Positions 1 to 38,268 of a stretch of 38,268 bases of DNA are shown one piece after another. Position 1 is the first letter of the stretch; each line of letters starts with the position of its first letter. Source of the DNA: Deltaproteobacteria bacterium. GTDB lineage: Bacteria > Desulfobacterota > Syntrophia > Syntrophales > JACQWR01. The stretch lies in assembly GCA_026388415.1 (NCBI GenBank), contig JAPLJV010000033.1:1-38268 (forward strand), written 5' to 3'. The translations under genes and the position numbers were made by a program. The notes beneath the pieces were generated by a model, which was given only the letters and a program-made list of their open reading frames with translations, ran no database searches and was not told where the DNA came from.

Positions 1-34
1 ATGTTTCAATCCACGCCCCCGCGCGGGGGGCGAC
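1..34 (-). CRISPR. First (leader-proximal) type I-C CRISPR repeat, array truncated by window edge
   Basis: Read on the minus strand, positions 34 to 3 form a 32-nt unit beginning GTCGCCCC and ending GTGGATTGAAAC. This is the classic subtype I-C repeat with a GC-rich hairpin (GCCCCC / GGGGGC) and the ATTGAAAC 3' handle. Only this repeat and the first two bases of the first spacer are inside the window, so the array runs off to the left. It lies 185 bp beyond the cas2 stop, in the same transcriptional direction as the cas genes, so it is the repeat next to the leader. Confidence 0.93.
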
Positions 35-219
35 TTACATCTCATAACGTACTACAATTACAAATAATTTATCCTATATTCCGCGTAGATACTTAATAGA
101 GGTCAATCCAATATGCACTTGTCAAAGAACACCATCGCAATACTTTGTTATATCAGCGTGTTATCAGTAGCGCGAATCCCCCTGGAAAATCATGGCTGCC
201 TGGGGTTCGCGCGTGCCGT
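35..219 (-). promoter_or_regulatory. CRISPR leader with inverted repeat just after cas2
   Basis: This 185-bp stretch between the cas2 stop and the first repeat has no gene. The part next to the array (about 35-165) is AT-rich, as leaders usually are, and should hold the pre-crRNA promoter and the integration-guiding sequence. At 170-212 there is an inverted repeat with arms GCGCGAACCCC and GGGGATTCGCGC (one bulged base, about 20-nt loop), starting 8 nt after cas2. It has no T-run behind it on the minus strand, so it is not a canonical intrinsic terminator. The leader role is inferred from position. Confidence 0.75.
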
Positions 220-510
220 TCAGATAATCAAAGGCCCCTCCTGATCAATGCTTTTCTTCGCGCCGATATGCTCGACGCGGTGCTTCCAGTTTGATCCTAA
301 AAAATAAAACCGCAGGCTATCCCGTGTCTTGTCGATTTCATGGATCAGGCGATCCCGCAAAACGGTCCATTGGGCGGGGTCCACGATACACTCAAAGACC
401 GAATACTGTACCCGTTGTCCGTAATTCTGGCACGCCTTGGCCACGCGGTGCAAACGGCGCGGGCCGCCCGGATCAATCGTAGAAACATCGTAACTGACAA
501 GAACAAGCAT
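220..510 (-). CDS. cas2: CRISPR-associated endonuclease Cas2 (type I-C)
   Basis: Encodes 96 residues, the usual Cas2 size. The start MLVLVSYDVSTID gives the first ferredoxin-fold strand with the conserved Asp of the family (YDV), followed by R-x-L-H-R-V-A-K and the Q-Y-SVFEC core typical of subtype I-C. Cas2 dimers form the scaffold between two Cas1 dimers in the spacer integration complex; nuclease activity is not needed for that. The gene starts 12 nt after cas1 and is the last gene before the array, the standard I-C order. Nothing looks damaged. Confidence 0.96.
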   Translation of the reverse strand: MLVLVSYDVSTIDPGGPRRLHRVAKACQNYGQRVQYSVFECIVDPAQWTVLRDRLIHEIDKTRDSLRFYFLGSNWKHRVEHIGAKKSIDQEGPLII

Positions 511-522
511 AATGAAGTCCCC

Positions 523-1554
523 TTACCGCCAGATAAACGGCGGATAACCTTCCAGATCGCCCCGCAGATACCTTGCCAACAGGAGGGCTTGAACATGAAA
601 AAGCATCCCGATGTTAACTTTTTCATCCAGAAAGGGATGGACGATCTCCTCTTGTTTCCGCTCTTGGTAAGCCACAAGCACGGTCTTACGGGTGTCGTCT
701 GTCATCAGGACCGCACCGGAGTCGCTTTTATCAAAGCCCTTTCCCTGCACCTGACGCAGATTAATCAGGGAGAGGGTCAGCCTGTCCGCCAGAAAGGGCC
801 TGAATTCCTCCATCATATCCAAAGCCAAACTGGGGCGACCGGGACGATCCCGGTGCAGAAATCCTACCGCCGGATCAAGCCCCACAGACTCCAAAGCCGA
901 TCGGATGTCATGCACAAGGAGCGTATAAATGAAGGACAGCAAGGCGTTGACGTTGTCCAGCGGTGGACGGCGGTTCCGCTCCTGGAAGGAGAAGTCCTCT
1001 TTCTGGGCTATGATCAAGTGATCGAAGACGCTGAAATAAATATGGGCGGCGTCTCCCTCGCAACCTCTGAGAACGTCCAGCGCCCGATCTTGATTCAACT
1101 GCTCCAGATAGTTACTCAAGCGCTTGACGGCAAATCCCACCTGATCTGCAGCCAGTTTGTCCGCGTGATCACGGAGCGCCCGCTGGAGGACCGTCCGACT
1201 GTTGGCAATCTTACCGGTCAAAACCGCACGGGCCATATCTGCGGAACGCTGTGAATCATCTGCCTGCCGATACTGTTCCCGCCGCAGGAGGACATTCCCG
1301 GAAACCGGACCCTGCACCCGCGCCAGGAAGCGGCCGCGCTCCGTCAGAAAGCTGATGCCCACGCCGTTTTCGGCACAGAAACCCATCAGAAAAGGGCTAC
1401 AACCGATGTTGCCGAAACAGACGATGCCGCCAATCGTATGAACTGGAAGCCGCAGGCGGACTTCTTTTTCCACCTTGACGACAATCGTCTCTCCCTCCTT
1501 CGCGAGGTAGGCGCCCTGGGTTGTGACAAAAAGGGTGTTCAAGTGTTTCTTCAT
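523..1554 (-). CDS. cas1: CRISPR-associated endonuclease/integrase Cas1 (type I-C)
   Basis: Encodes 343 residues, full length for I-C Cas1. The N-terminal beta domain (about 1-90) contains IGGIVCFGN and the GVGISFLTERGRFLARV stretch. The helical catalytic domain carries NALLSFIYTLLVHD, SVGLDPAVGFLH and RPSLALDMMEEFRP, which supply the acidic, histidine and aspartate metal ligands of the family. Cas1 catalyses insertion of prespacers into the leader-repeat junction together with Cas2. Here it is separated from cas4 by a BRO-N gene, which is not the normal I-C layout; the gap to that gene is 46 bp. Confidence 0.97.
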   Translation of the reverse strand: MKKHLNTLFVTTQGAYLAKEGETIVVKVEKEVRLRLPVHTIGGIVCFGNIGCSPFLMGFCAENGVGISFLTERGRFLARVQGPVSGNVLLRREQYRQADDSQRSADMARAVLTGKIANSRTVLQRALRDHADKLAADQVGFAVKRLSNYLEQLNQDRALDVLRGCEGDAAHIYFSVFDHLIIAQKEDFSFQERNRRPPLDNVNALLSFIYTLLVHDIRSALESVGLDPAVGFLHRDRPGRPSLALDMMEEFRPFLADRLTLSLINLRQVQGKGFDKSDSGAVLMTDDTRKTVLVAYQERKQEEIVHPFLDEKVNIGMLFHVQALLLARYLRGDLEGYPPFIWR

Positions 1555-1600
1555 AGTTCACCTAAGATACGCCCCGGAAAAATTCTTCACTCTTTATATT

Positions 1601-2422
1601 CTACCGTTTCAACCGTTTTCTGCTCTCCGGTTCACTCAGGTAGTTCTCCGGCGAGACGACTCGCTTACCGGTTTTCTTTTCCAGGTCTTTGCGCGCCGTT
1701 CCGGCAACTTCCCCACCTTTCCGCGCGGCAGTCTTGCTTTCATCGAAGCCCTGCGCGTCATCCACCTTGGTGATTTCGGTAGTCGCCGCCTCGCCCAGCA
1801 TCGAGAAGATCAGCTCTAAGTCGGTCATATGATCCCGCAGGTTTTCCCGTTTCAGCCCCTTCAATTGCTTATGCTCGCCCGGTGTGACCCCGAACGCCGC
1901 TTGGGCGATCTCCGCCGTGAGGATTGCATACTCCTGCTCTTGCTTGACGTTTCGTTGTTTCCACTCGTCCGTAAGTTCTTCCCGGATGGCGATGCCCCGC
2001 ATGCGTTTCTCGATCCAGTCGTCTGAGTAACCTTTTGCCTTGTAAAGTGCGCGCGTTCGTTTCGTTCCCAGTTCCGGGTCTTCGATTTCCTGTACCCGCT
2101 CATAGCCGACCTTGGCCAGCCAGCGCTTGAAGGGTTCGGCCTTGAAGGAGGGGATGGACTGGATGATGCGGAAAATGCCTTCCGTGTTGGCGCAATTGAC
2201 TTTTTGCTTTCCGCCAGAAGTTTCTATCCAAAGGGGGGTGGCAATTTGCCCCCACCCTTTGGATAACTCCTTGTCACGACGACGCATATCCTTGATATAT
2301 CCGGACGGATCGGTGGAATCCGTCAGTACGCCGACCACATCAGAAATTACAAACCACCATTCATTCTCATGAATAGTTTTACGTATTTCTTTTCCCCTGA
2401 ATATGGCGATATTCGTTTCCAT
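1601..2422 (-). CDS. BRO-N domain (phage antirepressor/DinD-like) protein inside the cas operon
   Basis: Encodes 273 residues. The first ~110 residues match the BRO-N fold seen in baculovirus BRO and phage antirepressors: IAIFRGKEIRKTI, WWFVISDVVGVLTDS, then NTEGIFRIIQSIPS and AEPFKRWLAKVGYERV. The rest (ELTDEWKQR, EYAILTAEI, ENLRDHMTDLEL, then a Lys/Arg-rich tail) is the conserved C-terminal part of stand-alone BRO/DinD-like bacterial proteins. BRO-N domains are thought to bind DNA; the function of this subfamily is not established. A strong ribosome site (AGGAGG) precedes the ATG. The gene lies 28 bp after cas4 and 46 bp before cas1 in the same direction, so it should be co-transcribed with the adaptation genes. 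Whether it takes part in CRISPR function or is a passenger is unknown. Confidence 0.85.
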   Translation of the reverse strand: METNIAIFRGKEIRKTIHENEWWFVISDVVGVLTDSTDPSGYIKDMRRRDKELSKGWGQIATPLWIETSGGKQKVNCANTEGIFRIIQSIPSFKAEPFKRWLAKVGYERVQEIEDPELGTKRTRALYKAKGYSDDWIEKRMRGIAIREELTDEWKQRNVKQEQEYAILTAEIAQAAFGVTPGEHKQLKGLKRENLRDHMTDLELIFSMLGEAATTEITKVDDAQGFDESKTAARKGGEVAGTARKDLEKKTGKRVVSPENYLSEPESRKRLKR

Positions 2423-2450
2423 CTTGCCCTCCTTTCTGTAAAATTATCCT

Positions 2451-3083
2451 TCATGTCTCGCTTAACATCCGCGTCAGGTAGCTCTTTACCGACCGCTGCT
2501 TCTGGATCGTCTTCGGCAGGCATTCGGCCATCAGAGAACAGCTTTCGCACCGCTTCGCATAGACTGGCTTGGGGGTCTGGCCGGAGGCGATCAGATCGTG
2601 TGCTCGCTGGGCCGTTTCCTCCGTCTCCCGTCGCAGGTCCTCGTCGAAGACGACGTCGAAGCGGTGTCTGGTCTGGCCGTAAAAGAGCGCCCCCTCCGGG
2701 ATCGCAATGTCAAGCATCTCTTCCAGGCAGATCGCCTGGGCGCAAAGCTGAACCTTATCGCAATCGTCCGCTTTGGGTTTCCCTCGCTTGTACTCCACGG
2801 GAAAGGGCAACCAGGCCCCGTCCGGCAGCCGGTGGAACTCCACGACGTCGGCCTTGCCGATCAGCCCCAGGCGTAGCGAGCGAAGCGACACGCCATAATC
2901 AATGCGGACGTCGCGCCGGGATTCATGGCTTTCGTCATGCACCCGCTCGTGCATGATCCGGCCCTCGGCGGTGAAGCGGTTCTCTGTCCATACCTGTTCC
3001 GTGTAGATCAGGGCACACTGCCGCTCGCAGAACACGATATGCTGCAAGGCTGAGAGAGGGAGAAGGTCGTCGATTGCGTACAT
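2451..3083 (-). CDS. cas4: CRISPR-associated exonuclease Cas4 (type I-C)
   Basis: Encodes 210 residues. Visible Cas4 signatures: the first iron-sulfur cysteine in FCERQCALIY (Cys19), the GRIMHERVH helix, Asp in GKADVVEF, the EYKRGK nuclease motif, the downstream VQLCAQA glutamine helix, and the C-terminal cluster KRCESCSLMAEC. It is thus a PD-(D/E)XK nuclease with a 4-cysteine Fe-S cluster. In I-C systems Cas4 trims prespacer ends, selects the PAM side and associates with Cas1. The gene begins 7 nt after cas7 and is intact; the next gene downstream is the BRO-N gene rather than cas1. Confidence 0.96.
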   Translation of the reverse strand: MYAIDDLLPLSALQHIVFCERQCALIYTEQVWTENRFTAEGRIMHERVHDESHESRRDVRIDYGVSLRSLRLGLIGKADVVEFHRLPDGAWLPFPVEYKRGKPKADDCDKVQLCAQAICLEEMLDIAIPEGALFYGQTRHRFDVVFDEDLRRETEETAQRAHDLIASGQTPKPVYAKRCESCSLMAECLPKTIQKQRSVKSYLTRMLSET

Positions 3084-3090
3084 GTTTCCC

Positions 3091-3948
3091 TTATATCTTC
3101 TCTTCTAAGGTGACGCCCGCCGGCACATTCCGGTTGACGACCACCTCGTAGTCGGAAAATGTCCGTGGCGGTTTTGTGGCCTCCGTAGCCCGTTGCACCG
3201 TTACCAGTTCAAATAACTTATGTGCAGGAGCGTTACCAAGGGCGGATTCGTGTTTGAAAACGATCAGTTTCCTTGCATTCATCTTGCCCCGTGCCGCAGA
3301 ATGATCGTGATCGAACATATTGACCAGGGCCTCCCAGAGAAGTTTCAGATCGTCGTCCGAAAAACCTGTCTGGTCGGCGAGATGGGCGGACACGTAACCT
3401 TCCGTCCGATAGAGGGCATAGGGCACGATATGCTTGCGACCCATCATTCTTTCTTTTTCTCTCTCAGCCTCTGTTTCGACAGCGACGCGTGTGATAGTTA
3501 TTTCCATAGGAACGATGGCATCTATGCTGCGCCCAAAATTGAATTGAACGGGACCACGTACCTGTCCGCAGTTATTTTCTTTCATCATCATTACGGCACC
3601 AAAGGTGCGGACATCAAAGCAATTTTTACACATAAATTTACGGCCCAATTCGGCAGCCGTTATTTTGTCTTTTTTCTCTTCATCAGTAAGCGATTGATAG
3701 GCCCCTCCTCTTTCGGTCGTAAGAACAGATTTTTCTCTTACATAGATTTTGTAAGGGGACTGATTTTCCTTCACGATCTCGACAAAATTACGGATCTTTC
3801 TCTTCAGGCAGACATCGGTTACGAGACCATAACTTGTCTCCGGATCGATGCGCGGCATATTGCCTGCGTCGGGGTCGCCGTTTGGGTTGCCGTTCTCCAC
3901 ATCAAAAAGATACACGAATTCGTAACGGTTCTTGATTGTCTCGCTCAT
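3091..3948 (-). CDS. cas7: Cascade backbone protein Cas7c (Csd2), type I-C
   Basis: Encodes 285 residues from the ATG at 3948 (MSETIKNRYEFVYLFDVENG). This start has the ribosome site AAGGAGG at good spacing. An upstream in-frame ATG would add 29 residues running back into cas8c and is less likely. The NGNPNGDPDAGN loop, CLKRKIRNFVE and TFGAVMM are hallmarks of the Csd2/Cas7 family, which forms the crRNA-binding helical backbone of the I-C Cascade. The start lies 1 nt beyond the cas8c stop, so translation is probably coupled. Confidence 0.95.
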   Translation of the reverse strand: MSETIKNRYEFVYLFDVENGNPNGDPDAGNMPRIDPETSYGLVTDVCLKRKIRNFVEIVKENQSPYKIYVREKSVLTTERGGAYQSLTDEEKKDKITAAELGRKFMCKNCFDVRTFGAVMMMKENNCGQVRGPVQFNFGRSIDAIVPMEITITRVAVETEAEREKERMMGRKHIVPYALYRTEGYVSAHLADQTGFSDDDLKLLWEALVNMFDHDHSAARGKMNARKLIVFKHESALGNAPAHKLFELVTVQRATEATKPPRTFSDYEVVVNRNVPAGVTLEEKI

Positions 3949-3949
3949 C

Positions 3950-5665
3950 TTATTCACCCTCCTTCTGGTTTTCCGATTTAACATAAAAGGCCTGTCGCTG
4001 ATGGTAGTAGCCGATGGCAAACATTCCCTGGTCATCGAGACTCAGATGGGCGGGAAATTTTTCGATGCCGCACATAATCTCCTCGATCATTTTGTCCATC
4101 CGTTCCCCATACACCGCCTTCTGAATATGGTGCTGAGAGAGTCGGAGGAGCTGGGGAAAGACGACGCTGGGCGTTGCGGATGCCGAGCCGTAGAAACGGT
4201 CTTTGATAGTGGTGTTTGCACCGGGGATGGCGTCCTTCTGTGCCTTCTCCAAGACGGCGAAGAGCCTTCCCAGACGATAGGCGATATTGGTTGATTCCTT
4301 ATCCAATGACATCATAACCTCCTCTTTGCTTTGATGGATGCGATGCTTTCTGTTCAGACACGCCTTGATCATGGCGGCCCGTAGATAGTTGATTGTCTGA
4401 TCCGCCCGGATGCGCCCGATGAGTGTAGCAAGCAGACTCTGTGGGTAGGTCGTACCAGCGAGAATGGAACGTATGATCGCCCCGGCCAGCAGGGGTGGAA
4501 TGTTATCGGTTTTTCCCTGGACGGCGGTTTCTTTCAGCAGTTGCCACATGCCGGGAAATTCCGGATCTCTTTCGCTCCTGACAATGGCGATGTCCCGAAA
4601 GTGCTGGCCGATCTTTTCGCTGATATCTGCCACTGTACTGACATGCCAGAATCGAACAGAAAGCCGTGAGACATTGAGCGACAATCCCAGGATATAGAAT
4701 TGAAGGTCGGGATCGCCGATATCGGGAAGCGGTTTCCCGTCTCTTGTCGCAGCGAGAAAGAGGCGGACGCTGGACAGATCGGAGGCATCGTCCCTGGGAT
4801 CGAGGATAATTCCCATGAATCCCTCGATGGGCGATGGCCGCTCTGTCCAGAAGACCGTCGTGGCATCGCCGATCCGGAGCTTCTGACGGCTTTCAAAGCG
4901 CAGCAGATGATTCAGGGCGGTGGTATAGGCAAAGGCGGCAGTTTCACCAACGGGGGCATTGAAATTCTGCTTTTTATCATAAGAGAGAAAAGCGTCCAGA
5001 TTGAAGGAAACAATGCTGGCTCCGGCCGGCTGTGCCCCCTTCCCCTGCACTCCTTTGATGGCCGGGTGTAGACGGGCGATCGGCGTACCTTCTCCGCTGA
5101 CCAGACAGGTGGCAATAACCTCGGATGCCTCTTCCGCGCAGTATCTTCTCCAGGCCTGCTGCACGTCGGAGTGGTCATGGATATACATTAGCTCGCCGTC
5201 AAGTTGGAAGATGAGGTTGGCCCCTGCCATCTCGTCCCAGTGTTCCAGCGTGGGGGCGTCTTCGGGCTTCCAGAAATCAAGGAAGTTAAGAGTCGCCTGC
5301 ATGCCCGGGTCTTGCATATTATCGCCGAGATCATGATGAAGTTGCCGAAAAGCCTCAAAACATTTTAAGGCACGTGCTTCGTTTCCCTTGGCGTTCCGAC
5401 CAAGGACATAGCCGGAATTGTCCCACATGAAATTCGGTTCGATATCTACTGAACGCTTCTTGCCGATCACCGGAACCGTGAGGGATACGGGCACCGGCTT
5501 GTTCTTCGGTTTCTCTCGGAGATCCCGAATCTGGATAAGTTTACCATCTTTGTTGATCACCAGAGCGAAATGGATCTTCTGCTTGCCGAATCCGAGCAGA
5601 GGAATTTCCTCCTGAGGATCGTCTTTCAGCCTTTCATAATACTGGTTCAACGCCTGGAGGATCAT
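3950..5665 (-). CDS. cas8c: Type I-C Cascade large subunit Cas8c (Csd1)
   Basis: Encodes 571 residues, typical for Csd1/Cas8c. Recognised by the N-terminal [13 protein letters not shown], the central [22 protein letters not shown] region, and the helical C-terminal part with [16 protein letters not shown]-like sequence ([19 protein letters not shown]), which in I-C also gives rise to the internally translated Cas11c in studied systems. Cas8c recognises the PAM and helps recruit Cas3. Its ATG overlaps the cas5 stop (ATGA, 4 nt), indicating translational coupling. No internal Cas11 start was demonstrated here. Confidence 0.95.
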
Positions 5666-6315
5666 GCCATCACCCCCTTTCCGTTCAGGGGGGGCACGTC
5701 GATGATGCCGTCGCGCATGAGCGCCCGGAAGAACTTCGCCTCCATCGCCTTTTCAAAGTCGATGTCATTGAGCATCCAACCGAGATCCCTCTCTCCTTCC
5801 AAGGCAGATAACGGGATATCATCGGCGACCGGTTCAAAATGGGCGGGAAATTCGCGGCAACCCAGATACGGATGGTGAAAACACTGCCCTTTCGCAGCGC
5901 GTCGATCGAACATCTCCTTGTGCTTCATGGGATTGTTGTCTTCGCTTCCCGTGAAGGCAAAGTGGGCCTCGATCACATAGGCCACATCGCGCAGGATCAG
6001 CGCCGCCCGCTGCTGCCGGTCCTCCTCGATGAAGACCTCCACCGGGGAGCAACCGTCATTCATTGCCTTTTTCACCGTGCCCGACGCCAACTTACCCGCC
6101 AGTTCGTTGCGCCGGATGTTATCAAACCGGATAGGCTTGAGAACATGGATCCGGTGAACGACCCAGGCAATGGCCGGTTTCCAGTAAATGGCTTCCAGAA
6201 TTCCGCGTGCCGCCGAAGGGGTTATGACGTCGTAACTGACCCGCTCGACCTTCATCTCAGGACGGGTGAAGCAGGCGTACTCGCCCCATACTTTCAGCTT
6301 TACTCCGTATGACAT
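5662..6315 (-). CDS. cas5: Cas5c (Cas5d) crRNA-processing endoribonuclease, type I-C
   Basis: Encodes 217 residues. The N-terminal [16 protein letters not shown] and [18 protein letters not shown] match the RAMP fold of Cas5c. In I-C, which lacks Cas6, Cas5c cuts the pre-crRNA. Tyr44 (EAIYWKP) and the Lys131-His132 pair (PMKHKEMF) correspond to the catalytic Tyr/Lys/His described for Bacillus halodurans Cas5d (Y46, K116, H117), so the enzyme looks active. It also holds the crRNA 5' handle in Cascade. The gene starts 34 nt after cas3 and its stop overlaps the cas8c start. Confidence 0.95.
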
Positions 6316-6349
6316 GGACAGACCTCCTTTCTTCAGAATTATTGACGTT

Positions 6350-8539
6350 TCACGTAATCAGACTTTCGATTCTATGAAATGTCGGTTCTTCGGGACAAAG
6401 TCCCAGATCCTCATGATACAGATCCCGGTTGATCAGGACGTTGTATTGCTCATGCAGGCACTCGACGCTGCCCGCGTTGAGCAGTCCGTGCAATATCTGT
6501 GGAAAGACCTGGATGGTAAAGCGCTGGGCCTTGCGGGCGGCCGCTGCCGGGAAAGCGCTGTAGCGGAGTTCCTCGACGATTTGTTCGGCTTCACCGTTCC
6601 AGGGGATGATGATTGGTACCATCCCCTCCTCGATGATCTTGAACTTTTCTGCAACGACCCTAAAGGGGAAATCGCCAGCCATGGCGCCCTCGGCGAGATC
6701 AGCGAGAATCTGGTGTTGATCCAGTGCCGCTCCCTTCAACCAGTAGAGCTGACGGAAATAATCATGAACCGCTGACAGGGACAAGGGGTCCGCATGATGG
6801 CGCAGTACCGCCTCCGTCGTCTCGGCGGTCTGCCGAAAGTAGCCGGGTGGAAGGCCAGTCTCGGGAGTAAAGACGAAGACCTTGCCATTTTCCGACAGTT
6901 TTCCTTCCCGATTGCAGCGGCCAGCGGCCTGGGCAATGGAATCGACGCCGGCAATTGACCGGAAGACAACAGGAAAGTCGATGTCCACTCCGGCCTCCAC
7001 CAGTTGCGTGCTGATTACGCGGCAGGGTTCACCGCTTGCCAAGGCCGCTCTTATTCTATCGAGAACCTCCGTCCGGTGTGCCGGGCACATCAGGGCGCTC
7101 AAGTGGAAGTGTCCTTCCTTATCCGACAGACGTTCATAGATCTGTCGGGCATGTTTACGGGTATTGACGACGCAAAGTACCTGACGGTATTCGTTCAATC
7201 TCTCCGCTAACTCATCATCGGCCAGAGAAGGTAATTTCGCGGTGTCCACCCGTTTGAAGGTTTCATAAAGCGCTGCCGGATCGGGGATGATCTCCCGCAC
7301 GCCTTCCAGGCCGTCCTTAAAAGTTTCCGATTTGGAAAGCGCCGGCTGCGTGGCGGTGCACAGAACGATCGTCGTCCGGTAGTTCAGAGCGAGTTCCCGG
7401 AGGACTTCGAGAGACGGCTTTAGGAGGGGCACGGGCAGCATCTGCGCCTCGTCGAGTATAACGACGCTGTTGGCAATCCGGTGGATCTTCCGGCAGCGGG
7501 AGGAGCGGCAAGCAAACAGAGATTCGAAGAATTGGACATTCGTCGTCACGATCAGCGGTGCTTCCCAGTTCTCCGCAGACAGACGGGAGCGATGATCCTC
7601 ATCTTCCGGTTCAAAGTTGCTGTGGTGTTCGAGAACGGCGTCCTCGCCCAGGATGTCCCGGAAGACGGCGGCATTCTGTTCGATGATGCTCGTATAGGGG
7701 ATCACATAAATCACCCGTTTTTTTCCGAAACGGCGTGCGTGTTTGAGGGCGAAGGCCAGCGAGGAGAGGGTTTTGCCGCCGCCAGTCGGTACCGTCAGGG
7801 AAAACAGACCTGGCGACAGGTCGGCTGCAGAGAGACATTGTTTCAGGATTGCGGTACGCCGCATGTTAATGGGGGTTGGTGCTGCCGACACGGTCAAGTG
7901 GTCTAAATGCACTTGGAGATTTTCGTGTAATTCGTCGAGAGAAGGGTAACCCTTTCTCCAACCAGATTTTGCCGGGTCCATAAACGCTTCCGTATCCAGG
8001 AAATCAGCATCGACCAGGCAGGAGTAAAGCATCCGGGCAAAGAAGGAAATCTGAAAGCAGGAGCGTTTTTTATCGAGAGGGAAGGGAAGTCCTTTGATAA
8101 TCGGCAGATCGAGAATCCAATCCGGACAGGCATCGCAGGAAGGGATTGCCTTTTCTAACCTTTTCGTGAGACATGAGCCGTCATTGGACTTTCCGTCCTG
8201 GAGCCCGGCGTGGTGACCGGCAATTGTATAGGCCAGAAGTTTCCCCTCGTTCTTTGCTTGTTGAAAAGCATGTTTTGCCCCTGCTGTCGAGTGATCCACG
8301 CGGCCGGGTTTGGTCTCGATATGAGAGTCATCATCGTTGGCCGCCAGAAGATATTTCTGGAATTCTTTAGAGTATTTTCCGACATCATGCCACAGCCCCG
8401 CCAAGTAGCCCCAATCCCCCGCCCCAAATTCGTCGGCGCCGGAGCGTGCGAGTTCGGCCACCCGACTGAGGTGATCCTCCAATAGCTGCCAGTTTTCTGG
8501 CGGTTCCCCGTCTTTTGTATGTCCGTAATAACGATGCAA
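6350..8539 (-). CDS. cas3: CRISPR-associated helicase/nuclease Cas3 (type I-C)
   Basis: About 729 residues if read from the TTG at 8539. The HD nuclease domain shows LWHDVGKYS (His51-Asp52) and AGHHAGL. The SF2 helicase domain shows TGGGKT (Walker A, about 252-257), ILDEAQ (motif II), CTATQP (motif III) and [12 protein letters not shown] with [10 protein letters not shown] (motifs V/VI). Cas3 is recruited by Cascade to unwind and degrade target DNA. Start choice: the TTG follows GGAGGAG lying in the last codons of the exonuclease gene and gives the N-terminus [11 protein letters not shown], usual for I-C Cas3. In-frame ATGs at 8569 and 8626 would overlap the exonuclease more deeply and have poorer ribosome sites. 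Confidence 0.94.
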
Positions 8540-8544
8540 TTCCT

Positions 8545-9120
8545 TTATCTCTCCTCCATCGCCAGCCATATCCTGGCAACCATGCGGGCATCGTCCAGGG
8601 CGCGGTGAGTTTGTTTCCGGGGACACGATGCGCTCCCTTCGGGCTTCCGCATCATGTCCCCGTTCGTGGCGGTATCGCTGCCGAGGTGCCGATAGACGGT
8701 TTCCAGTTTGTGATTCCTCAGATGCGGGAAGCGGCTCCGGCTCATTTCGAGGGTGCAGACGTGCGGGCGGTGGAATCTTGTTCCCAGCAGTTCGTATTCG
8801 CGGCGGAGGAAACCAAGATCAAACCGGGCGTTATGCGCCACGAGGATGCTGTCCCGGATGAAAGCCTCCAATGCCGGGAAGACTTCTTCCGGCGTCGGTT
8901 GTCCGATGAGCATCTCATCGGTGATGCCGTGAATCTGCGATGCACGAACGGGAATCTCTCTCGGTATCTGAATCAAGGTGTTGAATTCAGCCATTAAGGT
9001 ACCGCCTTCCAGGGCAACCGCGCCGATCTCAATGACCCGGTCGCCTTTCCAGGGCGAGAGGCCGGTTGTTTCCACGTCCAGGACAACATATCTTTCCTGC
9101 CGGTTTACTGACTGTATCAT
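8545..9120 (-). CDS. DEDDh 3'-5' exonuclease (DnaQ/PolC epsilon-like), leader gene of the cas operon
   Basis: Encodes 191 residues forming one exonuclease domain. Exo I is LDVETTG (Asp15, Glu17), Exo II is VAHNARFDLGFL (Asp101), and Exo III is HRALDDA (His172, Asp176), so all DEDDh residues are present. Residues 154-169 (GDMMRKPEGSASCPRK) are not part of the family; they are the translation of a 48-bp palindromic repeat inserted between the last helix and Exo III. The cas3 start follows 5 nt after the stop and its ribosome site lies inside this gene, so the two are coupled. DnaQ-like exonucleases trim prespacers in some type I-E systems, which makes a role in adaptation plausible but unproven; general DNA repair is the alternative. 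Confidence 0.9.
   Translation of the reverse strand: MIQSVNRQERYVVLDVETTGLSPWKGDRVIEIGAVALEGGTLMAEFNTLIQIPREIPVRASQIHGITDEMLIGQPTPEEVFPALEAFIRDSILVAHNARFDLGFLRREYELLGTRFHRPHVCTLEMSRSRFPHLRNHKLETVYRHLGSDTATNGDMMRKPEGSASCPRKQTHRALDDARMVARIWLAMEER
8615..8662 (-). repeat. 48-bp palindromic element, copy 1, in frame inside the exonuclease gene
   Basis: On the minus strand the element reads from GGGGACATGATGCG through a GC-rich centre to CGCATCGTGTCCCC, so the ends pair in a long stem. A second copy at 10126-10173 differs at only two central positions. The length, 48 bp, is a multiple of three and in this frame has no stop, adding 16 residues to the exonuclease. REP-like elements read in frame are known from Rickettsia palindromic elements; no relationship is claimed. 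Confidence 0.85.
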
Positions 9121-9142
9121 ACCACCCCCGACATAGAGCGTC

Positions 9143-10111
9143 CTATGTGCGATATTTTTTTGTCATTTTTTTGATTTCTTTTTTGACCCTGTCCCTCAGC
9201 CATTTCGGTTCCCGTACTTCCACTTCTGACCCGTGCCGGAGGATCTCCATCAGGATTTCGGCTTCATGAGAAACGGGGATGGTCAGTTGCAGGGCGCCGT
9301 CCGGGAGTTCCTCTGTCTTCTGATCCCGATGCCAAACCTGCCCCCGTATCCACCGCGAGCGGACCGGCGAAAATCGCAGGACAACGGGGAAGCTCTCGCG
9401 GTTCTGAAATATCCCGAACGTGTTGGTGAGAAAGGGTTTCCATTCCGCTTCGGGACGGGGAGAAAATTGCTCGTCTGAAACCCGGCAGTCGCTGATGCGG
9501 GAAAGGAGAAAATCGCGCCAGTCTTTGCGCATCCGGCAATAAGCAATCAGATGCCAGGCGCCCATGTAATTCACCAGATGGTGCGGTTCCACCGTTCTGG
9601 CTGTCGTTCGGTTGCCGGCGGGCGAGTAGTAATTGAAGGCAAGCAGGCGGAACATCAACAGGGCATTGCTGACGCATCCGAACAACAAGGGGTTGGCAGG
9701 GGTAACTTCGCTGACGCGGAAGGAAAAGGCCTGGTCGGGATCGGTATGATGGGGCACATTTTCTGAGAGCACGGCGCCGAGCTTCCCGGCGATGTTCCCC
9801 AACTCGTCGCCCAACGGGCCTGCGGCTGCGTCGCTGAGCAGCTTTTTCGATATGAGGAGCGACAGGAGTTCCTTTTCCTGGAGACGCAGGACGGGAAGCT
9901 GGAAGGTGGGATCAACGTAATAGAAGCCCCTCCGGGCGGGGTCATATTCAAGGGGGGCATGCAGCCGGCAGCGGAAGAACTCGATGGAACGCTGGGCCGT
10001 CTTAATGGAGCATTCAAACTGCCGGGCCAGGGTTGACGCATTGGGGAAGTTATGTTTTTTCGCTTCGCTGTCAAACCAGAAAAACCGTTCCAGGAAAAGT
10101 TGCTCCCCCAT
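9143..10111 (-). CDS. WYL-domain transcriptional regulator of the cas operon
   Basis: Encodes 322 residues. An N-terminal winged helix-turn-helix (about 22-60, ASTLARQFECSIKTAQRSIEF) is followed by the WYL domain (about 145-212, with LAFNYYSPAGNRTTARTVEPHHLV, GAWHLIAYCRMRKDWRDF and SRISDCRV) and a C-terminal WCX region. WYL domains sense ligands, probably nucleic-acid-derived, and many sit beside defence genes; the WYL protein Sll7009 represses a I-D CRISPR locus in Synechocystis. The ribosome site AAGGAG precedes the ATG. The stop is 22 bp before the exonuclease start, so it is probably first in the WYL-exonuclease-cas operon and may autoregulate it. Confidence 0.93.
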   Translation of the reverse strand: MGEQLFLERFFWFDSEAKKHNFPNASTLARQFECSIKTAQRSIEFFRCRLHAPLEYDPARRGFYYVDPTFQLPVLRLQEKELLSLLISKKLLSDAAAGPLGDELGNIAGKLGAVLSENVPHHTDPDQAFSFRVSEVTPANPLLFGCVSNALLMFRLLAFNYYSPAGNRTTARTVEPHHLVNYMGAWHLIAYCRMRKDWRDFLLSRISDCRVSDEQFSPRPEAEWKPFLTNTFGIFQNRESFPVVLRFSPVRSRWIRGQVWHRDQKTEELPDGALQLTIPVSHEAEILMEILRHGSEVEVREPKWLRDRVKKEIKKMTKKYRT

Positions 10112-10125
10112 ATGCCGCTCCTTAC

Positions 10126-10173
10126 TTCCGGGGACACGATGCGATCCCTGCGGGCTTCCGCATCATGTCCCCG
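10126..10173 (-). repeat. 48-bp palindromic element, copy 2, in the 5' region of the WYL gene
   Basis: Differs at two of 48 positions from the element inside the exonuclease gene (8615-8662). It sits directly upstream of the ribosome site (AAGGAG) of the WYL regulator, within the probable 5' untranslated region of the cas operon. It would form a long RNA hairpin there and could affect translation or mRNA stability of the regulator. Confidence 0.85.
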
Positions 10174-10183
10174 TTTTCCCCAT

Positions 10184-10215
10184 GGATTCCCGCCCAAAAG
10201 ATTCGCGGGAATGAC
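10184..10215. repeat. GGATTCCCGC...GCGGGAATGAC palindromic repeat
   Basis: Arms GGATTCCCGC and CGCGGGAATGAC flank a short centre. This is a member of the widespread family of REP-like palindromes ending in ...GGAATGAC / GGAATCCAG, also present at about 22.1, 25.1 and 36.5-36.7 kb in this window. It lies between the ATPase stop and the WYL regulator. Confidence 0.7.
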
Positions 10216-10241
10216 AGGCTTGGTAGTAGTGCAATGATCTC

Positions 10242-11375
10242 TCAGCCAATAAACTTCAGGTAATTCTCCCGATTGACCACCTGCCAGGAGGCTTCCGGAT
10301 AGGCAGTGGCCCACTCCCGCGGCGGGCGGTTCCGTGCCTTGCCCCATTTCATCTCAAAGCCGTAAAGACGTCCGCCCCGTTCCTCGACAAAGTCAATCTC
10401 CTGTTTCGTGTAGGTGCGCCAGAAGTAGTTGTTTGCGGCCAAACCGAGATATTCCTGCTTCTTCAGGCGTTCCATGACCAGATAGTTTTCCCAGAGAAGC
10501 CCTGCGTCGTCGCGCAGCAGCAGGGGGTTGAAGTTGCTGATCAGGGCATTGCGGATGCCGTTATCGAGGAAATAATAGCGGCAGTTTTTGGTAATTTCCT
10601 TGCGCAGATTGCGGCTGAATCCCGGTATCCGGACGACCACAAAGGCCTTTTCCAGCAGGTCGAGGTAACGCTCGGCGGTGTTCTTGCTCATGCCAAGGTT
10701 GGCGGCCAATTCGGTATAGGACACTTCCCTGCCGATCTGAAAGGCAATCAACTGCAAGAGCCGACCGATCTTTGCGGAGTGACGGACGCCGTCCAGTTCC
10801 AAGACATCCTTGTACAAGTAGGAAGCGACGATCTCCTGCAGATACTGCTCGCGACGGCGATTGTCCGCCATCAGAACAATCTCGGGATAGGAACCGTATA
10901 TTAGGCGACTTTCCAGATTTGCGGAGGTCTGTGCCGGGTTTTCGTTTGCGCCGATTTCCAGTTGTGCCAGAGGATAGAGCCGCAGGGTATATTTCCGGCC
11001 TGTGAGAGGCTCGCCGACGTTCCGTGCGAGGTCAAAAGAGGACGAGCCCGTGGCAATGACCCGGACGCCCTCCAGGTGATCAACGATCAGCTTGAGGTTA
11101 AGGCCGATGTCAGCGATGCGCTGTGCTTCGTCAATTACCAGGAGACTGCTCGAACCGACGAAGGCCCTCAGCTTTTCTATGGAGCGGCTGGACAGAAAAT
11201 CATGAACTGCAATGTCCTCTCCACTCACGACCAGCCGTGGTTCGTGCTGAACCTCCTTGAGGAATTCCTGCACCAGCGTCGTTTTGCCGGTACGGCGGGC
11301 GCCGTACAAAACCACAACTTTGCCGGGAGTGATTAGGTCGCGCAGGTTGTCGAGTTGTTTCTGTCGAATGTACAT
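10242..11375 (-). CDS. AAA+ ATPase with C-terminal DUF4143 domain (first copy)
   Basis: About 377 residues from the ATG at 11375, which has a GGAG ribosome site; a TTG farther upstream (11417) is less likely. The Walker A motif is YGARRTGKTT and Walker B is LLVIDEAQ, followed by a sensor-like TGSSSFDL. The C-terminal DUF4143 region ends in a PD-(D/E)XK-like strand set (KQEIDFVEERGG, GFEMKWGK). Family members are common, usually stand-alone, and of unknown function. It is transcribed toward the WYL-cas genes but separated from them by about 130 bp of repeats. A distant relative with the same architecture is encoded at 25269-26453. Confidence 0.9.
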   Translation of the reverse strand: MYIRQKQLDNLRDLITPGKVVVLYGARRTGKTTLVQEFLKEVQHEPRLVVSGEDIAVHDFLSSRSIEKLRAFVGSSSLLVIDEAQRIADIGLNLKLIVDHLEGVRVIATGSSSFDLARNVGEPLTGRKYTLRLYPLAQLEIGANENPAQTSANLESRLIYGSYPEIVLMADNRRREQYLQEIVASYLYKDVLELDGVRHSAKIGRLLQLIAFQIGREVSYTELAANLGMSKNTAERYLDLLEKAFVVVRIPGFSRNLRKEITKNCRYYFLDNGIRNALISNFNPLLLRDDAGLLWENYLVMERLKKQEYLGLAANNYFWRTYTKQEIDFVEERGGRLYGFEMKWGKARNRPPREWATAYPEASWQVVNRENYLKFIG

Positions 11376-11407
11376 ATTTTCTCCAGCATTATTTTTATAT
11401 TGACCGT

Positions 11408-11435
11408 ATAATATCAAATTAAGTCAATATAGCAA
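11408..11435 (-). promoter_or_regulatory. Candidate promoter and operator of the first DUF4143 ATPase
   Basis: On the minus strand TTGCTA (11430-11435) and TATTAT (11408-11413) are separated by 16 nt, a fair sigma-70 match 33 bp upstream of the ATG. A dyad TTGAC...GTCAA overlaps the -10 region. Seen by eye only; no start site is known. Confidence 0.4.
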
Positions 11436-11715
11436 GGTTTATTTTACACTCACCTCTTGATAACAAGGCATCATCTGAGGTCATTGCGCCTGCTCTGGGT
11501 GATCTGCTTGAGGTATGCGGCGAAGAACGGGATTTGTTTCGTCGGCAAAGGTCAGGCAAATTTCGGATTCCTTTTAGCTTTCCAAGTCGGCAGGCATTTG
11601 ATATGGGTAATTCTACCGGGGCGCTTTGATGGTTCAGGCTTGCAGCCGGAAACATTTGTTAATTTTTTGGTTCAATCTGCAAGATTGAACCAGCCCCAGC
11701 GATTTTAAAGAGGTC
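11436..11715. other. Non-coding stretch between divergent genes, with a perfect hairpin
   Basis: No convincing gene is seen. A perfect 9-bp inverted repeat (GGTTCAATC-5 nt-GATTGAACC, 11669-11691) lies 25 bp upstream of the FAD protein start. It has no T-run on its 3' side on either strand, so it looks like an operator or mRNA hairpin rather than a terminator. A plus-strand open frame (about 11420-11629, no good start) has protein-like composition but matches no family recognised here. Confidence 0.5.
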
Positions 11716-13347
11716 ATGATGATCGTTACTATTTCCGGAATCAAGGTTCCGCTGGAGGAAGAGGGAAAGATGCTGTCGGCAAGGCTGGCTGAGATTTTCT
11801 CCCTGCCCGAGGAAGCATTTTTTTCCCTGCGTGTGCTCAAAAAATCTCTGGATGCGCGCCGCAACCGGCCGCCGTTTTTCGTTTATTCCGTTGAGGTGGT
11901 ACTGCCGCAAGGTACGCACTTACCAGTTGACGCTGCGGGAGAGATCAAGATCAGCATAGTGCCGGAAACCCTTGCCTTATCTGACGGTGTTCAGGGGGCT
12001 AAGAGTAGCATTGCCGGTCGTAGCCTTATTAAAGCCGGGGCGAAAAAAGTGATCGTTGTGGGGAGCGGTCCGGCCGGTTTGTTTGCGGCTCTCCGGCTGG
12101 CCGAAAACGGTATCCCCGTGCTGCTCCTGGAAAGAGGGGACCCTATTCCCGCGCGGTGTCAGGAGGTGCAATCCTTCTGGGAAACGGGTAGGCTCAATCG
12201 GGAAAGTAACGTCCTTTTCGGAGAAGGAGGAGCCGGCACTTTTTCCGATGGCAAGCTGACCAGCCGGGTTAAAAACCCCCAGATGGGCCTGGTAAAGGAA
12301 ACTCTGGTGGAGTTTGGTGCGCCATCGGATATATTAACTGATGCCAAGCCCCATATCGGTACCGACATACTGCGGGCTGTTGTAGTCAATTTCCGGCAGA
12401 AACTCCTGGACCTTGGTTGTGAAATAAGATTCGGGGCGCTCGTCTCCGACTTCATTCTCCGGGGCGGCCGGTTGGTCGGCGTGGTGGTTAATGGTGCCGA
12501 GGAGATCAAGGCCGATCAGCTTGTTCTCGCCATTGGCCAGAATGCCGACGATACTTATCGGCGGCTCCATGAACGAGGCGTCCAGTTAGCGCCGAAGCCC
12601 TTTGCCATGGGGCTCCGCCTGGAGCATCCGCAGAGTCTGATCAATCAGATCCAGTACGGCAAATGGCAGCATCCCGAACTGCCGCCGGCCGATTATTTCT
12701 TGACAGCCAGGGTGGCACAGCCGGAACGTTCCGTTTATACTTTCTGCATGTGCCCCGGCGGCCAGGTTATCGGTTGCAGTTCTGAACCCGGTGGCGTGAT
12801 TACGAATGGCATGAGCCGCTCATCCCGGGACGGCGCTTATGGCAACAGTGCGGTGGTGGTTAACGTCAGCCCCGCTGATTTTTCCGGCACGCCGCAAGAA
12901 CCGTTGCCGGGGCTCGCTTTCCGCAGGCAGTGGGAAGAGCGGGCCTTTGTGCTGGGAGGGGGAAATTATTGTGCTCCGGCGCAGCGCCTGACGGACTTTT
13001 TGCAGGGCAGGGAGAGCGCTGCGCTTGCTCCGACGAGTTTTCGGCCGGGAGTCAAGGCGGCGTTTTTATCGGAGGCTTTGCCCGCATTTATGGCTGAGGC
13101 GCTGCAGGACGGTCTGCGGCAATTTGGCCGCCGGCTACCCGGATTTCTCGCCGCCGAAGCAACCCTGATCGGGGTGGAAACCAGGACTTCGTCGCCTATT
13201 CGGATACTGCGCGACACTGCCGGGCTAAGTGTCAACACGGCAGGTATCTATCCCTGCGGCGAAGGCGCCGGTTACGCGGGCGGCATCGTCAGCTCGGCCT
13301 TAGACGGGATCAGGGCGGCGGAAAGCCTCATCAGTTCGCTGGGATAG
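11716..13347 (+). CDS. FAD-dependent dehydrogenase-like protein (COG2509 type)
   Basis: Encodes 543 residues. An N-terminal domain of about 100 residues precedes a Rossmann dinucleotide-binding motif (KKVIVVGSGPAGLFAALRLA, GxGxxG at 116-121). FGEGGAGTFSDGKLTSRVKN and a C-terminal GxGAGYAGGIVSSALDG motif (CGEGAGYAGGIVSSA) follow. This is the pattern of the 'NAD(FAD)-utilizing dehydrogenase' family, whose substrate is unknown. A modest ribosome site (AGAGG) precedes the ATG. Its last 17 bp overlap the end of ribD on the other strand, so the two convergent genes share their 3' ends and no separate terminator fits between them. Confidence 0.88.
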   Translation: MMIVTISGIKVPLEEEGKMLSARLAEIFSLPEEAFFSLRVLKKSLDARRNRPPFFVYSVEVVLPQGTHLPVDAAGEIKISIVPETLALSDGVQGAKSSIAGRSLIKAGAKKVIVVGSGPAGLFAALRLAENGIPVLLLERGDPIPARCQEVQSFWETGRLNRESNVLFGEGGAGTFSDGKLTSRVKNPQMGLVKETLVEFGAPSDILTDAKPHIGTDILRAVVVNFRQKLLDLGCEIRFGALVSDFILRGGRLVGVVVNGAEEIKADQLVLAIGQNADDTYRRLHERGVQLAPKPFAMGLRLEHPQSLINQIQYGKWQHPELPPADYFLTARVAQPERSVYTFCMCPGGQVIGCSSEPGGVITNGMSRSSRDGAYGNSAVVVNVSPADFSGTPQEPLPGLAFRRQWEERAFVLGGGNYCAPAQRLTDFLQGRESAALAPTSFRPGVKAAFLSEALPAFMAEALQDGLRQFGRRLPGFLAAEATLIGVETRTSSPIRILRDTAGLSVNTAGIYPCGEGAGYAGGIVSSALDGIRAAESLISSLG

Positions 13348-14431
13348 CGTCAATAATGATGTCCCCGCCGCGCCGGGAAACCTTCCGGAAATCAAGTTTG
13401 ATTGCCTCATCCATGCTCTGGTTGCCCAGATCCGCGATCGCCTCGATGCCGCGGCCGAGGATTTTCGGCGCCACGATGATCACTAAGCGGTCTGCCAATT
13501 TTCCGTGCAGAAGGGACGTGATGATGGCCGCGCCGCCTTCCACGAGGACGGAGGCAATCTGCCTCTGCCCCAGTTCCTGAAGGAGTTTCGGTAAATCCAC
13601 ACGGCCGCTTCCCTCTGCATTCATCATCCCATCTAAACACAGCGTTTCTATCCCCTGCGCCTTGAGCTTCCGTATTTTTCGCGGCGGGGCCTGACTGGTG
13701 GTGGCGATGATGGTCCGGGCTTTTTCCTGGTTTTGCAAAATCTTCGCCTCCAGGGGTAAGCGCAGGTGGGAATCCACAACGATCCGGACGGGATTTCGCC
13801 CCTTTACGTGGCGGACTGTTAATTCCGGGTCATCCGCCAGAACCGTGCCGACCCCCACGAGAATGGCATCGTGCGTGCTGCGCAGGCGGTGGGCGAAGAT
13901 CCGGGACGCTGGGGAGCTGATCCAGCGGGAATGGCCCGTGACGGAGGCGATGCGGCCATCAATCGTCTGGGCGAATTTGAGCGTGACGAATGGGATGTCG
14001 GTCGTGATATATTTAAAGAAATGTTCATTGATCTCCCGGCAGGCCTGCTCCATGACCCCCACGGTTACATCAATCCCAGCCCGCCAGAGGGCCGCGATGC
14101 CCTGCCCGGCAACGAGTGGGTTGGCATCGGCTGTGCCGATAACCACTCGCGCCAACTGCAGGCCGATAAGTGTCTCTGCGCAGGGTGGCGTCTTGCCGTA
14201 ATGACAGCAAGGCTCCAGGGTCACATAGAGGGTGGCGCCCCGCACGGATCCCCGCACCTTCCGGAGGGCGTTTATCTCGGCATGGGGGCCGCCGAATTGC
14301 TCATGATAACCTTCGCCGATGATCCGGTCGCCTTTAACGATGACGGCGCCCACCATGGGATTGGGGCTTACCCATCCTTCCCCGCGTCGCGCGAGCCGCA
14401 AGGCCCGTTGCATGTAAAATTCATCCTTCAT
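13331..14431 (-). CDS. ribD: Bifunctional riboflavin biosynthesis protein RibD
   Basis: Encodes 366 residues. The N-terminal deaminase domain (1-145) has the zinc motifs HAEINAL and PCCHYGKTPPCAETL. The C-terminal reductase domain (from about 150) has FAQTIDGRIA, SRWISSPASR, DAILVGVGTVLADDPELTVR and VEGGAAIITSLL. It carries out the second and third steps of riboflavin synthesis from GTP (deamination of the pyrimidine ring, then side-chain reduction with NADPH). The normal partners ribE, ribBA and ribH are not next to it here, and no FMN riboswitch was seen upstream. Confidence 0.96.
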   Translation of the reverse strand: MKDEFYMQRALRLARRGEGWVSPNPMVGAVIVKGDRIIGEGYHEQFGGPHAEINALRKVRGSVRGATLYVTLEPCCHYGKTPPCAETLIGLQLARVVIGTADANPLVAGQGIAALWRAGIDVTVGVMEQACREINEHFFKYITTDIPFVTLKFAQTIDGRIASVTGHSRWISSPASRIFAHRLRSTHDAILVGVGTVLADDPELTVRHVKGRNPVRIVVDSHLRLPLEAKILQNQEKARTIIATTSQAPPRKIRKLKAQGIETLCLDGMMNAEGSGRVDLPKLLQELGQRQIASVLVEGGAAIITSLLHGKLADRLVIIVAPKILGRGIEAIADLGNQSMDEAIKLDFRKVSRRGGDIIIDAIPAN

Positions 14432-14455
14432 TTTTTCACCCGAAGCTGCATCTCA

Positions 14456-14492
14456 AATCCCCCTCAATCCCCCTTTGCTAAAGGGGGAGATT
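14456..14492. repeat. C-rich palindromic repeat (AATCCCCC...GGGGGAGATT)
   Basis: Arms AATCCCCCT and AGGGGGAGATT flank a TTTGCTAA-type centre. One of several copies of the same family in the window (15873, 32801, 32908, 37956). Lies between the ribD start and the RmlC-like gene. Confidence 0.75.
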
Positions 14493-14618
14493 ACTACCTA
14501 CCTCCTACACCATATCATGACCCGAGCGCCATTAAAATCAGTTTATCATCATGTTTCTCTTGTGGCCTTTTTCTGAACTATGCTATATGAATCGAAAATT
14601 ATTGAAGGAGCATCAGCT

Positions 14619-15074
14619 ATGATTGCAGGGGTTGTGGTGAAGAAATTGAAGGTCATTCCCGACGAGCGGGGCCGGCTGATGGAGATATTGCGCGCTGACG
14701 ACGAGACGTTTAGTAAATTTGGCCAGGTATATATGACCGCCGCCTATCCGGGGGTGGTGAAGGGATGGCATTACCACAAGAAACAGTTCGATAACATGGC
14801 CGTCGTCAAGGGCATGATGAAGATTGTGCTCTATGACGGACGCGAGAATGGGCCTACTTACGGGGAGATCAATGAGATTTTTGCCGGCGACCACAACCCG
14901 GTGCTCGTGCATATTCCGCCTTACGTGTACCATGGTTTCAAATGCATCTCCACGGAGGAAGCGCTCGTGGTGAATGTCCCCAGTGAATCATATAACTACC
15001 TGGAGCCCGATGAGTTTCGCCTCCCCCCGCATGGCACCGATATTCCTTACTCTTGGGACAGAAAGGACGGATAG
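14619..15074 (+). CDS. RmlC-like cupin (dTDP-4-dehydrorhamnose 3,5-epimerase family)
   Basis: Encodes 151 residues from the ATG at 14619, chosen because GAAGGAG lies 8 nt upstream; an earlier ATG at 14580 lacks a ribosome site. DERGRLMEILRADD, YPGVVKGWHYHKKQFDN, VVKGMMKIVLYDGREN and HIPPYVYHGFK are the RmlC core, with the His of GWHYH and the YHGF strand. It is shorter than classical RmlC (about 180 residues), so the exact sugar substrate is uncertain. No other nucleotide-sugar gene is adjacent; the prepilin peptidase follows after 3 bp. Confidence 0.85.
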   Translation: MIAGVVVKKLKVIPDERGRLMEILRADDETFSKFGQVYMTAAYPGVVKGWHYHKKQFDNMAVVKGMMKIVLYDGRENGPTYGEINEIFAGDHNPVLVHIPPYVYHGFKCISTEEALVVNVPSESYNYLEPDEFRLPPHGTDIPYSWDRKDG

Positions 15075-15077
15075 ACC

Positions 15078-15842
15078 TTGATTTACCTGGAAATAATGAT
15101 TGGTATGATCGGTGCGGCGATCGGAAGTTTTCTCAATGTCTGCATCCTGCGGCTTCCGGCCGGCGAGTCGCTCGTGCTGCCCGCCTCCCATTGTCCGAAG
15201 TGTAACTACTCCCTCAAGTTTTATGATAATATTCCCATTGTCAGCTATCTGGTGCTGCGGGGCAAATGCCGGAACTGCCGGAAAGCCATATCCCTCCAGT
15301 ACCCCTTGGTCGAGCTGCTGACGGCCATCATGGCGCTGCTGCTTTTCTGGAAGTTCGGGCTGAATCTGAAATTGCTCTTTTCCTTCATATTTACCTGTAG
15401 TTTGATTGTCATCACCTTCATTGATCTGGAGCATCAGATTATCCCGGATGTCATCACCCTGCCGGGCATTCCCATTTTTTTCCTGATGGCGGTTTTTGCC
15501 ATGGGCATTCCCTGGCTGGAGGCGGCGCTCGGGTTGTTGATCGGCGGCGGCATCCTTTATGTCATCGCCCTGGGCTATGAACTGATCAGAAAGGCAGAGG
15601 GCATGGGCGGCGGCGACATCAAGCTGTTGGCCATGCTGGGGGCCTTCTACGGCTGGAAATCCCTCTTTTTCATCCTCTTTGTGAGTTCATTTCTGGGCGC
15701 CATCGTGGGGCTTACGGTGATGCTCGTCAAGGGAAAAGATATGAAGTACGCCGTTCCCTTCGGCCCTTTTCTCTCCGTGGCCGCCATCGCCTATATTTTC
15801 TGGGGGGACAATTTTATCCAACTCTTTTTGATTCGTCATTAA
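15078..15842 (+). CDS. pilD: Prepilin peptidase / N-methyltransferase (type IV leader peptidase)
   Basis: Encodes 254 residues from a TTG at 15078 with AAGGACGG upstream; ATG at 15096 is an alternative. The N-terminal GAAIGSFLNVCILRLP and two CxxC pairs (Cys39/42 and Cys64/67, a zinc site) are typical. The aspartyl protease motifs follow: FIDLEHQIIPD and GMGGGDIKLLAMLGAF (GxGD). Several hydrophobic segments fit an inner-membrane protein. It cleaves and N-methylates type IV pilins and type II secretion pseudopilins. No pilus gene lies in the window. Confidence 0.93.
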   Translation: MIYLEIMIGMIGAAIGSFLNVCILRLPAGESLVLPASHCPKCNYSLKFYDNIPIVSYLVLRGKCRNCRKAISLQYPLVELLTAIMALLLFWKFGLNLKLLFSFIFTCSLIVITFIDLEHQIIPDVITLPGIPIFFLMAVFAMGIPWLEAALGLLIGGGILYVIALGYELIRKAEGMGGGDIKLLAMLGAFYGWKSLFFILFVSSFLGAIVGLTVMLVKGKDMKYAVPFGPFLSVAAIAYIFWGDNFIQLFLIRH

Positions 15843-15872
15843 CCCCCATGCCCGGCGCGGGCACGACGAAAT

Positions 15873-15927
15873 ATGAAAATCCCCCCTCAACCCCCCTTTG
15901 GTAAAGAGGGGGTGGGGGGATTTTCAT
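15873..15927. repeat. Long C-rich palindrome between convergent genes, possible terminator
   Basis: Fourteen-base arms ATGAAAATCCCCCC and GGGGGGATTTTCAT flank an inner pair around TTTGGTAAAG. It sits between the convergent ends of the prepilin peptidase gene and the tartronate semialdehyde reductase gene, so it could stop transcription from both sides, but it belongs to the dispersed C-rich repeat family. Confidence 0.7.
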
Positions 15928-15996
15928 GTTAAGCTTCTCGATGCGAAAGAGTTGGAAAAGGCTGTGTTTGCACCCGGTGTGTTTTTCGAGGTAACA

Positions 15997-16908
15997 TCAG
16001 ACAATCTGGTGATCGTCAGGTATTGTACGGTTCGATTTCGACATGGCCTCAATTATTTCCAGAAGTTGCGAAGAGTCTTCGTTGCCCCCGCCGCGGCCGA
16101 TGAGGGCGTTGAACATCTGCGTAACGAGCGCAGTTGCGGGCAGCGCCAGGCCGAGGGCATGGGCCTCATCCAGGACAATCTGGATGTCTTTATAGTGGAG
16201 GCGGGCCTCAATCCCGGCCTGGTAATTTCTTTCCACCATGCGTTTTCCCAGCACCTCCAGAATTCTGCTCTGGGCCTCGCCGCCGGATAGGGCCTCATAT
16301 ATCTTCTCCGGGTCCAATCCATTCTTGCGGGCGAAGGTAAAGGCCTCCGCCAGACCCTGCAGGGTGATCAGCAAGACCATCTGATTGCAGGCCTTGGCGA
16401 CTTGTCCGGCGCTGTTTGACCCAATATGAACGATGCTTTTGCCGAGGCAGGCAAAAAGAGGTTTGACCCGATCGAATATTTCCGGCTTACCCCCCACCAT
16501 TATGGAAAGGGTCCCGTTTATGGCCCCGCTCTCACCGCCCGAGACGGGGGCGTCAAGGGTTTCAATGCCGGCCTCGGCAAGCCGCGCGGCAATCACACGG
16601 GTAGCAGCCGGTGCAATGGTGCCCATATCTACGAGAATGGAACCCGGCCGGGCGCCGGCGAGGATGCCTTTCTCTCCCAGGACGACCTCCCGCACATCAT
16701 TCGTTGTGGTCACCATGGTAAAGACAATATCACAACCTGCGGCCACCTCAGCCGCCGACCCGCAGGCAATTGCGCCGGCCTCAACGAGAGAGGCCATCGT
16801 CTCCGGGCGCCTTCCGTAGACCAACAGGCGGTAGCCGCCCCTGATAAGGTTCAGGGCCATGGGCCTACCCATGACGCCGAGACCGATAAAGCCGACGCGT
16901 GGTAACAT
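15997..16908 (-). CDS. garR: 2-hydroxy-3-oxopropionate (tartronate semialdehyde) reductase, copy 1
   Basis: Encodes 303 residues of the beta-hydroxyacid dehydrogenase family. The NAD(P) motif is VGFIGLGVMGRPMALNL, the substrate loop is LDAPVSGGESGA, and the catalytic Lys lies in GQVAKACNQ. The family reduces tartronate semialdehyde to D-glycerate, or oxidises related beta-hydroxyacids such as 3-hydroxyisobutyrate. The tartronate semialdehyde assignment rests on neighbours (glyoxylate carboligase-like enzyme, glycerate kinase). It starts 12 nt after a paralogue with the same motifs, indicating a tandem duplication, and is the last gene of the cluster. Confidence 0.85.
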   Translation of the reverse strand: MLPRVGFIGLGVMGRPMALNLIRGGYRLLVYGRRPETMASLVEAGAIACGSAAEVAAGCDIVFTMVTTTNDVREVVLGEKGILAGARPGSILVDMGTIAPAATRVIAARLAEAGIETLDAPVSGGESGAINGTLSIMVGGKPEIFDRVKPLFACLGKSIVHIGSNSAGQVAKACNQMVLLITLQGLAEAFTFARKNGLDPEKIYEALSGGEAQSRILEVLGKRMVERNYQAGIEARLHYKDIQIVLDEAHALGLALPATALVTQMFNALIGRGGGNEDSSQLLEIIEAMSKSNRTIPDDHQIV

Positions 16909-16920
16909 TTATTTCACCCT

Positions 16921-17802
16921 TTACGCGCCTTCATTTAACCTTTCCAGCACCTTAACGAGGGCAGATGAATCAAGCTCACCTTCCTTGCTGCCCATGAGGG
17001 CGTTCATATTCTGGGTGACAAGGGCGGAACCGGGCAGGGCAAGCCCCATCTGATGTGCCGTCTCCATAACGATCCGCAGATCCTTTTGATGGAGACGCAC
17101 CTTGAATCCGGGCTGGAAGTCATGATCTATCATGCGCTTTCCGTGGAGTTCCAGGATCTTGCTGCCCGCAAAACCACCCATAAGCGCCTCTCGCACCCGG
17201 CCAAAATCCACGCCATTTTTCCTGGCAAAGGTTAGCGCCTCGGCCACTCCCTCGACGGTCAAAGAAACCACGATCTGGTTGCAGGCCTTGGCGACCTGTC
17301 CTGCGCCATTAGGACCAATATGAACAATATTCTTCCCCAGACAATCGAAGAAGGGTTTGACCCGGGCAAATACTTCCGGTTTGCCTCCCACCATAATGGA
17401 AAGGGTGCTGTTTACAGCCCCTACTTCGCCTCCCGATACCGGGGCGTCGAGCATCTCTATTCCCTTGGCCATCAGTTGGGCGGCTATGGAGCGGGTAGTC
17501 ACCGGGGAGATGGTGCTCATGTCCACTACGGTAGCGCCGGGTCCGGCCCCTGCCATGACCCCATCGTGCCCCAGTATTACCAGCTCTACATCCTTCGTAT
17601 CAGGCACCATGATAAAAATCAGGTCGGCCGCACGGGCCACTTCTGCCGGCGATGCGCAAGCCCGGGCGCCGGCGGCGGTAAGCGGCTCCATTGATTCGAC
17701 CCGGCGGCTGTTAACCCAGAGGGTGTGGCCGCTTCTGATGAGATTCAAGGCCATGGGTTTGCCCATGATGCCCAAGCCGATGAAACCAACGTTACTATTC
17801 AT
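16921..17802 (-). CDS. 2-hydroxy-3-oxopropionate (tartronate semialdehyde) reductase, copy 2
   Basis: Encodes 293 residues from the ATG at 17802, which has AAAGGAG upstream and overlaps the glycerate kinase stop by 4 nt (ATGA). It shows VGFIGLGIMGKPMALNL, DAPVSGGEVGAVNSTLSIMVGG and GQVAKACNQ (catalytic Lys). It shares long stretches with the next gene, yet the two have drifted enough (for example MVPDTKD versus MVTTTND) that different substrate preference is possible. Coupling to glycerate kinase suits a tartronate semialdehyde to glycerate to phosphoglycerate relay. Confidence 0.85.
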   Translation of the reverse strand: MNSNVGFIGLGIMGKPMALNLIRSGHTLWVNSRRVESMEPLTAAGARACASPAEVARAADLIFIMVPDTKDVELVILGHDGVMAGAGPGATVVDMSTISPVTTRSIAAQLMAKGIEMLDAPVSGGEVGAVNSTLSIMVGGKPEVFARVKPFFDCLGKNIVHIGPNGAGQVAKACNQIVVSLTVEGVAEALTFARKNGVDFGRVREALMGGFAGSKILELHGKRMIDHDFQPGFKVRLHQKDLRIVMETAHQMGLALPGSALVTQNMNALMGSKEGELDSSALVKVLERLNEGA

Positions 17803-18950
17803 ATTCGATCTCCTTTTATGCACGCGACGGCGCGAATTATTCTGAATAATCTTTCGCTTGCCTCCTCGATAAGCCGGGGGGATTCTCCCATGGCCTCATC
17901 AATTGTCATGGGAGCGGCGATGGCGCTCATGGCGGAATCAACTCCGTGCTGGTAAATCAAATCGGCGCCTTTGGCGATAGAGCCGGCGATGGCAAAGACC
18001 GGTTTGCCGTATTTTTTGGCCCTTAAGCCGACGCCTGCCGGAACTTTTCCGTAAGCCGTCTGTTCATCCAGCCGCCCCTCGCCCGTAATGACAATATCCG
18101 CTTCCTTTATCCGGTCATCAATATTGATGGTATTGAGGATGATGTCCATCCCCTTCATGAGTTTGGCCTGGCAGAATACCATCAGACCGGCCCCCAACCC
18201 CCCGGCGGCGCCGCCTCCCGGAGCATCCAGAACATCTATGGCAAGGTCCTTCTTTATAATATCTGCATAGTGCCGCAGGTTCTTGTCCAGTATTTCCACC
18301 ATTTGCGGCGAGGCCCCCTTTTGGGGGCCGAACACCCGTGATGCGCCCCTTTCACCACAGAGCGGGTTGTTTACATCACAGGCGACCACAAATTCAGTTT
18401 GACCAATTAACGGCATGATGCTGCTGATATCTATTCTTCGGAGCCTGTCCAGGAAGCCGCCGCCAATTTCCAGCGGCTCTCCGTCCTTGTCAAGAAACTT
18501 CACGCCTAAAGCCGCAGCCATGCCCATGCCGCCGTCATTGGTCGCACTCCCGCCGATGCCCAGAATAATTTTTCTGCATCCCCGGCTCAGGGCATCCCGG
18601 ATAATTTCTCCCGTGCCATAGGTGGAGGTCGTAAGCGGGTTTCTCTTTTCTTTGGGAACCAAATACAGGCCGGAAGCTTCTGCCATTTCTATGATCGCCG
18701 TATCCCCGTTGACAATGCCGTAGCGCGCCCGGACTTTATTGCCGATGGGGTCGGAAACCTCTGCATAGCGGTATTCACCCTGCAGGGATTCCACCATTGC
18801 CTCGACGGTACCCTCACCGCCATCGGCAATGGCTATCTTTTCGACCTGAGCCTCGCTGTATACGCGCCGGATTCCCTTTTCGATGAGAGCTGCGGCTTCC
18901 AGCGATTTTAAGCTGCCTTTAAAGGAATCCGTGGCTATTAAAACCCTCAT
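17799..18950 (-). CDS. garK: Glycerate kinase (type I, GarK/GlxK family)
   Basis: Encodes 383 residues. Family motifs: VLIATDSFKGSLKSLEAA at the N-terminus, IADGGEGTVEAMV, GIGGSATNDGGMGMAAALG, the PGGGAAGGLGAGL loop and ITGEGRLDEQT near the C-terminus. Studied GarK-type enzymes phosphorylate D-glycerate to 2-phosphoglycerate, which enters lower glycolysis. The gene starts 9 nt after the CitE-like gene with a weak ribosome site, and its stop overlaps the next start, so it is embedded in the operon. Confidence 0.93.
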   Translation of the reverse strand: MRVLIATDSFKGSLKSLEAAALIEKGIRRVYSEAQVEKIAIADGGEGTVEAMVESLQGEYRYAEVSDPIGNKVRARYGIVNGDTAIIEMAEASGLYLVPKEKRNPLTTSTYGTGEIIRDALSRGCRKIILGIGGSATNDGGMGMAAALGVKFLDKDGEPLEIGGGFLDRLRRIDISSIMPLIGQTEFVVACDVNNPLCGERGASRVFGPQKGASPQMVEILDKNLRHYADIIKKDLAIDVLDAPGGGAAGGLGAGLMVFCQAKLMKGMDIILNTINIDDRIKEADIVITGEGRLDEQTAYGKVPAGVGLRAKKYGKPVFAIAGSIAKGADLIYQHGVDSAMSAIAAPMTIDEAMGESPRLIEEASERLFRIIRAVACIKGDRI

Positions 18951-18959
18951 ATTGAATCT

Positions 18960-19856
18960 TCAGGACTTCTTGCGCTTCTTGTCAAAGGCAGTGATCTCTT
19001 CCATGATTGCGAGGGTCGCCCTGGCGCTTTCGTAAACCGGTGTGTCCACCATCTGTCCCTTGTGGTTGATTGCCGCCAACCCCTTGGCGATTCCCTCTGA
19101 CTCGAAGACCTTGACAATCTCCGTGGCCAATTTAACATCCTCAGAAGAGGGAGTATAGATCCGGTGGGACGGCTCGATCTGACTCGGATGAATCAGCATT
19201 CTTCCCTCGTATCCCAACTGATGGCCGAAACTGGTGGTCTTCTCGAACAGAGCAATATCCTGATAGGCCACGAAGGGGCAATCAATGGCGATGATGCCGG
19301 CGGCGCGGGCGGCAACGGCCACGTGGGCGCGGGCATACAACTGTTCTTCACCTTCGAGGGTGAGCTTTACCCGCATGTCCTTGCAGTAATCCACGGCGCC
19401 GAAGATGATCGAATTGACCCGCTTGCTCGCGACAGCAGACGGATAGGCATTGATGACGCCGATGGCCGTCTCGGCTAAAAGCTGAATGGCCACGCTTCCC
19501 ACGGGCAGACCCCGCCTCCGCTCCAACTCCTCGATCTTCCATTCCAGGCGCTTTACGTGATCGGGCCCGGCGCACTTGGGCAGGCATATTCCGGCCAGGC
19601 CCTTATGGACAGAGGCCTCGAGGTCATCGTCGGTCCACGGGGTAAACCAGTTGTTGATCCGGACGTATACCAAGGAGCCTCCCGATCCAGCTATTTTCAG
19701 GTTTTTCTTGATCATCTCCCTGGATTTTGGCTTCTCGGCGGGGGGAACGGAATCCTCCAGATCGAGAGTAATAATGTCGGCCGGTGTTTTCGGAGCCTTG
19801 GAAATCATCTTGTCGTTGTTGGCAGGAATATAAAAAACAGATCTCATTACGGCCAT
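18960..19856 (-). CDS. HpcH/HpaI aldolase / CitE family lyase (malyl-CoA lyase-like)
   Basis: Encodes 298 residues from the ATG at 19856, which has AAGGAGG at good spacing; an upstream start would add nine residues. MRSVFYIPANNDKMI, DIITLDLEDSVPPAEK (acidic metal ligands) and YVRINNWFTPWT define the CitE/malyl-CoA lyase TIM-barrel family, and GRMLIHPSQI is the C-terminal signature. Members cleave citryl-CoA, (S)-malyl-CoA or citramalyl-CoA. In a glyoxylate cluster, cleavage of malyl-CoA to acetyl-CoA plus glyoxylate is the obvious hypothesis; substrate cannot be read from sequence alone. Confidence 0.85.
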   Translation of the reverse strand: MAVMRSVFYIPANNDKMISKAPKTPADIITLDLEDSVPPAEKPKSREMIKKNLKIAGSGGSLVYVRINNWFTPWTDDDLEASVHKGLAGICLPKCAGPDHVKRLEWKIEELERRRGLPVGSVAIQLLAETAIGVINAYPSAVASKRVNSIIFGAVDYCKDMRVKLTLEGEEQLYARAHVAVAARAAGIIAIDCPFVAYQDIALFEKTTSFGHQLGYEGRMLIHPSQIEPSHRIYTPSSEDVKLATEIVKVFESEGIAKGLAAINHKGQMVDTPVYESARATLAIMEEITAFDKKRKKS

Positions 19857-19907
19857 TTTCAAACCTCCTTGTTTTAGTTCCAAGTTTTGAGTTCTTTCAC
19901 TAACAAA

Positions 19908-21092
19908 TCAAGACTTAGAACTTTTAACTGTTGTCCAAGCCGCCATTGCTGCTGCCATGCCTGCGCCCGGCTTAAACTTGTAACCGCACCCGGCAAGCCC
20001 GGCCTCCACAGCTCCGACAGTTGCCAGCGTTTCGCCCAGCGCCGTCGAACCCATGTGACCGATACGGAAATATTCGGCCCGAATCTGCGGGTGCAACCCA
20101 CCGGCAAGAAATGCCCCGGCCTGCCGCACTTTAACCAGGAAGTCCGCTCCATTGACGCCGGCCGGGTAGCGCGGCGCCGTCATGGTGTGGGCCGCATACT
20201 CCTGCTTGATTGGCACCTGCCCCATTCCCAAGGCCTGGATGGCGGCCTGAAAGGCCTGTGCGATCCGTTCATGGCGGGCAAAACGCGCCTCCATCCCTTC
20301 TTTAAGAATGATCCCCAGGCTGACGTTGAGCGCCCAGATCAGGTTTACCGCCGGGGTGCCAAAATAGGCGGCCTTGCGCGCTTCGTAGGCTTCCATAATA
20401 GGCAGCCAGTTTGTCCAGTCGGCGTAATAATTGCCTACCAATGTTTTTCGCGCCCTGAAGGCGGCCATCGCCCGCGGCCCGACCACGAGCAGGGCCAGAC
20501 CGGGAGGCGTACCGACCGCTTTTTGCGAGGCGGTCAGGGCCACGTCCACACCCCAGTCAGCCATGCGCAACTCCTCCCCGGCCACTGAGCAGACGCCATC
20601 CACCACCACCAGTGTGTCATAACGGCGGCCCAATGCGGCCAAGGCCTTGATGTCCGTTAAAACACCGGTGGAGGTGTCCACGTGTGTAATCGTCATCATC
20701 TTGAAGTGACCGCTTTTCAGCGCGGTTTCAACTTCCTGGATTGACGGTCGGCCGCCGACTTCGGATCGCACGTGCGTCACCTGAGCGCCATAGCGTTCCA
20801 GCAGTGCGCCAAAACGGTCGCTGAAAAAGCCGGTGTTGACAACCAGCGCCTTGTCGCCGGCCTCGATCAGGTTTGCTCCCGCCAGGTCCATCGCCAGCGT
20901 TCCCGAGCCGGCAATGATGAACGGTTGTCCATCAGGAGAGAGAAACATCTGGCGCATCCTCTCCAATGCCTGTCCAAATACCTCTATGAATGACGGGTCA
21001 AGGTGGCCGGTCGTGGGAGCACCCGCTGCGGCGAGAACTGACGGTTCAAACTCAATGGGACCAGGAATCATCAACAGTGTGCGGTCTTTCAT
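19908..21092 (-). CDS. Class V aminotransferase (alanine/serine-glyoxylate aminotransferase family)
   Basis: Encodes 394 residues. MIPGPIEFEPSVLAA, GSGTLAMDLAGANL, the PLP aspartate in VVVDGVCSVAGEE and the PLP-binding Lys in TASQKAVGTPPGLAL fit the fold-type I class V group that includes alanine-glyoxylate and serine-glyoxylate aminotransferases. It would convert glyoxylate to glycine with alanine or serine as donor; serine would yield hydroxypyruvate, the substrate of the neighbouring dehydrogenase. Strong ribosome site (AAGGAGGG), 18 bp after the dehydrogenase gene. The Ala-rich tail is unremarkable. Confidence 0.88.
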   Translation of the reverse strand: MKDRTLLMIPGPIEFEPSVLAAAGAPTTGHLDPSFIEVFGQALERMRQMFLSPDGQPFIIAGSGTLAMDLAGANLIEAGDKALVVNTGFFSDRFGALLERYGAQVTHVRSEVGGRPSIQEVETALKSGHFKMMTITHVDTSTGVLTDIKALAALGRRYDTLVVVDGVCSVAGEELRMADWGVDVALTASQKAVGTPPGLALLVVGPRAMAAFRARKTLVGNYYADWTNWLPIMEAYEARKAAYFGTPAVNLIWALNVSLGIILKEGMEARFARHERIAQAFQAAIQALGMGQVPIKQEYAAHTMTAPRYPAGVNGADFLVKVRQAGAFLAGGLHPQIRAEYFRIGHMGSTALGETLATVGAVEAGLAGCGYKFKPGAGMAAAMAAWTTVKSSKS

Positions 21093-21110
21093 TATTTGCC
21101 CTCCTTTACA

Positions 21111-22070
21111 TCACTTGTTTACGACATTAACCGGATTTCCTGCCAGGAATGCCTTCAGATTATCTACGGCAACATCCATCAGCCTTGCCCTTGCCTCTTT
21201 GGTTGCCCACGCTATGTGAGGGGTAATGACACAGTTTTTTGCGCCCAACAACGGATTGTCGGCCTGCGGCGGCTCAACGGACAAGACATCAAGTCCCGCA
21301 CCGGCAATAATCCCCTTATTGAGGGCCTCGGTCAAATCCTCATCCACAACCAGCGGTCCGCGGGACGTGTTGATGAGAAACGCCGTCCGCTTCATTTTGC
21401 TTAGATTGTCTTTATTTATGATGCCCTGGGTGGCAGGGAACAACGGACAGTGGAGGCTAACGACATCGGACTCCCTCAGGAGCTCATCCAGTTCTGCCCA
21501 GCGGAAGTTCCGGCGCAGGCTTTGATCGCTTTTATAGGCGTCAAATCCCAGGACATTCATCCCCAGTGCCGTTGCTATGTCGGCTACCCGCTGGCCAATA
21601 CGGCCAAAACCGATGATGCCCATAGTCTTGTCCGCCAGTTCAATGAGGGGATGATTCCAGAAGCACCAGTCTATGCATTTTACCCAGTCGCCCCTATGGA
21701 CGGCGCTGCTGTGATCATGAACGTGGTTGCACAGCTCCAGCAGGATGGCAAAGGTCATCTGCGCCACCGACGAGGTGCCGTAGGTTGGGATGTTGGTAAC
21801 GGGAATATTCCGTTTCTTGGCGGCTTCAACATCTACCACATTGTAGCCCGTGGCAAGGACGCCGATATATTTTAGTTCTGGCAGGTCGGTAAAGAGATCC
21901 TCGCCCAGGAGTGTCTTGTTCGTAAACAGGATGTCCGCTCCCCGGGAGCGCTCCCGGGTAAGCCCGGCAGGCGTCCTGTCATAGATGACCGTTTCGCCCA
22001 GCTTTTTCAGATTATCCCAGCTAATATCCCCCGGGTTCAAGGTGTATCCGTCCAGCACTACGATCTTCAT
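21111..22070 (-). CDS. D-2-hydroxyacid dehydrogenase (hydroxypyruvate reductase/glycerate dehydrogenase-like)
   Basis: Encodes 319 residues. The nucleotide motif is MGIIGFGRIGQRVADIA. The catalytic set is visible: Arg in NTSRGPLVVDEDL, Glu in LDVLSVEPP and His in ITPHIAWATKEAR. GVLATGYNVVDVEAA and NIPTYGTSSVAQ are substrate-domain signatures of the glycerate dehydrogenase subgroup. It would interconvert hydroxypyruvate (or glyoxylate) and D-glycerate (or glycolate) with NAD(P)H. The gap upstream to the TIM-barrel gene is 176 bp and holds a composite palindromic element, so this gene may have a second transcription start or reduced read-through. Confidence 0.9.
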   Translation of the reverse strand: MKIVVLDGYTLNPGDISWDNLKKLGETVIYDRTPAGLTRERSRGADILFTNKTLLGEDLFTDLPELKYIGVLATGYNVVDVEAAKKRNIPVTNIPTYGTSSVAQMTFAILLELCNHVHDHSSAVHRGDWVKCIDWCFWNHPLIELADKTMGIIGFGRIGQRVADIATALGMNVLGFDAYKSDQSLRRNFRWAELDELLRESDVVSLHCPLFPATQGIINKDNLSKMKRTAFLINTSRGPLVVDEDLTEALNKGIIAGAGLDVLSVEPPQADNPLLGAKNCVITPHIAWATKEARARLMDVAVDNLKAFLAGNPVNVVNK

Positions 22071-22143
22071 ATTCTCAATCCCTCATATTTATTGTTTTTC
22101 AAAAGCCGTCAAACTTGATGCTCTCGTCAAAAGTCTCCCAATG

Positions 22144-22213
22144 GTCATACCGGCGAAAGCCGGTATCCAGACTACTTTAAAAGCACTGGATTCCGGGTCA
22201 AGCCCGGAATGAC
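22144..22213. repeat. Composite palindromic (BIME-like) element inside the glyoxylate operon
   Basis: Two REP-like units face each other: GTCATAC-CGG...CCG-GTATCCAG (22144-22170), a 15-nt spacer, then CTGGATT-CCGGG...CCCGG-AATGAC (22186-22213). The outer ends are inverted copies of each other. The same two-unit layout recurs at 36.5 and 36.7 kb. It sits in the only wide gap of the glyoxylate cluster. Confidence 0.8.
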
Positions 22214-22246
22214 AAAGGAGGCAAGTTACGACGTATTACGAGACCG

Positions 22247-23158
22247 TCAAACTCTGCTCCACGCCATATTCAGCGTCCTTTTGGCGTTTGCTATTACCAC
22301 ATCGGAATCTTCATCTCCAAAGGGCTTCACTTCAAAGCTCACAATGGGCGGATTTTTTTCGTTCAAAAACCCGATCTGCAACAGCATCTTTAAAAATTCC
22401 GCTACCTCATCAACATCATTTTCCCCTCCCGGGAAGCCAAAGCGCGGGTGCATGTCTCCATAGGCCGGAAGATCGGGGCTCTTAACGACGCAGTTCCCGA
22501 TATGGGCATGCACCAGGTAGTCTTTCACGGGCAGGATGGCCGCCGCGGCCGACTCTCTTATTAAGGGAAGATGGCTCAAATCAACCATCAAGCCGAAATT
22601 GTCATGTTCCTTCCTTATCTCCGCCGCATATCTCCTGGCGAGTTCCGCCGGGCCGACCAGGCTTTTCTTATCTACATCATAATCAAATATCTCATGGACA
22701 ACCTTGATGCTTCCCTTTGATCTGGCATAGGCACATAACTCTTTGGTTGATCGGATCAGGGCCCGGTAAGCCTCTTCCTTCCCGCTCTCTTCATATTTCC
22801 CGCTTAAAAAGGCAAACCCGACGGCGCCCAGTTCACAGGCTTCATCAATGCCTTCTTTCAACGTTGCCACGGCTTGCAGCCGGCCTTCCTCATTGGTGTC
22901 GTTGATATTGAGCCCGGTCGTAAGCAGGCGCGGCTGTCCGCCGTAGGCCACCGTCAGATGCGAGGCGGCCAGGATTTTCTTGACCTCTTCCTTAGCCTTG
23001 GCATCTTTAATCCAGCTTATCTCGATGGCATTGAAATAAGCATCACAAGCAATCTTCCTTATTGACTCTACGATCGGTCCCTCGCCCTTCATGGTTACCG
23101 GATAGGCCATAAAGTGGATCAAACCTACCTTCATATACCTATACATGGATTCGTTCAC
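22247..23158 (-). CDS. Sugar phosphate isomerase/epimerase family TIM barrel, hydroxypyruvate isomerase-like
   Basis: About 303 residues from a GTG at 23158 with AAGGAG 8 nt upstream; the ATG at 23146 or 23134 is possible. The xylose isomerase-like TIM barrel shows its metal ligands in order: HEIFD (Glu), MVDLSHLP (Asp/His), HAHIGN (His) and SFEVKPFG (Glu). By position between a glyoxylate carboligase-like enzyme and a hydroxypyruvate reductase-like enzyme it could interconvert tartronate semialdehyde and hydroxypyruvate, but it is about 45 residues longer than E. coli Hyi, so another ketose or epimerase substrate is possible. Confidence 0.75.
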   Translation of the reverse strand: MNESMYRYMKVGLIHFMAYPVTMKGEGPIVESIRKIACDAYFNAIEISWIKDAKAKEEVKKILAASHLTVAYGGQPRLLTTGLNINDTNEEGRLQAVATLKEGIDEACELGAVGFAFLSGKYEESGKEEAYRALIRSTKELCAYARSKGSIKVVHEIFDYDVDKKSLVGPAELARRYAAEIRKEHDNFGLMVDLSHLPLIRESAAAAILPVKDYLVHAHIGNCVVKSPDLPAYGDMHPRFGFPGGENDVDEVAEFLKMLLQIGFLNEKNPPIVSFEVKPFGDEDSDVVIANAKRTLNMAWSRV

Positions 23159-23191
23159 GACGGCCACTCCTTCTGCAAAGATAATTTCCCC

Positions 23192-24862
23192 TTATTCAAA
23201 TTCCCTGACCGCCGCCACGCTCGGTCCCATCGAACAGTCCGTCTGCTCTTCGCAGATGATATCTATAACGTATGGCTTTCCGGATTTTACCGCGCGTTCC
23301 AAGGCTCCCGCAATTTCTTCCGGCTTAAAGACCCGTTCCGCCCGGCAGGCAAATCCTTCGGCAATTTTCACATAATCTATCAGGGTTTGGTTTTCCTTCA
23401 TCTCCACGGCGCACTCAAACTGGTAGGCATACTTCTGGTTCTGCCGGATGAGACCCATGTAGGCATTGTTCACGATGACGACGATGATGGGTATTCCATA
23501 TTTTGCCGCCACCGCCAGCTCTTCAATGAGGAACGTAAAGCCAAAATCACCCATTACGGCAACGGCATTATGCTCCGGTTTGGCAATTTTCGCCCCGATG
23601 GCGGCCGGTATGTCGAAGCCAAGCGTTCCCGCCCCGCCCGACGGCAGATACATCCGGGGCTTGTTGATTTCCTGAAACTGCCCCGACCAGATCTGGTTCA
23701 GGCCACAACCGGTGGTAAACATGGTATTGTCGCCAAAGAATTTATTCAATTCATAAAAAACCCGCTGCGGTTTTATGGGGACGTTGTCGTAATCGGCCTT
23801 TCTCTTTAAGGCCTGCTTTAATTCGGGAAGCGCTTTCACGCGTGCGACAGGCTCCTTCCTGACGCCCCTTGATTTCGCCTCTTTCAGCAGGGCGTTGAGG
23901 GCCAGCCTGGCATCGGAGACAATCCCCACTTCGGCTGGCAGGATTTTGTTAATCTGTCCGGCTTCGATATCAATGTGGATGAACCTTCTGTCTCCCGCAT
24001 ATACCTTGATATCTCCAGTATGGCGGTCGGTAAAGCGGCAACCAATGCCGAAAACCACATCGGATTCGAGAAAAATCCTGTTGCCCAGCGGAGACCCGAC
24101 CTGAATCCCCATGCATCCGACACTTAAGGGATGATTGTCCGGGAAGGCGCCCTTGGACATATAGGTGGTGATGACGGGAAGCTGCAGGTATTCGGCAAAC
24201 TCAATACATTCCGCTACCGCGCCGGAAAGGACAACGCCGCCGCCCATAATCATCACGGGATTCTTGGCCTCGGAAAGCAGATCAAGCGCCTGCTGAATCA
24301 GATTTAAATCCGGCTTGACTTCCGGTATCGGCAAAGGTGCATCCGTTGCTTCATCATACTCAATATCTACCAGTTGGACATCAAGGGGCAAGTCAATAAC
24401 CACCGGCCCCGGCTTGCCTGCTCTGGCGGTGCGGAAGGCCTCCCGCATTACCTTCGGCACATCGGCAGGATTGGTAACACACCAGGTGGCCTTGGTTATG
24501 GGCTGGCAAATTTTCGCTATATCAACGCACTGAAAGGCATCCTTCCCGAGCAGAGCGGTAACGTTTTGGCCCGTGATGGCAATCAAGGGTATGGAATCAA
24601 TATTGGCGGTGTATAGACCGGTCACGAAGTTAGTCGCCCCCGGGCCTGATGTACAGATCGCCAGGGCCATTTTCCCGCTGGCCCGGAAAAAACCGTCAGC
24701 GGCGTGTACGGCCGCTTCTTCGTGACGAACCGTGAAGTGCTTGATTTTTTTTGAAGTTCCCAGATATTTGTAGACAGGATTGATGCCAGCTCCGGGGATC
24801 CCGAAGGCAGCAGTAATACCCTCATTTTCAAGAATTTTGACGACAATTTCGGCAACTTTCAT
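23192..24862 (-). CDS. ThDP-dependent glyoxylate carboligase-like enzyme (tartronate semialdehyde or acetolactate synthase family)
   Basis: About 556 residues from the ATG at 24862 (GGGAG 8 nt upstream; an ATG 9 nt earlier lies too close to that site). It has all three domains of the acetohydroxyacid synthase superfamily. GIPGAGINPVYKY, TSGPGATNFVTGLYTANIDSIPL and KPGPVVIDLPLDVQLVDIEYD lie in the N-terminal half. The ThDP/Mg motif GDFGFTFLIEELAVAAK...VNNAYMGLIRQ is C-terminal. Many stretches (KPQRVFYELNKFFG, NNAYMGLIRQNQ, DIAKICQPITKA) resemble E. coli glyoxylate carboligase more than acetolactate synthase. However, RHEEAAVH places Glu where E. coli Gcl has its unusual Val51. First gene of the cluster. 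Confidence 0.82.
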   Translation of the reverse strand: MKVAEIVVKILENEGITAAFGIPGAGINPVYKYLGTSKKIKHFTVRHEEAAVHAADGFFRASGKMALAICTSGPGATNFVTGLYTANIDSIPLIAITGQNVTALLGKDAFQCVDIAKICQPITKATWCVTNPADVPKVMREAFRTARAGKPGPVVIDLPLDVQLVDIEYDEATDAPLPIPEVKPDLNLIQQALDLLSEAKNPVMIMGGGVVLSGAVAECIEFAEYLQLPVITTYMSKGAFPDNHPLSVGCMGIQVGSPLGNRIFLESDVVFGIGCRFTDRHTGDIKVYAGDRRFIHIDIEAGQINKILPAEVGIVSDARLALNALLKEAKSRGVRKEPVARVKALPELKQALKRKADYDNVPIKPQRVFYELNKFFGDNTMFTTGCGLNQIWSGQFQEINKPRMYLPSGGAGTLGFDIPAAIGAKIAKPEHNAVAVMGDFGFTFLIEELAVAAKYGIPIIVVIVNNAYMGLIRQNQKYAYQFECAVEMKENQTLIDYVKIAEGFACRAERVFKPEEIAGALERAVKSGKPYVIDIICEEQTDCSMGPSVAAVREFE

Positions 24863-24891
24863 GATTCCCATCTCCCTGTCATCCGGCTCGT

Positions 24892-24920
24892 TTTATAATA
24901 TAAGTAATATCGTGACGCAA
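24892..24920 (-). promoter_or_regulatory. Candidate promoter of the glyoxylate cluster
   Basis: On the minus strand TTGCGT (24915-24920) and TATAAA (24892-24897) are separated by exactly 17 nt, about 30 bp before the carboligase-like start. Good sigma-70 match by eye; no experimental support. Confidence 0.55.
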
Positions 24921-25016
24921 GGAGAAAATGTATCAAAAGAAATAGGCGCGTGAGTTAGAGCCGGGAACGAAAAAGAAAGATAGCAATAATTAATTATACT
25001 GACACCGGAACTCCTG

Positions 25017-25140
25017 CTAAACGACAATGACAAGTTCAGAATAACGGGCAAGAATTGAATCTGCAGTCAGCAGGTGCAGTGGTTCCGAAATAGCCTGAGC
25101 AAGGAGCATTCGGTCAAAGGGGTCTTTGTGCAACGTGTTA
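25017..25140 (-). pseudogene. C-terminal remnant of a VapC-type PIN toxin gene
   Basis: Read on the minus strand, this stretch encodes NTLHKDPFDRMLLAQAIS, then EPLHLLTADSILARYSEL and VIVV before a stop at 25017-25019. This is the familiar C-terminal third of PIN-domain toxins, with the late acidic active-site residues (HKDPFDR, TADS). There is no N-terminal half: upstream the sequence runs into a half-copy of the GGACACCGG...CCGGTGTGAC palindrome at 25149-25175. The gene was therefore cut at or near that repeat and no antitoxin is left beside it. Confidence 0.8.
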
Positions 25141-25148
25141 CAAAAATA

Positions 25149-25193
25149 CTGGACACCGGTTTTCACCGGTGTGACGACTTTTGACCAGTTCAT
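25149..25193. repeat. Half-unit of the palindromic element plus 19-bp associated repeat
   Basis: CTGGACACCGG...CCGGTGTGAC (25149-25175) is one arm of the composite element seen whole at 36.5 kb. The following CGACTTTTGACCAGTTCAT recurs exactly at 32666-32684, upstream of the adhesin gene, so this 19-mer is part of, or travels with, a dispersed element. Its left edge coincides with the breakpoint of the vapC remnant. Confidence 0.75.
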
Positions 25194-25205
25194 TACGATT
25201 GAGTA

Positions 25206-25230
25206 ATTTTACTCTGCCATTGAGTAAAAT
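25206..25230. promoter_or_regulatory. Inverted repeat upstream of the second DUF4143 ATPase
   Basis: A perfect 9-bp inverted repeat, ATTTTACTC-7 nt-GAGTAAAAT, ends 38 bp before the ATPase ATG. An additional GAGTAA half-site precedes it (25201-25206). Position and symmetry suggest an operator; the binding protein is unknown. Confidence 0.5.
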
Positions 25231-25268
25231 AGTTTGCATCGGTTGAAGTCATTTGATATAAGGCCGTT

Positions 25269-26453
25269 ATGAGCTACGAGCGTCCGCTATTATCTACCCT
25301 CCGCACGGAACTTTCCCGGCCGACGCCGGTAATTCATGTCCTGATCGGCCCCCGACAGGTCGGCAAGACCACCATTGCCCGCCAGATTAATGAATCCATT
25401 GGCATTCCAACAATATATGCCACTGCCGATAGTCCGATCCCTCTGGATTCAGCCTGGATCGAGACCCAGTGGCGCCGCGCCGTTGCCGACGTCGGCCCAT
25501 TGGGCGGCCCGATCCTCCTCATCCTCGACGAGGTGCAAAAGGTGCAAGGATGGAGCGAGACAATAAAGCTCCTCTGGGACAGCCGCCCGGCAGCGCCGGA
25601 GATTCGCGTCCTGATCCTCGGATCGTCGTCCCTGTTAATGCAAGAGGGGCTGACCGAGAGTCTTGCCGGCCGGTTCTTCCTGCATCGCTGCAACCACTGG
25701 GGATATCCGGAGTGCAGCACCGCCTTTGGCTGGAATCTGGAGCAGTGGCTCTACTTCGGAGGCTATCCGGGGGCCACATCCTTCACGGAAAACGAATCGT
25801 CATGGAAGCGCTACATCACCGATTCCCTTATTGAAACAGTCATCGCCCGCGATGTAATCCAGATGAGCAAGATCGCTAAGCCGGTTTTGCTGCGCCATCT
25901 CTTTGCTCTGGCAGCTACCCTTCCGGCCCAGTGTGTATCCTATACCAAGATGCTCGGCCAGCTCCAGGATGCCGGGAACACGACGACTCTGGCCCACTAC
26001 CTGAAACTGCTCGAATCGGCCTTTCTGGCGAGCGGCCTGGAACTTTTTTCGCGGGGGAAACAGCGCCAGCGCGGAAGCAGCCCAAAGCTGATCCTCTGGA
26101 ACAACGCCCTGGTTAACGCGCTTTCCAAGCGGACCTTTGCTGAATCCCTTGCCGATACGATCTGGTGGGGACGGCTGGTGGAAAACGCCGTTGGCGCGCA
26201 TCTATGCAACACCCTCTCTTCGGTGGAATATGAGATCACCTACTGGAGGGAAGGGGGGCATGAGGTAGATTACGTGGTCGCCAGGGGGCGGGACATTTGG
26301 GCTATCGAGGTCAAAAGTGGTCGGAGCGGCAAGGCTCCCGGCCTGACGCGGTTCCGCGACCGCTATCCCGAAGCGCACCCGCTTCTCGTAGGGGTACAGG
26401 GAATCCCTCTCGAAGCTTTCTTCAATAGAGATGCAGCATCCTGGCTGGTTTGA
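25269..26453 (+). CDS. AAA+ ATPase with C-terminal DUF4143 domain (second copy)
   Basis: Encodes 394 residues. Walker A is IGPRQVGKTT and Walker B is LLILDEVQKV, followed by the sensor LGSSSLLMQEGLTESLAGRF. The C-terminal DUF4143 part has WREGGHEVDYVVARG and IWAIEVKSGRSG, the acidic/Glu-x-Lys arrangement of PD-(D/E)XK-like folds. Function of this family is unknown; related genes cluster in accessory regions together with toxin-antitoxin genes, as here. Same architecture as the gene at 10242-11375 but clearly divergent in sequence. Confidence 0.9.
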   Translation: MSYERPLLSTLRTELSRPTPVIHVLIGPRQVGKTTIARQINESIGIPTIYATADSPIPLDSAWIETQWRRAVADVGPLGGPILLILDEVQKVQGWSETIKLLWDSRPAAPEIRVLILGSSSLLMQEGLTESLAGRFFLHRCNHWGYPECSTAFGWNLEQWLYFGGYPGATSFTENESSWKRYITDSLIETVIARDVIQMSKIAKPVLLRHLFALAATLPAQCVSYTKMLGQLQDAGNTTTLAHYLKLLESAFLASGLELFSRGKQRQRGSSPKLILWNNALVNALSKRTFAESLADTIWWGRLVENAVGAHLCNTLSSVEYEITYWREGGHEVDYVVARGRDIWAIEVKSGRSGKAPGLTRFRDRYPEAHPLLVGVQGIPLEAFFNRDAASWLV

Positions 26454-26498
26454 TTTCTGGATGGAGCGCTTTCTTCAACATGAGCGAACGGGTCGCCT

Positions 26499-26525
26499 CT
26501 TGACATTACTTATCATGGATGTCCC
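26499..26525. repeat. 27-bp direct repeat, copy 1
   Basis: The 27-bp sequence beginning CTTGACATTACTTATC and ending ATGGATGTCCC occurs identically at 28332-28358. It has weak internal dyad symmetry (GACAT near one end, ATGTCC at the other), like the end of a REP-type element. The two copies bracket the toxin-antitoxin patch. Confidence 0.8.
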
Positions 26526-26539
26526 TAAATTACCCTACA

Positions 26540-26938
26540 TTATTCCTCACACCAGTTGGCTAATTTCAAATCGGTGATACGCTTGAAATGGGCAGTGTTG
26601 TTCGACACCAGGGTTAGGTTGTGAGCAAGAGCGCAGGCAGCTAAAATCAGATCAAAATCATCCAGCCGCTCCCCCCGGTTTTCCAGTTGCGCCTTTAGCG
26701 TGCCGAAAAGCTCCGCCGTTTCCATGCCCACAGGAACAATCTCGGTGGCTTGTTCCAACGTTTTAATTTTTGCCAGATTGCCGACAGGTTTCTGAGACTT
26801 GAACGCACCATAGTAGAGTTCCATAAAGGTTATAACGCTTATCTTCAGAGGATCATGCACGTGCCGCCGGAGATTTGCCCGGACCACAGGATGACCCTTG
26901 AGGGAATAGATTACCGTATCCGTATCAAGCAGAAACAT
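26540..26938 (-). CDS. vapC: VapC-family PIN-domain ribonuclease toxin
   Basis: Encodes 132 residues, normal for VapC. The active-site acids are visible: Asp in MFLLDTDTVIY, Glu in TFMELYYGAF, and Asp in DDFDLILAACAL, with the C-terminal TLVSNNTAHF strand. VapC toxins cut RNA, often tRNA anticodon loops or rRNA, when freed from their antitoxin. Its start overlaps the end of the antitoxin gene by 14 bp, the usual antitoxin-first arrangement with coupled translation. It appears complete. Confidence 0.93.
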   Translation of the reverse strand: MFLLDTDTVIYSLKGHPVVRANLRRHVHDPLKISVITFMELYYGAFKSQKPVGNLAKIKTLEQATEIVPVGMETAELFGTLKAQLENRGERLDDFDLILAACALAHNLTLVSNNTAHFKRITDLKLANWCEE

Positions 26939-27209
26939 CCAGCCCCTCCGACGATCTTATCGAATTCTTCCTTGCCGCTCTGATTTCGGCAATAATTTCC
27001 TCGGTTGGTCGCACATCTTCCCAAGAACCGGCAAGTCCCAGCAAGACTTCTGCCGGTGTCTTTAGGTGCTCAATGTTTTTCCGGTTAGATAAAAAGAGCT
27101 TCGTAATATAGAGGATTTGCTGACTGACAGACCGATGCTCATCCTTTGCCATGTGCTTTATTTCCAGATATAAATCGTCATTCATGCCTTTTATTTGCAA
27201 ATTTGCCAT
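26925..27209 (-). CDS. Ribbon-helix-helix antitoxin of the VapC pair (FitA/Arc-like)
   Basis: Encodes 94 residues from the ATG at 27209, which has GGGAGGG upstream. The N-terminal ANLQIKGMNDDLYLEIKHMAKDEHRSVSQQI has the beta-strand plus two-helix pattern of ribbon-helix-helix DNA-binding antitoxins of FitA type. The C-terminal part (PTEEIIAEIRAARK) should wrap the toxin. Such complexes usually repress their own promoter. Partner is the overlapping vapC gene. Confidence 0.87.
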   Translation of the reverse strand: MANLQIKGMNDDLYLEIKHMAKDEHRSVSQQILYITKLFLSNRKNIEHLKTPAEVLLGLAGSWEDVRPTEEIIAEIRAARKNSIRSSEGLDVSA

Positions 27210-27569
27210 TAAGATCCCTCCCTTCCACTGGTTCAGGAAATAGTATGCCCTATTCATGAATTATGCAAGTTTTTTCCGCAATACCCAAACACCCGAAGCT
27301 GCATCGTCCGGTCTGCCGGGGGTCAGTTCAGCAAAGCTCCCGGTGAAAGGTTGCTGCTCTTTCTGAACTTGCGGCCCCAGGTAGAGAAAGGGGATGATGA
27401 AGATTTTTCATTGACCGGAAACATAAACCAGAATGGCAGAAAAGATGGGTTACCGTGTAATCACAACGTCAAACATGCTATGGTCTCTGACCCCGAGGAA
27501 GCAGGCATCACCTTACCTTTAGCGGCAATGCCTGTGTTGACGTTCACTCTTAATACAGTGTCGTCCTTC
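27210..27569. other. Gene-poor stretch upstream of the VapC antitoxin
   Basis: No convincing gene. It should contain the promoter of the RHH-VapC pair. A stretch at about 27394-27451 (TTTTTCATTG...GGCAGAAAAGATGG) recurs in diverged form at about 27980-28038, on the far side of the DUF433 gene. The part next to 27570 may be the decayed body of the DUF5615-like toxin, but no frame reads through it. Confidence 0.55.
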
Positions 27570-27614
27570 CTATTGCGACATGGGTGGCAGATTCATATCG
27601 AGAAGAAACTTCAT
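27570..27614 (-). pseudogene. Decapitated DUF5615 (PIN-like) toxin remnant
   Basis: The ATG at 27614 overlaps the DUF433 stop by 4 nt (ATGA), the standard DUF433-DUF5615 arrangement. It encodes MKFLLDMNLPPMSQ and then a TAG stop at 27570-27572. MKFLLDMNLPP is the hallmark N-terminus of DUF5615 Mut7-C/PIN-like toxins, which are normally about 110 residues. Only 14 codons remain, so the toxin is lost. Confidence 0.8.
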
Positions 27615-27841
27615 CCGGTCACCATGGAAAGCTCTTTCTCTTCCGCTCGCCATGCAGCATAGGAAAGGGCTTCCAGGACATCCTCACGCTCCAGATACGG
27701 ATATTCCAGCAGGATATCCGCAGCGGTTTTTCCGCAGGCGATGAGGCCGACGATTGTTCCCACGGTAACGCGCATTCCCCTGATGCAGGGTTTCCCCCCC
27801 ATCACCTCGGGGTCCATAGTGATTCTAATCAATGGTTCCAT
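27611..27841 (-). CDS. DUF433-domain antitoxin
   Basis: Encodes 76 residues: ITMDPEVMGGKPCIRGMRV, VGTIVGLIACGKTAADILLEYPYLEREDVLEAL and YAAWRAEEKE, the complete DUF433 pattern. These small winged-helix proteins are usually the antitoxin partner of DUF5615 PIN-like toxins encoded immediately downstream. Here the downstream partner is reduced to 14 codons, so the antitoxin appears to be an orphan. Confidence 0.9.
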   Translation of the reverse strand: MEPLIRITMDPEVMGGKPCIRGMRVTVGTIVGLIACGKTAADILLEYPYLEREDVLEALSYAAWRAEEKELSMVTG

Positions 27842-28331
27842 AATAAACCTCCATAATCCAACGTGAATCTAACACTTTCAGTGGCGAATATCAACAGGTT
27901 TTCTGATTCATTGGTAGAAAAATCAAGCGATTTTGGTGCAAATATTATGTCTCGAAATTTATCTCTTGCCTCCCAATAATGAGAATTTTTCATTGCCAGG
28001 AAGCATAGCCCAAAGAAGAACGGCAGAAAAGATGGATTGGTCAGACGCTGACGTGAAATATGGGAAGTCCCCCCCTTCGTTTTCTCTTTGAAAACAATGG
28101 GGCTCTGTCCCTGATTGTTCCCTGATTGTTCAATCTTCTGTAGAGGTCATCAAAGATAGGGGGTAGAGCTAACCCCATCAGACCTTGGTACAGCAAATGG
28201 ATGTCTGGTCGCGTGATCTATTAACGCGGACCAAAAAGATAGAAGAAAAAGGTCGGAGTTAAGGCAGGTTGCAGTGAAAAGCCACCAGGAGGACATCAAT
28301 CCGGGAGGTCAGGGGAAATCTCCGTTTTCCC
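27842..28331. other. Gene-free accessory stretch
   Basis: No gene recognised on either strand. It contains a tandem 11-bp duplication (CCCTGATTGTT twice, about 28110-28131), the second diverged copy of the TTTTTCATTG...GGCAGAAAAGATGG sequence (about 27980-28038), and, at its right end, the second 27-bp repeat. It looks like a landing zone for decayed mobile or toxin-antitoxin DNA. Confidence 0.5.
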
Positions 28332-28358
28332 CTTGACATTACTTATCATGGATGTCCC
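28332..28358. repeat. 27-bp direct repeat, copy 2
   Basis: Identical over 27 bp to 26499-26525, in the same orientation, 1.8 kb away. The interval between them contains the VapC pair and the DUF433 remnant pair. Confidence 0.8.
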
Positions 28359-28391
28359 CGGAATATCCCCGCCAATTTCTGAAAATTGCAC

Positions 28392-28440
28392 ATAAAAAAC
28401 TGCCGCGGAAGATTTTTTGCCATCTTCTGCGGCAGCTTTT
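28392..28440 (-). terminator. Intrinsic terminator of the adhesin gene
   Basis: On the minus strand CTGCCGCAGAAGAT (28422-28435) pairs with ATCTTCCGCGGCAG (28400-28413) across an 8-nt loop, with one mismatch, and is followed at once by TTTTTT (28394-28399). This is a textbook Rho-independent terminator about 55 bp after the adhesin stop. The opposite strand also has a T-rich tail, so it may work weakly both ways. Confidence 0.9.
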
Positions 28441-28490
28441 ATTTCTCTCTTTTCCTTCCCCGTTGATCTACCTGGGCCGGAATTTACATC

Positions 28491-31400
28491 TTAAGTATGA
28501 TGGTGCGTCACATCACCGAGTAGGATATCCACTGATCCAGTATAGCCCTCAAGGACCGCAACTTCGGCGGAATCTACTGACACAGTAGTGGTATTCGCGA
28601 CGGCATCATGTGTCACGTGGACGTTAGTATCATTGGCCGTAAGAGAAGAGAGATCGATCTTATCGCCTTCGCTTGATTTGAAATCGACGATATGGTCTAC
28701 ATTAGTAGCCCCGGCTTCTCTAAAGATAAAGGTATCCGCGCCCGCATGACCTGTCAGTGTGTCGTGGCCATGACCACCGATGAGGATATCGTTGCCTCCC
28801 GCACCTGTCAGAATATCAGTCCCGTCTGTGCCGACAAGTGTTCCGGCAGTCCCGGTAGCAACAGTCAGGGTATGATGGGTATCATCAGCTATCTGAATGA
28901 TGTGATCATCCGGGCTCAAAAACACATGCATAGCACTTGGAACCGTACTTCCATCACCATCGGTCACGGCAAGATCAAACTTGAGTTCATGGGCATCGCC
29001 TGGAGTAAACTCGGTAGCACCGAAGCTCCCAAGCTTAAAGGTAGCACCACTCGCATAGTCATATTCCAATGTTGTATAGCCGTGATCGGTCAAAGTACCG
29101 ATAGTTGTATGATCTACGACACCAGTTAGCAGAGCATCAGCACCGCTGTCGGCTACGTGAAAGACATGTCCTCCAACAGTAACGTTATGCCCACCTGTCT
29201 CGCCATCAATCACGCTAGTGACTTTCGATTCGCCGTTATAGCTAATAAATACGCTTTTAATGTTTTCATGCGCATTAGTAGATTCTCCGACGGTATTATT
29301 GCCGTCCGGATCCGTAAAAGCCTTGATGAGTATTCCCGAAGACCCGGAAATTCCGGTAAATTCGGCCGTTGCCCCATTGACGTGGCTGTGACCATCAAAA
29401 TGATGATCCTGATTAGCAGTTATGCTGTAATTTGCACTGGAGACGTTCTTTGTTGAATCACCAGTTAAATTTATCACATAATCTACGCGCATTGCCTCAC
29501 CGTTACCAACGCTGACACCACCGCTGACACCACCTGCCGTTGCAGTAGTATTTAATGTGCCGGATGAAATTAGAGTTCCATCCACCTTCTCCATCGGAGT
29601 CAACAATACATCTGAAGCACCTGCTGTAGGATTATCAAAATACGCGTATGGTTGGTTACCGCCATGGAATTGGAATCCAACATCGTTAACACTAAACGTG
29701 CCTATCCCGCCGTCGATCTGCTGATACAAATGGAAAGAGTAGGTGTCACTTGCCGTCGTAATAGAATAATCAGGATTCAGCGTAGCATCAAACACCTTAG
29801 CCGCAGTTGTAGCTAAAGCCGTAGCGTAATTGCTGTTAGCCAATGTTGAACCAATAAGGTGCGATCCATCTGTATACAGATAGACGTGCGCAGTTGCCGC
29901 GGTAACACCGCTGTCAGATCCATTGGTTGCGGCGAATTTGACGGTACCGTTTAAGTCATTTCCATAATTATTATCCACATTATGATCGGTGTCAAGATAG
30001 ACAGTACCCATTTGATTTTGCCCAAGGTTATTGGTCAGGTATGCATAATCCGGGGTAATGGCCGTCGGACCCGTATCTCCTATGGCAATCGTCAGCGTGC
30101 TTTGGCTGGTCGATCCGTCCGCATCCGTAATCGTGTAGGTGAAAACTTCATGAGCCGGCTGATTTACACCATCAATCAGATTATTCACAGAAACAGGCGC
30201 CGTGTAGGTGTAAGCGCCATTCGCGCCTATCACCAAAGAGCCGTGTAGGCTACCCTCAATGGTGGTAGTTCCGGTTGCTGCAACAGTCTCTCCATTGACT
30301 AATGTCACATGAACGGCGTCCGCACCCAGCGTATCGGCGCCGGGCCCTGTCGTGATGACATTACCTCCCACTGTAGCTGTCTGATGTTCCGTCACCGCGT
30401 TGACGTCCGCAACTGCCGTTACTCCCGTATCGGCTATGGCAATCGTCAGCGTGCTTTGGCTGGTCGATCCGTCCGCATCATGGACAGTGTAGGTAAAGGT
30501 ATCAGACACCGCACCATTAGTGTTGTCCACATGGGCAGGTGCAGCGTAGGTGTAACTGCCGTCCGCCGCAAGCACCAGCGTACCACCAGCCGTACCATTC
30601 GTAAATGTCCCGGCATCTACAGTTATGCCATCAGCACTGGCGGTATCGTTGGCAAGAACTCCCGCCGTCAAACCAACCGTCAGGATCTGGCCTTCTACCA
30701 CCGTGCCGATGTCGGGGTTCGCGTGTGGGACAGTATCTATGATTGTCAGGTGCATAGTATTGGTTGTATCCAGGTGCTCATAGTTACCGCCCTGCGCGCC
30801 GGTGATTCCTACTGTTAGATGAGCATCACCGTCAGGCGCGTTTTGAGCAATAACTGGCTCTGAAGCACCCGAAAGCTGACCCGCCTGGATTGTAATAGAA
30901 GTGTGTGCTGTGTCGTCCAGCGTGATGTGCAAATCACCCTGCGGTGCGTGATCTACATGCGCCGTGTAAACAATGTTACCTCCTTCAGTTACTGTAACGT
31001 TGTCCAAAGTTACCGTCGTTGTGTCGGTAACATCGGCAACCTGGGCCGTCGCCGTAGCGCCGGCAACGCTCGTGGCCTCATAGTTACCGCCATGAATATC
31101 GAGTACCGTAGCCGTGACGGTGGACGGATCGGTGTAAACATCGGGGTGCTCCGTGGCGATGGAGAACGAACCATTCCCTTGAGCGTCAATCGCCACCGTT
31201 TGAATCGAGGTGGCGTTCGTGAATGAGTCATGGACCTGAACATCTACAGTGGCCGCACCCTGTGGTGCGTTGTCGAGGTGAACGCTGAAGGTTACGCCCG
31301 CTGCGTTCTCCGTCACGTTGCTCGTCGTGATGTGCGCTACCGTCGTATCGTGACCATCCACATTCACATCGGTAACCTGGGCCGTCGCCGTGGCGCTGAC

Positions 31401-32531
31401 CACGCTGGTGGCCTCGTAGTTTCCCCCACTGACCGCCGTTACCGTGGCCGTCACGCTGCTCCCGTCGGCATATGCATCCGGATGCGCCGACGCGTAGAAG
31501 AGAGTGCCGTTCCCCTGCGCGTCAATCGCCACCGTCTGGATCGTAGTGGTGTTCGTGAAGGTGTCATGCAACTGGACATCCACCGTGGCAGCACCCTGCG
31601 GGGCGTTGTCCAAGTGAATACTAAAGGTCACGCCGGCCGCATTCTCCGTCACGTTGCTCGTAGTGATGTGGGCTACCGTCGTGTCGGTGACATCCGTAAT
31701 AGCGGTGGTCGCCTGAGCAGTGCTGAAATCAACTCCGGTGAAGCTCCCGCCCGTAACACCGGTGACCGTCGCCGTGACGCTCCTTGGGTCAACGTACGCA
31801 TCCGGATGGGCCGTGGCGATAAAGAGCGTGCCCGTACTGCTGCCGGCGGCGATTTCAACATTATAAGTTGTTTCCCCGACTTGCACGGCAACCGTGGCAG
31901 CGCTCTGTGCCGGATTGTCCAGATGAACGGTGAAGGTTACGCCGGGCTCATTTTCAGTTACCGCTGTAGGCGCTGACAAAGTTAGATTTGCGTTAATTGG
32001 AGTCTCAGTTGGTGCGGTGAATGCTCCCTGGATGGTGCCTGATGTTCCAAATTCTGTTCCTGTGGTGCCTGCGCCGGAACCAACTTGGCCCTCAGTGCCT
32101 GTCAGAGATAAACTGAAGGGCGAAGTTACTCCACCGCCTGCCCCTGCGTCACCGCCGGCGGCAGTGGCATCCAGGTCAATCGGCTGATCGCCCGCTAAGA
32201 GGGCCTGCTGAATCTTATCGGCCTCGGCGGTGGCATCCGCGGTTAATCCCGGCGCTGCTCCGGCATAAACATCTTCGTCAATAGTTACATGGCTCATTCG
32301 GCCGAGATCCAACTGGGTCGCCGGGGCGCCATCATGGCCGTCTATCATGATGGAAACGCTGCCGTCACTGTCGGTGATAATCTGGTCATGAGCAAAAATC
32401 GGGCTGTTGGGTGCGAGGGCTCTTTCCGTCCCATCCGCCGCCACGGCCTTTGCCGTTCCATATTGAATAAATACCTTGCCTACTGCCTGATTTTCTGCCC
32501 CTGATCCTGCTGTGCTTGCGTTACTGGCCAT
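28491..32531 (-). CDS. LapA/BapA-type RTX adhesin with retention module, type I secreted
   Basis: Encodes 1346 residues with a strong ribosome site (AAGGAGG). Residues 1-115 form a LapA-type retention module (VGKVFIQYGTAKAVAADG, SPIFAHDQIITDSDGSVSIM). Residues 123-126 are TAAG, the site type cut by LapG proteases, followed by a Gly-rich linker. Four Ig-like/Calx-beta-like repeats of about 105 residues (about 183-600, e.g. NVTENAAGVTFSVHLDNAPQ) come next, then two VCBS-like repeats (about 603-830, each ending DADGSTSQSTLTIAI) and a large unrecognised domain. RTX nonapeptides (GGNDILIGGHGHDTLTGHAG) and a C-terminal type I secretion signal complete it. Such proteins anchor cells to surfaces until c-di-GMP falls. 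No exporter, LapD or LapG gene is nearby. Confidence 0.93.
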   Translation of the reverse strand: MASNASTAGSGAENQAVGKVFIQYGTAKAVAADGTERALAPNSPIFAHDQIITDSDGSVSIMIDGHDGAPATQLDLGRMSHVTIDEDVYAGAAPGLTADATAEADKIQQALLAGDQPIDLDATAAGGDAGAGGGVTSPFSLSLTGTEGQVGSGAGTTGTEFGTSGTIQGAFTAPTETPINANLTLSAPTAVTENEPGVTFTVHLDNPAQSAATVAVQVGETTYNVEIAAGSSTGTLFIATAHPDAYVDPRSVTATVTGVTGGSFTGVDFSTAQATTAITDVTDTTVAHITTSNVTENAAGVTFSIHLDNAPQGAATVDVQLHDTFTNTTTIQTVAIDAQGNGTLFYASAHPDAYADGSSVTATVTAVSGGNYEATSVVSATATAQVTDVNVDGHDTTVAHITTSNVTENAAGVTFSVHLDNAPQGAATVDVQVHDSFTNATSIQTVAIDAQGNGSFSIATEHPDVYTDPSTVTATVLDIHGGNYEATSVAGATATAQVADVTDTTTVTLDNVTVTEGGNIVYTAHVDHAPQGDLHITLDDTAHTSITIQAGQLSGASEPVIAQNAPDGDAHLTVGITGAQGGNYEHLDTTNTMHLTIIDTVPHANPDIGTVVEGQILTVGLTAGVLANDTASADGITVDAGTFTNGTAGGTLVLAADGSYTYAAPAHVDNTNGAVSDTFTYTVHDADGSTSQSTLTIAIADTGVTAVADVNAVTEHQTATVGGNVITTGPGADTLGADAVHVTLVNGETVAATGTTTIEGSLHGSLVIGANGAYTYTAPVSVNNLIDGVNQPAHEVFTYTITDADGSTSQSTLTIAIGDTGPTAITPDYAYLTNNLGQNQMGTVYLDTDHNVDNNYGNDLNGTVKFAATNGSDSGVTAATAHVYLYTDGSHLIGSTLANSNYATALATTAAKVFDATLNPDYSITTASDTYSFHLYQQIDGGIGTFSVNDVGFQFHGGNQPYAYFDNPTAGASDVLLTPMEKVDGTLISSGTLNTTATAGGVSGGVSVGNGEAMRVDYVINLTGDSTKNVSSANYSITANQDHHFDGHSHVNGATAEFTGISGSSGILIKAFTDPDGNNTVGESTNAHENIKSVFISYNGESKVTSVIDGETGGHNVTVGGHVFHVADSGADALLTGVVDHTTIGTLTDHGYTTLEYDYASGATFKLGSFGATEFTPGDAHELKFDLAVTDGDGSTVPSAMHVFLSPDDHIIQIADDTHHTLTVATGTAGTLVGTDGTDILTGAGGNDILIGGHGHDTLTGHAGADTFIFREAGATNVDHIVDFKSSEGDKIDLSSLTANDTNVHVTHDAVANTTTVSVDSAEVAVLEGYTGSVDILLGDVTHHHT
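30080..30125 (-). repeat. 46-bp perfect repeat inside the adhesin gene, copy 1
   Basis: Encodes the DADGSTSQSTLTIAI end of the second VCBS-like repeat and is identical over 46 bp to 30434-30479. The perfect nucleotide match points to recent duplication or gene conversion between repeat units. Confidence 0.85.
30434..30479 (-). repeat. 46-bp perfect repeat inside the adhesin gene, copy 2
   Basis: Partner of 30080-30125, at the end of the first VCBS-like repeat, 354 bp away (118 codons, one repeat unit). Confidence 0.85.
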
Positions 32532-32690
32532 GATTGAATCCTCCTTAAGGTTGGAAAGTATTGTTATTTGTTATTATGAGTTCGTATTTTGAGCTCAGTT
32601 TAAACTTTATTTTTATATAGTCTATAGTACCTTGGTACTAGTTATTCACTTTTTTGGGGCATTTTCGACTTTTGACCAGTTCATCAAAAA
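32532..32690 (-). promoter_or_regulatory. AT-rich adhesin upstream region with 16-bp palindrome
   Basis: Strongly AT-rich, as expected for a promoter region. At 32625-32640 there is a perfect dyad, TAGTACC-TT-GGTACTA. On the minus strand it is followed within about 10 bp by TATATAAAAAT, a possible -10 region, roughly 90 bp before the adhesin ATG. This is a good candidate operator for controlled adhesin expression. The 19-bp repeat CGACTTTTGACCAGTTCAT lies at 32666-32684, just upstream. Confidence 0.5.
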
Positions 32691-32800
32691 AGGGATTGGA
32701 TTTGTTTTTTCGCCGACAATAATTCAATCTGTCCCGGAACTCGGCTTGTTACGATATTCGAGAGGCTCTGGACGAAGGCGGCCTGCATAGGGAAAAGGGC

Positions 32801-32975
32801 TTCAAATCCCCCTTGCTCCCCCTTTTCTAAAGGGGGAAATTTTGGTTCCCCTCTTTGGCAAAGAGGAGGTAAGGGAGATTTGCGCCTGAAAATGCACATA
32901 AAATCCCCTTTGTTGAAGGGGGCAATTTTTTTATTCCCTTCTTTGGCAAAGAGGGGGTAGGGGAGATTTGCTTTA
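32801..32975. repeat. Two C-rich palindromic repeats in tandem, downstream of tonB
   Basis: Two complex units (about 32801-32880 and 32908-32972) each combine CAAATCCCCC/AATCCCC arms, a CCCTTT..TAAAGGGGG inner hairpin and a CCTCTTTGGCAAAGAGG hairpin ending in GGGGAGATTTGC. Same family as 14456, 15873 and 37956. The rest of the 480-bp gap between the adhesin start and the TonB stop has no recognisable gene. Confidence 0.75.
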
Positions 32976-33010
32976 TCCTTGGCGACAGCTTGCTGTCAAG
33001 GGGTTTAACT

Positions 33011-33883
33011 TCAGTTCAGTTCGAATTTTACTGGTATATCTACCCACATGGTGACCGGCGTTCCCATCTTTTTCGCCGGGGAAAATTTCCAGACTTTGAC
33101 CGCATCCTGGGCTGATTTGTCAAGCAGTTCGTAGCCGGAGGTTTTTTTCATTTTCAGACGGCCCACACTGCCATCGGCCAGGACTTCCACGGACAGCATC
33201 ACCACGCCGGCATAGCCGCGTTGGCGGGCCGGCAGTGGATAGTCGGGGAGGTAGTTTTCGCTGTAACGGGGGGCGGCAAAGGTCAGGCTGCCGCTCCGGC
33301 TTGTCTCCAACTTTCCATACCCGGACATTTCGCCACGGGAAGCGATAACATACTGATTTCCACGAACATTATTGCCGCGCTCAGTTGTTGTGGCGGGGAT
33401 TATCCGTGCAGATGAGCCGGTATCCGGCGAGGATGCGGTAACGATTGACGGCGTTGACGATGCTGCAGCTTCAGAGCCGGGCCGGGAATGCTGATCAGCC
33501 GAGGATACCGGGGCAAGGTTCCTTGCCCCTTGGTCTTTGGCCTGCAGAGTGGCCGCCTCGCCCGCTGCTTTTGCGGCCAGAGTTTCCCGCCCGCCCTGGG
33601 GAGGCGCCTCTTCCAATATTTTTGCCACGTCCACGGTAATTTCCGGTTCCCTGGGGTTTTCTATGCCAAAGCGGGTCTTTTCATTTATTGCCAGTGGCGC
33701 CGGCAGAGGGGCCGGTTTTTCCAGCTCCGCAGGCATGATCAGCGCTACCTGAAGGAACCCGCTGGTATTTAACGCCCCGGCATCCTTGAAAACCAGGGCA
33801 TAGGCCAGAAAAATACCTCCATGAATGATCAAGGATACAATAGCGGCAACGGTAAGGCTTTTCGAACCGGCTACTCTTTCCAT
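33011..33883 (-). CDS. tonB: TonB-family energy transducer
   Basis: About 290 residues from the ATG at 33883 (GGGTGAAG upstream); a GTG four codons earlier is possible. A single N-terminal membrane segment (about 8-31, LTVAAIVSLIIHGGIFLAYALVF) is followed by a Pro/Ala-rich periplasmic linker. The C-terminal TonB domain has DYPLPARQRGYAGVVMLSVEV, DGSVGRLKMKKTSG and AQDAVKVWKFSPAKKMG. It would transmit proton-motive energy, with ExbBD, to the TonB-dependent receptor encoded two genes upstream. exbB and exbD are not in the window. Confidence 0.92.
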   Translation of the reverse strand: MERVAGSKSLTVAAIVSLIIHGGIFLAYALVFKDAGALNTSGFLQVALIMPAELEKPAPLPAPLAINEKTRFGIENPREPEITVDVAKILEEAPPQGGRETLAAKAAGEAATLQAKDQGARNLAPVSSADQHSRPGSEAAASSTPSIVTASSPDTGSSARIIPATTTERGNNVRGNQYVIASRGEMSGYGKLETSRSGSLTFAAPRYSENYLPDYPLPARQRGYAGVVMLSVEVLADGSVGRLKMKKTSGYELLDKSAQDAVKVWKFSPAKKMGTPVTMWVDIPVKFELN

Positions 33884-33949
33884 AACTTCACCCACCCCTT
33901 GCCCCCCACCCTAACCCTCCCCCGCAAAGGGGTGAGGGGATTAATATGG

Positions 33950-34465
33950 CTATTTCTCTATCCCTGTTCTTGCCTCGACGCCTTTTTGATAGTAATGTTT
34001 GATCTCGCCCATCTCCGTCACTAAGTCGGCAATTTCCACGATGCGGGGATCGGCTTTCCGGCCCGTTAAAATTAGTTCCACGTCGGCCGGTTTTTTCCTG
34101 ATCAGATCGAGCAATCTTTCCACCGAAAACAGGGGAAAATACGTGGCAATGTTGACTTCATCGAGGATGATTACTTGATATTGGCCGCTTAACATTGCTG
34201 CCTCCGCCTCCTCCAGACCTGCGACGGCAAGCCTCTTGTCTTCCTCGGCGGGCTCCTGATAGATAAAACATCCCCGGCCATACTGTTTGAGGGTGATCAG
34301 ATCGGAGAACCTGCCCAAGGCCTTGATTTCACTGTATTCGGCGCCTTTCACAAACTGGGCGATGAATACTTTCAGACCGGCGCCGGCCGCACGCAAGGCC
34401 AGGCCCAGGGCCGCCGTCGTCTTCCCCTTGCCGTCACCTGTGTATACCTGGATATAACCATGCAT
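33950..34465 (-). CDS. cobO: Cob(I)yrinic acid a,c-diamide adenosyltransferase (CobO/BtuR)
   Basis: Encodes 171 residues. The P-loop GDGKGKTTAALGLALRA (from Gly10) binds ATP, and VIILDEVNIATYFPLF and LILTGRKADPRI are further family motifs. It transfers the adenosyl group to cob(I)alamin or its precursor, turning imported corrinoid into the coenzyme form. The gene has AAGGAGG upstream and starts 15 nt after the receptor stop. Together with the cobalamin riboswitch and TonB it forms a corrinoid uptake and activation unit. Confidence 0.95.
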   Translation of the reverse strand: MHGYIQVYTGDGKGKTTAALGLALRAAGAGLKVFIAQFVKGAEYSEIKALGRFSDLITLKQYGRGCFIYQEPAEEDKRLAVAGLEEAEAAMLSGQYQVIILDEVNIATYFPLFSVERLLDLIRKKPADVELILTGRKADPRIVEIADLVTEMGEIKHYYQKGVEARTGIEK

Positions 34466-34480
34466 AATGGTTCCTCCTTT

Positions 34481-36619
34481 TTAAAAATCCATTGTCAGAC
34501 CGAAAATAAAGTTTCTGTCCGGCGAAGGATAGTAACCTTTCTCCGTCGGGAATCCTCCGATTGCTCCATATTCCGCATATTCTTTGTTCATTATATTGTT
34601 GACGCCCAGGAAGGCCTTGGCATTTTTCCAGCGATAATCTAACCTCGTATTGACCAGAAAATATTCCTCCTGATCGTCGAAGGCATTATTGAAGTCGCTG
34701 ATAAAGGGGCGGCTCCCGACATAGACGCCGTTTACGGTTAAAGACAGCTCCTTGGCCGGTAATAGGGACACGCCGAGCGTGGCTTTATCTCTGGACACTC
34801 CGGGGGAATCCTTGCCGGCATACTGGCCCTCTTCAATCCGCGCCTGCAGATGGGTGTAGCTGCCCTGCAAAGACAGCCAGGCGACAACTTGAGCGCGGAA
34901 GGACAATTCCAGGCCCTGTCGGCGCGTCAGGCCGTCCAGATTCTCGTTGGCATAGGTGGCCGGATTGTAAAAAATCTCGTTTTTGACATCCATGCGGAAA
35001 AAATTCAGATGGAAAACAAGAGCTTCCGTAAAATAATGCCGAACGCCCAATTCATAGTCGTCAGACTGCTGCGGCATCAGGGAGCCCGTCACCGTACTGG
35101 TGATAAAGCTGAAAAGTTCGTCCAGCACGGGATACCGGAAGCCTTTGCTATAACTTCCATAAAGATATGACTTCTCGGTGTACAGATAGTTCAGGCCGGC
35201 GGTATAGGCTTCCTGGCTTACCGTAACGCTTGCGGGAGTGCCCGGTTCGTATTTGAATTGTGCCCGGTCATTACGGTAACCGCCCGAGAGAATCAGGTTT
35301 TTCCGGAGACTCAGCTCATCATGGATATAATAACCATGCTCCTCTTTTCTTAACGTGTAATTGTTCAGGCTTGGGGCGCCAAAAAAAACGGAATCATTCG
35401 TGATGCCTTCCTTAACATCGTGAAAATCAAAACCGGCGGTTAGGCTATTGGCAAATGTCCCCACCGCCTTTTTCAGGACCACACGGGGAGACAGATCCAG
35501 CGTCTCTAACTTCGTTTGACCCGTAAAATTACCCCAGGAACCGGTGGCAAAAGACTGGAAATCTCTCTGCCGGAAGGAAATATCCAGGCTCATCAGGCTT
35601 TCTCCCCAGAAGTATAATTCGGGGCTGGCCTTGAGGTAATAGTCCTCCGTCCTGGCAAAATCATTGGGATAAATGCTGTCCGTCCTCTGTCTGCCGGCGG
35701 CAAAATCACTTTCCTTCAGGGCGCCCGGAAGTCCCGTGTTGTCCCGGTGATAGCCACTGCTCAGGTTGAGCTTAAAATGATCCCCCTGGTAGTAATTAAA
35801 GTTTACACCGGCATCGCTGCCCTCCGTCTGGCTGTTGGCCCGGTAACCGTCCGATTTTATATAACTGCCGGACAGCAGATAGGACAGGATCTTCCCGCCG
35901 CTGCCGATATAGGCATTCGTTTTGCGGGTATTGTAACTGCCGACGCTTGCCTCCGCCCCGGTCTTGAAGCCCTCGCCTTCTTTGGTGATGATATTGACGA
36001 CGCCGCCGGCGGCATTATCGCCATAAAGAACACTGCCGCCACCGCCTCTGATGATCTCGATCCGCCTGATCCTCTCCAAAGGCACGAGCGCCCAGTCGGA
36101 GCCGCTTAAATCGGCCTGCGTGACCCGCCGGCCATCTACGAGAACCAGGGAATTCAGGGTAGCCGATTCGCCAAAGCCGCGCAAGTCCACCGTATAAGTC
36201 CGCCGGTTTCCGGAAATGTCGTTGACCTGCACCCCCGCCTGATTTCTCAGAAACTCGGGAACGCTCTGAGCGGCAGAACTTTTTATATCCTTTTCTGTAA
36301 AGATGGTTACGTTCGCCGGCACGGAAGTCAACTGCTCTGCATGTCTTGTCGCCGTGACGACCACCTCTGCCATAACCGGGGCATCATCCGGATTTATATT
36401 TTGGGCGGCAAAAACCGGTCCACCGGCGATAAGTCCTATGATCATTGCTCCAAAAACGAAACGTCTCGTTTTGTCATTCCGGCGCAGGCCGGAATCCAGA
36501 AATATCAATGCGTTACAAGCGCGCTGGACACCGGTTTTCACCGGTGTGACGAGTTTTGCAATTGGCTCATATGTTAAGCCATTTAATCGTTTTAAAAAAT
36601 AACCTGGTACTCTTTTCAT
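34481..36619 (-). CDS. btuB: TonB-dependent outer-membrane receptor, cobalamin (BtuB-like)
   Basis: About 712 residues if read from the ATG at 36619; the frame is open to a TTG at 36733. A signal-peptide core (FVFGAMIIGLIAGGPVFAAQ) is followed by a TonB box-like EVVVTATR, the plug (VPEFLRNQAGVQVNDISG, TVDLRGFGESA, IEIIRGGGGSVLYGDNAAGGVVNIIT), and a 22-strand barrel ending in NFIFGLTMDF. B12 specificity is inferred from the riboswitch upstream and cobO downstream. The N-terminus is odd: the roughly 50 residues before the signal core (VTPVKTGVQ, FLDSGLRRNDK) are the translation of a palindromic repeat. The true start is therefore uncertain. Confidence 0.88.
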   Translation of the reverse strand: MKRVPGYFLKRLNGLTYEPIAKLVTPVKTGVQRACNALIFLDSGLRRNDKTRRFVFGAMIIGLIAGGPVFAAQNINPDDAPVMAEVVVTATRHAEQLTSVPANVTIFTEKDIKSSAAQSVPEFLRNQAGVQVNDISGNRRTYTVDLRGFGESATLNSLVLVDGRRVTQADLSGSDWALVPLERIRRIEIIRGGGGSVLYGDNAAGGVVNIITKEGEGFKTGAEASVGSYNTRKTNAYIGSGGKILSYLLSGSYIKSDGYRANSQTEGSDAGVNFNYYQGDHFKLNLSSGYHRDNTGLPGALKESDFAAGRQRTDSIYPNDFARTEDYYLKASPELYFWGESLMSLDISFRQRDFQSFATGSWGNFTGQTKLETLDLSPRVVLKKAVGTFANSLTAGFDFHDVKEGITNDSVFFGAPSLNNYTLRKEEHGYYIHDELSLRKNLILSGGYRNDRAQFKYEPGTPASVTVSQEAYTAGLNYLYTEKSYLYGSYSKGFRYPVLDELFSFITSTVTGSLMPQQSDDYELGVRHYFTEALVFHLNFFRMDVKNEIFYNPATYANENLDGLTRRQGLELSFRAQVVAWLSLQGSYTHLQARIEEGQYAGKDSPGVSRDKATLGVSLLPAKELSLTVNGVYVGSRPFISDFNNAFDDQEEYFLVNTRLDYRWKNAKAFLGVNNIMNKEYAEYGAIGGFPTEKGYYPSPDRNFIFGLTMDF
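36472..36547. repeat. Composite palindromic element read in frame at the 5' end of the receptor gene
   Basis: GTCATTCCGG...CCGGAATCCAG, a 24-nt spacer, then CTGGACACCGG...CCGGTGTGAC. Same two-unit layout as 22144-22213. On the minus strand it stays open in the receptor frame and encodes TPVKTGVQ and DSGLRRND just before the signal-peptide core. Confidence 0.8.
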
Positions 36620-36652
36620 TTTGCTATCCGGTGCTCTGTTTAGTCCTCGCTT

Positions 36653-36719
36653 GACGGGTGAAAACCGGCATCCAGAACTCCTTGGAAACACTGGTTTCCG
36701 GATCACGTCCAGAATGACG
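36653..36719. repeat. Second, degenerate composite palindromic element upstream of the receptor
   Basis: GACGGGTGAAAACCGGCATCCAG, a 15-nt spacer (AACTCCTTGGAAACA), then CTGGTTTCCGG...CCAGAATGAC. The ends match the family but the internal stems are worn. It lies between the riboswitch and the receptor start at 36619. Confidence 0.7.
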
Positions 36720-36763
36720 AAGCAGGGTTGCAACGCGCTTGATTACGAAACTACCTGAATGAT

Positions 36764-36784
36764 TTAATAAGGGATTTTCTTCAT
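36764..36784 (-). pseudogene. Six-codon frame opened by the riboswitch-controlled start (MKKIPY-stop)
   Basis: The ATG at 36784 has an ideal ribosome site (GGGAGG, 6 nt spacing) at the end of the cobalamin riboswitch. It encodes MKKIPY and stops at TAA (36764-36766). It is in the same reading frame as the receptor, 165 nt upstream of the receptor ATG, but two in-frame TAA codons intervene. It may be the original receptor start, now detached by repeat insertion, or a leader peptide. Confidence 0.6.
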
Positions 36785-36985
36785 GGCATTCCTCCCGCGA
36801 GTTTAGAGGAATGGACCGGTCTTCCGGCTCAGGGCCACCTACTCATCCGCCTTCCCAGCGCCATTTTACCGGCGACAGTGGCTTATTGGACTTTCGTTCC
36901 CTTCACGGCTGCGGGGCAGCGGGGGCTTTGCACCCCTCTTCCACAAATCCATTCCGTTGATAAGATAGATATCACTTCCTGCGCG
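36785..36985 (-). promoter_or_regulatory. Cobalamin riboswitch
   Basis: On the minus strand the aptamer contains GGGGTGCAAAGCCCC, GAAGGGAACGAAAGTCC, AAGCCACTG and the B12 box GAGCCGGAAGACCGGTCC, in the canonical order. P1 can form between GGAATGGA (36948-36955) and TCCATTCC (36808-36815). The same 3' strand can pair instead with the downstream ribosome site: CATTCCTC (36806-36813) with GAGGAATG (36787-36794). The two pairings share bases, so they look like the switching element controlling translation. The class binds adenosyl- or other cobalamins and usually represses uptake genes when B12 is plentiful. Confidence 0.93.
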
Positions 36986-37075
36986 TCTCTATAAAATACT
37001 CAATTCGGGATGTCAAGCAGGAAATGGGCGGCGACTCCTGACCGCAGGATATGAACATTTTTATGAACATTTATA

Positions 37076-37104
37076 TTGACAAGGATAGCTACAATGTGTA
37101 GATA
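37076..37104 (+). promoter_or_regulatory. Candidate promoter with embedded palindrome for the SDR-thiolase genes
   Basis: TTGACA (37076-37081) and TAGATA (37099-37104) are 17 nt apart. Between and across them lies a perfect dyad, CTACA-ATG-TGTAG (37089-37101), well placed for a repressor. The rest of 36986-37177 shows nothing else. Confidence 0.55.
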
Positions 37105-37177
37105 GCAAAGCGTAGCCGGTCGCAGTTATTTCAGGAAATTATCCCGCTCATCAAAATTTTAACGTCAGGAGGAATAC

Positions 37178-37927
37178 ATGCTATTAGAAGGAAGAAATGC
37201 CATCGTCAGCGGCGGTTCCCAGGGTATTGGCACCGCCACATCTCTGGAACTGGCCCGCGAAGGGGCAAACGTGTGTGTGCTTTACCGTAAGCACGAGGAT
37301 GAGGCCAAGCAAGTCGTAGATGAAATCAAGGCGATGGGCAGAAAGGCCATTCATCTCGCTTGCGATATCTCCTCGTTCAAGGATGCCGAACGGGTAGTAA
37401 AAGATACCTTAGCCGCATTCGGCCGGATTGACATCCTCGTCAACAACGCCGGCATGAACTGGGACGGTGTCTGCTGGAAGATGACGGAAGAGCAGTGGGA
37501 CCGGGTTATTGAAGTCAACCTCAAGGGATATTTCAATTTTGTCCGGCAGGTGGCGCCGCTCTTCAAGGATCAGAAGTACGGGAAAATCATCAATATCACC
37601 TCGATCAACGGCATTCGCGGCAAGTTCGGGCAGAGCAACTATTCCGCCGCCAAGGCCGGCATCATCGGCTATACCAAGGCTCTGGCCAAGGAACTGGGAC
37701 CCTTCGGCGTCAACGTCGTCGCGATTGCACCGGGACTGATCGAGACCGCGATGATGAGCCAGAACGAGTCCCGCGACAAGATCATTGACATGGCCATGAA
37801 CGAAATGGCACTCAAGCGTATCGGCCTGCCGGAAGACGTGGCAACGGTCATCGCGTTTTTTGCCTCCGACAAGGCCCGGCACATTACGGGCGAAGTAGTC
37901 AAGGTGGACGGCGGTCAGTATATCTAA
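37178..37927 (+). CDS. Short-chain dehydrogenase/reductase, FabG/PhaB-like 3-oxoacyl reductase
   Basis: Encodes 249 residues with AGGAGG at ideal spacing. The nucleotide motif is SGGSQGIGTATSLELAREG, followed by NNAGMNWDG. The catalytic Ser-Tyr-Lys set lies in INITSINGIRG and YSAAKAG, and GEVVKVDGGQYI is the C-terminus. Either 3-oxoacyl-ACP reductase or acetoacetyl-CoA reductase activity fits; the thiolase that follows on the same strand favours acyl-CoA chemistry. Confidence 0.9.
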   Translation: MLLEGRNAIVSGGSQGIGTATSLELAREGANVCVLYRKHEDEAKQVVDEIKAMGRKAIHLACDISSFKDAERVVKDTLAAFGRIDILVNNAGMNWDGVCWKMTEEQWDRVIEVNLKGYFNFVRQVAPLFKDQKYGKIINITSINGIRGKFGQSNYSAAKAGIIGYTKALAKELGPFGVNVVAIAPGLIETAMMSQNESRDKIIDMAMNEMALKRIGLPEDVATVIAFFASDKARHITGEVVKVDGGQYI

Positions 37928-37955
37928 GGAGTTTATTGGGATTGGTTGCTTAACC

Positions 37956-38070
37956 CAAATCCCCCTCAGTCCCCTTTTACTAAAGGGGGATTTAATGATT
38001 CCTCCCCCCTTTGCTAAAGGGGGGTATTATGGTTCCCCTCTTTGACAAAGAGGGGTTAGGGGAGATTTTA
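37956..38070. repeat. C-rich palindromic repeat cluster between the SDR and thiolase genes
   Basis: AAATCCCCCTCAG, CCTTTTACTAAAGGGGGA, CCCCTTTGCTAAAGGGGGG and CCCTCTTTGACAAAGAGGGG hairpins follow one another. The largest copy of the dispersed C-rich family in the window; it fills most of the 206-bp gap between two genes that are probably co-transcribed. Confidence 0.75.
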
Positions 38071-38133
38071 ATTGTCCTTTGTGACGACGATCCGTTATGA
38101 GGGTTTCATTACTTAACTAAATAGGAGAAAATT

Positions 38134-38268
38134 ATGGGAAAAGTTGCAATTATTGGCGTGGGACAAAGCGTCTTCGTCCGCAGTTATCCGGGTTCCATCC
38201 GGGAGCTGGCTTTCGAGGGATTCCGGGAGGCCATGCAGGATGCCAAGATAAAAAATACCGATATTGAT
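38134..38268 (+). CDS. Thiolase family protein (acetyl-CoA acetyltransferase-like), 5' end only
   Basis: The first 45 codons are present; the gene runs off the window. GGAG lies 8 nt upstream of the ATG. GKVAIIGVGQSVFVR followed by IRELAFEGFREAMQDA is the standard N-terminus of the thiolase / SCP-x-like acyltransferase group. The active-site Cys and His lie beyond the edge. With the SDR gene it suggests 3-oxoacyl-CoA formation or cleavage. Confidence 0.85.
   Translation, partial: MGKVAIIGVGQSVFVRSYPGSIRELAFEGFREAMQDAKIKNTDID

Follow-up and report, generated by a model that had tools for sequence, protein, structure and literature searches.

Background

The conversion of mobile DNA into protein sequence is a known but under-charted route. 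Short palindromes that are read in frame are known from Rickettsia, as the Rickettsia palindromic elements (RPE; PMC10969869). The sections of PMC3733652 on which I draw also report intragenic REPs for Opitutus terrae, Thauera, Xanthomonas, Stenotrophomonas and other bacteria, with recB among the targets. A preliminary description of the DNA treated here regarded protein-coding palindromic elements as well established for Rickettsiales alone; with such intragenic REPs already published for other bacteria, this was too narrow. A further group of relevance are the TIRYTs, which the consulted sections of two papers characterize as Y1 enzymes of subclass 2.1 with terminal repeats of the consensus GGGGWSAS (PMC3733652, PMC6006769). 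In the literature that I searched, nothing relevant was found on in-frame palindromes in Deltaproteobacteria or Syntrophus.

In this study I examine a palindrome with GGGGAC...GTCCCC ends that lies in frame within the exonuclease gene of a CRISPR operon from an uncultured member of the Syntrophales. I consider it quite probable that this palindrome is a non-autonomous mobile element, related to the terminal inverted repeats (TIRs) of Y1/HUH transposases, mobilised in trans and tolerated in a surface loop of the enzyme.

Results and discussion

The window, by which I mean the whole stretch of 38,268 nucleotides that was analysed (G000:C33), is part of a 2.79-Mb genome in 66 contigs. Matches to Pfam and PADLOC profiles reveal a minus-strand type I-C operon in the order WYL-exo-cas3-cas5c-cas8c-cas7c-cas4-(BRO-N)-cas1. 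The first gene codes for a WYL-domain regulator (9143-10111, minus strand, profile matches), and the second for a CRISPR-associated DEDDh (DnaQ/PolC-like) 3'-5' exonuclease of 191 amino acids (8545-9120, minus strand; Pfam RNase_T, 8.5e-33; PADLOC DEDDh, 1.1e-41). The catalytic residues D15, E17, D101, H172 and D177 of this exonuclease are intact and are invariant in an alignment of 34 sequences. The cas genes, likewise assigned by profile matches and all on the minus strand, are cas3 of type I-C (6350-8626), cas5c (5662-6315), cas8c (3950-5665), cas7c (3091-4035), cas4 (2451-3083) and cas1 (523-1554). The open frame of cas3 extends upstream into the palindrome; judged from the sequence, its true start is probably an ATG near 8571, which would overlap the end of the exonuclease gene.

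Some further features of this region were observed. The contig start (window 1-35, ATGTTTCAATCCACGCCCCCGCGCGGGGGGCGAC) resembles a type I-C CRISPR repeat, and after it follows a minus-strand frame of 96 amino acids (220-510) that is Cas2-like in size and sequence; the contig end probably truncates the CRISPR array. The BRO-N-domain gene (1601-2422; PADLOC candidate PDC-S13, E 1e-114) has an unusual site between cas4 and cas1, and contains a 41-bp near-perfect palindrome (2225-2265), but no clear insertion is seen in the match of its protein to the PDC-S13 profile.

The element in the exonuclease gene occupies positions 8618-8662 (no strand assigned) and consists of a 43-nt core (8619-8661) with a closing C-G pair, coding for residues 154-168 or thereabouts. 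Translation bears out the place and frame given in the preliminary description: residues 154-169 read GDMMRKPEGSASCPRK and are followed by QT and then by the catalytic motif HRALDDA, which thus begins two residues further on. A palindrome is indeed present there; its length, given earlier as 48 bp, is to be reduced to a self-complementary part of 45 bp (C-GGGGAC...GTCCCC-G), which is imperfect and has an unpaired centre. The TTCC at 8615-8618 (plus strand) has no mirror on the opposite side. This TTCC is the common 5' flank of the element and may represent a target or cleavage tetranucleotide. In 100 dinucleotide shuffles of the window, a 43-mer of the palindrome pattern with at most three mismatches was found not once. 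The coding strand folds strongly as RNA (-34.6 kcal/mol, z -7.1). That the element lacks stop codons and has a length divisible by three needs no special explanation, as copies that shift the frame of a working gene would be lost.

The orthologues are consistent in lacking the insert. In all eight close orthologues (45-57% identity; loci L035-L038 and L048-L051, four from genomes of the order and four from a database scan), the spacing between the RHL-like motif and HRALDDA is exactly 10 residues, against 25 here, and in more distant exonuclease relatives it is below 10. This amounts to a net gain of 15 residues (45 nt), one fewer than the 16 assumed at first; in this comparison, made at the protein level, the gain differs by 2 nt from the 43-nt core. 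The orthologue in genome G020 (L035) lies in an exo-cas3-cas5c-cas8c cluster and has no insert; a degenerate relative of the palindrome is found about 130 bp upstream of it. No orthologue that shares the residues without the palindrome came to light, since none of the approximately 20 aligned exonuclease relatives carries them. The possibility that the residues are native protein sequence is ruled out by the eight empty orthologues; together with the related copies in the genome and the order, these uphold the original view of a dispersed element inserted in frame.

Modelling of the loop, as proposed in the preliminary description, was carried out with AlphaFold2, for which 34 sequences from the window and from database loci were aligned, and gave a disordered loop in an otherwise intact fold. 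The mean pLDDT is 89.8; residues 151-170 have a pLDDT of about 50 and no secondary structure, while most of the remaining fold exceeds 95. The model matches PolC and epsilon exonucleases as well as the DEDDh chain K of PDB 8fyc (TM 0.73/0.84). Most likely, the insert is predicted by this model to form a flexible surface loop between the helix of residues 139-150 and the Exo III helix of residues 174-190.

A second copy of the element is located at 10129-10173 (no strand assigned), upstream of the WYL gene. Over the 50 bp that can be matched (8615-8664 and 10126-10175) there are two differences (96% identity), in agreement with the number reported earlier; its placement simply outside coding sequence needs amending, as the core stops 19 bp short of the WYL start codon (ATG) and adjoins the ribosome-binding site. 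The transcribed strand of both copies folds strongly as RNA. A search of the genome yielded these two full-length copies, both in the one CRISPR operon, and, within the open frame for a fragment of an ABC-transporter ATPase, a 27-nt form that lacks the central loop. Gene conversion or duplication within the locus, with the leader copy 1.5 kb away as the source, might have produced the exonuclease copy without any transposition, as the only two full copies of the genome are both here and are alike with their flanking TTCC and GTT included. However, related copies are scattered across the order, and this genome has other families of the same build in dispersed places, so that I regard a local origin as unlikely.

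Across the order, the exact element family is present in 9 of 155 genomes, with at most six copies of 43-47 nt in each, and most full-length copies of the exonuclease subfamily lie outside recognisable genes. Among 18 related copies that could be oriented, TTCC directly precedes GGGGACA in 10, with each of its four bases kept in 13 to 15; on the opposite side of the palindrome the first base is a G in 14, and further bases are less conserved. Neither a GTAG nor a CGTC tag was found in the flanks and ends of these 18 copies. A second palindromic repeat family, of the CCCCCTTTGCTAAAGGGGG type, occurs in clusters in the window (14454-14500, 32803-32935 and 37956-38068).

The exonuclease palindrome is one among many of its build in this genome. 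Palindromes of the form GGGGACA...TGTCCCC, belonging to several families, occur 20 times, against about 0.5 expected from base composition, and a reversed control pattern has no match in the same genome. Alignment with orthologues reveals in-frame insertions in recB (8 residues, seen also against E. coli RecB), a ThiI-like gene (8 residues), pyrK (14 or 15 residues, in a variable loop), hflX (26 residues) and a DUF4922 gene (12 residues). Including the exonuclease, six unrelated genes thus carry an insertion, with six different palindromes of three kinds. These intragenic insertions were established by homology, and a codon-score scan served only to pick candidates; it missed the exonuclease because the stop codon follows just about 70 nt past the element. 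For the palindromes in selA, the ABC ATPase, a helix-hairpin-helix protein and an SDR epimerase, the in-gene assignment was made by reading frame alone. An SDR epimerase of this genome (L017:377-1594) is further extended, between residues 215 and 282 of its core, by an insert several dozen residues long (GTRNGGDGGKTENEGTRSQFLTKLGQAPSPTFPSGHVPHFP).

The location of the exonuclease loop, two residues before the catalytic HRALDDA, in a gene of a cas operon and with the frame kept open, could suggest that the insert was recruited for a function, for instance to tune the exonuclease through contact with Cas1-Cas2-Cas4 or through a substrate channel near the active site. Yet no orthologue has a comparable loop, the loop is modelled without structure, and the similar elements in unrelated proteins argue for neutral tolerance. 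I consider recruitment very unlikely. The simplest reading of the sequences is that the added loop is tolerated; the exonuclease would then be active with its insert, and the insert would have no function.

If the element is mobile, a Y1 transposase would be the presumed mover, with single-stranded hairpin DNA as its substrate. The genome contains four Y1 (PF01797) genes, and three of these have GGGGAC ends that recur there as solo palindromes. The Y1 gene on contig C57 has the ends GGGGACACCATACTAAATT...AATTTAGTATGGTGTCCCC, which recur in a solo palindrome at a distance of 6 kb. The gene on C24 is bounded by TATTCCGGGGACATAATACC...TATTATGTCCCCGGAATA; its end GGGGACATAATACC recurs solo, with solo forms in C24 and C56. 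The gene on C50 is cut by the contig end and has GGGGACACCTTACTA at one end only, which matches a solo palindrome in C54. The two intact Y1 proteins (222 and 255 amino acids) have the motifs NHVH and YVEMNP or YVETNP (YV(E)xNP) and are of the subclass 2.1 type; against the NCBIfam REP-type equivalog they score 63 and 58 bits, under its cut-off of 80. A search for a Y1 gene with the ends of the exonuclease subfamily, GGGGACAYGATGCG, gave no match, either at this genome's four Y1 genes or in eight element-carrying genomes (26 Y1 matches, flanks of 23 loci). The idea that the exonuclease subfamily is part of this genome's own Y1 elements is ruled out by the ends of the latter. Of the element arms, GGGGACAC fits the motif GGGGWSAS, and GGGGACAT departs from it in the last base. 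By analogy, the exonuclease element may work like a TIR-type element, and I do not file it as a proven member of the TIRYT group.

A contrast between occupied and empty sites comes from a related genus, g50, in which a 27-nt palindrome, GGGGACACCTTGCNGCAAGGTGTCCCC, reaches a copy number of 48. Its length is a multiple of three, and it is free of stop codons in all six frames. In a survey of gyrB that did not depend on the motif pattern, a first site is occupied in seven of ten g50 genomes (G140, G135, G132, G138, G139, G133 and G136) and empty in the other three (G141, G134 and G137), and the gyrB element is present as well in G126, a genome from a neighbouring genus. In G132, gyrB contains another copy farther along the gene, at a second site that is empty in all the others. 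As the g50 copies were first picked by exact pattern, conservation is judged here solely from the gyrB survey; the genomes compared appear to be mostly metagenome-derived and fragmented. Comparing occupied with empty versions, the net gain is 21 nt at gyrB site 1, 12 at gyrB site 2, 15 in a 1040-aa protein, 9 in a phosphoesterase, 21 in a HAD protein and 27 in an ABC protein. The net gain is usually below 27 nt, and native codons have therefore been lost at most sites, either at insertion or later. In some g50 species, the HAD and ABC genes have decayed or related forms at the corresponding position. Imperfect forms like GGGGACACCTTGCTGCAAGATGTTGCC recur in ABC and HAD genes (L317, L325 and L312), representing decay or a related subfamily. 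With respect to the reading phase, eight of ten hand-counted g50 events read GDTLxQGVP (binomial p 0.003, counted after the fact).

From these patterns I can only tentatively suggest that the GGGGAC palindromes of the Syntrophales enter genes in a replacement-like manner, the 27-nt element of g50 usually with the loss of 6-18 nt of native codons, that the 27-nt form may have been selected as harmless in proteins, and that integration could proceed via short target similarity, for example by annealing of single-stranded DNA; such a scheme is possible, though doubtful.

In the gyrB of G136 (L294), a paired change from GACACC...GGTGTC to GACGCC...GGCGTC keeps the palindrome intact. Alternatively to mobility and tolerance, the palindromes could act chiefly as mRNA hairpins that tune expression, in the operon leader and upstream of cas3, with the peptide as a by-product. 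The joint G136 changes would fit such a role, as would the strong folding of the transcribed strand of both operon copies and their positions, one adjoining the WYL ribosome-binding site and the other some 50 nt upstream of the likely cas3 start. However, the other genes of the genome show no such pattern of placement, and the G136 change could equally stem from the insertion of a variant copy; a chief role as hairpins therefore seems rather improbable to me.

As the genome is metagenome-derived, in 66 contigs and with no species of the same genus among the relatives searched, an error of assembly or binning, or an untranslated relic in a dead gene, was also considered. This is hardly credible, as two bases distinguish the operon copies, the reading frame is undisturbed to either side of the insert, the catalytic residues are preserved, and the same kind of insertion is found in independent genomes, gyrB included.

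I thus favour the reading of a short, non-autonomous mobile element, akin to the terminal inverted repeats of Y1/HUH (RAYT/TIRYT-type) transposases, which would have been mobilised in trans. One copy would have landed in the short loop between the helix ending at residue 150 and the Exo III helix that bears H172 and D177. There the frame would have stayed open, so that the enzyme gained, and probably tolerates, some 15 residues in the form of a flexible loop; the other copy would have come to lie in the leader of the same operon.

These observations show that the Syntrophales (Desulfobacterota), too, have in-frame palindromic insertions as in Rickettsia, though of a different repeat class. In essential genes such as gyrB, one and the same site is found occupied in some related species and empty in others. 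Within one group, two questions could hence be tested: how Y1-linked palindromes insert, and how frequently mobile DNA becomes tolerated protein sequence.

Comparison with known systems

The TIRYT/TIRtron repeats, as presented in the consulted sections of PMC3733652 and PMC6006769, resemble the elements described here in their GGGGAC ends, their partial or complete self-complementarity and their solo copies, which form small families. The same genome contains Y1 genes with the NHVH and YV(E)xNP motifs, and other palindrome families there share their ends with the genome's own Y1 genes. The likeness ends with the exonuclease subfamily, whose ends were found at none of the Y1 genes examined, and with the in-frame location, as those same sections do not describe solo TIRs as in-frame inserts.

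A second likeness is to the intragenic REPs with GTAG or CGTC tags, which in the sections of PMC3733652 used here are also short palindromes read in frame in unrelated genes, with recB among them; in contrast, the elements of this study have GGGGAC/GTCCCC ends without either tag. The Rickettsia palindromic elements are likewise dispersed palindromes that have turned into in-frame protein segments in many unrelated genes (PMC10969869). However, RPE are about 150 bp long and end in CGTC, according to the consulted part of PMC3733652, while the palindromes here measure 24-47 bp, have another sequence and belong to another phylum.

The host protein itself, by its PADLOC DEDDh match and its similarity in fold to chain K of 8fyc, is comparable to the DEDDh and Cas2-DEDDh trimmers of CRISPR adaptation, as far as these are covered in the part of PMC10284694 consulted. 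It differs in that it stands alone and belongs to a type I-C operon with a cas4 gene, and its role as a trimmer is putative. Measured against these systems, and within the literature consulted, what appears to be new is the repeat class, with GGGGAC ends and neither a GTAG nor a CGTC tag, its occurrence in this group of hosts and in a gene of a CRISPR operon, and the contrast between occupied and empty sites in gyrB.
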